From: Gautieria morchelliformis
Taxonomy: Eukaryota > Basidiomycota > Agaricomycetes > Gomphales > Gomphaceae
Reading direction: 5' to 3'
DNA length: 64,000 bases
Assembly (NCBI GenBank): GCA_015179125.1
Contig: WHVA01000267.1
Coordinates: forward strand, 85,811-149,810
In this document: positions 1 through 64,000 of the stretch, piece by piece
Layout of the letters: every line of letters begins with the position of its first letter
Numbering within the stretch: the first letter of the stretch is position 1
Notes under the pieces: generated by a model
Database searches by the model: none
What the model saw: only the letters and a program-made list of their open reading frames with translations
Told to the model about the DNA's origin: nothing
Translations under genes and position numbers: made by a program

Positions 1-3000
1 ACCATTCTCTTCCAGATTGCTTGAGGCCGTAGAGTGCTTTCTTCAAAAGTAGCACTTCGCCTTTGTCTCCTGACTCATATCCATACGGCTGCTTCATGTA
101 AATAGGTTCGGGCAACTTAGCATTGAGGTATGCATAGTCCACGTCCATTTGATGAATAGGCCAGTCATTCCTAGCAGCAATGGCGCATATGATCCGTAGG
201 GAGGATAACCGAGCAACAGGTGAGTATGTCTCATCATAGTCGATTCCAAACTTCTGCGTGAAGCCTTGGGCGACCATTCTCGATTTAGGTACTATTGGTT
301 TCCCTTCTGGATTACGCTTCCAAAGGTAGACCCATTTGTTTCCGACAATGTTGGCTCCAGGAGGTGGTTTGGTTCTTTCCCACACTCCCTTGTCGATTAG
401 GGCCTCATACTCTTTGTCCATTGATTTCTTCCACATAGGATGATTCAGAGCTTCGTCTGCATTGCTAGGTTCAATTTGACTCAAATCCGGCGCCTTAATG
501 TTGTTTTGACCGTCGGTTAGAAACGCACTGATGGCACACTCATAGCTACTGATGCCATCAATCTCGGAGGATAATTCTTGGTCGAATAAAACTTCTTCAT
601 GGTCCTCAACGTCCTCGTAAGCTAGCGTAGTCATATGTGCGCCAGTTTGTCTCTGAGTTTGAGATCTTGTTACGGGACCTGATGGGGCCGGTTGCACTTG
701 TTGTTGACGGATCCTTTCGCTTCTCCTTATCGGTTCAGCTTCTCTAGGTCTGTCATCAACTCCCTGAATAGGTTGCAGCTTTTCAAGATATTCCTCTGGT
801 GCACTTTCATCAATTTCTTCGATCTTTGCCTCTTCGCTGACTAAGCGACCGGACACAGGCACTGATGCCGGAATGGCCTTCTTCTCCTCTCTAGACGTAG
901 GTAGCTTGGGTTCCTCAATAGAAATGATTGGGACCTTTCCCTTCTTCATTTCTGAATCAAAGACAACGTTCCGCTCGACAGAAACTTTGTGCGAGTCAGG
1001 CCAATAAACATAATGACCATGGCTCTGCGCAGAAATTCCTATCCACCGAGCTCTTTTGGCACGAGCTGCCAATTTATCTCCCTGAGTGATTTTAACGTAA
1101 ATTTCAGTTCCCCACGCGTGAATGTCTTTGAGATTCGGTTTTTCATGGTGAATCATCTCGTAGGGCGTTTTATCTGGTAGAGCTCTTGTATGCGTCCTGT
1201 TCCTAAGATAATTGGCATGCTGTATCGCATAGCCCCATAATATCTTAGGAAGGCCTGATTCTAGCAGCATGGCACGAGTTCTCTCAGTGAGAGTTCGGTT
1301 CAGGCGTTCCGCAACACCATTGGACTCTGGTGTGTCGTGTACCGTCAACTGATACTTCGTGCCTTGTTTGGCTAGATGCTGTTCGAATTCAGAGCTCGTA
1401 TACTCGCCCCCTCGATCAGAAACAAGTGCCTTGATGTGCACATTTCTCTGTCGAAGCATTAAAGCCTCGTAGAGCTTGTACTTTGAGAATGCTTCTGATT
1501 TGTTCGCCATGAGATAGATCACCGATTCTCTTGAGTAGTCATCGATAAAGGAGACATAATATGACTTCTTATCGATTGTGAGGTGTCTTGCAGGTCCCCA
1601 GACATCAGAATAAATTCTGTCACCGAATTTTGATGTTCGGTCTCTGGGTTCTCGAGGAAGAGGTTTGCGCGCAATCTTGGCCTGAATACACGCATCACAG
1701 ACAATTCTATCGCCTGTGGAGCTCAGTTCAATGCCCAATATCATGCCATGATTTAATAGATGTTGTAGGGACTTCTGCGAGATGTGCCCCATCTTTTGAT
1801 GAATTTCCATGGCAGATAAACACATATGGGCTTGAGCACTTGGTGACTGGAGGTCTAGTCGATATAAACCATTGACCTTCGGTGCTTGCATCAATACCTT
1901 TCCGGTAGCGTTAGATATTGTGCATTTCTGGCCACCGAGTCGAATGTCGTAGCCAGCATCATCGCACCGACCGATCGAGACGAGGGTAGCAGCAATTTTG
2001 GGTGCATAGTATGTATCTTGCAACGTGACTTCTACTGTTCTATCTCCAACCTTATTGGATAATACGAGCAGTCCTGAGCCGAAGGCATCAAAGGTACCTT
2101 TGTTGGCTGCTCGGATAGTCCTCGGCTGTGAGAATTGACAGTAGTTCCTCAATAAATTTTTGTGAGGAGTCATATGCGATGTCGTTCCGGTATCGAGTAT
2201 AACTATAACTCCTGAGGATGTGCTCAAATTGAAATTAGAGCACTCGTCGAAATTGGTGAAGGCAAGATGCCCATCACCACTTTCCTCAGAAGTAGACTCT
2301 TCTTCGGCAACATTCGCTTTTGCTTTACCCTTCTTCTTCTTCTTGCCTTTGGCTTTCTTCTTCTGACGTGGTCCTTGACCTTCTTTACCACCTCCTTTAG
2401 CCCAGCAATTTTCGATGGAATGTCCAGGCTTTTTGCAGTTGGTGCATACATGCGCCTTCTGCCCCTTCTGGTCCTTCTTAGTAGATGAACCAATAAACAC
2501 CTGCTCTTCTTGCGGGAGTGTTTTCTTCCTGTCATACTGAGCCTTTAGTACCCTAATAATATTATCAGGGACCAATGGCATCCCGCATTCTTCAAGCGAA
2601 GTTGTAAGGGCATTCATGACTGCCTCATAGGATGGTGGAAGTGACGCAAGGATTATGTCCATGAATTCTTCTTCAGAAACTCTAGCTCCCATCTCATTAA
2701 GACGAGCATATAGGTCTTGGGCCTTGTCCAAGTGATCTCTCAAGTCTCCATCCTCAGGACATCTCATACTGCGGAGTTGTCTCTGCAGGCTGGTGAGGAC
2801 CATCTTGGGCTTTTTGGTCATTTCATTGACCAGTGCATCCCAAGTCTCTTTTGCTGTCTTCTGCTTCTGTAGCATCAGGGCTAATGACTCTGACACTGAG
2901 ACGATGATTTGGGTCTTGGCTTGTCCTTCTCTAGCAAGGTATCTCTCCAGCTTCTCCTCGGCCTTATCCATCTGAGTTTCCTCAGCTTCTGTTAGAATAT

Positions 3001-3178
3001 GGCCTGGGGGCATGACTGGAGGATCAGGAGGTCGAGTGACTCTCCCTTCTACATGCTTGAGCAAATTTTTGGACTCGAAATAGCTGATGAGAGTGGCTCG
3101 CCACAATGGCCAATTACTTCCATCAGTAGCAAGCTTCTCAACACCCAACAGCTTCTCAGAAGTGTCTCCGGGGCCCAT
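1..3178 (-). CDS. Ty1/copia Gag-Pol polyprotein, cut by the window edge
   Basis: One frame stays open from ATG at 3178 down to base 1 (about 1,059 codons), with no in-frame stop found. In order it shows a Gag region with a CCHC zinc knuckle (CTNCKKPGHSIENC, near 2455-2411), an aspartic protease site (LDTGTTSHMTPH, near 2194-2161), a GAG-pre-integrase CDAC motif (near 1700), an integrase core with FIDDYSRES, VSDRGGEYTS and GVAERLNRTLTERT (about 1540-1265), and the start of the copia reverse transcriptase (MDVDYAYLNAKLPEPIYMKQ at 148-89; KKALYGLKQSGREW near 43-2). The rest of RT and RNase H lie outside the window. It replicates through an RNA intermediate in a virus-like particle and integrates with its own DDE integrase. 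An open frame this long beside many decayed elements suggests a recent insertion. Family assignment is firm; activity is inferred. Confidence 0.95.
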   Translation of the reverse strand, partial: MGPGDTSEKLLGVEKLATDGSNWPLWRATLISYFESKNLLKHVEGRVTRPPDPPVMPPGHILTEAEETQMDKAEEKLERYLAREGQAKTQIIVSVSESLALMLQKQKTAKETWDALVNEMTKKPKMVLTSLQRQLRSMRCPEDGDLRDHLDKAQDLYARLNEMGARVSEEEFMDIILASLPPSYEAVMNALTTSLEECGMPLVPDNIIRVLKAQYDRKKTLPQEEQVFIGSSTKKDQKGQKAHVCTNCKKPGHSIENCWAKGGGKEGQGPRQKKKAKGKKKKKGKAKANVAEEESTSEESGDGHLAFTNFDECSNFNLSTSSGVIVILDTGTTSHMTPHKNLLRNYCQFSQPRTIRAANKGTFDAFGSGLLVLSNKVGDRTVEVTLQDTYYAPKIAATLVSIGRCDDAGYDIRLGGQKCTISNATGKVLMQAPKVNGLYRLDLQSPSAQAHMCLSAMEIHQKMGHISQKSLQHLLNHGMILGIELSSTGDRIVCDACIQAKIARKPLPREPRDRTSKFGDRIYSDVWGPARHLTIDKKSYYVSFIDDYSRESVIYLMANKSEAFSKYKLYEALMLRQRNVHIKALVSDRGGEYTSSEFEQHLAKQGTKYQLTVHDTPESNGVAERLNRTLTERTRAMLLESGLPKILWGYAIQHANYLRNRTHTRALPDKTPYEMIHHEKPNLKDIHAWGTEIYVKITQGDKLAARAKRARWIGISAQSHGHYVYWPDSHKVSVERNVVFDSEMKKGKVPIISIEEPKLPTSREEKKAIPASVPVSGRLVSEEAKIEEIDESAPEEYLEKLQPIQGVDDRPREAEPIRRSERIRQQQVQPAPSGPVTRSQTQRQTGAHMTTLAYEDVEDHEEVLFDQELSSEIDGISSYECAISAFLTDGQNNIKAPDLSQIEPSNADEALNHPMWKKSMDKEYEALIDKGVWERTKPPPGANIVGNKWVYLWKRNPEGKPIVPKSRMVAQGFTQKFGIDYDETYSPVARLSSLRIICAIAARNDWPIHQMDVDYAYLNAKLPEPIYMKQPYGYESGDKGEVLLLKKALYGLKQSGREW

Positions 3179-3183
3179 AACCC

Positions 3184-3681
3184 TGTAGAGGACAGGAATT
3201 ATAGGCAGTAGGTATGGACTTGTTATTCAAAAGAATAGACTAGAAATCAATTCACTCTCTCAGTGAATTTAGTGGTCACTGTAAATATATTATACACTAC
3301 CTAGAAATCAATTCATTACAGAGGATTTCTAGGTCAATAAATGTAAAGACTACTAGACTAATTTACTTGCCTCTCTCAGTGAATTTAGTGGTCACTGAGA
3401 GAGGGGGAAATGTGTTCCACTGCGCATGTACTACTACCCGGCCCTTTAGCGCCCAAGAGCTCGCGCGTCGAAGTCATTTCAGACTCCGCTGGGTGCAGCC
3501 GCTTGTGAAAGTAGGAATAACAAGATGAAATAGAGAGATAAGGAATGAGTGGAAAATTTCGAAAATAACCAGAGAAATGGATGCATAATACAAGAACAAT
3601 GTGAGAAGAAATTGGAAGGCCACACAACAAATTGGATATATTATGCTTGATTTTGGTGCAGGAGCATAAATGCACCCAACA
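3184..3681 (-). repeat. 5' LTR of the copia element
   Basis: This 498-bp LTR starts TGTTGGGTGCAT on the minus strand and ends just before the Gag start, 5 bp from the ATG. It is near-identical to the solo LTR at 36134-36630, which sets both ends. The direct repeat around 3243-3280 and 3370-3400 (CTCTCTCAGTGAATTTAG) lies inside. The outer flank 3682-3686 (ACAAC) should be the target duplication; its partner lies left of the window. The very short LTR-to-ATG distance leaves little room for a primer-binding site and is odd. Confidence 0.85.
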
Positions 3682-4655
3682 ACAACGAATAACAACATGA
3701 CCCTGTCCACCAACCCATCAGCACTCTCCGCAATACAGGACGACATACACGTATGGCTCATAGACTTGGGGGCGTCCAGTCACCTATGCGGCAACATTAA
3801 CCTATTCGACGAACTCCACCCTGCACCAACGGTATCGATAGGGACATTGAGCGGCAACTCCTTCAACGCAGATCAGAGGGGGACCATAAGAATAACTCTC
3901 CAAAGCGACGCTAACTTACAGATACCACCACTTGCCCTGACGCTGAAAGACGTAATTTTCGTGCCAAAACTGAAAGCAAACCTGCTGTCAGTAGGACAAA
4001 TGACAGCCGCAAACATCGAAGTAATGTTCAGCAACAATGACACCTCACTCTTGATGGATGGAGAGACGATCGCAAGGGGGAAGAGGATAGAGAACCTATT
4101 CGCGTACATGGCTCAGCCATCAACGAAGGCCGAACCAGAAGAAGCCTTACATTCTATCAAACCCGATGAACTGACACTGTGGCACCACAGATTAGCACAC
4201 GCAGCAGCCTCCACGATAGAAAAGATGCAGGAGAAACAAACCGGCGAGGGACTACCGAATTTCAGCAAAGGACTGAAGATGGACATATGCAGCAGCTGCC
4301 AGCACGGAAAACAGACAAGGGCACCCTTCAAACACATCGAAGAACTGCCAAAGAGCATGGGGGATATAGTGTCGTCAGACATATGCGGTCCATTCAAATC
4401 ATTGATAGGAGGATACTGATACTTCATCACCTGGATCGACCACGCCACAAGATACGTCAGCAACAATTTCCTAAAGAACAAAGAATGCAGAACTGTTACC
4501 AAGTCGTTCAAGGAGTACATGGCATGGTTAAAGAGACAGAGAGGGGAGGAGGTAAAGAGGATTAGAACGGACAACGGAGGGGAGTACACAGGAAGGGAGT
4601 TCAAAGACCTATGCAGTGAGCTCGGTGTATGGGAACCGCTGTTCAACCAGCACAC
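3682..4655 (+). pseudogene. Truncated Ty1/copia protease-integrase fragment
   Basis: The frame starting near 3700 encodes a copia protease site (IDLGASSHLCG, near 3750), a GAG-pre-integrase domain (LWHHRLAHA, then CSSCQHGKQTRAPFK, near 4180-4330) and the front of the integrase core (YFITWIDHATRY, then RTDNGGEYTGREF at about 4420-4600). A TGA at 4417-4419 breaks the frame between GGY and YFI. Coding similarity stops at about 4655, before the catalytic Glu, where an LTR begins. It differs clearly in sequence from the minus-strand copia beside it, so it is a different family. The minus-strand copia has inserted at its left edge. Dead: stop codon, no Gag, no RT. Confidence 0.85.
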
Positions 4656-5052
4656 TATGTAGTCTCAGTCCTAGGTGTTCAACCAGCTCCCAAATGTCTC
4701 TTTATTGTAAATTTGTAGTCTGCATCAAAGGCCCTTAAAAACAACCAATTATCGCCCATAAAAATGTCTACTGTCCTCATAAGGCCTATTCAAACATCCC
4801 TCTAATTATCTATGAATTTTACCTATTTTTCCGAGGCTGTCTTCACTCAAACTCACTTATTTCTGTGCAGCAGAGTTGTGGATACACATGTCCCCACAAC
4901 TCTGTTTCGGACTTCCGATTTCAAACTCCGACCGGACGCTCGCGTCGCTCGCGGCTTGTGCACCCACGGTCACCCACAAATCCAGTCAGGTGGCTCCTTC
5001 AGACTCAGCCTCTGAGTTTGAAAAGCCTAGTCATCTGCTTGTACAGCCTCAA

Positions 5053-5275
5053 TGACTCAACTGACTCATGCACACCTTGGTGAGTCACATGCACATGACT
5101 CACCCAAGCTGTCATGAATCACATGGGCCTAATTAATGACTCATTCCTGACAAATCAAGCCCTGATTGGTGGAAAACCTAGTGGAGTCACCAGTAGGAGT
5201 CATTTCTAGTCACTGTGAGTCATTATGAGTCAGACAGAACCTTCCCACACATTCCGAAAGCTTCTTCGTGACTCA
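5053..5275. promoter_or_regulatory. Cluster of eight TGA(C/G)TCA sites
   Basis: Exact matches lie at 5053, 5062, 5081, 5096, 5137, 5216, 5226 and 5269, all within 223 bp and on both orientations of the palindrome. TGACTCA is the known core site of fungal bZIP activators of the Gcn4/AP-1 class. The cluster lies 62 bp and more upstream of a TATA box. A role in starvation-responsive transcription of the element is inferred. Confidence 0.6.
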
Positions 5276-5336
5276 TTCCCCCATTCCATTAATAGATAGA
5301 AGGTCCTACCGCTTAGTTAAGCGCCTGTACAATACG

Positions 5337-5345
5337 ATATAAAAG
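5337..5345 (+). promoter_or_regulatory. TATA box of LTR4 copy 1
   Basis: TATAAAAGG follows the bZIP-site cluster. The second family member has TATAAATAG in the matching place (15211-15219). Conservation of the element core and of the sequence just after it supports a transcription start in this part of the LTR. Confidence 0.55.
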
Positions 5346-5729
5346 GAGGCTCTTTTTGCCTGCCTTTTATCAGCCAATCTACCCATCTTCTATCCTACAC
5401 ATGACCTTGTGTGACTTGCATCTTACTAAGCTGCTAATCCCAGCTAGGGTTATTCACTTACTTTAGTGTCTAATTCCTTGTTAAGTAGTTACTTTACTGC
5501 TTAGCCACTTGGACTAATCCTCCGGGTGTAATTCTACAGAGTGAGTCTGTCAATTGAAAGTCTTGCCATTCGCACTCCAATACCTGAGACGATCTAGTCA
5601 GTCGATTTTCCTGATTAGAGACTTTCACAAGTCGCTTTGTTCACAAAACTCGTCCCTCGTTTTATTGTTGTGCGCTACTCCGGACTCCTTCGTAGCACCC
5701 CCCACTACCTCGGCTTCCTTCGATGGACC

Positions 5730-6233
5730 TCACAATGCTATCGGTTCTGGCACCGCGTTCATCCCGGCATCAAGGAAATCTGGGCTAACTAAAAAACCCA
5801 CACTCCCGAACCACTCTTTCGCTTCCTTCACCTCCCTCGCCAGGTCGTCCACTTCCGACGGACGTTCAAAGTCGGGGTCGGCGATCGCTTCAACACGCAA
5901 TGTGGTACGCAGGTCGGCCTGTGATGGGGTGGTCAGCGAAAATCCTTGAGGGAGCTCTCTTACCTGAAGCTCTTCAGCCTCGACAGCCCACTGCTCCACC
6001 TCTTCGCGCAAGGCTCCCCGAAGGTCAGGATGAACCTTCAGCTTGACCCGCGTTCGCTCGATGAGCACAGAGAGAGAAGGGGACTCGTGAGGAGCCATAA
6101 GGAATCGAATAGTGAAATGAACCCGTCGCCTCACGTTGCAACGCCTTTTAAAGCCCAGGGCTGAGCCGTGCACGGACCAAGCGGCGAGAGATCGTATCGG
6201 GGCCACTATTACGTCCTCAGACTCGTCCCCCAT
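5730..6233 (-). CDS. Hypothetical 167-residue ORF, antisense to the adjacent LTR
   Basis: An ATG-started ORF of 167 codons with an acidic middle (ALREEVEQWAVEAEELQV; DDLAREVKEAKEWFGSV) that could form helices or a coiled coil. No domain was recognised. It lies just upstream of a purine tract and an LTR fragment, so it may be an extra antisense ORF at the 3' end of a gypsy-like element, or chance. No second copy is visible in the window to test it. Confidence 0.3.
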   Translation of the reverse strand: MGDESEDVIVAPIRSLAAWSVHGSALGFKRRCNVRRRVHFTIRFLMAPHESPSLSVLIERTRVKLKVHPDLRGALREEVEQWAVEAEELQVRELPQGFSLTTPSQADLRTTLRVEAIADPDFERPSEVDDLAREVKEAKEWFGSVGFLVSPDFLDAGMNAVPEPIAL

Positions 6234-6265
6234 CCCAGAGCACTACGTCGTTGGACTCCGAAGCT

Positions 6266-6275
6266 AGGAGGGGGG
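6266..6275 (+). other. Polypurine tract before an LTR
   Basis: AGGAGGGGGG followed by TAC and an LTR start (TGTCATGAC at 6279) is the usual layout of the plus-strand primer next to a 3' LTR. It implies that the sequence to the left is the tail of a gypsy internal region. Confidence 0.45.
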
Positions 6276-6278
6276 TAC

Positions 6279-6518
6279 TGTCATGACACATTTATTTCCC
6301 ATACTCAGAAGCTCAGTTTTCCTATCTTCACACCCCACCTTCGTGTTCGTTCCGATCACCATTGTCATGTTCGGCAACCAATTCTCGCTGTTTGCGCCAA
6401 CTACTATAGCCACGCCGTCAAACGCACGATCGACGTCTTGGGACTGACTCGGCAGTCGTCGCTGGGTCTACCACCTCCTCTGCATGACCCTCTTCCGATG
6501 GTGTTCTGGTAGTTGGAT
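6279..6518 (+). repeat. 5' part of a gypsy-type LTR
   Basis: It starts TGTCATGACAC and is cut at 6518 by the next LTR, which starts with nearly the same bases. The same pair occurs inverted at 42550-42789, with the same junction, so the composite was made once and then copied. Confidence 0.6.
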
Positions 6519-7529
6519 TGTCATGACCTGTGTATTTCCCCTTTCGCTACTCCTCCCCAGTGTTCACTCGGCTTCGCCCCCCACCTCGACCTCTCCTCCT
6601 CTATGTCACCTCTGTTCACCCTTCCTCGTATTTCACCGAACAGGCATTCGCTGCTCACATCATTCGCCAGCAGGCACACCATCAAATCACGATCGACATC
6701 CCTATCCGGCATGATGGCTCATCAGTAACTCCATCAGCTTCTCGATCCAACCCCCTTTTGGTGTTCATATGAGCAGGGTGCATTCGCGGGATGTCCTACC
6801 CGTGTGTCATGTGGGACCAGCCCAGTAGATGAAGAACCCATGCAGGGCAGTGTATATGCGGGCCCCAAGACATGATTTCATACACAGGTGTCTTCGCCAC
6901 CTGCACCCTCCGTCGTTTCATGTTCTCCCTCTTCTCTGATTCTATTGTATGTTTATTTCATCTATGTTGTATCATGACTGCGCACCCCTATCCAACCCTG
7001 ACTCGTGACGGCCTCTTTCCTATTCACTGATACCTTACAAGCATTCAATATAAGTGGTTTACCTTCGCATGTATATTCCCCAGTTCAATTATCATGTGTC
7101 GTTCATCTTGTGCAAATTTGACCTTGCTGTGGTCATCGTCTTAAGCCTTCTCTTGGAGATTTCCATCTTCGACTAGCAGAGGACTTAGGCATCACTGGTG
7201 AGTTCTCATACTTCATCTTCGTTACCTTAGCCTTCGAACCATTTTCTGTGCTGTTGGCGAAGGGCTCCAAAGGAGCACCTTCGCCGGCGAAGGGATTGTC
7301 GATACTTAGACAGCCCTTCCGTGAGACCTTGCAGGTTACATCGTCAAGTGCCATGGGCTATTTCGCTACGACTGTAGATAGGGTGAGCCCCGTTCGGGCA
7401 ACCCTCTTACCTTGTGAACATTCATTGGTTCATCTATTCGCCGAACGGCATACTTATTAACACAATTTATTCGGGCATTCGCTGTGTTCACTAATACACG
7501 ATATTAACACCTAAAAACCAATCTTGACA
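6519..7529 (+). repeat. Gypsy LTR, about 1.0 kb (LTR1 family)
   Basis: It starts TGTCATGACC and ends CCAATCTTGACA. Other copies in the window are at 8157-10260 (-), 17029-18855 (+), 41548-42549 (-), 57942-58338 (-, partial) and 62056-63075 (+). The flanks here (TGGAT and ATATC) do not match, so this copy is not a simple solo LTR; recombination with the following LTR2 fragment is likely. Confidence 0.75.
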
Positions 7530-8110
7530 ATATCCTTTGTTCTTTCAACTCTATTACTTGGACCCACCAGCCTTTCCTCGTAGCACAGCAAGACCATATG
7601 TCCAGCCCCCTTTGTAGTCTCGTTGTTCTGTTTTGTCAGATATACTTTCCGACCCCTTGTTCTTTTTCCATTGTTCTTTACTCTACCCTGCACCCCCTTG
7701 TAGTCCTTTGTTCCCAAATAGTTAATTACCCCGTATGTCTATCCAACTTCCGCTTCCTCCAGAAGTTGCTTAGTACTACCCCATTACCTGTTGTCTCAGC
7801 TCTTTGTATAAAAGCCCCTCATGTATGCTCACTATCCTGCAATCATATAATCACCTTCAATACTTGATTTCCTTCACTCTATCTCCTGTTCTTAGCACAG
7901 TGAGTTTTGCAAGGCCTCTGTCTCTCTGCCTTCCGCCTTCCGCCTTCCACCTTCCAACCCAACTTCTGACTTCTGTTTAGTTGGATACTGTCCAACTTCT
8001 GACTCATGATCTGAAATACTTAGGACGATAGTTTATTGGGGGTGCAACACATAAGTTGAGGCTGTTGTCCTTTCTAGTTCTGACTTGCGGAAATCTCGAT
8101 ATGTAACAGT
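7530..8110 (+). repeat. 5'-truncated LTR2 copy
   Basis: It matches the complete LTR2 at 58375-59027 from its inner part (CTTTGTTCTTTC...) to its end (GATATGTAACA). The first ~90 bp are missing at the junction with the preceding gypsy LTR. Confidence 0.6.
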
Positions 8111-8156
8111 TATCTACTCTATTCTTGGCTTCATTCAGTACTTGCCATGTTGATGC

Positions 8157-10260
8157 TGTCAAGATTGGTTTTTAGGCATTAATATCGTGTATTAGTGAAC
8201 ACAGCGAATGCCCGAATAACTTGTGCGAATAAGTTTGCCATTCGGCGAAGAGGGTGAACCAATAAATGTTCACGAGATAAGAGGGCTGCCAGAACGGGTC
8301 TCTCCCTATCTACAGTCGTAGCGAAATAGCCCATGACAGTTGACAATGTAATTTGCAAGGTGCCACGGAAAGGTTGTCCAAGTGGCGACAATCCTTTCGC
8401 CGGCGAAGGCACTCCTTTGGAGCCCTTCACCGACAGCATAGAGAATAGTTCAAAGGCTAAGGTAACGAAGGTGAAGTACAAAAACTCACCAGTGGTACTC
8501 AAGTCCTCCTCTGGTCAAAGATCAGAATCTACAGGTGAGGGCTCAAGACGATGATCACAGTGAGGGCAAGTTTGCACAAGGTGGACGTATGATAATTGAA
8601 CTGGAGAATATACATGTGATGTAAACTACTCATATCGAATGCTCGTATGGTAACAGCGAATAGGAAAGAGGCCGTCATGAGTCAGGGTTGGATAGGGGTG
8701 CGCAGTCATGATACAAATAGATGGAATAAACATACAATAGAACGAAAGAAGGGTGCAAACATGAAACAACAGAGAGGAAAGAGGGCGAAGGCACCTATGT
8801 AACGAAATACGCCTTGGGACCCACATATACACCACCCTGCACGGACTCTTCATCTGCTGGGTTGATCCCACACAGCCTACAGGTAGGACGTCCTGCGAAT
8901 GCATCCCGGCCATATGAACACCTAAAGGGGTTGGATCGAGAAGGTGATGGGGCCAGTGATGAACCATCACGCCGGGTAAATGGTGTCGATCATGTTTGTT
9001 GTGATAAACGCAATTATTTCATTTCAAATCGTTTATATATAAAAGAAACTAATAAAGAAAGAAAGAAAAAAAAAAAAAAAAAAAAAAGAAACAGAAATTA
9101 CATTTATGATAGATGTCGGCACAGACGACGATCACATGAATTTATGACATGCTATATTACTCATAGATCGGGTAATGTACAGGAGTTCGAGCGTCGACCA
9201 CGTGCGGTCAATCAGGGACGGCGCGCCTATCAAGTGATGGCATTGGCCATGACGTCAACAGGCGCCAGGCCATAGGCACCGAGGGGTGCAGGCACCAAAC
9301 ACCGCAGAGAACAATAGACTGCGCAGAAGTATAGGGTGCTGTGGAGCGACCTGAGAAAGTCACCTGCAGTATACATATTCAATCAGCTGCCCCACAGAAA
9401 GGGCACAGAGACAGCGGCACCATCTCCAAGCCCAGCATATATGCTGGGCAGGGTAGACTCAACTGCATTTTTTTTCTATTTGAATCCCATGACACGTCTG
9501 ACTGATTACTATCTTAACATCATGTGGACAGGGGCTTTGTATACTAGGTACAGATCTCTATTCCAAAGCCCAGACAATCCTAACACCATCCCCATCACCC
9601 CATGACTTTATGACTATCAATTAGTCACCTCTTAGTTACAAAGTAGTTTTTCGACCCATCCATCCAATATCTTGAACACTAGTAGTTACTATCAATATAG
9701 TATAAATAGCTAGTACAAATGTTTGAATGAAATCATCCAGAATCGATTATTCTGCCTCCTGAAATTATTGTAGTCTTGTTTGATAGCTACAAAGCTCAGA
9801 TCTTGATAGTTTATTCCAAATCTTTGTCGAGGGTCTACTATCATTGTTTACTCTATACTACCTTAAAAGCGAATGCTTTTGATTTGACTATCCCTTGGAT
9901 CAACACAGTTCTTTTGTCGACACGGTCACGTGACCCTCATTCATCAGTGCTGGACGCGCCTCGAAAGGCTTAGTCAGCACATAGAAGAGGGACGAACGCA
10001 GTGGTTTTAATCACTGAGCAATAGATTCTACTTGTTAAAAGGCACTAATTGACACCTTAATCCAAAAATGTTTGATGGCATGCCTGCTGGCAAACGATGC
10101 GAGCAGTGAATAGTCATTCGGAGAATGGGGCGAACAGCGAATGGAGGGAACGTAGAGGAAGAATGGTCGAAGGGTGGGGCGAACTCAGGTGAAGATGCAA
10201 GGGGAGTGACAAGGGGGAACGCAGAGACAGCAGGGTAAGGGAAATAGACAGGTCATGACT
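8157..10260 (-). repeat. Gypsy solo LTR (LTR1), interrupted by element A
   Basis: On the plus strand it runs from TGTCAAGATTGG to GGTCATGACT. GATGC precedes it (8152-8156) and follows it (10261-10265), a 5-bp target duplication. Removing the nested element at 8997-10067 and one copy of its duplication leaves about 1,028 bp, matching intact LTR1 copies. One terminal base differs from the family. Confidence 0.85.
8997..10067 (+). mobile_element. 1.07-kb element, copy A
   Basis: It starts TGTTGTGATAAACG and ends CTTAATCCAAAA, flanked by ATGTT (8992-8996; 10068-10072). The interrupted gypsy LTR reads across the site when the insert is removed. Inside are an A-rich run near 9066-9087, the 18-bp palindrome CCCAGCATATATGCTGGG at 9431-9448 and a TATAAATAGC at 9701. 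No ORF of note. It behaves like a solo LTR with a non-standard 3' end; see copies B and C. Confidence 0.8.
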
Positions 10261-10424
10261 GATGCCTGAAAGAGATCAGGGTTAGTAATATATCTGAGCC
10301 CTGTTCCTTTCATTTGCCCTCCAGTTCATGGTATGTGGACTTAAATAAAATCAACATACCCTTGAAGAGAACAAAAGACATGTGTATCGGCATTCAGTGG
10401 GAGCTGGAATTGGATGGGTGCACC

Positions 10425-11562
10425 ATAGGCTTGTCAGCGGGGTCAGTGGCCACATCCACCCGTCGACTAATTCCCTGACTACTGGTTCAAAAACATGGGA
10501 AACTGACCAGGTTTGCTAGCCTTATGTGCTTCTCGAGGGGTGTTTCACTGCCTGCCATGGCCCAGTGATGCCTGCCTTGAGCTAGGTGGGGAGCGAGGGG
10601 CATTGTGTTTGCCCACCTTAGCTTGCATGTGCTCTTGGTTTTTCTTCTTGTTATCGGCATCATGCTCATCTCATCCTCTGTTCTGACCATAGCCGCACCT
10701 AGAGTACCCCTGCTGCAATACTGTGCATCAAGCCATTCCTCTTTAATTATCTTGTGGGCTTCTTCTATGACACTCTTGTAAGACTCCCTGCCACCTCACT
10801 GCAAGTGATCATAGAGGCCAATCATGGCGTACCTCTCCAGGAAGTAGTCGGTTCTGTAGGGTTGCTCGCCGGGTGGTTGAGGCACATCGTAAGAGGCATA
10901 CTTGTGGGATGGTGTGTGCAGGGACGGTGTTGTGCTGCCCAAGGGTTTGCGTGGGAGGTGGGTGCCATAGTATCCTGCCGCCATCACCCCAGATGGTGCA
11001 GTATATTGCTGATTCTCCGGGGAGGTGGCAACTGATGGTGAAATCACAGAGAACTGCAACATGGACTCCAATCCACTGAACGTGGCCGATACTTCAGACA
11101 GGCTGTCATCAGTGTTGCAATATGCTTTATTAGCCACACGGAAGCTCTGACCACCTAACCATGTGTCATACCCAGTTGGGGCCAGGCCAGGGTCGGGCCC
11201 CCCTGCATACTTGTGCAGCATAGATTGGTTGTGCCAATCCTGGAGTGTGGCATGCATGTCATTGTGTGTCTCTGGATTTGTCGTCATGTAGGGGCAAGCT
11301 AGCGAGATCTCGAGTAGGTGGAAGGGTATGCAACAGGTGAGCAGTTTTTATAGGATTGGGGGTCGAGACTTGTAACACCATCATGTGGGTTTCAATCTGC
11401 ATGTCCAAGCCCAGCTTGCCCCACGCATTGTGGACAGGAACCATCTGCAGTCTGCATGTACGGTTGATGTACACCATCCTGCCATGCCATGTATGTACAT
11501 ATGGTGCACAGGAATGACACCAAATGTTACGACCATGCCACCCAACCATCTCCACCACCTCC
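10425..11562 (-). repeat. X1 repeat unit, first half of the left copy
   Basis: This block is repeated inverted at about 56765-57941. It continues at 15870 after a 4.3-kb insertion. It carries the ORF at 10796-11287. Confidence 0.75.
10796..11287 (-). pseudogene. X1 ORF, copy 1 (unknown protein, premature stop)
   Basis: ATG at 11287 opens a 163-codon ORF beginning MTTNPETHNDMHATLQDWHN. No family was recognised. It contains Tyr-, Pro- and His-rich segments (PQPPGEQPYRTDYF) and ends at a TGA where the second copy has CGA (57525-57527) and reads on into EETHKIIKQEW. So this copy is probably cut short by a C-to-T change. The two copies differ at few residues over 150 positions, which fits a real coding past or recent duplication. 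Upstream, an AT-rich TATAAAAACTG-like motif lies near 11350. A Gag-like role is possible, given the repeat setting, but not shown. Confidence 0.45.
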
Positions 11563-12100
11563 GCAACTGTATGGGATCCTGCTTTGCCGGTCAAATAGGA
11601 GAAATTCCATGTATTTTCGAAATAGTGACCTTAAAATATAGCATACTGGTATTGCTATCATTGGGGATGAACTATTTAAACTTCCTCTAATTTCCTACCA
11701 TTTCTTCGCCATTTTTAATGAAGTCTTTGGCTCAAAACACTTCTATTCTGTTGCAGCAGAGTTATGAATCCACATGTATCCACAACTCTGCTTATTCAAA
11801 CTCCGACGCGCGCGAGCCTGAACTTGAGCCTATGGACACTTACGCACCCACAAACTCTGGCCAACCTACCGGTTCGGACTCAGCACTCTGGAAATAGCAA
11901 TTTATTCCCAAGCCTCCACAACACAGTTTGTGCAATACAAACTCAGCCCAACCTATGCTACCATAGCAACAAGGCTATGCTAGGCTGTGCTGTGCCATAG
12001 CTACACTCACATTGGGTCCACAAGATACAACAATCTCTTGATAGTTTAGCTAAGAATCCCCCATGGTCACATGACTATCCCATGACCTCAAAAACAGCTC

Positions 12101-12235
12101 AAAGTCACCTGATCATCCACAGTCACCTGACAATCACCTGACCTCAAAGTCACCTGATTATCTACAGTCACCTGACAATCACCTGACCTCAAAGTCACTT
12201 GATTATCTACGGTCACCTGACAATCACATGACACC
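12101..12235 (+). repeat. Three 45-bp tandem repeats rich in TCACCTGA
   Basis: Units at 12101-12145, 12146-12190 and 12191-12235 each hold three TCACNTGA-like motifs; more copies flank them from 12064 to 12288. This takes the place of the TGACTCA cluster in copy 1 of the same LTR family, upstream of the TATA box. Confidence 0.75.
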
Positions 12236-12574
12236 ATCACATGACCTCAACCCAGCTTGAAGTCACATGACTTTCCTTCATCACATGATTCCCTTGTCAA
12301 AGACAAGGGCTCTCTAACCACCGAAGATATAGATCCGACTTCGTGTTTCATTGTATTTGTTGGTATGTATGGGCGTGTTTTTTACCGTATAAAGTGAATG
12401 CATACAATTTTGTAATACAATTTCTCCCTAAAGTAGTGATCATTGCCGATTTCATAATGCGACTTGTCAACAGGTCGTCTCCTTATGGCTCTCTATCTTA
12501 TCTTTGCTCTTATTTGGCCTTGGGTACGCCCTGAAGTATGATGTCTTGACGCAGGCAGGATGAGAAATCACCCT

Positions 12575-13640
12575 TGTTGTGATAAACGCAACTATCCCAT
12601 TTCAAATCATTTATATATAAAAGAAACTAATAAAGAAAGAAAAAAAAAGAAAAAGATCAAAAAAGAAACAGAAATGACATTTATAATAGACGTTGGCGCA
12701 GACGACGATCACATGAATTTATGACATGCTATATTACCCATAGATCGGGTAATGTACAGGAGTTCGGGCATCGACCACGTGCGGTCAATCAGGGACGGCG
12801 CGCCTATTGAGTGATGGCATCGGCCATGACGTTGACAGGCGCCAGGCCATAGGCACCGAGGGGTGCGGGCACCAAACGCCGCAGAGGACAATAGACTGCG
12901 CAGGAATATAGGGTGCTGTGGAGCGACCTGAGAATGTCATCCGCAGTACACATACTCAATTAGCTGCCCCACAGAAAGGGCACAGAGACAGCGGCCCCAT
13001 CACCAAGCCCAGCATATATGCTGGGCAGGGTAAACTCAGCTTCATTTTTCTATTTGAACCCCATGACACGTCTGACTGATTACTATCTTAACATCATGTG
13101 GACAGGGGCTTTGTATACTAGGTACAGATCTCTATTCCAAAGCCCAGACAATCCTGACACCATCCCCATCACCCCATGCCTTTATGACTATAAATTAGTC
13201 ACTCCTTAGCTACAAACAGCTTTTCGACCCATCTGTCTAATATCTTGAACACTAGTAGTTACTATCAACATAGTATAAATAGCTAGTACAAATGTATGAA
13301 TGAAATCATCCAGAATCGATTATTCTGCCTCCTGAAATTACTGTAGTCTTGTTTGATAGCTACAGAACTCAGACCTTGATAGTTTATTCCAAATCTTCGT
13401 CGAGGGTCTACTATCACTGTTTACACTATACTACCTTAAAAGCGAACACTTTTGATTTGGTTATCCCTTGGATCGACACCGTTCTTCTGTCAACACGGTC
13501 ACGTGACTCTCATTCATCAGTGCTGGACGCGCCTCGAAAGGCTTAGTCAGCACACAGAAGAGGGGCGAACATAGTGGTTCCAGTCACTGAGCAATAGATT
13601 CTATTCGTTGAAAGGCACTAATTAACATCTTAATCCAAAA
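12575..13640 (+). mobile_element. 1.07-kb element, copy B
   Basis: Same ends as copy A, flanked by ACCCT (12570-12574; 13641-13645). The palindrome lies at 13008-13025 and the TATAAATAG at about 13274. Confidence 0.8.
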
Positions 13641-13918
13641 ACCCTCTCCGAAGCTGGCGTTCTAAAGGAGTGACAAAAAATTTTCTTGTCGAATGCCCCT
13701 GCTCTTGAACCTTCCGTATTATTTTTGATTCGTTACGTCCATTGGGAGTGACGGTTCTCCACCCATCGAGGATTCCAACATTCCGTGGAAAGTACCGTCT
13801 CTAATCCCTGTTGGCATGGCTGAGAAATGTAAGACGGCCGTCAGCATTTAAATTAAAAGGGGTCACCCTCCTCTGGTTTTACTTTTATCCGGTTGTGTGT
13901 TTTCGACAAGGGATCCTC

Positions 13919-14070
13919 TACGAATACTTTCCTCGCGCCATTTTAACGAGAATGCAGTCTCGAGGTAAATTGTTTTGTTGATTTGAAACCAATATCGTGT
14001 TGATGTGGACGAGTTCGTTCAGGTGACCCGTCTTCATTTGTTGATCAGAATGCGGAAGAACTTTCCCTGT
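13919..14070 (+). repeat. 152-bp direct repeat, left member
   Basis: It matches 14629-14780 with scattered changes and no length difference. The pair brackets the ORF remnant at 14089-14678, with starts 710 bp apart. Confidence 0.7.
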
Positions 14071-14088
14071 TGACTGTGGTGGAAATCG

Positions 14089-14678
14089 TTGAGATGTTAC
14101 CCGAGGTTAATTGGGTTGTCACAGGTTGAAGTGTTGAAGCTTGTATCGTTCTTGCCGACAGAACTCCAACAACGGGTGTTGGCGAGGAAGAAGGCTTTGG
14201 ATAACGAGCTCTTGATGAAAATGCAGTTGGACGGTGAAGCTTCGAAGAAAAGAAAGCGGGAGGAAGATGAATCCTTTTATGAATCGAAATGATCCTTTGG
14301 GATTTCGTTGATGATAATCCCAAGTTTCTGGATCCCATTGATCTTCGAACGCAATTGGAGCGGTTGGGCAACTTTATAGATAAGACATCGAACAAATATG
14401 TGCAGCAGGCGGTTTGTTATCTCTGTGCGCGTCAAATGGAAAAAATCAAAACTCATTACAGTATGGTGGAGGATCTACCTTATCACGAAATGCTAAAGTC
14501 GACCAAACCTAATGCGCATCACCGTTTAACACACAATATGCTGTTACACACTTCCGCGTTGTCTAATGACAGACGATCCCTGTATGGGCGAGTATGTTTC
14601 GAGTTTGTGTTGCTCACCTATAAACCTTTACGAATTCTCTCCTCGCACCGTCTTAACGAGAATGCAGTCTCGAGGTAA
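14089..14678 (+). pseudogene. Broken ORF pair, possible Helitron-associated protein
   Basis: Two ORFs in different frames (14089-14292 and 14289-14678) look like one coding sequence broken by a frameshift. The first has LVSFLPTELQQRVLARKK followed by a basic-acidic tail (KKRKREEDES). The second has CYLCARQMEKIKTHYSMVED and THNMLLHTSALSNDRRSLYG. The second resembles, from memory, the segment upstream of the helicase in fungal Helitron proteins, where a HxLTxxMLLH motif and Cys pairs occur. That is weak; the product is otherwise unknown. Confidence 0.3.
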
Positions 14679-14780
14679 ACAGTTTTGTTGATTTGAAACT
14701 GGTATCGTGTTGACGTCGACGAGTTCGTTCAGGTGGCCCATGTTCGTTTGTCGATGAGAATGCGGATGAACTGTCCCTGT
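14629..14780 (+). repeat. 152-bp direct repeat, right member
   Basis: Partner of 13919-14070. Confidence 0.7.
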
Positions 14781-14815
14781 ACGACAAAATAAACCATTTT
14801 ATTCTGATGTCCTCG

Positions 14816-14854
14816 ACCAAGGGCCACGCCGGAGATGCCGGTGTGGCCCTTGGT
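14816..14854. other. 17-bp stem hairpin
   Basis: ACCAAGGGCCACGCCGG at 14816-14832 pairs with CCGGTGTGGCCCTTGGT at 14838-14854 with one G-T-type mismatch and a 5-base loop. A partial copy (GACAAGGGCCACGCC) lies near 14966-14980, beside the proposed element end. Confidence 0.6.
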
Positions 14855-15869
14855 CAGTAACTCCATTACCTTTGACAAGACAAAACTCTTAGGCAGTTTT
14901 GGTGTACATAATTGATTTAAAAAAAAAAAAAAAACAGAGCCTGGCCAAATATCTCGAACGTCTTCGACAAGGGCCACGCCAGTGACACCGGCCTCTAGTA
15001 ATCACATGAGCATGGGAGTTTCTTACATACTCTTAGCTTTACTGTCACAGAGCTGTGACTTTAACCCAATATAGCAATAGAACCTTCCACAGCCTTCCAA
15101 TAGTTTCCAAACCTTTCCTGAAGCTTCTCTAAGCTTCCACAAGGGTCTTAACAGTAGTAGAAGCCTCTACAAGGTTCCTAGCAGTAGCTACATAAGCTAG
15201 ATAGATGCAGTATAAATAGCCTGCAGTTTTAGCAGTGAATCAGCCAATACATCATCATCTACTATCCACGTACCTCGTGTGACTTGCCAAGCTTGCACAG
15301 CTTACTAAGCTGCTAACCCCAGCTAGGGTTATTACACTTACTTAGTGTATTAATTCTCAGTTAAGTAGTTGAATTTCTACTTAGCCACCCGGACTAACAC
15401 TCCAGGTGAAATTCTGCAGAGTGGGTCTGACAATCGATTTCCTTGTCAATTAGCTCTCCAATACCCGAGACGAACTGATCAGTGACTTTCCTGTTCAGTG
15501 ACTTTCACAAGTCACTTCTTAAACCCTAGTTGCTTGTTTATTGCAGTGCATTGACATTAATTGGGTCAGTCCACTTACAAACTCTCCTGTGAAGCCATTC
15601 CTATCTTTTTGGAATACTTGGATCCCGATAGTCATCCTCAAACCTACAGACTTTTAGTTTATTGCTCAGTGCTGCTAAGAAATGTATTGCCTTCCATCCG
15701 TATTAACTTGGACTAGTTTTTACGCAGATTGCAACCAAGGTACAAATATTAAATTATTTCCGGAGTTGTGCTGCAGCATTGTTTAATATTCTTTGAGTTT
15801 CGTATACGACACGTTCTGATAGACCAAAGTGTTAGCTCTGACACCAAAGTCTTGAAGGGTTCCAAAACA

Positions 15870-16716
15870 GCAACACCTCCGCGCCACCTCTGACTCTATT
15901 CCACAACCTCCGCATCCCATGACCTCAACCCCTTGCTCTCCAACACCCCTGATCAACTCTATTCATCGGCCCCCGTGCTCAACCCTTAGCACAGCAACAT
16001 GCCAGTTCTGGTTCATCAGGACTTCTGTTTGTTCTGCGGTCCATTAGACTTATGTTCCTTTGTTATTTTTCCCAATGTTCTTGACTCTACCCTGCACCCC
16101 CTTGTGGTCCCCTTGTTCTGTATTAGTTACTTACCCTATATGTCTATCCAACTTCCACTCCCTCTGGAATTTGCTTAGTACTACCCTATTACTTGTTGTC
16201 TCAGCCCTGTGTATAAAACCCCCCCATGTATGCCCTCTGTTCTGCAATCAGATAATCGACTTTGATACATGAATCCCTTCACATTGTCTCCTGTTCTTAG
16301 TACAGTGAGTCTTGCAGGTTCTCTCTCTGCCTTCAATACTCTGTCTTCCACCTCTTCCAACCTCTGTTCTCCAATCTCCAGTTCTCAACACCCAGCCAAG
16401 ATCGACTTCAAGTCCTCTCGACCTCCGCCTCATCCGATCTCCGGAATTCAAGTCCGAAATACCTAGGACGATAGTTCATCAGGGGCACAACACATAAGTT
16501 GAAGCCACTGTCCTTTCTAGATCCATTCTCCAGGATTTTCGATACATAACACCAAACTGCACCCAGGGACAGTGGACAGGACTGTGGCCCATGAATACAC
16601 ATACGGCTCCCATGCCACAATCTATTGAGTCTGCATATGGTGCAGAGCAGCCATCCAGCGGCTCCACATATGCACAGGAACTGTTATACCATGGTGCACT
16701 GGAACCATACGCCCAC
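15870..16716 (-). repeat. X1 repeat unit, second half of the left copy
   Basis: Inverted match to about 55890-56760. It contains a degenerate LTR2-like stretch ending GATACATAACA (16541-16551), present in both copies and thus older than the duplication. No convincing gene. Confidence 0.65.
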
Positions 16717-17007
16717 TGTAAGGACCCGGCCTTTGGCCGGTTACTTACTGGTACAACCTTTTTCCAAGCCCGAGCCTTGTGATACTCGTGCCTGAGTACT
16801 GTGATTCTAAGCCCGAGCCCGAGCCCAAGCCCGAGCTTATACCTGAGCTTGATCCCATGCCTGAGTCCCCTTAGTTACCTATCCTGTTCGATCATGCATC
16901 ATTAGTATATTGACCTCGCCCTGATTCCCCTGTATATGCTCTCCCCTGACCATTACTCTCGCCCGTATATAAACCCCTTGTATACATCCCTACTCTTCAG
17001 TCTGTCA
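16717..17007 (+). repeat. Small LTR-like repeat (LTR3)
   Basis: It starts TGTAAGGACC, carries the palindrome-like CCGGCCTTTGGCCGG, a TATATAAACC near 16974 and ends TCTGTCA. A partial inverted copy lies at 55670-55889. Flanking bases do not form a target duplication, so the ends are tentative. Confidence 0.4.
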
Positions 17008-17028
17008 GACCCTCCAAGTGAAGTCCAG

Positions 17029-18855
17029 TGTCATGACCTGTCTACTTTGTATACCCAGTAACCTCGACACTCCACTTTTATGTTCTCCCTGTTCGCTCCT
17101 CGCCAATTGCGCCGAATGGTTATTTGCTTTCGCATCATTTGCATGTAAGATAGGGGACACCAGGAACCAACCACCCTTTACATAAGCGAGCAGGCCAGTA
17201 CCAGCCGCCTTCCAACATCCTCAATTCCACCCACATACATTAAGTTCTGACTTATTTGAGTCCTACGAGTTTCTCTCAATATGTCTAGTTTGAATTTGTA
17301 GGAAAGGGTTTAGCTAAAGAATTCAGGGTAGCTGAGTTATATACTCTTGAAGTGCAGACTAAGAAATTTTTCCAAATACTTTATTTTGTGTTTTGGAACC
17401 GTGGGACACATTTTGTATTTCCCAACCGCAACATTTGGCGTGTCACGTGACATGATTTGTCAGCTTTCTCAGCGCTTGGCCGTTGGTGCTCAGTGACGGA
17501 TGGCCATTCTGGGAGGTCATGTGCCACGTGACACAGCGAATTGGTCAAACATGCGCAGAGTCTAACATATTAGCAAGTCAATCAAAAGTATAGTAATTAG
17601 ATACAAAATTTGCACTTCTCTATATCAAAATTGAATTATCTGGCACACTTTTTGAAAAATTGAGATCCAAGTCTTTCGATTTGGCGCATCACGTGATGTA
17701 GGCGCTCGCTTATGTCAGGGTAGTTGGTTCCTGGTGTCCCCTATCTTAGCAGCGCTGCCTGGACTCGATCAACGCCTTCTCCCTGACTCGATTGTCCATC
17801 ACAGGTCCCCTCACCTCCCTGACTCGCACCCTGTCAGATGCTCCCCTGATCGAATGGCGCAACTCATTTATTTCCTACACCCAGGTATCCCTATTATGCA
17901 TTTTCCCAGTCCTCCTCTATGTTCGCATGGCTTTGCCCTCCCCTTGGGCCACGGCTCTTCAATGATCATTCTATTTCTCCCTTCGCCGCATTTCACCGAA
18001 TAACCATTCGCTGCTCGCATCATTCGCCAGCAGGCACACCATCAAAACACGATAGACATCCCCTACCCGGCATGATGGCTCGTCACTGGCTCCATCAGCT
18101 TCTCGACCCAACCCCTTTAGGTGTTCATATGAGCAGGATGCATTCACGGGATGTCCTACATGTAGGACGTGTGGGATCAACCCAGTAAACGAAGAGTCCG
18201 TGCAGGGTAGCGTATATGCAGGTCCCAAGACATGATTTCATATATAGGTGCCTTCGCCACCTTTACTCTCCGTTATTTCATGTTTGCCCTCTTCTCTCAC
18301 TCTATTGTATGTTTATTCCATCTATTTGTATCATGACTGCGCACCCCTATCCAACCCTGACTCATGACGGCCTCTTTTCTATTCGCTGATACCTTACGAG
18401 CATTCAATATAAGTAGTTTACATTCGCATGTATATTCTCCAGTTCAATTATCATACATCCATCTTGTGCAAACTTGACCTCACTGTGACTATCGTCTTGA
18501 GCCTTCTCCTGTAGATTTCTATCCTCGACCAGAAGAGGACTTAGGCATCACTGGTGAGTTCTCATACTTCATCTTCGTTACCTTAGCCTTTGAACTATTT
18601 TCTGTGCTGTCGGTGAAGGTATTGTCACTACTTAGACAACCCTTCCATGACACCTTGCACGTTACATCGTCAAGTGCCACGAGCTATTTTGCTACAACTG
18701 TAGATAGGGCAAGCTCCGTTCGGGCAGCCCTCTTATCTTGTGAACATTTATTGGTTCACCTATTCACCGAATGGCATACTTATTCGCACAAGTTATTCGG
18801 GCATTCACTGTGTTCACTAATACACGATATTAATGCCTAAAAACCAATCTTGACA
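17029..18855 (+). repeat. Gypsy solo LTR (LTR1), interrupted by a TIR element
   Basis: It starts TGTCATGACC and ends AATCTTGACA, flanked by TCCAG (17024-17028; 18856-18860). The related sequence near 26628-26650 reads across this point without an LTR. The inner part around 17750-17900 is more diverged than other copies. Confidence 0.85.
17148..17746. mobile_element. 599-bp non-autonomous TIR element (MITE-like)
   Basis: The ends are inverted repeats of about 40 bp: AGATAGGGGACACCAGGAAC at the left and its complement at the right, then AAC(C/T)ACCCT and ACATAAGCGAGC with small differences. TA lies on both sides (17146-17147; 17747-17748), which fits a Tc1/mariner-type target, though a short TA could be chance. 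There is no ORF. It would need a transposase supplied by another element. Confidence 0.75.
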
Positions 18856-18860
18856 TCCAG

Positions 18861-20937
18861 GAGACTAGTGTCCGGTTTTTGCGGTGGGTTCTTTGTTGCA
18901 CCACCAACGTCAGCATCCCCGACAGTGTCTGAGGCGGCGAACCTCGATACTTTAGCATTTAGGCTGCAAGTATCTATCACAAGCAGTGAACAGCAAGGGA
19001 ACATTTCCGTGTGATTATGTTAGCACCTGTGAGAATGAGAACAGAGGATCGCCATACCTCGGTCTTCCACAGTAAGTGACTACAAGCTTCTGATATCAAC
19101 AACAGCCATGGTGCCACCCGTGGGCTCAGTAGCACCTGGAAGTGCCACACTCGGCGCTAAGGTGGCACAGACTCTCCGACCAAAATAATACGATACTCAA
19201 TTGTCCATGGTGCATATCGTCGTATTCAGGAGCCATGGACTTTACCATGAAGATCTTGACAAGAGGAGAGTGTTAAGAGTAACATTGCCATAGGTGACAG
19301 TGCATCGATAGTGAGACTCCATTTATGGCTAATAAAAACGAATTCTGGGTCCTAGGAATATGATCAGTGGAGTGGGCTGTACAAGTTGTCCGACTTGTCC
19401 GAGGATACCAAATTTCATGAAGGCTATGAGGCCCCGTAATAAGAAATTCCAACACCAGCCGAATATGAAAAAATGGCAGTGCATCTTGGCCCCACCTTGG
19501 GTTACTGTATGGCAAAGAAAAATAATAAGTATTGAATTTTGAACTCACCGTTGCTGCTGCATTGGATTAATTATGGACCTGCATGCGCAGCGCATGCCTG
19601 CTGATAAATTTTGTGTTTATTTAGGCGATCCCACATACTTACTTCTAAATGGAGCAGGCCGCACCTAAGTTTGGGTGCAGCCTATCACACTCAACCTTGA
19701 CTGAGTCCCTAAATAGTATGCCAGAATGCCTGACGCGAACAGATGTTGGTCTTAAATCATAAGTCTTGATCATAAGTAATGCATGGCTCAGGCGTACGGT
19801 CAAGACGAGATGATCAAGCTTAGCAGAGAGTCGAATGTTGTGATAAACGCAACTATCCCATTTCAAATCATTTATATATAAAAGAAACTAATAAAGAAAG
19901 AAAAAAGAAAAAAGATCAAAAAGAAACAAAAACGACACTTATGATAGACGTCGGCGCAGACGACGATCACATGAATTTACAACATGCTATATTATCCATA
20001 GATCAGGTAATGTACAGAAGCTCGGGCATCGACCACGTGTGGTCGATCAGGGACGGCGCGCCTATCGAGTGATGGCATCGGCCATGATGTCGACAGGCGC
20101 CAGGCCATAGGCACCGAGTGGGTGCGGGCACCAAACACCGCAGAGGACAATAGACTGCGCAGGAATATAGGGTGCTGTGGAGCGACTTGAGAATGTCATC
20201 CGCAGTACACATACTCAATTAGCTGCCCCACAGAAAGGGCACAGAGACAGCGGCCCCATCACCAAGCCCAGCATATATGCTGGGCAGGGCAAATTCAGCT
20301 CCATTTTTCTATTTGAACTCCATGACACGACTGACTGACTACTATCTTAACATCATGTGGACAGGCGCTTTGTATACTAGGTACAGATCTCTATTCCAAA
20401 GCCCAGACAATCCTAACACCATCCCCATCACCCCATGACTTTATGACTATAAATTAGTCACCCCTTAGTTACAAGCAGCTTTTCGACCCATCTGTCTAAT
20501 ATCTTGAACACTAGTAGTTACTATCAACATAGTATAAATAGCTAGTACAAATGTATGAACGAGACAATCCAGAATCGATTGTTCTACCCCTGAAACTGCT
20601 GTAGTCTTGTTTGATAGCTACAGAGTCCAAATCTTGATAGATTACTCCTGATCTTCGTTGAGGGTTCATTATCACTGTTTACTCTATACTACCTTAAAAG
20701 CGAATGCTTTTGATTTGGTTATCCCTTGGATCGACACCATCCTTCTGTTGACAAGGTCACGTGACTCTCATTCATCAGTGCTGGACGCGCCTGGAAAGGC
20801 TTAGTCAGCACACAGAAGAGGGGCGAACACAGTGGTTCCAGTCACTGAGCAATATATTCTATTTGTTGAAAGGCACTAATTAACATCTTAATCCAAAATC
20901 GAATTCGTTTGCCACCGAATTGGTGATGTTTAACCTT
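18861..20937. repeat. Duplicated block D1, copy 1, interrupted by element C
   Basis: Direct repeat of 26647-27655. It shows no conserved ORF of useful length in either copy; short antisense ORFs (19273-19548; 27025-27324) match between copies but do not resemble a known protein. Confidence 0.7.
19836..20898 (+). mobile_element. 1.07-kb element, copy C
   Basis: Same ends as A and B. TCGAA flanks it (19831-19835; 20899-20903). The direct duplicate at about 27606-27620 has TCGAA once and no insert, which proves the ends. The palindrome lies at 20267-20284 and the TATAAATAG at 20533. Confidence 0.9.
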
Positions 20938-22480
20938 CCGAGTTGACTACATCATGGCGAAAACACTGTGTCGCTTATTGACGCGACGTACAGGCTGTGA
21001 GAGGTATGTTCTCATCTCAGGCGCCAGTGATGATAATTCACTCACCAGTTAACCACGCCCCATATCCATAGTGATAGCATCACGCTTTTCGTGTTGTACC
21101 ATAAAGTGACACGATGACGATCACTGCCGGCCAAGAATTTCCCTGGCAAAAGCTCTGCTCTGGACCAACTTGTCCATCCACAGCGCCCAGATCGGGGATT
21201 CGGTGCTTCCACGCATCTAGGTAACATTCAGACATCTGGAGCAATACCCGATATCGTCGACGACCTTGCAGGCAAGTTTTTTGGGAAGCTGCCCCGGCAA
21301 GACTAGACCTGGTTCGGGCAGTTGCCGGTACCGTCATACCAGGTGGTCGAGCATGCTTGTTTCCCGCCCATCGTCTAACATTTCCCTGTCGTAGTATATG
21401 CCATTGGCTGGGAATTTCATGCCGATAGAGAGCATTATCACGTTTCTACAACATCTGACTTATCAAGTTTGCCATTTCCTTCTCAGTCGGGGATGTTGTC
21501 CTGATGCACGGTAGATATCACAGTAAGTAGATGATTATCTCTTGCTAAATCGTCCATCATTTACTCGAACTCGCAGATCCATGGCGTCGTTGATGACTTC
21601 GAAGATCTCACTCACCGTCTGTCCCTGTCCACAGGAACATGCCGTTGATCCTTGAGAGGGACCACGGCGAGCAGAGAGGAGAATCTGAGAGGACGAGCCC
21701 AGACGCAGGGACGAGCGCCGACAGACGATGAGGGGCAAACCCATCGAGCATCCCTACTTAAATGCCGCGAGATCCAATTTCGTGAGCATTTATATAGGGA
21801 TGCTGCACGCACTATTCCAAGGTGGCCACCGGAATCGTCACGATATCTCACCAATCCCGGTTCGAACGAGTCGGTAGGTGTATCAAGCTCGCAGGTGAGA
21901 TTTCTCCAGTTTCGTCTGTTGCAGATGACGCCGCGATTGGTCTCCCGGGGTAGCGATGAAGGGAATATCTCCAGCCCTCGCAAAGCCAAACCATCATTGC
22001 CCTCCGTGGACTTTGCTTGCGAGTTACCAGTATTACGACTGGTGATGAAGGTACCTCTCGGCATCCATCTTCCAGAGCCCGTCTCCTGACACGTTTACCT
22101 CGGTCCCCGAGTATGTAACCATTAGTTGTACAATCGTGTGGATGGGAAATTTCAGAATCGTGATCGTGGAACCACTCTGGAAGGGAGATTAGTGGAAGTG
22201 TAATCGGTGGGCACACCGGATTTCTCAGAGTGTATCGCCTTGAGAGATCAGCTGCACCAAGAGATGGCAGGTAAGATTCAGAAAGCTCTTTTATGCCCCC
22301 AAGGTGTGGTGAGGAAATATTGTACTAGTGTCATCTAGCTCTCACACGTTGTTACCCCGAAGAATATCTGCTGCGGTGGTGATGGGTATATATATGCATT
22401 GTTGATACCTGGAGAGTTGATGCGCAGCTCTCCTTGAATGCATTGAGGATCAACATCCCATTACTCTTGGACGGGAACGG
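20938..22480. repeat. Duplicated blocks D2 and Y, left copy
   Basis: 20938-21360 is repeated directly at 29831-30505. From 21230 to 22480 the block is repeated inverted at 39182-40410. A 122-codon antisense frame (22216-21848; partner 39428-39796) is open in both copies but begins at GTG, so coding is doubtful. A TATATATGC run near 22390 and A+T-rich DNA lie at the right end. Confidence 0.65.
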
Positions 22481-22489
22481 CGAGTATCT

Positions 22490-23165
22490 GAGGGGCGGTT
22501 ATTCCACCCTGGTATATCCTTTTAGGCTGTAGGACAAGGCTCGGCAACGCAAGGACCGTGAGTGGTGCCGTGTTGGTGATCCGGATCGTCCCGATATTCT
22601 CACTAATCCCAATTCAAGTTGTAGCCTGTAGTGTAGGTGCTCCAAGTTGCGTGTATCGTTGCACTGCCGGACGACGCGTTGGTGCCTGATGCGTCGATGC
22701 ATTTCCAGACGACGCGTTGGTACCCCACGTGTCGATGCACTGCCGGACAACGCGTTGGTGCCCCGCGTGTCAATGCACTGGCAGACGTGTTCGAGACGAC
22801 GCGTTGGTGCCCCACGTGTTGAGACACTGCCCGACGACGCGTCGATTGGAACCAGAACAAGCTTCAAAGTACCATCGCATACAGAATTTGTGTTGTACTT
22901 ATGTTATTTTGATAACTCGCGAATTCAAAGTGGCCAGCGATTTGACAAAAAACAATTTTTTTATAGGCGTGCAAGGTGCGTGTATCGATGCAGATGACGC
23001 CTCGATTGGAGCTGGATGGAAAAAAACTGCTAAGTACGACCGCTCATGGACCGTCTGCGTGGTTTCGTAAGAAGTCAGGATCATAAGGTTTGATGGCTCC
23101 GAGTCGGGTCTTCCAAAGACACCACGAGACACGTACTAATTTATCATGTACTGTATAATATCGTC
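22490..23165. repeat. X2 repeat with a 38-bp minisatellite, left copy
   Basis: Inverted match to 54965-55560. From about 22656 to 22850 a unit of about 38 bp (GACGACGCGTTGGTGCC...CGTGTCGATGCACTGCC) occurs five times with changes. Several overlapping ORFs on both strands are a by-product of the repeats. Confidence 0.7.
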
Positions 23166-23418
23166 AGCGTCCGATTGTCCACAGGCCAGCAGCCTCACGG
23201 CGGCGAACAGTGCCATAATTTAGTTCTCAATATTGCTTGACATTTACACGTGGGGGATCTATAATGGCAGCGCATAGCTTCGACTAATATGACTTAGCAA
23301 GCTTCTAAATGGCTTAATCCAGTGCAACGCGTACTATTGTTCATACAAAGAAGGCGGATAATCAGGTCTGATCTAATTCACTCTTTGTCTGCCTGATTAG
23401 ATCGCTTCTCTTCATACA

Positions 23419-23428
23419 TATATATAAG
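23419..23428 (+). promoter_or_regulatory. TATA-like box
   Basis: TATATATAAG lies 83 bp upstream of the ATG at 23511, with a pyrimidine-rich leader between. Confidence 0.4.
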
Positions 23429-23510
23429 ACTGGGGCTATCTTCAAAGATTCTTCGTCCCACCACTTTTCCCCAGTCGTGCCACCTCGAATCCCATTGCCA
23501 ACTCCTAGCC

Positions 23511-24050
23511 ATGAACCATTTACAGCTACCTGGCTTGTCTGACCTCCACCTTACCTACGACGGCAACGCAGCGCTCGCAGCGGCGGATCGCCGCTACCTA
23601 ACACTACCACCTCTGAGGCCTCAGCCACGCCCAGTCACTCCGCCGCCGCCCATCCCCGCCCCACTACCGCGGCTACAGCCTAGGCGACGCAGGGCCACCA
23701 TAAACCCGCCGCCGATCGCCGCCACAGTCCCGGCTCAAAGGGACCATCGACGTGGAGGGTCAAAGGCGAAGGCCAAAGTCAAGGCGAAGAGCCAAGGCCG
23801 GGCAGCTCGCGGGGGCAGTAGCCCTCGCAAAACCATACAACATTGTACCTCCATGGACGCGGAGCTCAATTTGAGCTCAGAGCAATGGAGGATTTCCATG
23901 CCGCTGGTCAATACAAGGGACCACGGCGAGCAGAGACGGGGGAGAGGCGGAGGCACGGGACGCCGCGCTCGTGGGAAACTGGTCGTCCACCAGTATGAGT
24001 TCGTTAAGCAGCCCGATGGCTCGCTTGTGCGGAGCCAGTGGATCTCGTGA
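23511..24050 (+). CDS. Uncharacterised Pro/Arg-rich 179-residue ORF
   Basis: ATG at 23511 follows a TATA-like box and a CT-rich leader. The protein has a Pro-rich part (residues about 40-75), a basic part with KAKAKVKAKSQ (about 83-95), and ends with a less biased tail (HQYEFVKQPDGSLVRSQWIS). No family was recognised. The last 130 bp recur inverted at 48790-48920, but with changes, and a distant relative of the flanking sequence lies at 21650-21900. So it is repeat-borne. It could be a small element protein or a fortuitous ORF. Confidence 0.4.
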   Translation: MNHLQLPGLSDLHLTYDGNAALAAADRRYLTLPPLRPQPRPVTPPPPIPAPLPRLQPRRRRATINPPPIAATVPAQRDHRRGGSKAKAKVKAKSQGRAARGGSSPRKTIQHCTSMDAELNLSSEQWRISMPLVNTRDHGEQRRGRGGGTGRRARGKLVVHQYEFVKQPDGSLVRSQWIS

Positions 24051-24350
24051 GGTGACTTTTATGTAGGGATATTACAAATGGTGGGCACCCGAATCGTTAC
24101 GATCTCTCGCAAACCCTGTTCTAACGAGTCGGCAGGTGCACCAAGCTGGCAGGGTCGCGTATGTTTGCGGATGGCCGCGATGATCTCCTAGGGTAGAAGG
24201 GAAATTCTGTTTCGAATGTCGGATATTGTACAGTATCTACATTTCTATCTATTCGGGCTGTATATCATTGGTTCCGATATTTTTCGTGCACGAGCCATTA
24301 CCGGGTATCCCTCATGAGTTTTGGATCTGTCAGCCCTGGAAGGATAAGTA

Positions 24351-25371
24351 ACGTTATTCGGCGGAATTTACCGCGTTCGCACGGTAAATTCAGAGCACGC
24401 GCAAATGCGGAATCAAACCGGCTGGCGGCGCTGTATCCAGGATAGTGCTCGGATACTTGCTCCGTTAGCGCTCGGTCGTTTCGCGCAGGCCATTCCGGCG
24501 TAAAGTTCGCATGTGGGTGATGGATGCTTGACCAGTGATTGCACAGAGGATTTACCGCTGTTATATACTATATATCCTTTCTGTGTTGTCTTTCTTTTAT
24601 ATTATACAAGGCTTGAGAGTAATCTCAAAATCCTTGCCACACACTAGAAATAATGAACATGATGTGTGCCAGGCTGTGAGTGCAACAGGATGCCTGTCAG
24701 GCTGTGAGTGTGCTAGAAATAATCAGCCTTTATACAAGGCTTGAGAGTAATCTCAAAACCATTGCCAAGGTGGCACTCACCCAGATTGGTCACCAGCGCC
24801 GTGCGGGCTGCAAGCTGCGCACCGGCGTCCCACCCGACGCTGGTGCGGCCCCAGATTGGCCACCAGCGCCGTGCGGGCTGGAATCTGCGCGCCGGCATCC
24901 CACCCGACGCTGGTCCCCAGATGGGCCACCAGCCTGCACGGAGCTGCAAGTTGCGCGCCGGCGTCCCACCCGACGCTGGTGCGGCCCCATCTTGGCCACC
25001 AGCGCCGTGCGGACTGCAAGCTGCGCGCCAGCGTCCCACCCGACGCTGGTGCGGCCCCAGATTGGCCCACCAGCGTCGTGCGGGATGGAAGCTGCGCGCC
25101 TGCGTCCCACCCGACGCTGGTGTGGCCCCGAGCTGCGAGCCGCGTCCCACCCGACGCTGGTGTGGCCCCCAGATTGGCCACACCAGCGTCAGCGTCGTGC
25201 GAGCCGCGTCCCGACCAAGTGTCTCCCAGCACCAGCAGCAGAAGAGCGGTGAGAGGTGAGCAAGGTCCGCGTAGACTCGTCATGGCAGAGAGCGGTCACG
25301 TGCACGCATCGCGGGATAGTCCGCGGGCGTCAAGGCGCCGCGGCACCAAAAAGGCCGGTAAATTTGGCGAC
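24351..25371. mobile_element. 1,021-bp insertion with 7-bp target duplication
   Basis: ATAAGTA flanks it (24344-24350; 25372-25378; the eighth base differs, G versus C). The inverted partner near 48530-48545 is an empty site. There are no perfect terminal inverted repeats, but AATTTACCG occurs near both ends in inverted orientation (24369-24377; complement of CGGTAAATT at 25356-25364). A 7- to 8-bp duplication would fit a hAT-type mechanism. No transposase is encoded. Confidence 0.7.
24784..25215. repeat. GC-rich minisatellite of tandem hairpins, about 70-bp unit
   Basis: Five full units and one partial unit start CCACCAGCG and end CCCACCCGACGCTGGTG. Since CACCAGCG and CGCTGGTG are complementary, each unit can fold on itself. 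It lies inside the 1,021-bp insertion. Long ORFs on both strands here follow from the repeat and are not taken as genes. Confidence 0.85.
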
Positions 25372-25378
25372 ATAAGTA

Positions 25379-26180
25379 TCCGTGAAATATTTGATAGCCT
25401 ATGACGAGCCGGACACGGGTGTCTGATTATGCAATCAGCTCCTTTCGCTGCGACCACCATCATGCTCATTCACTCGTCATCCTTTCTACTAGTTCAACTC
25501 TCTCATGTCATGTCATATTCGGGACCATGCTCTGCCCTAGTATACCCTCTATGACTTCGGACACTACCGTCAAGCACCACCATGGCCCAGGACGAGAAGC
25601 TGAGCACGACTACTTCGAACGAGCTCCATGGATGATATCTCACGAGCCAGATTCGTGCTCATTATCTTCTCTGACTTCAATGTTGAAAATGTGACGAAAC
25701 TATGCAGCGAGGTTGGACCGGGGGGCCCATCGCTGACAATGCAACTTCACCTTCGCCCCACTGTACGAACCTTCAAAGCCTTGCTACTTCTAAGAACCCT
25801 CAACCCTCCTCGACATGGTTCGAATACGCAAGAAGCCTATTCGGCTCTAGCTCGAAAGATAAATATCGCCCCTGGAGACCGTGCCGCTGCCTCTAAAGAG
25901 GCTCGTGAATCGCTCCAGAGTGACAATGCTGGACTTGATTCAAGAAGGGTCAAAGCGACAGGCGACCATATTTGCAATGTCCGACCTGACTGGGAGGCAC
26001 TCGTAATGAAGCAGATCCTTCTGAATGGGCACGATGACAGGGCTAAGGAAGGCATGGGCTCCATATCGAGAAATAATGGGCGACGCGTGCTGTCCCCGTC
26101 ATTACAGCGATGCTGCGATGGTCGAGCTATTCCCAAACTCGTGGGGTCATCCATTGGAAGCCATGGGAGGCGGTGTTGAC
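25379..26180. repeat. Block Z, left copy; rest of unknown content
   Basis: Part (25379-25890) is repeated inverted, split by DIRS element 1, at 42790-42983 and 48184-48540. A frame at 25702-25896 (SSTWFEYARSLFGSSSKDKY) and an overlapping one at 25628-26179 are open, but neither resembles a known family. Confidence 0.55.
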
Positions 26181-26627
26181 ACGTAAGAGGGCACATGAAG
26201 TGGCAGAAGCATAATCTCATTGTGAGCCACGGTGTCACGCGTCAATTATATTTCTTCGCGTCAAACCCTGCATTTTCCACCAAGCAACACATGTCTCCGC
26301 TCGCGTGGTCCCAGATCGCACTCTGGCAGTGACTGTGGGTACAATTCTAAACCTGTCGTTCGGGAGGAAACTCCTTGTACTGCTCCTGTCAAGGTCGTTG
26401 CGACAGGGGCGCTGTGAACGCCGTCAGCCAATACATTACCACGCCTACCCATCAAAAGGTTGTGACCTCTGCTGCTGGTCGTTTCTCGAGTGTCCAACAG
26501 TTATGATACCGAGGACTGTCCTCAACTACAGCGTGTTTGAGTCTCCTTGGGCCTCTTCGATGCTTTCCTCGGTCGGATTCATGTCTCTGATCGACGGTTA
26601 GCCGAATTTTGCGTTCTGAAACCCATC
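26181..26627. other. Unassigned stretch
   Basis: Non-repetitive within this window, with only short overlapping ORFs on both strands. Nothing recognised. Confidence 0.3.
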
Positions 26628-27655
26628 AGACCCTCTACGTGAAATCTGGGAGACTGGTGACCTGTTTTTGCGGTGGGTCCTTTGTTGCACCATCAACGTC
26701 AGCATCTTTGACAATGTCTGAGGTGGTGATCCCCAAGATTTTAGCATTTAGGCTGCAGGATATCTATCACAAGCAGCGGACAGCAAGGGAAGATTTCAAC
26801 ATGATCATGTTATCACCCGTGAGAATGAGAACAGAGGATCGCCGTACCTCGGACTTTCACAGTAGCTTACTACAAGCTTCTGAGATCAACAACAGCCATG
26901 GTGCCGCCTAGGGCCTCAGTAGCACCTGGGTGCCACACTCAGCCGCACAGCGCAGGTGGCACAGAGTCTCCGAATCAAAAAGAGTAGGGGTGCATATCGT
27001 CACGCCCATGAGCCATGGACTTTACTATGAAGATCTTGACAGGAGAGTGTTAGAGCAACATCGCCATAGGTGATGGTACATCGAAAATGAGACTTTATTT
27101 GTGGCTACTAAAAACAAATTCTGGGTCCTAGGCATATGATCAGTGGAGCGGGCTGTACAAGTTGTCCGACTTGTCCGAGGATACCAAATTTCATGACGGC
27201 CATGAGGCCCCGTAATAAGAAATTCCAACACCAGCCGAATATGAAAGAATGGCAGTGCATCCCTGCCCCACGTTGGTTTACTGTATGGCAAAGAAAAATG
27301 ACAAGTATTGAATTTTGAACTCACTGCTGCTGCTGCAATGGGTTAATTATGGACCTGCATGTGCAGCACATGCCTGCTGATAAATTTTGTGTTTATTTAG
27401 GCGATCGCACATACTTATTTCTAAATGGAACAGGTTGCACCTAAGTTTGGGCGCAGCCTATCACACTCAACCTTGACCGAGTCCCTAAATAGTATGCCAG
27501 AATGCCTGGTGCCAACAGATGTTGGTCTCAAATCATAAGCCTTGACCATAAGTGATGCATGGCTCAGGCGTACGGTCGAGACGAGATGATCAAGCTTAGC
27601 GGAAAGTCGAATTCATTTGCCACCGAATTGGAGAGCAACCCGGCCGCAAGAAGAA
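26628..27655. repeat. Duplicated block D1, copy 2 (uninterrupted)
   Basis: Direct repeat of 17010-17028 plus 18861-20937, lacking the solo LTR and element C. It is the empty site for both. No convincing gene. Confidence 0.75.
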
Positions 27656-27779
27656 TGTCCACGGACATGTCGGTGGACCGGTCCATGGACCGTCCGTGGA
27701 CCACCTAACCCTAATATTAGTCATACAGGGATGCGTGGTGGTCGACACATGCCACCAGGTACTCTTGGAGTATTCACGC

Positions 27780-28368
27780 TCTTTGCTACCCTGCTAGAGT
27801 TCTCTATCGATACGTACCCCGAGGTCGCGTCATGTGCGAAGACTGTCGTGGATTACATCATGGCCTTGCTCCTCAAGTCCCCGTTCACGCATCTGCAGGC
27901 ACCATCTCTGTTCCTGCTGCCGCAGCTAAGCAGATCTTCGTGCTATGTGTACAGCTCATGGTCTTGTGTCACATCTTTACAGCCAGCACCATCGTTGAAT
28001 CCTCTAACACCCTCGTTGTCACCTGGGGTCGACACACGACAGCGCCGGTCTTCTGACCGTTTGTCCCCTCCGTCTCCTGATCACAAGGTGCAGCCATATA
28101 TATCACCACAGAAGACACGTCAAAAATCTTCGGACAACGTCACGGTGTTCACCACCTCCACTATCTCCGAGCCGCAGTAATGCACCATCGCAAAGCAGTG
28201 ATATATCTCCAGTATGCATCATGGAGGCACTGGTGGAGGACATGGTCCGGCTGCGTACGCGTCGAGAAGGTGCCTCTCGCCGTTTCCAGGAAACTGACGA
28301 TCAAGGTTTTTCCATAATTTATCAGTATTGCTGTAATACAGCTGAGAGAATATTGACGACCAACTTTT
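27780..28368 (+). pseudogene. Coding-like remnant in the TIR element, plus strand
   Basis: A frame to 28180 (PSLNPLTPSLSPGVDTRQRR, RLSPPSPDHKVQPYISPQKT) seems to continue in another frame to a stop near 28368 (MEALVEDMVRLRTRREGAS). The composition looks protein-coding, with Ser/Pro-rich linkers, but no domain was recognised and the frame changes near 28140, by an intron or a frameshift. Confidence 0.3.
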
Positions 28369-28660
28369 GATAAGCTTCCCTAAAGTTTCTACTTATTGGG
28401 GTCTTGACAGTAAAATGAATATCGTACTCAGGGCCGTGCATGTGTACGTGTCGGCAGAACCTGCATATGCCCGGTAGCGCCACTTGTGCTTTTCAACTAC
28501 TACTTGTAATCAGAGGCCACAGGTTTCCAGCCTGACACGCATATGACGCCTCTTGACACTTACTCCACTTGTACACGTCTCTATGCTGCCTAAACCCGTA
28601 CGCACGCCAAGAGACTCCTTCCCAACAACGCGCGATACAGCAGAAAGCATGTGGTGTTGC

Positions 28661-29420
28661 TTAGAGGGAGCTCAATGTGGGCGGTATGGGGCGTAGCCAC
28701 TCGACTGCGAGTAAGATGGCTTGTGTTCCGGCTGCTCGGGCACCACAAGAAGTGAGGGGCTGGAGTCTGATAAAGTGCGGGTAAACGAGGCCGAGAGCCC
28801 CTGGTGTGATGATCTGGACAGGGTACGCACCAGACACGTGTAAATAGACGTGTCTTCGACAAGGAATGAGGTATTGCACTCGCCCTTGACATGTGCATCT
28901 ATACCGCTGACCCAGTTCTCCTTCTCCTTGTCCCGTAGGCGTAGCTTCACGCTCGCGTTCCTCTTCTTCCCGGTTCTTTCTAGCCATCTGAGCATCCTCT
29001 TTGCGCTTTTCTTCAATTGGTGTGTCTCGCGCGCACAAGAGGCCTCACACCTGGGCCAGCACATTGACTGGCTGAGCTGCCCACGGGTCCTGAAAGGTAT
29101 GTTGGAACGGTCTGGATGCAGGGTGAGGGCTGGAGATATTCTCCTGGACAGATCGTGTGATGAGAAAGTGAAAGGACAGATATGATGGACTGTGCGTGCT
29201 CTGCCGTAGGTTTGTTCCCCAGAGCATCATTCAGAAGGGTGTCGTTGGTTGGCAGCGTTGCCTCCAAGGCGTCTGGTTGTGTGTTGTCCTGCACAATGTA
29301 CTCAAAAGATAGTTGAGGGACATCATCAGAGCTGGTGCTGATACTGTTCATGCTAGAGCTCATGGTAAGGATGGCGGGGGTTTCTGCTGCGAGTGTAGGT
29401 AGTTCTTGTAGTGTGCTCAT
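28661..29420 (-). pseudogene. Coding-like remnant in the TIR element, minus strand
   Basis: From ATG at 29420 a Ser/Thr-rich frame (MSTLQELPTLAAETPAILTM) runs on; a second frame carries a charged, coiled-coil-like stretch (EEKRKEDAQMARKNREEEER) near 28990-28930, after an in-frame TGA. A third frame over 28672-29064 is also open. Which frame is real is unsure; introns or frameshifts are needed. Product unknown. Confidence 0.3.
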
Positions 29421-29830
29421 CGTGAACAACGCTTTGCCAACCACCAGGGATCAAGGCGCGGTCAAGGTCGTGATTTCAAACACTTCATCTCGAGGCTACC
29501 TTACCGATAAGTAGATGGGTTAAAATGAGAAGGTCGTCAGAGACGGCTCCCACATGCAGAAGGGCAGACAAAGATGGACAGGGGGATGAGAGAGGGACGG
29601 CCCCAGGAGAAAAAGCAACGGAAATACAGCCAAAGAAAGCAAAAGGACGTCAAAAAACGCCATAAGTAGTCGTTTGCTTAAGAGATGTAATTACTAGTTA
29701 TACTATATTAGGAAATACCACATCACATAATCATTGTGGCGACCATGCCTCTTCGTGGGTACTATGGTAATTTGAGGGCGTCATTGGGTTAGTGGGTCCA
29801 TGGGTGTGTCCAGGGACCAGTCCGTGGACA

Positions 29831-30510
29831 AACTTGACTACATCATGGTGAAACCCCTGTCCCTTATTGATGCGACGTACAGGGGGCCGTGAGAGGTATG
29901 TTCTCATCTCAGGCATCAGTGATGATAATTCACTCACCAGTTAACCACGCCCCACATCCATAGTGATAGCATCACACTTTTTGTGTGGTACCATAAAGTG
30001 ACACGATGACGATCACTGCCAGCCAAGAATTTCCCTCGCAAAAGCTGTGCTCTAGACCAACTTGTCCATCTAGTGCCTGCACTGGGGATTCGGTGCTTCC
30101 ACGCATCTAGGTAACATTTAGACATCTGGAGCAATACCCGATATCGTGGATGACCTTGCATGCAAGTTTGTGTTGGGGTCAGGGTCGGTAAGCGTTGAAA
30201 GCAGGGCCAAGTAGGTTAGGGGAAGGATTTATCATTGACTAGTAAAATAGTATTACTGGCCTCGGTCAAGTTTGACCAAGGCCCTATATCTACTCGCTCC
30301 ACAGTTGCTAACCCCTCAGTGAACTGACCCTTCACTGAGGTACGTGCCCCCGCCCCATTATGCGTCCTAATGGTATACTTACTATATTGTAGATTTCATC
30401 CCTAATAGCACTGTGCATAACTGCTACAGTTTGTTGGGAAGCTGCCCTAGCAAGACTAGACCTGGTTCGGGCAGTTGCCGGTACCATCATACCAGGTGGT
30501 CGAGCATGCC
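29831..30510. repeat. Duplicated block D2, copy 2, split by a solo LTR
   Basis: Direct repeat of 20938-21360. The 258-bp LTR at 30171-30428 lies inside. Confidence 0.75.
30171..30428 (+). repeat. 258-bp solo LTR
   Basis: It starts TGTTGGGGTC and ends TGCTACA, flanked by GTTTG (30166-30170; 30429-30433). The related blocks at 21270-21290 and 40365-40380 are empty sites. Short length and TGTTGGGG suggest a copia-type LTR. Confidence 0.85.
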
Positions 30511-30886
30511 ATCAGCAAAATGGCGCGGACGTGGTATGAGCTTATGTAACTTGTCAGTCTACAACAGGAAATTCGTGCCTACCTATGTAATTACAGGGAT
30601 ATGTTATTCTTTATACCACTTGTGATATATATATAGGCGTTTTAGTGATGTTATCAGACTAATCAAAGTCTTTCCTGCCGTTGTAACTCAATTCAAGACA
30701 GATACTCACCGTGTTCCTGTCCAAGAGTAATCACCGCGTTTTGGCAGTTGAAATTCGGTTTGAAAGTAAGTATTAGTCAATGTGGCCGGCCATAAGCTGC
30801 CGGCTGACGCGCATGTATATTTACCCTACCAGACCTTCACATATGGCATCTATTTGCAGGCTATGATTGCTTCCAAAAGGGATCCA

Positions 30887-31230
30887 CCTGATGCATCTAG
30901 ACCGGCCATTCGAACCGAGAATAACTGATACATACGCTATCCAACTGTATCTAGCAGACTGCTCTATTGGTTGTTCGAGTGCCTCGGCCTGCTTCTGTAA
31001 GGCATCGACCAGATGGATCTAGACTGGGCATTCGAACCCGAGAATAACTGATACCCACATTATCCAACTGTATCTAGCCGACTGCTCTATTGTTTGTTCG
31101 AGTGCCTTGGCCTGCTTCTGTAAGGGATCGACCCGATGCATCTAGACCGGGCATTCGAACCCGAGAATAACTGATACCCACATTATCCAACTGTATCTAG
31201 GCGACTACTCTATTGTTTGTTCGATCGCAT
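30887..31230. repeat. Subterminal tandem repeat, unit about 122 bp
   Basis: Nearly three units start GCATCTAGACCGG/GATCTAGACTGGG at about 30892, 31015 and 31138. Subterminal repeats are the usual transposase-binding sites of CACTA elements. On the minus strand each unit holds a GGTTCGAATGC motif preceded by TAGATACAGTTGG, resembling tRNA promoter boxes. Confidence 0.75.
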
Positions 31231-31291
31231 CAAAACAAACGCCAGTCCATATAAAGAGATCATACTACTCAACGCACGTACTACTATACTA

Positions 31292-31340
31292 ACTTCGTAC
31301 GGTTTAAGCAGTACTAAACTCTGCTTAAACCGTATGAAGT
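31292..31340. other. 19-bp stem hairpin upstream of the transposase
   Basis: ACTTCGTACGGTTTAAGCA and TGCTTAAACCGTATGAAGT pair with one mismatch around an 11-base loop. It lies 180 bp upstream of the transposase ATG and just before a TATATAAC motif (31352). Confidence 0.7.
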
Positions 31341-31519
31341 ACGGGTCTTATATAACGTCTCTCTTTGCCTCTTGCCACCATCCCCTGCATCGCCACTTGA
31401 TCAAGCCGGCCTGCAGCTTGTGAGCATGTCACAGCAACATTTCCATGTCACTGCCACCCATCGACAGGTGAGTACTGCTAGCTTTGGCGAGACAGCCATC
31501 ATATACCAACTTATAGTAT

Positions 31520-34500
31520 ATGCCTCAGGGGTCTTCGTCTGTCCGCCGCGTATTGTGCACATGTGTCGAATGTCGTGCATTCCCCAACAAGGATCAGGAT
31601 GGCTGTTTCGTCACACAGCGCCAGAAGCAGAAACATGAAGAGAAGCAACTAACTCTGCCCATTAGCTGTCGAGAGAACCGTCGGATCTCACCACTGGAGA
31701 AATATAATAGAGGGAGAGGCAGAGGCAGAGGGGCTATATCTGTCAAACGTGCACTTCACACTGGTGGATCACAGGTCGCAGGGCCATCCCAACTCAACAC
31801 TCATCTCCAAGAAGATGAGGACTGTAAGTTTCTCCTTTCATCTGTCTCATATTGTACTTATACGGGCATGTTCGAGTTAGATGATGAAGCACAACTGGTC
31901 CCTGAGGTCTCCCAAGCCGAGTCAAAATTTGATTCAGATGGACTAATGGTACATTCTAGTTTGCATCAAATACCTAGACATACGCTAATTTTACACTTCT
32001 TCAGGATGTGGGTATTGGCAATTGTGTCCATGAGAGTGCTGGCAAAGAAACCCCGATGGAGACCCTGGCTTCTGGTTACTCGAGCGCACAAGACCCCAAC
32101 TTGCCGGCCATGGAACTTAACACTGTGTTTGAGGATGAAGAGGATGAACCCTCACGTGATCTTCCTGATGATTATATCTGGATATATGCCGAGAACCCCA
32201 TGGCATCTCCAGCAGCGTCGAACTCTGACGTCGAATCTCTTTCACAGGCAGACTCTCAACAGCACACAAAATCCGACACAGCATCATTGCAATCACCATC
32301 TAGTGGTGCAGAGCCAGGGAATGTCAAGGCTGACCCCTGGCCACTGGCACTGGCAAGTTCAGCTCCTGTCCTCAACACAATGGACTCGTTCTCAGCATCC
32401 AACGAACATTGGTATATCCGTATAATTTTTCTCCTTATAGCTTTTCTTCTCACTAAACACCACCTGTCATTCCGCGCCTGTGGGATATTATTGTGGAGTT
32501 TGCGCATGGTCTTCATTTTAGTCAGCTGGATATCTGAGGAGAACTGCATGCCGACTATGCTAGGGACTGTGTTCACCCATCTAGGACTCACTGATCGTTT
32601 CACCCTCTTAATAGTTTGCCCCAAGTGTCGCACTGTGTCTGGGAAACCAGTGGCTGTTCCCAAATCCGAGGAAGAAGCCATGTGTTCTCAATGCCAAACA
32701 TGGCTCTACCACCAAATATCCTCCTCGTATTTTGACCTTGGTCCAGACAAACGACCAAGCGTGAAGAAGCCTGTCAAGCCTAAAGTTGTCATGCCCTTTG
32801 CTTCTCTCAAAGACCTTCTTAGCGAATTACTTGCACGTCCAGGAATGGAAGACCAACTTGATGCCTGGCATGAGCAGCCAGCCACAGAAGGCACATACAA
32901 GGCCATTTGGCATGGTAACATCTGGAAGACGATATGCGATGCTGATGGGAACCTCTTTTTTGGGCCTCGTAAGGACGACGAGTTACGTATTGGGGTGGCT
33001 TGTGGCCTTGACTGGTACACTGTATTCTCTACTGTTATCAAACATTTTATGCAGGCTTCTCAATGTGATCTAGGTTCCAGGCCCGCCGTGGCTATTTCTC
33101 CCCAAGTCACTCATCAGGCGTAGTTTCTATGGCCTTGGCAAATCTGCCATGTGAGATAAGTAAATTTTTTTGATATTGCTTGATTGTGCTAAAATAAGGT
33201 CTCCAGATACCATGTCGAGAATATGTTCATCCCGACATTCACTGCCGGGCTGACTGAACCTACAGCCGACCAACTTCAGCACCAGGTGAAGTTCGTGGTC
33301 GACGAGTTGCTCCGACTGTATACCCATGGTGTTATAATAAAAACTCCTCGGTTTCCTAATGGTAAGTGATATCTCATATAGTTTGTCTGTACTCATGCCA
33401 CACCAGGTTGCCTAGTGCGCGTTGTTTGCATTGCTCTCGTTTGTGATCACCCGGAAGCGGTCAAGATGTGTGGGTCAGCTGACAAGGGTCACAATCAACT
33501 GCCATGCACACACTGTCAGGTCCCGAAAGAAGACCTGTTCTCAGATGAGGCATTGTGTGATGGTGAGTATGTGCTTGTTTCTGGTTCATGCAGGGTGCTA
33601 TGATACATCACAGGATATCACGAGCATGATACTAAAACACATATTAGGCAGGCATACAAATACACCACCTTGGATACAGATTCTGAGCGTGAAGACTTCT
33701 TCTCTAAGTATGGGACGAGGTGGTTTGAATTTGCCCAGCTCAAGTATTTCGATCCGATTAGGATGACGGTGATCGATCCAATTCACAACTTGTTAATAGG
33801 TACGTATTGTTGTACCTCAAATTGTCAGAACTATTTAGTACTTATTGTTTAGGTGTATTGAAGAATCACTGGTATTCTATATGGATACAGGGGAAAGCCC
33901 TTCGAGCAAAAACTCAAAAAAACAAACGAGAGCTTGATCTGGTTCATGAACTTCTAAATTCGGTAATTTGTCATGATCTATCATATAATGATTCGCATTG
34001 ATGACTATGGTGCGCAGTTTGAGATGCCATCATTTGTAGGTCGACCGGCGAGGCAGGTTGGAGAGCCGGCAGGTGGAAGTTTATCTGCCAACACATACAA
34101 GGGCCTAGGGTGCGTCTTTTTGCCTGCCCTGGTGAGTACTTTCTCACATGCTTCTTATCCATCATGCTTATCTGTCATGTGTGCTTACACCATATTTTAT
34201 GAGATTCCATTTGTATGGGAAGCCTCCCTACCGGGAGCTCACAAGGAATTTCAACAAGCGAGTGAAACATTTTCAAGGCGCTATGATGAATGGCAGAAGA
34301 AACACGGTGACGTGTATCTAGCCCACCAAGAAGGCACCGCCCCTAAACGTAATCTCATTATTATTGACGGCTCTATATTGATGTCAATCTGTAGGGTCAC
34401 AGGCATCAACCGTTCGGAATAAAAAATTAGTCGAACCCCCTAAGGCAGCCGAATTGCGCATGCGTCCCGGGGATGATTTGCTCTTTCTCAAATTAGGAGC

Positions 34501-35875
34501 CGCAACCAAGATCTATACACAGTACAAAATAATGCACAAGGATGTGCGGTGCACAGAAGTGTTGGTGCAGGAATATTTAATGGGCTTCAAAAAGGTCAAT
34601 ATGTTGTTTTTGATTCACTTGCAGATAGGTCTGATTCTTCAGACAGAGGTATGGCATTGAGAAGATGAAACCCAACCACCATTTCCTCGTGCATCTCCCC
34701 GCTCAAATTCATGACTACGGCCCTGTATATGGTTTTTGGTGCTTCCTCGGGGAACACCTGAACAAACTCTTGAAAATTTTCCAGAGTAATAACTGGGGTG
34801 GTGGTCAATTAGAGGTGAGCATGATGCGTGAGTGGGGACGAGATGTTCAGCTTCATGAAATGGTACGCGTTCATTGCGGTGACTTATTTGAGGTACTCAC
34901 CCCAAAACACATGTTGATCAGTTGCGCTTGATAGCTGAATCAGAAACGATGAATGAACGTTGGGTAGCTGGCCATCTAATCAAGAATCCGACAGAGGCCC
35001 AAGGTACTGTTGAAGCTGTGGCTGCGGCCAGGGAGAATGCGTTGATGGATGGTACGAGCTCACTCATCAACATGGTACTTACCAGCTAATAACAACAGCG
35101 TCCCTACATTCAGATTTGATTTGAGGACCTGTCATTGCACAGCTCAAAGTTACCCCTCGAACTGCAGATCGTGCATTGCTAGCACACTACAAAGATATCG
35201 GAAGGGCCTCACCCCTGTATCTCCCATTGGATATGTCAGCACCCCCATCAGCTCGCTATCTCACCTCTCGTGCCACGTATTATTGCTATGTCATTCTGAA
35301 TGGACGGCGGTACACAACTGCCCCATACCAGCAATGCGTCTCTGGTTAAGGCACAACTTAATGACAAGTTGTTGTATGGGGAAATTACCTCTATTTTGAG
35401 CACCTGCAGCCAGGCTACCCTCCATTTCTCTTCGCTGAAATCAGGTGGTTCAAAACACTTCAAGATTGTCCGCTAGAAACCGATGTGTGGGCAGATTTGT
35501 CAGTTGGATTCCTGATCCAAAGGTGTTTTAGCTCATCAGTGTTTTCACAGTCCTGAACTCGATGTGCAATTCCATGCTCGCGATGTTGAAGCTGAATTTG
35601 ATGCCAGGTATGCGGTCATACTATTTGAAAAAATTGTCTGCCATCTTGCACGGGGCATCTTACCTCGGACTGATCCACCTCAATGGATCACGATAACCCT
35701 GGATAAAGTACATACATGTTTTCCTGAGGACATCAATTTTGCTGACTTCATCCCACATGTGGTTAGATGAGTGCGATTGTCTCTTGATCTCTAACGATAT
35801 ACATGTGTGTAGCCATGTAACAAACCCAATTTCCTCTATTTCGGGAACAGAATGAGAGCGTGCACAACAAAGTGA
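31520..35875 (+). CDS. Tnp2-family transposase of the CACTA element (multi-exon)
   Basis: A gene with many short introns. It begins MPQGSSSVRR with a Cys motif (CTCVEC). Further on come a CPKC...CSQC zinc-like pair (about 32620-32700), GPRKDDELRIGVACGLDW, then SPSHSSGVVSMALANLPCEI, CDHPEAVKMCGSADKGH with CTHC, FFSKYGTRWFEFAQLKYFD and VIDPIHNLLIG, and VGEPAGGSLSANTYKGLG. This order is that of the Transposase_21/Tnp2 family, which cuts and pastes CACTA elements through their TIRs. The intron at 33015-33073 joins DW to FQARRGYF, the expected family reading. The last intron (35762-35812) leads to a stop at 35873-35875. Whether every exon is intact cannot be settled by eye. Confidence 0.8.
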
Positions 35876-35946
35876 ATGCAGCGATACAGCAATGGTAAAA
35901 AAGCGCTCCAAGAATAACAATAATGCGGGTCAAGAAGTCTATCATG

Positions 35947-38674
35947 TTAAGCATCCTCCATCTCACCCTCATACCCATCATCATCATCAACCACCACGTC
36001 ATCAAGAGTGTCCTTCGGTACAAATTGCTGGTAGAGACCGATGCCGGGTGGGTTGTTCCCATCTGTAGGCCACATACTCACATATTCACTGTATTGGGGA
36101 CACTTGAGCTTCTCCTCCCTCCAATCTGGGTCATGTGGAGGACAGGAATTATAGGCAGTAGGAATGGACTTCTTGCGCAAAAGAATAGACTAGAAATTAA
36201 TTCACTCTCTCAGTGAATTTAGTTGTCACTATAAATATATTATACACTACCTAGAAATTAATTCACTACAGAGGATTTCTAGGTTAATAAATCGAAAGAA
36301 TGCTAGACTAATTTACTTGCCTCTCTCAGTGAATTTAGTTGTCACTGAGAGAGGGGGAAACTGTTTCACTGCGCATGTACTACTACCCGGCCCTTTAGCG
36401 CCCAAGAGCTCGCGCGTCGAAGTCATTTCAGACTCCGCTGGGTGCAGCCGCTTGTGAAAGTAGGAATAACAAAATGAAATAGAGAGACAGGGAGTGAGTG
36501 GAAAATTTCGAAAATAACCAGAGAAATGGATGCATGATACAAGAACAACATGAGAAGAAATTGAGAAAGCACACAACAAATTGGATATATTATGCTTGAT
36601 TTTGGTGCAGGAGCATCAATGCACCCAACAGGTCAGTCATAAAGGGGGGCGGGATCATCAATGCTGGCTTATCGGTCATTCGTCCAGATTCTTGACACGT
36701 TTGTATTTAAAGGCATGTCTTTCTGTTTCAGTCAAACTGAGCCTGTGGATCCTGCTAAGCTCATGCATTATTTCAGTCACCTATCACATGATTTGGTTAT
36801 CAATAAACCAAATACCACCACTATCGTGCACTCACAATTAGTATCCGCCACTTAGGTTCTATCACTTCCAAAATGCCAATGTCGTCGTGAGCATCACTAT
36901 TCCCCATGAATCATAGTCTCTGCAGCATCTCAGTCCTCCTTTCGTCCCCTGACGATCTGCTTCAGTTTCACACAGCAAAATGCCTTCAGGCTCGCTATCC
37001 TCTTCGGACATCCAATCCATATGAAGCATGGGCCGTGGATCAAAATGGTAATTCAAGATGAACCTCGGCACTGCTGACATCCGTGCCTTGAGTTTCTGTG
37101 GATCATATTAATTGGTGTCTGTGCATATTAGGAAAATTGGCACACTTCCACTTACCGGGCCCTGTGACGGCCCACCTTACGGTTCGTTCATCCCATTCTC
37201 TCTTTGGCCTCATTATTTTGACTTTGATATTTTGTACAGTAGCCTCGAAATGTCGTCTTGACCAAGTGAGAGAGTAAGTCCCGGTTGACGGGGATGTCTT
37301 CATACATCTCGAGAACAATATCAGGGGGAAATTCCTAGCTTATTGTGAGTACTATTGGTCTTTAGATGCGCCAGGAACACTGACATTGAGCGACTGTACT
37401 GCCAAATCAACAGTCTTATTGAATATCAGTTTATTAGCAGGATGTGTGACATCTTGGTCGAAACGGGGGTCGAGGAATGGTTCGCTGCTAAAGCTCAAGC
37501 GTGCCACGGTATTTGCATTGTGAGGCCCAGGAAGCGGGACTTCAGGCTTGGTTCGCTTATGAGTCGTGACAATGCCTATGATTTCCTTGAAGAAATCACG
37601 GACTAGCTCCTATTAGATATGTAAGTTCATAATCTATTGCGTGATACCGAAAGCTAACCTGCAACAGCTTTTTGAGTTTATGTTCCCGAGGTGAGAGTTG
37701 ATTATGTTTAGTGGACAGAAAGGATTTAATCCTGTCATCCCTCGCAATCGTTACAAATCCTCCGCCTCCATCGTGTCCACTCACTCTCTTCAAGGAGCGT
37801 CCTCAGGAGCTTCCTCCCATTGCTCTGCCATGAGACGGCATCGCTTTTTCTTGCCTGTTTCCTGAAACAAAGTGAGCTCATAATTGTTGTGTAAACATTA
37901 TATGTGATGTACCATGATTGTATTGCTTCACAGCTTGTGACAGAGATATATCAGATTGACCATGCCTATGAAAATCAGCTTATTCCAGGAGGAATATCTC
38001 AGTGCCGAACCTCAGGACATCGTCAGGTACAACGGAGTCAGACCTGCATATGTGGTGAGCATTCATGACGACTCAATGGCATAACCCTAACTTGCCTCGT
38101 CTGGTCGCCGACGGTGCCTTGATGTTCCTGTCCAGGACCTCCGTGCGTGTGCTCATTATCACCGTGATGGTTTTCTGGGGCAACATCAATCATGAGAATC
38201 AAATACTGAAGACGATTAAATGCTTACCTTTCGCTGCGGGAGTAGGATCTGAGAATTGAAACAGCTGATACTTGGTGAGTGATCTTCAACAAATGTATGC
38301 TCACTTACAAGGCATGGCTCTGTTAGCACGGCTGACCTTCACCTTCACCTTCTTCATGATCACTTCATGATCACTTCAAGATCGCTATCGAGATCGCTGG
38401 TGGCCTTACGCTTGTTCCTGGCATTATCGAAGGGTTCCGGGGCCTGGGTTTCTTCATCGGTTGGGGAGTCATCAGGCTTCTCCGTGTATGCCTTGCGAAC
38501 CTCAAAGGGAAGTGACTTCCAGTTGGTGTACAGGATACCATCAACATGTTTAGGCGGCTTGGTATATGGATCATGCGCAACTTTCGATATTACAGGCATG
38601 GGGATTACAGGAGGTGGATGATAGTAGGGAAGAAAAAGTCCAATGCGCGTGGTGGCTTGTGGTCGCGTTTTCAT
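35947..38674 (-). CDS. Second CACTA gene, unknown product, interrupted by a solo LTR
   Basis: The first exon starts at ATG 38674 (MKTRPQATTRIGLFLPYYHP) and is open to about 38360, with an acidic region (KPDDSPTDEETQ). Other coding-like minus-strand pieces follow: SPREHKLKKLLQV (near 37700), VRDFFKEIIGIVTTHKRTKP (37605-37540), KREWDERTVRWA (near 37200), MDWMSEEDSEPEG (near 37000) and an acidic tail DDVVVDDDDGYEGEMEDA ending at 35947. The gene converges on the transposase with 71 bp between stops. No family was recognised. CACTA elements often code a second, DNA-binding protein; that role is inferred. The LTR at 36134-36630 lies inside and should disrupt it unless spliced. Confidence 0.55.
36134..36630 (-). 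repeat. Copia solo LTR inside the CACTA element
   Basis: A 497-bp near-copy of the LTR at 3184-3681, with TG...CA ends and GGTCA on both sides (36129-36133; 36631-36635). It arose by recombination between two LTRs after insertion into the CACTA element. Confidence 0.9.
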
Positions 38675-39181
38675 TTGTTTAGATGTAAATGACGCAACGT
38701 GTTTAATTAGGATTGATACTACTATATGTGGGCAGTAACTATATGTTTACGCGTTTTGTGTATATACCGCTGTATGTCACCTTGGCTTGAGTTGCCCAAT
38801 TGATAGAAAGTGCTGACTGGTAGTCTAATGTATTCAAAATGCATAAGTGCCGCCTAGGTGTAGGTCGGAGCATATATTTGCTCTGTGATCATGAGCTGTG
38901 TGCGGACTGGGGCAAACGTGGACGAGTATATTTGGTACTCGAGCGTAGCTATGTTTCGAACTTAATTAGATGTCAGGGAGCTAAAATACTTGACGTAGGG
39001 AGTTAGACAGTGTATCTAGAGCATTGGATATATTTGGATTTTTGGCCCAAAGATATGGGGGCGGATCTACTGAGTGTTCGGTGTGTTGGGGTAATCACAC
39101 TGTAATACGGCGCTAAATGCCCGGCTGGACTCATCTATTTGGACGATTTGGACGGCAAATTTGACCCCACAAAACGCGGTG

Positions 39182-40410
39182 AATGGGATGTTGATCCTCA
39201 ATGCATTCAAGGAGAGCTGCGCATCAACTCTCCAGGTATCAACAATGCACATATATACCCATCACCACCGCAGCAGATATTCTTCGGGGTAACAACATGT
39301 GAGAGCTAGATGACACTAGTACAATATTTCCTCACCACACCTTGGGGGCATAAAAGAGCTTTCTGAATCTTACCTGCCATCTCTTGGTGCAGCTGATCTC
39401 TCAAGGCGATACAATCTGAGAAATCCGGTGTGCCCACCGATTACACTTCCACTAATCTCCCTTCCAGAGTGGTTCCACGATCACGATTCTGAAATTTCCC
39501 ATCCACACGATTGTAGAACTAATGGTTACATACTCGGAGACCAAGGTAAACGTGTCAGGAGATGGGCTCTGGAAGATGGATGCCGAGAGGTACCTTCATC
39601 ACCAGTCGTAATACTGATACCTCGCAAGCAAAGTCCACGGAGGGCAATGATTGTTTGCCTTTGCGAGGGCTGGAGATGTTCCCCTCATCGCTACCCCGGG
39701 AGACCAATCGCGGCGTCATCTGCAACAGACGAAACTGCAGAAATGTCACATGCGAGCTTAATACACCTGCCGACTCGTTCGAACCGGGATTGGTGAGAGA
39801 TCGTGACGATTCCGGTGGCCACCTTGGAATAGTGCGTGCAGCATCCCTATATAAATGCTCACGAAATTGGATCTCGCGACCATTTAAGTAGGGATGCTCG
39901 ATGGGTTTGCTCCTCATCGTCTGTCGGCGCTTGTCCCTGCGTCTGGGCTCGTCCTCTCAAATTCTCCTCTCTGCTCGCCGTGATCCTTCTCAAGGATCAA
40001 CGGCATGTTTCTGTGGACAGGGACAGACGCTGAGCGAGATCTTCGAAGTCATCAACGACGCCATGGATCTGCGAGTTCGAGTAAATGATGGACGATTTAG
40101 CAAGAGATAATCATCTACTTACTGTGATATCTACCGTGCATCAGGACAACATCCCCGACTGAGAAGGAAATGGCAAACTTGATAAGTCAGATGTTGTAGA
40201 AACGTGATAATGCTCTCTATCGGCATGAAATTCCCAGCCAATGGCATATACTACGACAGGGAAATGTTAGACGATGGGCGGGAAACAAGCATGCTCGACC
40301 ACCTGGTATGACGGTACCGGCAACTGCCCGAACCAGGTCTAGTCTTGCCGGGGCAGCTTCCCAACAAACTTGCGCGCAAGGTCGTCGACGATATCGGGTA
40401 TTGCTCCAGA
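39182..40410. repeat. Block Y, right copy
   Basis: Inverted match to 21230-22455. It directly follows the CACTA element. The GTG-started 122-codon frame (39428-39796) mentioned for the left copy is also open here. A near-identical start region (TTTAAGTAGGGATGCTCGATG near 39885) follows, without a recognised product. Confidence 0.7.
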
Positions 40411-40420
40411 TGTCCAAATG

Positions 40421-41500
40421 TCACAGGGGAGGTTGTCCCGTGAAGGGGAGAGGTTGTCCCGCGAATGGAAGAGGCGCAGGCCCACCAGGTGGGGCAGGAA
40501 TCTGGGCCGGGGGCTGTTGCGGGGGAGGTTGTCCTGCGAATGGAAGAGGCACAGGCCCGCCAGGTGGGGCAGGAATCTGGGCTGGAGGTTGGTACAGGGG
40601 AGGTTGTCCCACAAACAGGTGAGGTTGTCCTGCGAATAGAGGTGGGGCACTGCCAAAAGGCAAAGCATTCGGGTCATAATAGGGCACGCCAGTAATGGGA
40701 TAGCCAAGATTTTGCTTGGGCGCAGGGTCAGCGTGATGTCCCTGGTCCGCCAAAGGTGGGTCGCAAGGGGAAGTAGGTTGAGAGCTGACTCGAGTATGGT
40801 CACTATGTACCGAATGGTGAAGACTGCAAAGAGCCTGCGAAGAGTGTGAAGAAACATGTGAGTGATGCGAATGAGATGAAGAATTGTGCGAAGCGGGTGT
40901 GCGAGCCCAGGATCCTGCATGTACAGGGGTGGTATGCCTAGAATTGAGAGGAGATGTAGGCTGGGGGTTAAGAGGACGCTGGGCGTAGTGCACGTCGAGA
41001 AAAGGGTTCGGAGTGTGACTAGGCGAAGCAGGTGGCAAGTGGGGTCGTGCAAAGGCCGATTGTAATCTGAGTCCTGAAGCACCGGCAATCCGAGGGAGCC
41101 TAGAAGGATAAGGTTCTTGAAATGTGCTAGGGTTTTGTGGGCAGCCGCTGGGCGAATTAGGGGCAAATAAGAAGCGTAAAGAATCGGCGCCGGGCCTATG
41201 ACTAGATATGGGGGTGCTGGCTGAAAGTGGTCGCTGAGGGGAGAAATGCTGTTCGCCTGGAGTCAGCTGCTGTTGAACATCGAAAAGAGGGGGTGATGCG
41301 TGTTCGGGGACCGGGTGGTATGGTGTAGGCCGAGATGCAGACATGGCGATGAGGCGAGAGAAGGGGATAATGTCCTCTGTGGGGTTTTGCGAAGGGAACG
41401 AGGCGGAAGCTGCTCGCCTCTGGAGTGGTGCTGGAGTGGGAACTGGACCTGTCGAGCGGGTTCTATGGACAACAGGGTTTTCTTGTTGTGTAGATGACAT
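40421..41500 (-). CDS. Gypsy Gag-like N-terminal ORF, truncated
   Basis: ATG at 41500 lies 48 bp inside the LTR end at 41548. The 359-codon frame is Pro-, Ser- and His-rich, with repeats of the type PPAQIPAPPGGPxPLPFAGQ near the end (40540-40430). It ends where the duplicated Y block begins, so the stop is probably not the natural one. The same FAGQP motif appears at 63290-63305 after another LTR of this family, which supports Gag identity. No capsid or zinc-knuckle part remains; protease and beyond are lost. Confidence 0.6.
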   Translation of the reverse strand: MSSTQQENPVVHRTRSTGPVPTPAPLQRRAASASFPSQNPTEDIIPFSRLIAMSASRPTPYHPVPEHASPPLFDVQQQLTPGEQHFSPQRPLSASTPISSHRPGADSLRFLFAPNSPSGCPQNPSTFQEPYPSRLPRIAGASGLRLQSAFARPHLPPASPSHTPNPFLDVHYAQRPLNPQPTSPLNSRHTTPVHAGSWARTPASHNSSSHSHHSHVSSHSSQALCSLHHSVHSDHTRVSSQPTSPCDPPLADQGHHADPAPKQNLGYPITGVPYYDPNALPFGSAPPLFAGQPHLFVGQPPLYQPPAQIPAPPGGPVPLPFAGQPPPQQPPAQIPAPPGGPAPLPFAGQPLPFTGQPPL

Positions 41501-41547
41501 GGAAAATAGGGTAATGCTTTTGACTGTAGCTGTTAGTTCAATTATAC

Positions 41548-42549
41548 TGTCAAGATTGGTTTTAAGGTGTTAATATCGTGTATTAGTGAACACAGCGAAT
41601 ACCTGAATAACTTGTGCAAATAAGTATGCTGTTCAGCGAATAGGTGAACCAATGAATGTTCACAAGGTAAGAGGGTTTGCCTAAACGGGGCTCACCCTAT
41701 CTACAGTCGTAGCGAAATAGCCCGTGACTCTTGACGATGTAACGTACAAGGTCTCACAGAAGGGCTGTCTAAGTCTCAACAATCCCTTTGCTGGCGAAGG
41801 TGCTCTTTCGGAAACAGCACAGAAAATGGTTCGAAGGCTAGGGTAACGAAGATGAAGTATGAGAACTCACCAGTGATGCCTAAGTCCTTTGCTAGTTGAA
41901 GATGGGAATCTCCAAGAGAAGGCTTAAGATGATGACCACGGCGAGGTCAAAGCTGCACAAGATGAACGACACATGATAATTGAACTGGGGAATATACATG
42001 CGAAGGTAAACCACTTATATTGAATGCTTGTAAGGTATCAGTGAATAGGAAAGAGGCCGTCACGAGTCAGGGTTGGATAGGGGTGCGCAGTCATGATACA
42101 ACATAGATGAAATAAACATACAATAGAATCAGAGAAGAGGGAGAACATGAAACGACGGAGGGTGCAGGTGGCGAAGACACCTGTGTATGAAATCATGTCT
42201 TGGGGCCCGCATATACACTGCCCTGCACGGGTTCTTCACCTACTGGGTTGATCCCACATGACCCATGGGTAGGATGTCCCGCGAATGCACCCTGCTCATA
42301 TGAACACCAAAAGGGGGTTGGATCGAGAAGCTGATGGAGGTACTGACGAGCCATCATGCCGGATAGGGATGTCGATCGTGATTTGATGGTGTGCCTGCTG
42401 GCGAATGATGTGAGCAGCGAATGGCTGTTCAGGGAAATACGAGGAAGGGTGAACAGAGGTGACATAGAGGAGGAGAGGTCGAGGTGGGGGGTGAAGCCGA
42501 GTGAACACTGGGGAGGAGTAGCAAAAGGGGAAATACACAGGTCATGACA
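41548..42549 (-). repeat. 5' LTR (LTR1) of the truncated gypsy
   Basis: Runs TGTCATGACC (42549) to TTGACA (41548) on the minus strand, 1,002 bp, followed by the same GTATAATTGAAC leader as the LTR at 62056-63075. Confidence 0.8.
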
Positions 42550-42789
42550 ATCCAACTACCAGAACACCATCGGAAGAGGGTCGCGCAGAGGAGGTGGTAG
42601 ACCCAGCGACGACTGCCGAGTCAGTCCCAAGACGTCGATCGTGTGTTTGACAGCGTGGCTATAGTAGTTGGCGCAAACAGCGAGAATTGGTTGCCGAACA
42701 TGACAATGGTGATCGGAACGAACACGAAGGTGGGGTGTGAAAATAGGAAAACCAAGCTTCTGAGTATGGGAAATAAACACGTCATGACA
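42550..42789 (-). repeat. LTR fragment joined to the gypsy LTR
   Basis: Inverted copy of 6279-6518 with the same junction. Its outer end TGTCATGAC at 42789 abuts block Z. Confidence 0.6.
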
Positions 42790-42983
42790 CTTTAGAGGCA
42801 GCAGCACGGTCTCCGGGGGTGATATTTATCTTTCGAGCTAGAGCCGAATAGGCTTCTTGCATATTCAAACCATGTCAAGGAGGGTTGAGGGTTCTTAGAA
42901 GCAGCAAGGCTTTGAAGGTTCATACAGTGGGGTGAAGGTGAAGTTGCATTGTCAGAGATGGGCTCCCCCGTCCAACCTCGCTG
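42790..42983. repeat. Block Z, right copy, first part
   Basis: Inverted match to about 25705-25885. It stops at CGCTG, where DIRS element 1 begins. Confidence 0.75.
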
Positions 42984-43156
42984 GAGAGTTGCAGCGACGA
43001 TGAGCTCAGTGAGTCTAAGTGCTACAACTGGGCTAATTAAGGAAGATTAGTAATTCCTGACTATAAATAACTTGACAACTATTTTCACCCGAGCTCATCC
43101 TTTTCTTTTGCCTCCATCTACCCACCTAGCGTAGATACAGGCAATTTTTCTTCAAG

Positions 43157-44687
43157 ATGGCGCCATCGTATCCCAGCGGCTCCTCAGGGCATCCAGAGCC
43201 GCTGGCGAGGCCCCAGTCGATTCCGACGCCACTGACTATGTCACGGCCATCTAACGCCGGTGCTCCCTCTATCACCACTCCCGGGAGTATGGCCCTGGCA
43301 AACTCCAACCAGGGTTCAGCGACCACGACACCGCCTCATAGGGCTTCCCATAGGAGGCCGGCACCACCGCCACCCACCACACAATGCCCAAGGAGGCTGA
43401 CCCCAAGCCAAGCCGTCGATCAGATCAACGGGGTCATATCCGCAAGAAACCGCATCAGAGCCGGACACCACGCGGGCAATGAGCCACAACGAGCTGGGTG
43501 TGTCTGACGATGAGGACATCCTGACTGATGCAGACCTCGCAGCTATGTACCCACAGCACCATATCCCCAACAACGCCCCACCAGCAACCCCAAATCTGAA
43601 CGTCCCCATAACCTCGATCCCTGACAACCCCACCCAACCTCCAAGCACCACCCAACCCCCAACCCTCAACCAACTCCCAACACCACTGCAACTCCCCTCG
43701 ACAGCGACAGCCATTGCACCCAACCCCAACCCCATGACAATGTACGCCTTCTGCGATGCAGATGCAGACGCCAATACGCAACAACCCAACCATCACACGA
43801 TACCCGCGCAACTCATAGCCATGGTCAAAGCACACGCATATATTCCACTATCCTTCTTCTTAAGCGAGAGCATGGACCGTATAAGACTGGAGCTGGATCT
43901 CAAAACCACTAAGTCTATGACGAAGTCGATCCGTTTAATCGACACATCTAACTTCATTGACGAGCGCCAGCTATATTTCACACTGTTTAGCGAAGCATAT
44001 CACAACTTCATCAGGTGCCTAGAACTTTGTATGGCTCCAGGCTCCAAATTGCCACTCGCATGGTCCGACCACTTCAACCGGTGCAGTACCGACCCATGCA
44101 TGAATCCGCATTAAAACATTCCTGTACATGGATATCAAAATGCGCCAACAACTCTTCGATACCCCGTTCTCTCCGGATACACGCAGCATCGCTCAGATGC
44201 ATTGCTGATCGCAGACAGGGAAGTAAACGAAGAGAGGCTTGCGGACATGATCAAGTCCTCTGTACACACCGAGCTCGCAGGACACCCTCGCATCATGCCC
44301 ACCAGGAACAACTACCGCTACCAGCCCTACAGCACCCCAGGCCCCAGCGACCAGGGCAACCCGCGCCACAGCGGCAACCACCCCCCTGCGCCCTTTCGAT
44401 CAAAGGCAGAGCACAACACAAGGCCTAAGCTCTGCCTCAAATGTGGCCTCAGCGATGCGCACATCTTGATTCAATGCATTTCCACCTCACTCCACGGTCA
44501 CGCCGACCGCAAAACCAATGTCACAGCCAAGGACAAGAAGCTCTTCTACAACACGGACTCAGCAGCCATCTGCTTCAAATACAACCTCACGGGAGCATGC
44601 ACCGCCACCACCGAGGGACACCCACCTCACCGCTGTACCCTTTGCCTTGCAGGATCACACGGCGCGATCCGCTGCCCTAGAATCTGA
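43157..44687 (+). pseudogene. Gag-like gene of DIRS element 1
   Basis: ATG at 43157 begins a Pro/Ser-rich frame. It passes to a second frame at about 43479-44114 (MSHNELGVSDDEDILTDADL; SFFLSESMDRIRLELDLK; WSDHFNRCSTDP), then to 44202-44687 after two frame changes (near 44110 and 44205). The last part has two Cys/His clusters, CLKCGLSDAHILIQC and CFKYNLTGACT...HRCTLC...HGAIRC, typical of Gag proteins of fungal DIRS-like elements, where they bind RNA. The frame changes make it non-functional as a single protein. Confidence 0.6.
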
Positions 44688-46564
44688 ACAATTCAAAATC
44701 ATCACACCATACATAGCTTCTACGTTCCAACAATATCTTGATCGCTTCGACCTCTCCAATACGTATCCTAATGTTGTTCTTGATCTCATGCAAGGGTCCC
44801 CAATTGGCACCCCACCTCCCCTCACCAGCACCTTCATCCCACCTAACATGAAGTCCGCTCTCGACCAGCCTGACATAATCGACGACCATCTACAGGAAGA
44901 AATCGCCACCGGCCGCATGTCAGGTCCCTTCACCATCAATGAGGCCCACACGATATTCGACGGCCACTTCCACACATCCCCACTAGGCCTGGTCAAGAAA
45001 GAACCCGGATCCAACAAATGGTGTCTCATCAGAAATGCATCAAAACCAGACGAGCACGGCGTTTCTGTCAACGACATGCTCGACTCTGATGATTTCCCAA
45101 CCCACTGGGGCTCAGCCTGGCTCGTTGCACAATATGTGAGTTTCACTCCCGCCATTCCACACTACATCCACACCACATACATCTGCGCACGAACAGCCGC
45201 TACATCAACCACACCCCACCTTATCCCATCCACACCAACATACGCGCATAGTCGCACATCCCTGCACACGCTGGGCCCATCCACATCCAATCAACAACCA
45301 GCTAGACCACTCAGTCAGACATCAACTGACGCACATCTCTCCACAGCTCACAACAGCGCCCCTGGGCACGCAGGCTGCATGCCTAAATCTACAGAAAGCT
45401 TACCGCACATGCCCCATGCTCCCTGCGCACAAACATTACATCGCCGTCTCATAGCATGACATGATCTACATCGACCACGTCCTGCCTTTTGGGCTGGCCA
45501 CAGCGGGCGGCATCCAGGGCACCATCGCAGATGCCATCGTCGACATCCTAGCCGGTTTCGGCTTCAAGAATATCTTCCATTGGGTTGACAACTTCTTGTG
45601 CATCCGCAAGCCCTCTGACATTAACACCCACCCAGAGAATGCATCACTGCTCACCAGCGCCGCTGATGTGTTCACATACGCCATCAACCTAGTCACAATC
45701 ACAACGGCAACAGACCCGCTGGGCGTACCTTGGCACCCGGTGGGAACCAAGGGCCACGACTTCGCATTCATAGCCGAGTACGTGGGCTTCACGTGGGACT
45801 TCGCCACCCGCACAGTTGCAGTACCCGAACACAAACGAGTCAAGTACTTGGGCCGGGTACTTTCATACGCATCGTCACACAGGGAACAGCTACAGCCCAC
45901 GATGAAATTGCTGGGAACACTACAACACATCACCTTCGTGCACACCTTGGGCCGATCATTCTTACCGGCACTTTCCCAATCAATTCCCAAATTCCTGGGT
46001 AACCGATACATCTGGCGCTTCATCGATAGACGAACCCAGGGTGATCTGGAATGGTGGAAAGACGCCCTTCGCCGCACAGACCTGTCACGCTCACTCGTCC
46101 CATGCACCACTATGGACCCCGATGTGTGGGTGGATGTGTCGACATCGTGGGGCATAGGCCTGGCGGTGGGAGACAGATGGGCTGCATGGAGCCTCAACCC
46201 CGAGTGGAACCGGGACGGGTGCAACATCGGCTGGGCTGAACCGATTGCCGTCGAGGTCGCCGCCCTGTGGATGCACTCCCAAGGGATCACAGACTCACAC
46301 ATACACGTCAACAGCAATAACACCGGGGTCATCCATGCCCTGGCCAGAGGCCGCTCCCGCAACCCACAATGCAACAGTGCTATACGACACATCACGCTCC
46401 TCCTCGCCCCCATCAACGTCACCATCGACTCCAAATACGTGCCCTCGGCGGAGAACAGGGTGGATATCGTCTCTCGCGGTGAGATGGGCCCACCCGAAAG
46501 ACGTCTCCACATACCATTTTTTGCTCTACCTGGGGAGCTCACCAACCTCCTCACCCATGATTAG
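44650..46564 (+). pseudogene. Reverse transcriptase-RNase H of DIRS element 1, active sites mutated
   Basis: Exon-like part 1 (to 45135) has SPLGLVKKEPGSNKWCLIRN. A GT-AG intron candidate at 45136-45346 joins it in frame to LTTAPLGTQAACLNLQKAYR, then IYIDHVLPFGLATAGGIQG, HWVDNFLCIR, and RNase H (VWVDVSTSWGIGLAVGDRW; NNTGVIHALARGRSRN). A TAG at 45452-45454 breaks the frame. The three catalytic positions that are normally Asp are Asn: 45386-45388 (CLNL), 45590-45592 (VDN) and 46316-46318 (SNN). Nearest family knowledge: DIRS RT, related to Ty3/gypsy RT. Dead on several counts. Confidence 0.75.
45136..45346 (+). other. Candidate spliceosomal intron inside RT
   Basis: GTGAGT...ACTGAC...CCACAG, 211 bp. 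Its length is not a multiple of three, and its removal restores one RT frame across WLVAQY and LTTAPL. Longer than the usual 50-60 bp of this genome. Confidence 0.55.
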
Positions 46565-46599
46565 GAGGAGGGAGATCCAGGCTAAGCGTTGTGCTAGCC

Positions 46600-47806
46600 C
46601 GTTGGGTACAGGTGGGGCAACGACCAACAATGCACCCTTACCACAACCTATACGCCAACGAAAACCATGAGCATCGCGTGACCCTAAGAACTTTCTCGCA
46701 CCTTCCCAGTTACGCCCTCTTGTCCTGGCTGCTGACCGTGCCACATCTTGGCAGACTCCGTACTCTATCAATCGAGCTTTATCTTCTCACTCATCCTTTC
46801 CCTCTGAGCACATAGCGCGCATGCGAAAAATTTGTTCCCAGGGTCTGGTCAGAGGCACTCGCCAAGGCTGGGGAGCCGGCCTCTTAAGATTCAACCAATA
46901 CTGCAACTCCATTGCCTTGCCCAAGTCTGACCAAATGCCGGCATCAGAAATGCTCCTTTCACTCTTTGTGACAAACTGCGGAGCCGGCTCCGTAAGTGAA
47001 TCTTGCATCTCTATGTGGCTCGCCGGCATACACCGTGGCATGGGGGTGGCCTGCTATCCCTAGCGAAGAGGGGAGCCACTAATGCCGCAGCAGCCTCTTC
47101 AACGCACAAAACCTGCAATCCCATTACCATAGCCCATCTGAACTTCCTGCGCGACAACCTGACATTAACGAATTCCTTTGACGCAGCGGTTTTCGCCGTG
47201 GCCTCCATCTCTTTCTGGGCATGCTGCCACTTGGCTGAGCTTACCATCCCATCGCGTACTTCCTTCGACCCTGACGTCCATGTTTCACGCTCCACAATGA
47301 TCACACACGGCATTGCCAAACAGGGCCGAAAATTTACCACTATTCACATTCCCTATTCTAAGACCAAGAGAGCACTAGGCGACGACCTCCAACTCATAGA
47401 CATCAATGAACGCTCCAGCCCCATACTCGCCTTCCAACACCACCTCACCTGCAGCTCCCGCGTTCCCTCCCACACCCCACTCTTTGCCTTTGAGACCTCA
47501 GACGGCGCCTGGGCACCGATGACCAGGGATTGGTTTTTGGAATGCTGCCGGGAGGTGTGGTCCACCAGCAATCTCCCACCGGTCCTGGGTCACGGCTTCA
47601 GGATCGGTGGGACATCCCACCTACTGCTCATGGGGATTGACCCATGGACTGTCATGGTCATAGGCAGATGGTCTTCCACGGCATTCCTGCTATACTGGAG
47701 ACAGATCAAGGAAATCCTACCTAATTTCATTAGCGAATCCTTTGACTCCGTAACTTCCCTTACATCGCGCATGTCTCAGCTTCGGCAGAACCTTCACCTA
47801 GCCTAA
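46600..47806 (+). pseudogene. Tyrosine recombinase of DIRS element 1
   Basis: The N-terminal, SAM-like part is in one frame (46821-47063) and the catalytic part in another (47003-47806), with a frameshift near 47010-47060. The catalytic part has HGFRIGG (His 47590, Arg 47599), IGRW and the nucleophile Tyr at 47693-47695 (LLYWR). The first catalytic Arg, expected in the box R-x-x-E-L, is His here (HLAEL, CAC at 47228-47230). Such recombinases integrate the circular DNA copy by strand exchange, so no target duplication is made. Non-functional as read. Confidence 0.75.
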
Positions 47807-47860
47807 TACAGCTTATTACTCCATTCTCAACACCATTCTAGATACTTCACATTATGGGGT

Positions 47861-47887
47861 CGTGAGTACTACCAGGCATACTCACGG
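47861..47887. other. Hairpin after the recombinase gene
   Basis: GTGAGTA and TACTCAC pair around a 10-base loop about 55 bp after the stop of the recombinase frame. It may mark the end of the transcript or belong to the internal repeat of the DIRS element. Confidence 0.4.
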
Positions 47888-48183
47888 TCCGCTGCTTTGC
47901 ATCGGATTAAAGGGTGGTAGTATGGCCTGCCACATCCTCGCGCTCGAGGCTTGCTGGCCTCAGGCACATTCCGGCACAGTCACATCATGGTATGGATGTG
48001 CTGTGGGTTGCATGCCCTCAGGGGCCTGCAACCCGGAGTTGCCGCCTCTCCGGCAGACTTCTGCAGGTTCGGTCTTTGGCTGACAAATCCCCTCCCCCCA
48101 AACCTCAGCGAAAACGATAACCTCACGGTTGGTTACTCATTTGTCGCCTCCTCACCCTCTTACGGACTATCTTCCATTAATTA

Positions 48184-48925
48184 GCTGCATAGTTTCATCA
48201 CATTTTCAACATTGAAGTTAGAGAAGATAATGAGCACGAATCTGGCTCGTGAGATATCATCCATGGAGCTCATTCGAAGTAGTCGTGCTCAGCTTCTTGT
48301 CCTGGGCCCTGGTAGTTGACGGTAGTGGCCGAAGTCATAGAGGATATACTAGGGCAGAACATGGTCCCGAATATGACATGACATGAGAGAGTTGAACTAG
48401 TAGAAAGGATGATGAATGAATGTGCACTCGACTATGAGCATGGTGGTCACAGCGAAAGGAGCTGATTGTATAATCAGACACCCGGCCGTTAGAGCTCGTA
48501 GTCGTCATAGGCTATCAAATATTTCACGGATACTTATCCCTCCAGGGCTGACAGATCCAAAAATCATGAGGGACACCCGGTAATGGCTCGTGCACAAAAA
48601 ATATCAGAACCAATGATATACAGCCCAAATAGATAGAAAATGTAGATACTGTACAGTATCCGACATTCGAAACAGAATTTCCCTTCTCCTGCCAGCTTGG
48701 TGCACCTGCCGACTCGTTAGAACAGGGTTTGGGAGAGATTGTAACGATTCAGGTGCCCACCATTTGTAATATTACTACATAAAGGTCACCTCACAAGATC
48801 CACTGGCTCCGCACAAGCGAGCCATCGGACTGCAAGACAAACTCATACTGGTGGACCAGTTTCCCATGGGCATGGCGTCCCGCACCTCCGCCTCTCGCCC
48901 GTCTCTGCTTGCCATGGTCCCTCGT
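48184..48925. repeat. Block Z and flank, right copy, second part
   Basis: Inverted match to 25720-25372 and then 24350-23935, without the 1,021-bp insertion. It includes the degenerate end of the ORF seen at 23511-24050. Confidence 0.75.
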
Positions 48926-49408
48926 AAGATAGAAGTCGATTAAATGCGGCACCTTTACATAAGCTCAGGACCATCCAACGGTGAGCTCAATAACTCTCAA
49001 AGGCAGAAACCTTTTGCCAAAATGCTTCCTACATTCTCTTTGGGTTATGCATAGCTACAACTTCTAGCAGAGACTTGGGAAGTATCTACATTACTGGAGG
49101 AGAAATATGATGTTCAAAGTGTGACACAACAAAAATTCCAAATTATTTTTTTTATGTCCTAGAGTGATTCCACGCAATTGATTCGGACAAACACCTTTGT
49201 CCGGGTTCTCTGGATGAGGCACGTGATATCTCAGTGTATTGTCCACAATTCTGCTCGCATTGTCCACAAGTCTGTCTGTCTGTATATATAGAGCTCATGT
49301 TCCCCTTCCTCCCCTCATGTCTCGTCTCCCTCACATATCGCGCTCGATAGTCATTAAGACTTCAAGTCGCTCTCTTTTATTTTGCAGCTCTTCCTTAAGC
49401 TGCATATG

Positions 49409-50614
49409 TCAATGTTTGGTCGCAGTCAGGTTGCCGTCCCTCGCCCTTTGACCACTCGCAGCTCTAAACGCACAACCACTGCCACCCCGGCCTCGCCCCT
49501 TCCCATGTCTCCAAACACTGAAGCCGACACTAGCCCCTCTGCTCCATCTGCTGAGACCGGTACTACAGCCCAGCTTCCCAATGAAGCGAGCCCTGCGCTG
49601 AAATTCCTCGCCGAAGCTTTGGGTGCGCTTCTGCAAGGACAGAGTTTGCAGCAAGCTGCCATAGCATCCCAGCAGACTGACCTTCGTGAACAGCTGCGCC
49701 TTCAACACAAAGACACTCAATGCCTGCTTGCACAGATTGGTGGTGCCACCACCTCTTGCTCTTCCAGTCAAGCTGCTCTTCCCCCTCCGACCTCGCTCAC
49801 TGCCCCACCCCCTCAGCATGCTTCTGCGCAGCCGCCACCCTCCCTCCATGTGCCCGCTCAACCTCTGCCTCCCCCTGTGCCACTGCAGCAACAGCCACAA
49901 GCTCAGTTGTCGGCTTTCATGCCCACTTCAACGGGGAATACTGGTGCTGGTACGTCATCTTTACAATTCTTTTTCCCAGACATCTAGGAGGCTGTTCTTC
50001 TGGCAATTGGACGCCATACCTTTCGGCCGGGACTTCTCTTCAAACTGGACACTCGGATCAGGGAGAAGTCAGTGGCCACTACGCTCGACTTCGAGAACGG
50101 CACGCTAGTCCAGCGCAATAAAGATCCCTCACCAAAGGACTACTCATCCTGGGCCTCCTTATTCTATCCTCTTCTCTGCTATTTCAGCATTCTCCAAATG
50201 CAGGTCTTATCTGCCGGCAATTCTTTTGCGGGTAAACAGTTTGTCTTTGGATGCAATGAGTACCTCCAATCCCTGTACACCATGTACTTAGAGTATGAAT
50301 GGACGGCGGTCCTTAACTATCATTTCGCGGTGCATGCAAGACGTCTCACCGAAATGACCCACGGGGACTACTCTCAATGGGGTGAGATCGACGGCACACT
50401 TCGTAATTGCTACCTCATCGGACATCCCCGCACGCGTGGCGTCAAAGATAAGTTGAACTCTGTCAAGTCTAGCGTCGACATCTCCAAACAGACCTGCAAC
50501 GACTTCAACTATCGCCAATGTACACGAACCAAGTGTAGTCGCATCCACAAGTGCAAAACTTGTGACAGCAGCGATCATGGACAGTCCTCTTGTCCATTGA
50601 AGAAGGCCATCTAG
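49409..50614 (+). pseudogene. Gag-like ORF of DIRS element 2, with a premature stop
   Basis: The frame opens at ATG 49409 (MSMFGRSQVAVPRPL), is Ser/Thr/Pro-rich, has a Gln-rich helical stretch (QQAAIASQQTDLREQLRLQH), and meets TAG at 49985-49987. The same frame continues past it (YSSWASLFYPLLCYFSILQM; YLEYEWTAVLNYHF) to a Cys/His motif C-x7-C-x4-C-x4-HKCKTC-x4-DHGQSSC (50490-50600) and TAG at 50612-50614. That motif is Gag-like. Either a C-to-T nonsense change or a short intron explains the first TAG. Confidence 0.6.
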
Positions 50615-51940
50615 GAACAGGGCTTGGCGAGAGGTATACCCCTCTTGCCCCTCCTCTCGCCTAAGCCTTTGGGGCAACATCTAGTATCTAAACCCCATCT
50701 TGGTCCCCACGATTCCACTTCCTCTGCTCCTGCTCGCAAGCCCCCTTCTTGTATGCACACATCCCTTCCCCACGCCCACCTTTTTCCTCCCGGCCCTGCC
50801 CCACCAGTGCACCCCAACACCGATCCCCACTGTAATATGGCATCAGCATCTGCCGTTTTGCCCCCACCAATCCAATCGGCTCTATCGTGAGATGCTTGGG
50901 AGTATTATCTGCGAGACTACCCAGATCCCACCTTTGTACAGTCTTTATTACACATAATAGATCATGGTGCCCTACTTGGCTTTGCTGGTCCAGAACACTC
51001 ACAATCTTGCACCAATCTCAAATCGGCATTCGATGCCCCATTAGCAGTATCATCGGCGATCCAGAAACTCCTGGAGAACTCTCATGCACATGGACCATTC
51101 GAGTCCCCCCCACTCATGGATTTCCAGTCCTCCCCACTTGGCACAGTCACTTGCAAGCGTAACCCTAAACATAGGATTAATCATCTTTCCTGGTGCTGAG
51201 GTGATTCGGTGAACGATGGCATCCCTGACTCGGAGAGTCACATCAAGTATGAAACATTTGAACGGGCGGTCCGGCTCGTTCGCTCGTTCGGGCATGGGAC
51301 ACTTCTTGCAAAACTGGATCTGAAAGAAGCCTTTCACCATATCCCCATTGCCCCATCCCAATGGCATTTATTAGGCTTTCATTGGGCATCAAAGTACTAC
51401 TACCCTATTGTTTTGACCTTTGGCATCAAATCTGCCCCATATATTTTCAACCTCTTTGCCGAGGCGCTTCACTGGATAATCCGTCGTCACCTTCCTGGTG
51501 ACTTATGTCATTACCTTGATGATTTTCTGCCAGTCTTCCGACCCCAGACCCCGGTTCCTACTGCTAATGCTGCTATTGACTGGTGCATGGGCCTCGGCAT
51601 CCAGCTTGGTCTGTGCTTCCAAGATAAGAAGACCATCCATCCCTGCACAAACCTTGAGTATCTAGGTCTCGAACTTGATTCTTCAGCCATGGAAGCGCGA
51701 CTTCCTGCTGACAAACTAGCTTACCTCCTTGAGTTTCTGAATTCCACACTGACCGCCAGTTCCATCTCACTGCAGGGACTGCAAGAGCTGATTGGCTTCC
51801 TCCATTTTGCCTCTCAAGTTATCCCTCATTCTCGAGCTTTTATTCGTCGGCTCATAGATTTCTCAACAACATTCACATCTCCGTTCTCTCACCGCCGCAT
51901 CCCAGCCTATGCTTATGCAGATGTCAAATGGTGGCACTCA
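50615..51940 (+). pseudogene. Reverse transcriptase of DIRS element 2
   Basis: It lies in the same frame as Gag. TGA at 50888-50890 and TGA at 51197-51199 interrupt it, both at places where CGA (Arg) would fit. The core is well kept: LAKLDLKEAFHHIPI, FGIKSAPYIFNLFAEALHW and HYLDDFLPVF, so both catalytic Asp regions are present. About 51925-51945 the frame shifts to that of RNase H and recombinase, by a one-base indel or a programmed shift. Confidence 0.7.
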
Positions 51941-53466
51941 TTTGGAATGGTATCCACATCATTGTGCCCACTCACTCTACGCTCCATGTTTACACAGATG
52001 CCAGTGGTAAGAAAGGCCTGGGCAGCATATTTGGTCGCCAATGGTTCTCGTCACGGGTTCCGTGTCAGTTCCATGACCGTGATATCCAGTTTAAAGAAAT
52101 CTATGCAGTCCTACAGGCAATCTTGCGTTGGGGGCACCTTTGGCAACACCACCATGTGATCTTCCATATCAATAACTCTGCCATTGTGAGCAGCCTCACC
52201 AAAGAAACAAACCGTTCAAGGTTTACAATGTCGGTTGTGCGCTTAATTGTCATGTTGGCAGCCTCCCTCGATTTTTCTTTTTCTTCCTCTTGGCTTTCCT
52301 CTGAGTCAAACTCACTTGCTGACGCTGCTTCTCGTTTTTCAATATGCCCATTTATTCCTACTCGCACCATACTTGCCCCACCAGAGCTGCTCGACCAACC
52401 CCCAAATCATTGGTTTCAAATCCATGCTCACATCTCCCCGCAAGTTGCATTCTTCCTGTGGCACGGCCTCGCATCCAGCACACGCAAGACCTACAGCACC
52501 GGCCAAAAGTCCTTCCTCGACTTCATCACCCTCCACCCTCATCTCCTCAACAGCAACGGCTCATACCTCCCCGCTAGTAAAATGGCCATCCTCGAATGGG
52601 TCGCCCACCTCGGTTATTCGCGGCGTCTCCTTGCATCCACCATCAAGGCCTACCTCGGACATGTCAAAGCACTCCATGTCGACGCCGATGTCCCCTTTGA
52701 GGCTATCGAGTCACCCCTCACCCAACGGGCCATACGGGGCATCAAGCGATACTTTGGGGATCGCGCTAGGAAGCCAACCGTCCCTATCACCCTCAGCGTT
52801 CTCCGACGACTCGTTGCTATTTCAGACCCATCCACTTCCCTGGAGGCCGCAAATGTTGACGCTGCCATCAGACTCGCATTTGCAGGCTTCATGCGTTCCG
52901 GGGAATTCACAGTCAAAGGGAATAAGTTCAAAGCCTTTGACCCCTCTGCCCATCTTACCAGAGGCTCCATTACCTTCTACCCCACCATTTCCAACCCTGC
53001 CTCCATTAGTGTCACATTCCCTGCCTCGAAAACTGACCCCTTTCAGAAAGGTGTCACCATTTACATCGCTGCCGTTGACTCTCCCACCTGCGCAGTCAAG
53101 GCGCTTCAATCTCTCTTTGCCGCAGACCCGAGGCTGCCTGACTCCCCTCTCTTCTGCAACACTGATGGCACCCCACTCCAATATGAGGCCTTAAGGCTCC
53201 GTACACTCCTGACATCCGCAGGTTTCGACCCCACGATGTTTTCAGGTCACTCTTTCCGTCGTGGCGCCGCCTCATTGGCAGCTCAGGCTGGTTTCACAGA
53301 GTATGAGATTCAGCAACTTGGACGATGGCGCAGCGATGCCTACAAGCTATACATCAACGCATCCCGTTCCAGGCTGCTTAACCTATCTGCGCGTCTTCAT
53401 TGGGCCGTCCCCGATACTCCGCATTTCGAGCCTCCGTCTCTCCTCATCGCTCCTTGCATGGCTTGA
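51928..53466 (+). CDS. RNase H-tyrosine recombinase ORF of DIRS element 2
   Basis: A 512-codon open frame. RNase H motifs come first: YTDASGKKGLGSIFG, KEIYAVLQAILRW, INNSAIVSSL (the usual Asp is Asn) and SLADAASRF. A SAM-like domain follows (SSTRKTYSTGQKSFLDF) and then the recombinase catalytic domain: Arg in FMRSGEF (about residue 322), HSFRRG (His about 441, Arg about 444), LGRWRSDAYKLYI with the Tyr (about 474). All catalytic residues of the recombinase are present, so this domain may still fold and act on DNA. The start codon shown is nominal; the natural product is probably fused to RT. Confidence 0.8.
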   Translation: MVALIWNGIHIIVPTHSTLHVYTDASGKKGLGSIFGRQWFSSRVPCQFHDRDIQFKEIYAVLQAILRWGHLWQHHHVIFHINNSAIVSSLTKETNRSRFTMSVVRLIVMLAASLDFSFSSSWLSSESNSLADAASRFSICPFIPTRTILAPPELLDQPPNHWFQIHAHISPQVAFFLWHGLASSTRKTYSTGQKSFLDFITLHPHLLNSNGSYLPASKMAILEWVAHLGYSRRLLASTIKAYLGHVKALHVDADVPFEAIESPLTQRAIRGIKRYFGDRARKPTVPITLSVLRRLVAISDPSTSLEAANVDAAIRLAFAGFMRSGEFTVKGNKFKAFDPSAHLTRGSITFYPTISNPASISVTFPASKTDPFQKGVTIYIAAVDSPTCAVKALQSLFAADPRLPDSPLFCNTDGTPLQYEALRLRTLLTSAGFDPTMFSGHSFRRGAASLAAQAGFTEYEIQQLGRWRSDAYKLYINASRSRLLNLSARLHWAVPDTPHFEPPSLLIAPCMA

Positions 53467-53792
53467 GCACAGCCCAGTTTCACCCTGGCCGCGCAAGAGA
53501 GCGGTGGTGACGCAATAGACCTCTTGCTAGCCCATCACGCACGAGAGACAGAGATTCGATATTTGGACCGCAGAATTTGGCGGTCACATGATGGATCACG
53601 TGATACATTTGTCAGCTTCAGAGGTCGAAGAAAGCGCGTCAAAGGTCACCAAAGACTGCAGTCATGGTTGCAGAGGAATCAGAGGATTCAGATGATGAGT
53701 ACATACTTTACATTAAGGAGCACACTTCACTTGCAGCTGAATGAGGTGATGCTGCTTCTGGACAGCTTTCAGTGCTTAGAGATTAGTGTTCT
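53467..53792. other. 3' flank of DIRS element 2, nothing firm
   Basis: Contains a short frame MVAEESEDSDDEY at about 53664 that stops after 25 codons, and a CACGTGAT motif. It may be the 3' end of the DIRS element. Confidence 0.3.
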
Positions 53793-53941
53793 CCGGGCTT
53801 GGGCTCAGGCCCGGGCTGAGCCCGAGCCCAGCCCTAAAAAGCCCGAGCCCGGCCCGGCCCAGGCCTCCAAAAGCCCTAGGAGGAGGGCCGGGCTTCATTT
53901 TCAGAAGCCCTGAGCCCGGCTTAAGCCCGGGCTTTTGGGCG
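53793..53941. repeat. GC-rich imperfect palindrome, left
   Basis: Dense GCCCGAGCCC/GGGCTCGGGC repeats. A related 131-bp unit lies at 54833-54963; both end GCCCGGGCTTTTGGGC. They bracket the TUP1 pseudogene. Confidence 0.65.
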
Positions 53942-54359
53942 CCATTGTGGATCGTCATTTGCGAAGTCCAAAAGAGTGAACTGCAGTTACAAAAAAACTT
54001 TTGAATTAGCTGAAAAATTTCTCAACTGTTTTTTCATCCCTCCACCTATCCTCACACTCTAAATCCCAATGCCTCACGTGGTCATCGACAGCTCTGAATA
54101 TGAAATCAAAGCGCTCGACCCCATATCTTGATCAATGATTGACTCTGGGTGCTGCAAGTAGCATCACAGAGATTCAAATATTGAAGCTTGAACGCCGGTT
54201 CACCGATTCTGTGTTTCTGGCGGCCGCGCAGGCATGCTGCTGCAATACTTGCGTGTCCTGCAGGCCTGGGGCTTTAACTTTTCAGGCCACAGGGACGCGC
54301 CGGATGCAGAGGAGGTGCGTGCATTGGACGTTTAGTATAATTATGGCGGCTTGCCTGAG

Positions 54360-54832
54360 GCTTGGAGCCAGGGTGCGTTCAGTTGCGCCGTCATTACACC
54401 GCAGCCATGAGTGCGTGGGTCGTGCTGTTTCACCATGGCACCGGGGACCTGTACATCTGCAGCCTGTGCTTCAGCCCCGACGGGTGCCCCTCGCCACAGC
54501 GACAGCGGCGGCGGATAAACAAATGGGGGTGAGTGGTGCGAGGCGACGCGGCGCATCACTGGGCACTGACTTTGCTTTCGGCGCTGACCAACTTTGCCTT
54601 TGGTTTTCTGCATTTTACCCGGGTCTCACACATACCCCGCGCAGGCGCAGGACAAAGCGGGCGCGATCTCCTCGGATGGGCGGCTTGTCGCGGCAGACTC
54701 GCTCGACACCATCGTGCGCCTGTGTGACGTGCGGTCGAGGCAGCTCATTCCACTGCCTCGTGTGGCACAAGGACAGTGTATACAGCCTCGCGTTCACGCC
54801 CAAGGGCAACGACGACTTCCCACACCAGCAGG
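54360..54832 (+). pseudogene. TUP1: TUP1-like WD40 corepressor pseudogene fragment
   Basis: GTGDLYICSLCFSPDG (54439-54486) followed in a shifted frame by PLATATAAADKQMGV (about 54487-54532) matches the conserved WD40 blade of fungal Tup1 (GDLYIRSVCFSPDG, then LATGAEDKQIR). After an apparent GTGAGT...GCGCAG intron (54532 to about 54645) come SSDGRLVAADSLDTIVRLCD (54666-54728) and, in another frame, HKDSVYSLAFTPKG (54765-54806), matching a later Tup1 blade. Tup1 is a nuclear corepressor recruited by DNA-bound repressors. At least three frame changes and missing blades show it is dead. An intron-like gap argues for a DNA-level copy, not a retrocopy. The upstream part (54139-54360) is not clearly Tup1. 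Confidence 0.75.
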
Positions 54833-54963
54833 CCAGGGCTTGGGCCTGAGCCTGGCCCGAGCCCGACCAGGGCTCGGGCTCAGGGCCAGGCTTGGAATTC
54901 GATGGGCCCGAGCCCTTCGAGGCCCAGCCCAAGCCCGGGCTTTTGGGCCCGGCCCGAGCCCGG
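54833..54963. repeat. GC-rich imperfect palindrome, right
   Basis: Partner of 53793-53941. Confidence 0.65.
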
Positions 54964-54964
54964 A

Positions 54965-55560
54965 AGACAACTCGTCGATATTATACAGTCCATGATAAAT
55001 TAGTACGTGTCTCGTGGTGTATTCGGAAGACCCGACTCAGAGCCATCAAACCTTGTGATCCTGAATTCTTACAAAACCATGCAAACGGTCCATAAGTGGT
55101 CGTACTTAGCAGCTTTTTTCATCCCGCTCCAATCGAGGCGTCATCTGCATCAATACACGCACCTTGACGCCTAGTAAGTACAACACACATTCCATATTCG
55201 GCGCTACTTTGAAGCTTGTTCTGGTTCCAATCGACACGTTGTCGGGCAGTGTCTCAACACGTGGGGCACCAATGCGTCGTCTCGGACACGTCTGGCAGTC
55301 CATCGACACGTGGGGTACCAACGCGTCGTCTGGAAATGCATCGACGCATCAGGCACCAACACGTCGTCCGGCAGTGCAATGATACACGCAACTTGGAGCA
55401 CCTACACTACAGGCTACAACTTGAATTGGGATTAGTGAGAATTTCGGGACGATCCGGATCACCAACACGGCACCACTCACGGTCCTTGCGTTGCCGAGCC
55501 TTGTCCTACAGCCTAAAAGGATATATCAGGGTGGAATAACCGTCCTCAGATACTCGCCGC
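54965..55560. repeat. X2 repeat with minisatellite, right copy
   Basis: Inverted match to 22490-23165, with fewer 38-bp units (about 55240-55385) and a deletion of about 70 bp near 55175. Confidence 0.75.
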
Positions 55561-55662
55561 GTTCCCGTCCAAGAGCAATGGGATGTTGATCCTCAATGCA
55601 TTCAAAGAGAGCTGCGCATCAACTCTCCAGGTATGAACAATGCATATATATACCCAGCGAGA
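55545..55662. repeat. Short piece of block Y
   Basis: Inverted match to about 22385-22500. It ends in TATATATACCCAG, where it joins LTR3/X1 sequence. Confidence 0.65.
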
Positions 55663-55664
55663 GT

Positions 55665-57941
55665 AATGGTCAGGGGTGAGCATATACAGGGGAATCAGGG
55701 CGAGGTCAATATACTAATGATGCATGATCAAACGGGATAGGTAACTAAGGGGACTCGGGCATGGGATCAAGCTTGGGTATGAGCTCGGGCTCGGGCTTAG
55801 AATCACAGTACTCGGGCACGAGTATCACAAGGTTTGGGCTTGGAAAAAGGTTGTACCAGTAAGTAACCGGCCAAAGGCTGGGTCCTTACAGTGGCGTATG
55901 GTTCCAGTGTACCATGGTGTGACAGTTCCTGTGCATATGTGGAGCCGCCGGATGGCTGCTCTGCACCATACGCAGACTCAACAGGTTGCGGCATGGGAGA
56001 CTTACATGCATTCATGGGCCACAGTCCTGTCCACTGTCCCTGGGTGGAGTTTGGTGTTATGTATTGAAAATCCTGGAGAATGGATCTAGAAAGGACAGTG
56101 ACTTCAACTTATGTGTTGCGCCCCTGATGAACTATCGTCCTAGGTATTTCGGACTTGAATTCCGGAGATCGCATGAGGCAGAGGTCGAGAGGATTTGAAG
56201 TTGATCTTCTTGGCTGGGTGTTGATAACTGGAGATCGGAGAATGGAGGTTGGAAGAGGTGGAAGACAGAGTATCGAAGGCGGAGAGAGAGAGAGTACCTG
56301 CAAGACTCACTGTACGAAGAACAGGAGACAATGTGAAGGGATTCATGTATCAAAGTCGATTATCTGATTGCAGACCAGAGGGCATACATGAGGGGGTTTT
56401 ATACACAGAGCTGAGACAACAAGTAATAGGGTAGTAATAATCACATTCCAGAGGGAGCAGAAGTTGGATAGACATATAGGGTAAGTAACTAATACAGAGC
56501 AAGGGGACAACAAGGGGGTGCAGGGTAGAGTGAAGAACAATGGGCAAAATAACAAAGGAACATAAGTCTAATGGACAGCAGAACAAACAGAAGTCCTGAT
56601 GAACCAGAAATGGCATGTTGCTGTGCTAAGGGTTGAGCACGGGGGCCGATGAATAGAGTTGATCAGGGGTGTTGGAGAGCAAGGGGTTGAGGTCATGGGA
56701 TGCGGAGGTTGTGGAATAGAGTCAGAGGTGGCACGGAGGGGTTGTGCGGAGGTGTTGCGGAGGTGGTGGAGATGGTTGTGTGGCATGGTCATAACATTTG
56801 GTGTCGTTCCTGTGCACCATATGTAAAGACATGGCATGGCAGGATGGTGTACATCAACCTTACATGCAGACTGCAGATGGTTCCTGTCCACAATGCATGT
56901 GGTGAGCTGGGGTTTGAACATGCAGATTGAAACCCACATGATGGTGTTACAAGTCTCGATCCCCAATCCCATAAAAACTGCTCACCTGTTGCATACCCTT
57001 CCACCTACTTGAGATCTCACTAGCTTGCCCCTACATGACGACAAATCCAGAGGCACACAATGACATGCATGCCACACTCCAGGATTGGCACAACCAATCT
57101 ATGCTGCACAAGTATGCAGGGGGGCCCGACCCTGGCCTGGCCCCGACTGGGTATGACACATGGCTAGGTGGTCAGAGCTTCCGTGTGGCTAATAAAGCAT
57201 ATTGCAACACTGATGACAGCCTGTCTGAAGTATCAGCCACATTCGGTGGATTGGAGTCCATGTTGCAGTTCTCTGTGATTTCACCATCAGTTGCCACCTC
57301 CCTGGAGAATCAGCAATATACTGCAGCATCTGGGGTGATGCCGGCAGGATACTATGGCACCCCAACTCCTACACACACCCTTGGGCAGCCCAACACCGTC
57401 CCTGCACACACCATCCCACAAGTATGCCTCTTACGATGTGCCTCAACCACCCGGCGAGCAACCCTACAGAACTGACTACTTCATGGAGAGGTACGCCATG
57501 ATTGGCCTCTATGATCACTTGCAGCGAGGTGGCAGGGAGTCTTACAAGAGTGCCATAGAAGAAACCCACAAGATAATTAAACAGGAATGGCTTGATGCAC
57601 AGTATTGCAGCAGGGGGTACTCTAGGTGCGGCTATGGTCAGAACAGAGGATGAGATGAGCATGATGCCAATAACAAGGAGAAAAACCAAGAGCACATGCA
57701 AGCTAAGGTGGGCAAACACAATGCCCCTCACTCCCCACCTAGCTCAAGGCAGGCATCACTGGGCCATGGCAGGCAGTGAAACACCCCTTGAGAAGCACAT
57801 AAGGCTAGCGAACCTGGTCAGTTTCCCACCTATTCTAGAAGATCACTGACAGCTGAGGACACAGCCATTTTTGAACCAGTAGTCAGGGAATTAGTTGACG
57901 GGTGGATGTGGCAACTGACCCCGCTGACAAGCCTATGGTGC
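55665..57941 (+). repeat. X1 repeat unit, right copy (uninterrupted)
   Basis: Inverted match to 10425-11562 plus 15870-16970, lacking the 4.3-kb LTR4 insertion. It includes LTR3 (55670-55889) and an LTR2-like stretch (about 56040-56600). Confidence 0.75.
57035..57653 (+). pseudogene. X1 ORF, copy 2 (unknown protein, frameshifted)
   Basis: ATG at 57035 opens the same protein as at 11287 (MTTNPEAHNDMHATLQDWHN). Near 57362 an extra base shifts the frame; the proper continuation is in the frame of 57354-57653 (KYASYDVPQPPGEQPYRTDY, then EETHKIIKQEWLDAQYCSRG). This copy keeps CGA at 57525-57527 where copy 1 has TGA. Combined, the two copies imply a product of about 200 residues or more. TATA-like CATAAAAACT lies 62 bp upstream of the ATG. 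Function unknown. Confidence 0.45.
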
Positions 57942-58338
57942 TGTTAAGTTTGGTTTTTAGGCGTTAATATCGTGTATTAGTGAACACAGCGAATGCCCAA
58001 ATAACTTGTGTGAATAAGTATGCCGTTCGGCGAAGAGGGTGAACCAATAAATGTTCACAAGATAAGAGGGCGGCCCGAACAGAGCTCGCCCTATCTACAG
58101 TCGTAGCAAAATAGCCCATGGCACTTGACAATGTAACGTGCAAGGTGTCACGGAAAGGTTGTCTAAGTAGCAACAATCCCTTCGCCGGTGAAGGCGCTCC
58201 TTCGGAGCCCTTTGCCGACAGCGCAGAAAATAGTTCGAAGGCTAAGGTAACGAAGATGAAGTATGAGAACTCACCAGTGATGCCTAAGTCTTCTTCTGGT
58301 CGAAGATAGGAATCTACAGGAGAAGGCTCAAGACGATA
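57942..58338 (-). repeat. Gypsy LTR1 fragment
   Basis: 3' part of LTR1 on the minus strand, cut at 58338 where plus-strand gypsy internal sequence begins. The opposite orientation of LTR and internal region shows a rearrangement. Confidence 0.7.
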
Positions 58339-58374
58339 GTACTCCGATTCATCCTTCATCATCCATGTACACCT

Positions 58375-59027
58375 TGTTACGGCTGTGCATTTCTGATTTC
58401 TGACCCTCAGTTCCGCACACATTCCACCCTCCCGGTAGTCCCGATATTCCACCCCTTGTTCTACTCCCTTGTTCTTTCGACTCTATTACTCGGACCCACC
58501 GGACCCGCTTCATCGTTCATCAAGATCATATATACGGTCATCCTTGTAGTTCGTTGTCAGATATGTTTTCCGACCCCTTGTTCTTTTGCCATTGTTTTAC
58601 CTTACCCTGAACACCCCTTGTAGTCCCCTTGTTCCCAATTAGTTAGTTCCCACATATGTCTACCCGACTTCCGCTCCCCCTGGAATTTGCTTAGTACTAT
58701 CTCATTACATGTTGTCTCAGCTCTTTGTATAAAAGCCTCTCATGTATGTCTGTTATTCTGCAATCAGATAATCGCCTTCGATACTTGATTTCCTTCGCTC
58801 CATCTCCTGTTGTTAGCACAGTGAGTCTAGCAAGACCTCTGTCTCTCCGCCTTCCGCCTTCCAACTCAGTTCCGACCCAAGTTCCAACTTACCTTTAGTT
58901 CAGTACTTTCCGACTTCTGATCTGCGTTCCGAAATACTTAGGACGATAGTTCATTGGGGGCGCAACTTATAAGTTGAAGCCGCTGTCCTTTCCAGTTCCG
59001 ACTTAGTGGAAATCTCGATACGTAACA
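58375..59027 (+). repeat. Complete LTR2 solo LTR
   Basis: Starts TGTTACGGCTG and ends GATACGTAACA, 653 bp, flanked by CACCT (58370-58374; 59028-59032). The gypsy copy at 63511-63525 reads across without it. Confidence 0.9.
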
Positions 59028-59032
59028 CACCT

Positions 59033-62000
59033 CCCCAGTCTCTCTAACTCTGTCCCTACTCTCATCAACTCTGGTGCTACTTCCAATTTCATTGATAGCT
59101 CTTTTTCCTCTCATTCTGGTTTCGTATGTACATCGCTCCGTTCGCCGATTGCCCTCTCCCTTTTTGACGGAAAGCCAGCCACTGCTGGTTTCATTTACAA
59201 ATATCTAGATACTAGTCTCACTTTCAGCAACTCCTCTTCGCAGGACATTTCGCTACTTGTCACAAAGTTACACCCTTCAGCCATGATCATTCTCGGGCTC
59301 CCGTGGCTTCGCTCTACGAAACCTACTATCGATTGGGGTTCTCTCAATCACCTTCCCTTCCAGCACCGATTCCATGCTCCCACATATGACGGTCGCCATG
59401 GCCTGTACGATGATTTCCCCTCCAGCTATCTTCGACAGTATTCCAGAACTCCACACTGCCTCGATGACTTCACCACCATCAGTTCCTGGTTCGCACTTGT
59501 CCCCGCCATCCTTGGGTTACATCCCGAACATGGCGATTGGACCACTCTCTTACGTCCCGGTCCTTCCACCGGATGTCACTTCATTGCCCGCTCCTATTCT
59601 GAATCCTTCTGGTTATGAACAGACGTTCGACGTGGATGGCGAACCATTACTTCTCTCAACCACGCCGATCGAGAATCACTCCTCTGAGTCCTCCGTATCG
59701 CTTCCTAATACTCTCGTCCATCCATTTCCAGCCACGAAAGAAAGCATAATTGAAACCAAACCTATTCGACCAAAAACAGAGCCTGTTCCAAGCCATTCTC
59801 GCCCCTGTACACCATGTACAGAATCGCTGATCGATGACCACCTTCCATTCCATTCTTCGACTCCCGATCTGCCTCCAACAAGAAGGACAACACCGCATAT
59901 AAGCCTAATTAGTGCGGCCACCTTCGAGCTAATCATGAAACTCGGTGAAGAAGAAACCTTCATGTTAAACATGCACCCTACCATCCCTGAACCCACTTTG
60001 CTTCATGCTGTAGGCAATGAATGGACCAGCTCCGACTACACTCCTTCACGAAAACCCCCTACCAAAGGACGAGTTAGAGATGGTTAGAACTGTGGTCCCA
60101 CAGGAGCTGTGGTCCCAGAGGAGTACCATGACTTCTTCGATATCTTCTCGCATGCTAAAGCCAAAGCCTTGCCCCCACATCACCCTTATGATCACACCAT
60201 CGAGATCAAAAATGATGGCACACCACCTCATGGTCCCATATACCCACTCTCGAACAGCAAATTAGAAGCGCTCCGCGACTATCTCGAAGATATGCTTGGC
60301 AAGGGATTCATCTGCTCATCACAATCACCCGGTGGTGCCCCAGTTGTGTTCGCAAAGAAGAAGGATGGTACACTGCGAATGTGTGTGGACTACCGAGGGT
60401 TGAATCATATCACGTGAAAGAACAAGTACCCTATCCCACTGATTCCGAGCCTTATTGACCGACTCAAAAGCGTGAACATCTATACCAAATTCGACCTTCA
60501 CACCAGGTTCAACAATGTTCGGATTGCCTCTGGCCAAGAGTGGAAGACAGCCTTCCAAACTCGATATGGGTCCTTCAAATATCTCGTCATGCCGTTCGGG
60601 TTGACAAATGCCCCAGCTACTTTCCAGCACTTCATGAATGACATCTTCCAAGGCATGGCTGATGTCTTCGTTGTAGTCTACCTTGACGACATCCTGATCT
60701 TCTCAAAGAACAGGAAGGATCACTTAGAGCATGTCCGAATGGGTGTTTCCCGTCTTCGGAAGCACAACCTCTTCATAAAGCCAGAGAAGTCCCTCTTCCA
60801 TTCGGACTGGGTCGAATTCCTCAGATTCATCATCTCTCCTGCTGGGGTCTCCATGGACATCGAAAAGACAGCTGCCATCACAAAGTGGCCTGTACCAATG
60901 AACATTCACGAAGTCCAATCATTCCTGGGCTTCACGAACTTCTACAGAAGATTCATCATTTCATTTTCAGACATTGTCCTGCCACTCACTCGCTTGACCA
61001 GAAAGGATACTCTGTTCTCCTGGGAAGCGAAGCAGCAGGAGGCCTTCAAAGCACTCAAAGCTGCATTCTCAAGAGCCCCCGTCCTCATCCACTTCGACCC
61101 GAGTAACCCCATTGTCATCCAAACGGACGCCTCTGACTATGCCATCGCTGCCATTATCTCCCAGATCACCCCCTCTGATGGTGATATCCATCCAATCGCC
61201 TTCTATTCGTGAGGGATGGCACCAGCCGAGATGAACTACGAGATCTACGACAAAGAGCTCCTTGCTATCTTCTGCGCCTTCAAGCAATGGCGAAACTACC
61301 TCGAAGGGGCATCCCACATCATCCTTGTCCTCTCCGACCACAAGAACCTTGAGTACTTCGTGACAACAAAGCAGCTGACCCGACGTCAGGTTCAATGGTC
61401 CGAACACCTGTCAGGTTTCAACTACATCATTCGCTACCGAGCCGGGCGACTTGGCACAAAGCCTGATGCATTGACCCATTGGGGCGATGTGTACCCTAAA
61501 GGGAGGGATGGTGCTTATGCATTGGCGAATCCTCACAACTTCCAGTCAATGTTTAAGACCGGGCAACTCATTTGCGCCATCATCCTTGACTCTGCATCCC
61601 TGTTGACATCGATCCAACAGGGCCAGTTGACTGATCCCTTGTCCTCAGCCCACATCACCCGTCTTCAGTCTCAGTTGATGGCGGTCACCCTTCCAAATGC
61701 GAAGCCAGACCCCTGGTCACTTGGAGAGGATGACAAAATGCTGTTGTACAAGCAGCGAACGTATGTCCCCGATCATAATGATATTTGCTTGGACATCCTT
61801 CGCTCGCTGCATGATCATCAGTTAGCAGGCCACCCAGGGATCAGCAAGACGATGACAAACATTCAGAGACAGTATCATTGGCCGAACATGTCCACCTTCA
61901 TCACCAACTGCATCAGTTCCCGTTCCAAATGTCGCCATGCTAAATCCATTCATCACAAACCCTTCGGTCCTCTTCGCTTCCTACCCATCAGCCAATGTCC

Positions 62001-62055
62001 TTGGGACTCCATCTCCATGGACTTCATCGAGGGACTCCCCCCGTCATATGGACAC
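59033..62055 (+). pseudogene. Ty3/gypsy Pol, decayed and 3'-truncated
   Basis: The protease site reads LINSGATSNFIDSSF, with Asn (59067-59069) in place of the catalytic Asp kept in the copy at 63554. A two-base loss near 59343 shifts the frame. From 59374 one frame carries RT ([48 protein letters not shown]), RNase H (TDASDYAIAAII; LSDHKNLEYF), an integrase zinc domain (HDHQLAGHPGISKTMTNIQ; CRHAK) and the first integrase Asp (MDFIEGLPPSYG). Stops: TAG 60085, TGA 60415, TGA 61210. An LTR cuts the integrase core at 62056, so the second Asp and Glu are lost. Dead. Confidence 0.9.
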
Positions 62056-63075
62056 TGTCATGACCGGTTTATTTCTCCTACCGCGCTACCTCCATGTTCC
62101 CCCTCGTCACTCCCTAGCATCTTCATCAGAGTTCACCGCACCTACCGACCACTCCTCCTCTACGTCTACCCTACTCGCTGTTCGCCCCATCCTCCGAACC
62201 GCTATTTGCTACTCGTGCATTTCGCCAGCAGGCACGCCATCAAATATGATCAATACCAATCACCCGGCATGATGGTTCATCATTAGCCCCATCATCTTCT
62301 TAATCCAACCCCATTGGGTGTTCGTATGGCCAAAGTGCGTTCGCAGGGTGTTCCTTCCATAGGTCGTGCGGGATCAACCCAGTAAACGAAGAGTCCGTGC
62401 AGGGTAGCATGTATGCGGGTCCCAAGACATGGTTTTGTCCATAAGTGCCTTCACCCCCTTTTACTCTCCGTCGTTTCATGTTCGCATTCTTCCCTCACTC
62501 TATTGTATGTTTATTCCATCTCCTTAGTACCATGACTGCGCACCCCTATCTAACCCTGACTTGTGGCGGCCTCTGTCCTATTCGCTGATACCTTACAAGC
62601 ATTCGATATAAGTAGTTTACATTCGCATGTATATTCCCCAGTTCAATTATCATACGTCGTCCATCTTGTGCAAACTTGACCTCGCTGTGATCATTGTCTT
62701 GGGCCTCTCCTTGAAGATTTATATCTTCGACCAGCCAAGGACTTAGGCATCACTGGTGAGTTCTCATACTTTGTCTTTGTTACCTTAGCCTTCGAGCTAC
62801 TTTCTGTGCTGTTGGCGAAGGGCTCCAAAGGAGCACCTTCGCCAGCGAAGGGACCGTCGAAACTTAGACAGCCCTTCCGCGATATCTTGCACGTTACGTC
62901 GTCAAGTGCTGCGAGCTGTTTCGCTACGACTGTAGACAGGGCGAGCCCCGTTCGGGCAACCCCTTTGTTTTGTGAACATTCATCGGTTCACTTATTCACC
63001 GAACGGCATACTTATTCGCACAAGTTATTCGGGCATTCGTTGTGTTTACTAATGCGCTAAAAACCAATCTTGACA
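62056..63075 (+). repeat. 5' LTR (LTR1) of the last gypsy element
   Basis: TGTCATGACC to TTGACA, 1,020 bp, inserted into the integrase of the preceding element. The internal region of a new element follows, so the target duplication partner (GACAC at 62051-62055) would lie beyond the window. Confidence 0.85.
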
Positions 63076-63341
63076 GTATAATTGAACTAACAGCTACAGT
63101 CAAAGCATTCAGTCTATCCATTCACCATTTTCTTACGCACACTCTATGCCACACCTATTCGCGGGACAGCTTCACCATTTCAAAGGTCGCCTCTCCCCAC
63201 ACCGAACATTCCTTATTCCCCTTCGTGGGACAACCTCTCTTCCAACACTCCTCTCTACAGATTCTCGCCTCGCCTGGCGGGCCTGAGCCTCGTTTATTCG
63301 CAGGACAGCCTTACCCCTCCATGGGTCGCTCTTCCCCGTAA
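63076..63341 (+). pseudogene. Remnant of gypsy Gag
   Basis: After the leader GTATAATTGAAC the sequence keeps bits of the Gag seen at 40421-41500 (FAGQPYPSM near 63290). Only about 300-400 bp separate the LTR from the protease, much less than a full Gag, so most of Gag is deleted and what remains changes frame. Confidence 0.5.
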
Positions 63342-63361
63342 CAATCCTTCGCACAGCTTTC

Positions 63362-64000
63362 TGCCCTACTTGGCGGACCTGGATCATCTCTCCTACTAAA
63401 CTTGTTCTCCTCAATTCTTGCCGATGGACATCCAGCCCGATTGACTCTGTACCACCAGCATGTTTATTCGCCTCTATTAGCTCCCATTCCGATTCATCCT
63501 TCATCATCCATGTACACCTTCCCGGTCTCTCTAACTCGATCCCTACTCTTATTGACTCTGGTGCCACTTCCAATTTCATTGATAGCTCCTTTTCCTCTCG
63601 TCCTGGTTTCGTATGTACATCACTCCGTTCGCCGATCACTCCCTCCCTTTTCGACGGGAAGCCAGCCACTGCTGGTTTCATTCACGAATATCTCGATACT
63701 AGTCTCACTTTCAGCGACTCTTCTTCGCAGAACGTTTCGCTACTTGTCACAAAGTTACACCCTTCTGTCGCAATCATTCTTGGGCTTCCGTGGCTTCGTG
63801 GAGCGAAGCCAACGATCGATTGGGGCTCCCTCTCAATTACCTTTCCTCCCGGCACCAGTTTCATGCTCCCACGTATGACGGTCGCCATGGCCTGTACGAT
63901 GATTTCCCCGCCGGCTATCTTCGACAGTATCCCCGAACTCCACACTGCGTCAATGACATCGCTACCGCCAGTTCCTGGTTCGCACCCGTCCCCGCCATCC
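63362..64000 (+). CDS. Ty3/gypsy protease region, cut by the window edge
   Basis: An open frame to the last base. It contains HVHLPGLSNSIPTLIDSGAT with the catalytic Asp intact (63554-63556), then SNFIDSSF, FDGKPATAGFI, IILGLPWLRGAKPTIDWGS and MTVAMACTMISPPAIFDSIP. It is the same family as 59033-62055 but lacks the changes there. RT and integrase would follow outside the window. The true start of the polyprotein is not seen because Gag is deleted upstream. Confidence 0.75.

What the first reader, a model, noticed from the sequence alone, without database searches (positions are those of the whole stretch)
30732..39181. Complete CACTA transposon proven by an empty site, with a convergent second gene
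Both ends (CACCGCGTTTTG and complement), an AAT target duplication and an uninterrupted paralogous site near 22440-22470 define an 8,450-bp element to the base. It codes a Tnp2 transposase on the plus strand and, tail to tail with 71 bp between stops, a second multi-exon gene I cannot place in any family. Termini start CACCG, not CACTA. A complete, two-gene element of this kind in a fungus deserves a proper description, above all the second gene, which may be the DNA-binding partner.
Basis: partly seen in the sequence, partly recalled or inferred. Interest (0 to 1): 0.75.

Follow-up and report, generated by a model that had tools for sequence, protein, structure and literature searches.

The report
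Decayed two-gene fungal CACTA transposon
This is a complete-ended but genetically broken copy of a fungal jumping gene of the CACTA kind, and its unclassified second gene turns out to be a conserved tail-to-tail partner of this branch of transposases, probably a helper protein for jumping.

Summary
Two uninterrupted paralogous sites, not one, cross the insertion point; 13 of 14 two-ended loci have a perfect 3-bp duplication. Gene 1 is an EnSpm/CACTA (Tnp2) transposase; CAC..GTG ends with 3-bp duplications are already published for fungal EnSpm. "Complete" is wrong for the genes: a 497-bp LTR-like insert, counted in the 8,450 bp, splits the last exon of gene 2, and both genes have frame-breaking indels; of six copies compared only C91 is open in both models. 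New: gene 2 reaches no cut-off in Pfam or NCBIfam and finds nothing in the PDB, but has 26 diverged relatives here; 14 of 26 lie within 15 kb of a gene-1 relative, all 14 tail to tail, though some are near-copies of each other. pN/pS of gene 2 is 0.34-0.53 outside the window copy. A TNPA-like helper role is the best guess, unproven. A non-autonomous family has multiplied recently.

The parts
30729..30731 (.). left target-site duplication AAT
30732..30743 (+). left terminal inverted repeat CACCGCGTTTTG (12 bp perfect; pair I2 is 25 bp at 80%, including one flanking base)
30868..31236 (+). left subterminal tandem repeat, about 123-bp unit, three copies; no such array at the right end
31426..35875 (+). 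gene 1, EnSpm/Tnp2 DDE transposase, about 16 exons by a model projected from copy C91 (31426-31467, 31517-31823, 31881-31948, 32005-33014, 33074-33159, 33207-33361, 33407-33562, 33614-33799, 33853-33962, 34018-34348, 34395-34560, 34643-34862, 34922-35051, 35099-35498, 35551-35761, 35813-35875); frame-broken in this copy
   Evidence: last exon read by eye
35876..35946 (.). 71-bp gap between the two stop codons
35947..38674 (-). gene 2, unclassified partner protein (585 aa in copy C91), 10 exons by model; disrupted in this copy
36134..36630 (.). nested 497-bp LTR-like insert (TG..CA ends, 5-bp GGTCA duplication at 36129-36133 and 36631-36635) inside the last exon of gene 2; multicopy
39170..39181 (-). 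right terminal inverted repeat CAAAACGCGGTG
39182..39184 (.). right target-site duplication AAT
21221..22490 (-). first uninterrupted paralogue of the insertion site
55547..55656 (+). second uninterrupted paralogue of the insertion site (110 bp across the junction)

Best explanation
The feature is a dead copy of a fungal EnSpm/CACTA cut-and-paste transposon that normally carries two genes placed tail to tail. Shown: the ends, the 3-bp duplication, the empty sites, the family of copies, the transposase motifs, the defects, and the convergent pairing of gene 2 with this transposase branch in diverged elements. Inferred: the gene 1 transposase cuts at the CACCGCGTTTTG ends; the gene 2 protein is a dedicated co-factor that helps bring the ends together or regulates the transposase by binding DNA or the transposase, in the way that plant TNPA works with TNPD, though no sequence kinship was found; both proteins act in trans and have recently moved the 2.6-kb non-autonomous family that shares little beyond the ends.
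For: Ends and 3-bp duplications in 13 of 14 two-ended loci. Gene 1 model of C91 over the Pfam Tnp2 cut-off (PF02992, 30.8 against 28.6 bits) and D451, D568, C(2)C 588, H(3-4)H 883, E908 in the expected order (catalytic residues assigned by eye). Gene 2: 12 of 22 diverged loci have a gene-1 relative within 15 kb, all 12 convergent; random placement would give about 0.2. Two of four further loci likewise (by eye), so 14 of 26. The pairing is seen in at least three mutually diverged lineages that I read: C91, C427, C342. Gene 2 pN/pS is 0.34-0.53 for the five countable pairs among C91, C165, C631 and C861. Non-autonomous copies: 7 of 10 are 99.8-100% alike, at different sites.
Against: No DNA-binding domain or known fold is detected in gene 2 (the single-sequence fold of exon 1 was unusable). 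Besides the TIR only one 10-base word of C91 exceeded all 30 shuffles, carried by the left tandem repeat and found once at the right end, whereas plant TNPA sites lie in subterminal repeats. 12 of 26 diverged gene-2 loci have no gene-1 relative found nearby. The 14 pairs are not independent: C342, C171 and C859 are near-copies of one family. The exon models come from my own script with hand choices, without RNA data.
Confidence: 0.5

Rival explanations
1. Gene 2 is a regulatory or anti-silencing factor of the element, not part of the cutting complex, comparable in role to the TET/JBP enzymes that other fungal EnSpm elements carry.
For: Fungal DNA transposons do carry such accessory genes (passages of PMC12730594). 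No DNA-binding fold and no clear binding motif at both ends was found.
Against: No similarity to TET/JBP or any enzyme family over cut-off; fixed convergent pairing over wide divergence suggests a basic role.
Confidence: 0.3
2. Gene 2 is a passenger: a host gene or gene fragment captured once and carried along.
For: 12 of 26 diverged relatives stand without a detected gene-1 relative within 15 kb. Relatives of the N-terminal exon on other contigs, such as C271, have no gene-1 match on those contigs.
Against: The C271 locus carries two collinear gene-2 segments separated by other sequence, which looks like a remnant of gene 2 rather than a host source. pN/pS below 1 and 14 of 14 found pairs convergent speak against a passenger.
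Confidence: 0.12
3. Gene 2 is not a gene but a chance run of open frames kept by relatedness of copies.
For: Exons are predicted by an untrained, hand-set model.
Against: Protein-level similarity at 33-65% identity in 22 diverged loci, invariant residues over C91, C427 and C342, pN/pS below 1.
Confidence: 0.03
4. The uninterrupted paralogue at 22440-22470 is a deletion or excision product, so the ends are not proven.
For: Left of the junction only 33 bp are homologous.
Against: A second uninterrupted paralogue at 55547-55656, and the same ends with 3-bp duplications at 13 of 14 loci.
Confidence: 0.02

Closest known systems
Fungal EnSpm (CACTA) elements of the CMC(T) group, as in passages of PMC12730594
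   Different: The second gene shows no TET/JBP dioxygenase match; in the passages read no convergent partner gene of this kind is described
Plant En/Spm (TNPD plus TNPA) and Tam1 (Tnp2 plus Tnp1), as in passages of PMC2613891
   Same: Two element proteins, one a Tnp2 transposase; second protein of similar size (66.7 kDa here, 67 kDa stated for TNPA); 3-bp duplication (stated there for a soybean CACTA)
   Different: Here two separate convergent genes on opposite strands, not alternative products of one transcription unit; no match to an En/Spm Pfam model for gene 2; no clear motif repeated at both ends
Plavaka (Pfam PF18759)
   Same: Related transposase core, 21.5 bits
   Different: Below the 26.3-bit cut-off; published Plavaka ends TGT..ACA or CATCA..TGATG do not fit
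Fungal CACTA-like proteins of DeMarco et al. 2006 (passages of PMC1636069)
   Same: Transposase_21 domain with an ID-x-M-H motif (IDPMHNLLIG here)
   Different: That work could not define ends for the fungal elements (passage)

Membership tests
EnSpm/CACTA | Tnp2 (Transposase_21) domain | tested here: met
   C91 gene 1 model 30.8 bits, cut-off 28.6. Ten single open frames of the window copy gave no Tnp2 match.
EnSpm/CACTA | DDE triad with C(2)C and H(3-4)H between second D and E | tested here: met
   Motif positions in C91 gene 1; catalytic residues assigned by eye; the rule is quoted from PMC12730594.
EnSpm/CACTA | 3-bp target duplication | tested here: met
   13 of 14 two-ended loci; C165 fails with either of its two left ends.
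EnSpm/CACTA | CAC..GTG ends | tested here: met
EnSpm/CACTA | CACTA as the first five bases (plant type) | tested here: not met
   CACCG in the window copy and in every left end printed; the fungal definition only asks for CAC.
Plavaka | Pfam Plavaka over cut-off and TGT..ACA or CATCA..TGATG ends | tested here: not met
   21.5 of 26.3 bits; ends CACCG.
Plant TNPA/TNPD system | second protein similar to TNPA/Tnp1 (En/Spm Pfam models) | tested here: not met
   No such match at E up to 1; plant TNPA and Tnp1 are themselves said to be unlike each other.
Plant TNPA/TNPD system | subterminal motif repeated at both ends | tested here: inconclusive
   10-base words with one mismatch: in C91 only TGTATCTAGA (four times left, once right) exceeds all 30 shuffles of the ends (15 against at most 14); the non-autonomous C275 ends stay within the range of the C91 shuffles; 123-bp tandem repeats at the left end only.
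Plant TNPA/TNPD system | second protein binds the ends and is needed for transposition | not testable with these tools
   Needs experiment.
TET/JBP-carrying fungal transposon | TET/JBP dioxygenase domain | tested here: not met
   No such match for gene 2 at E up to 1.
Autonomous element | both genes open in this copy | tested here: not met

The most novel reading that the evidence does not exclude
A branch of fungal EnSpm transposons has a standing two-gene design in which a protein family without any known relative, encoded tail to tail with the transposase, is an obligatory partner: an independent fungal counterpart of plant TNPA.
Probability: 0.4. Interest if true: 0.6.

Novelty: new variant of a known kind. 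Interest (0 to 1): 0.45.

Why it matters
A second gene that keeps its place and orientation across strongly diverged elements points to a missing half of the machinery of fungal CACTA elements, and a recent burst of non-autonomous copies with defined ends gives natural substrates for asking which protein and which end sequences are needed.

Tried and rejected
Ten single open frames of the window's gene 1 against Pfam: nothing above noise; the spliced model of C91 reached the Tnp2 cut-off. Gene 2 against Pfam: one match far below its cut-off (BphC_D1, E 0.032, 14.5 of 27 bits), taken as chance; NCBIfam and PDB sequences: nothing (three-sequence profile). IMG/VR scan with a 63-residue C-terminal piece of gene 2: one pattern match, no relative. 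Fold of the N-terminal exon from the window alone: mean pLDDT 61.9, pTM 0.14, unusable, so no fold search was run. Shared short motif at both ends: one word above shuffles, due to the left tandem repeat. Captured host gene in the 2.6-kb elements: three open-frame pieces match no Pfam family over cut-off, and part of the interior is a multicopy repeat, so no claim is made. A first count of gene-2 codon changes used a wrong start and was replaced. Literature: eight searches listed no paper that I could recognise as describing such a convergent second gene; only passages of PMC12730594, PMC1636069 and PMC2613891 were read, their supplements and Repbase not at all.

Full report
Observation. The window holds an insertion at 30732-39181 with perfect 12-bp inverted ends CACCGCGTTTTG and an AAT duplication. 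With the flanks joined, window 22490-21221 aligns straight across the junction (96.9% over 1,273 bp, 33 bp of it on the left), and so does 55547-55656 (93.6% over 110 bp). The insertion therefore went into a repeated sequence, and two empty versions of that site lie in the same window.

Family. The window lies in a 122-Mb assembly of 1,113 contigs. The left 21-mer occurs 17 times with up to two mismatches, the reversed control never. Full-length relatives are C91 (7,825 bp) and C165 (7,824 bp, 99.9% identical to C91); C631, C861, C439, C174, C227, C643 and C130 are partial or rearranged in the stretches fetched. Of 14 loci with both ends examined (13 fetched loci and the window), 13 have a perfect 3-bp duplication; C165 does not, with either of two possible left ends. 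Ten copies of a non-autonomous element keep about 350 bp of the left end (82-84% like the window) and 480 bp of the right end (90-92%); eight of the ten are 2.59-2.64 kb long. Seven of the ten are 99.8-100% identical and have different flanks, so they moved recently; C1000, C612 and C545 are at 96-99% (the C1000 row lacks its outer left end).

The copy is broken. Against C91, the window copy holds a 497-bp insert at 36134-36630 with TG..CA ends and a GGTCA duplication, absent from C91, C165, C631 and C861; the first 367 bp of it match 32 other places at 98-99% in the capped list. I read it as a solo LTR; no full element with two such LTRs was sought. It lies within the last exon of gene 2. Gene 2 also has an 11-bp duplication and 7-bp and 1-bp deletions; gene 1 has 1-, 17- and 1-bp deletions and an in-frame stop on the C91 grid, beside a 6-bp insertion that keeps the frame. 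Of the six copies compared codon by codon, only C91 is open in both models. C165 has one 1-bp deletion in gene 1 and an open gene 2. C631 has a stop and a 1-bp deletion in gene 1, and a stop and insertions of 13 and 7 bp in gene 2. C861 has one stop in gene 2 and only a piece of gene 1. C174 is heavily rearranged.

Gene 1. The C91 model (1,197 aa before the last small exon) scores 30.8 bits with Tnp2 (cut-off 28.6) and 21.5 with Plavaka (cut-off 26.3). DADG (D451), CDHPA (D568), CTRC (588), HHFLVH (883) and GER (E908) lie in the order that PMC12730594 gives for EnSpm and its kin. The same paper gives CAC..GTG ends and 3-bp duplications as consistent with EnSpm (passages). Filing as fungal EnSpm/CACTA is safe, and the CACCG ends are not a surprise.

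Gene 2. The C91 model has 585 residues in ten exons. It reaches no Pfam cut-off (best 14.5 of 27 bits, BphC_D1), has no NCBIfam match and no PDB match, alone or as a three-sequence profile. Searching the genome with its C-terminal part gave 49 matches that I merged into 30 loci: 8 close ones (83% or more, the window among them) and 22 diverged (33-65% identity). Of the 22, 12 have a relative of the gene 1 core within 15 kb and all 12 are tail to tail; random placement would give about 0.2 (binomial about 1e-19, using 35 gene-1 places). That figure excludes chance neighbourhood only: copies of one family inherit the arrangement, so the pairs are not independent. A second pair of queries from the most diverged element (C342) added C171, C859, C215 and C166; C171 and C859 are again tail to tail with gene 1 but are near-copies of C342, while C215 and C166 have no partner found (compared by eye). 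Together 14 of 26 are paired, none in another orientation, and the three lineages whose DNA I read (C91, C427, C342) are far apart in protein (identity to C91 52% and 34% over the C-terminal part). No contig with a diverged gene-2 locus is among those with a Pfam Tnp2 match (79 matches; compared by eye). Since that Pfam model also misses the exons of gene 1 itself, this says only that the Tnp2 genes which Pfam does see have no gene 2 found on their contigs. The 12 loci without a partner may be remnants, or have transposases too diverged for the search; I cannot tell. The N-terminal exon has further relatives (28-50% identity) on C815, C271, C959, C837, C986, C777 and C303 without a gene-1 match on those contigs.

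Selection. pN/pS of gene 2 is 0.39 for C91-C631, 0.35 for C91-C861, 0.37 and 0.34 for C165 with the same two, and 0.53 for C631-C861; it is 0.58-0.92 for the four pairs with the window copy, as expected for a copy that is decaying; C91-C165 has no synonymous and 3 other changes. For gene 1 it is 0.35-0.48 for the nine pairs with more than 500 codons, leaving out C91-C165 (no synonymous, 3 other changes), but 0.77-0.86 for the four pairs with the short C861 piece. These are simple counts without a test.

Mechanism. Shown: a cut-and-paste element with defined ends and two genes, a partner gene that keeps its place and its protein sequence, and recently moved non-autonomous copies. Inferred: the partner protein helps the transposase, most simply by binding the ends or the transposase, as TNPA does in En/Spm (background from passages of PMC2613891). 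Against this, no binding domain was found. Apart from the TIR, the only 10-base word above shuffled ends in C91 is TGTATCTAGA, four times left and once right; it belongs to the 123-bp tandem repeat at the left end. A regulatory or anti-silencing role remains a serious rival.

Novelty. The element is a new family of a known kind; the conserved convergent partner makes it a variant that I did not find described in the eight literature searches run (three papers seen in passages only). From recall, not from a call, proteins with the same kind of C-terminal motif (MSDE..SGP, LEV..PWR) are common among unnamed proteins of mushroom-forming fungi, so the protein family itself may be widespread and merely unnamed.

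Noticed in passing
L047-L056 (contigs C489, C387, C335, C332, C275, C163, C827, C1000, C612, C545): Non-autonomous family with the same ends; 7 of 10 copies are 99.8-100% identical with different flanks, so very recent movement. About 440 bp of the interior match many other places at 72-92% and are missing from the related C456 copy, so they look like a nested repeat.
   Followed up: partly
L038 500-970 (contig C165): The full-length C165 element is preceded by about the first 471 bp of a non-autonomous copy, and its left and right 3-bp flanks do not match; perhaps an insertion followed by a rearrangement.
   Followed up: partly
window 3184-3681: Second copy (93.8%) of the LTR-like sequence that sits inside gene 2.
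   Followed up: no
window 21221-22490, 30699-40424 (without the element), 55547-55656: The insertion target is itself a repeat; the two other copies begin at the same point, 33 bp left of the insertion. Another repeat ends just there, at 30698, and has copies at about seven other places.
   Followed up: no
L061 (contig C271): Locus with the N-terminal part and the RGxSLKRV segment of gene 2, separated by other sequence; no gene-1 match on this contig.
   Followed up: partly
contigs listed: 79 exon-level Tnp2 (PF02992) matches in the genome, none on a contig with a diverged gene-2 locus (compared by eye).
   Followed up: partly
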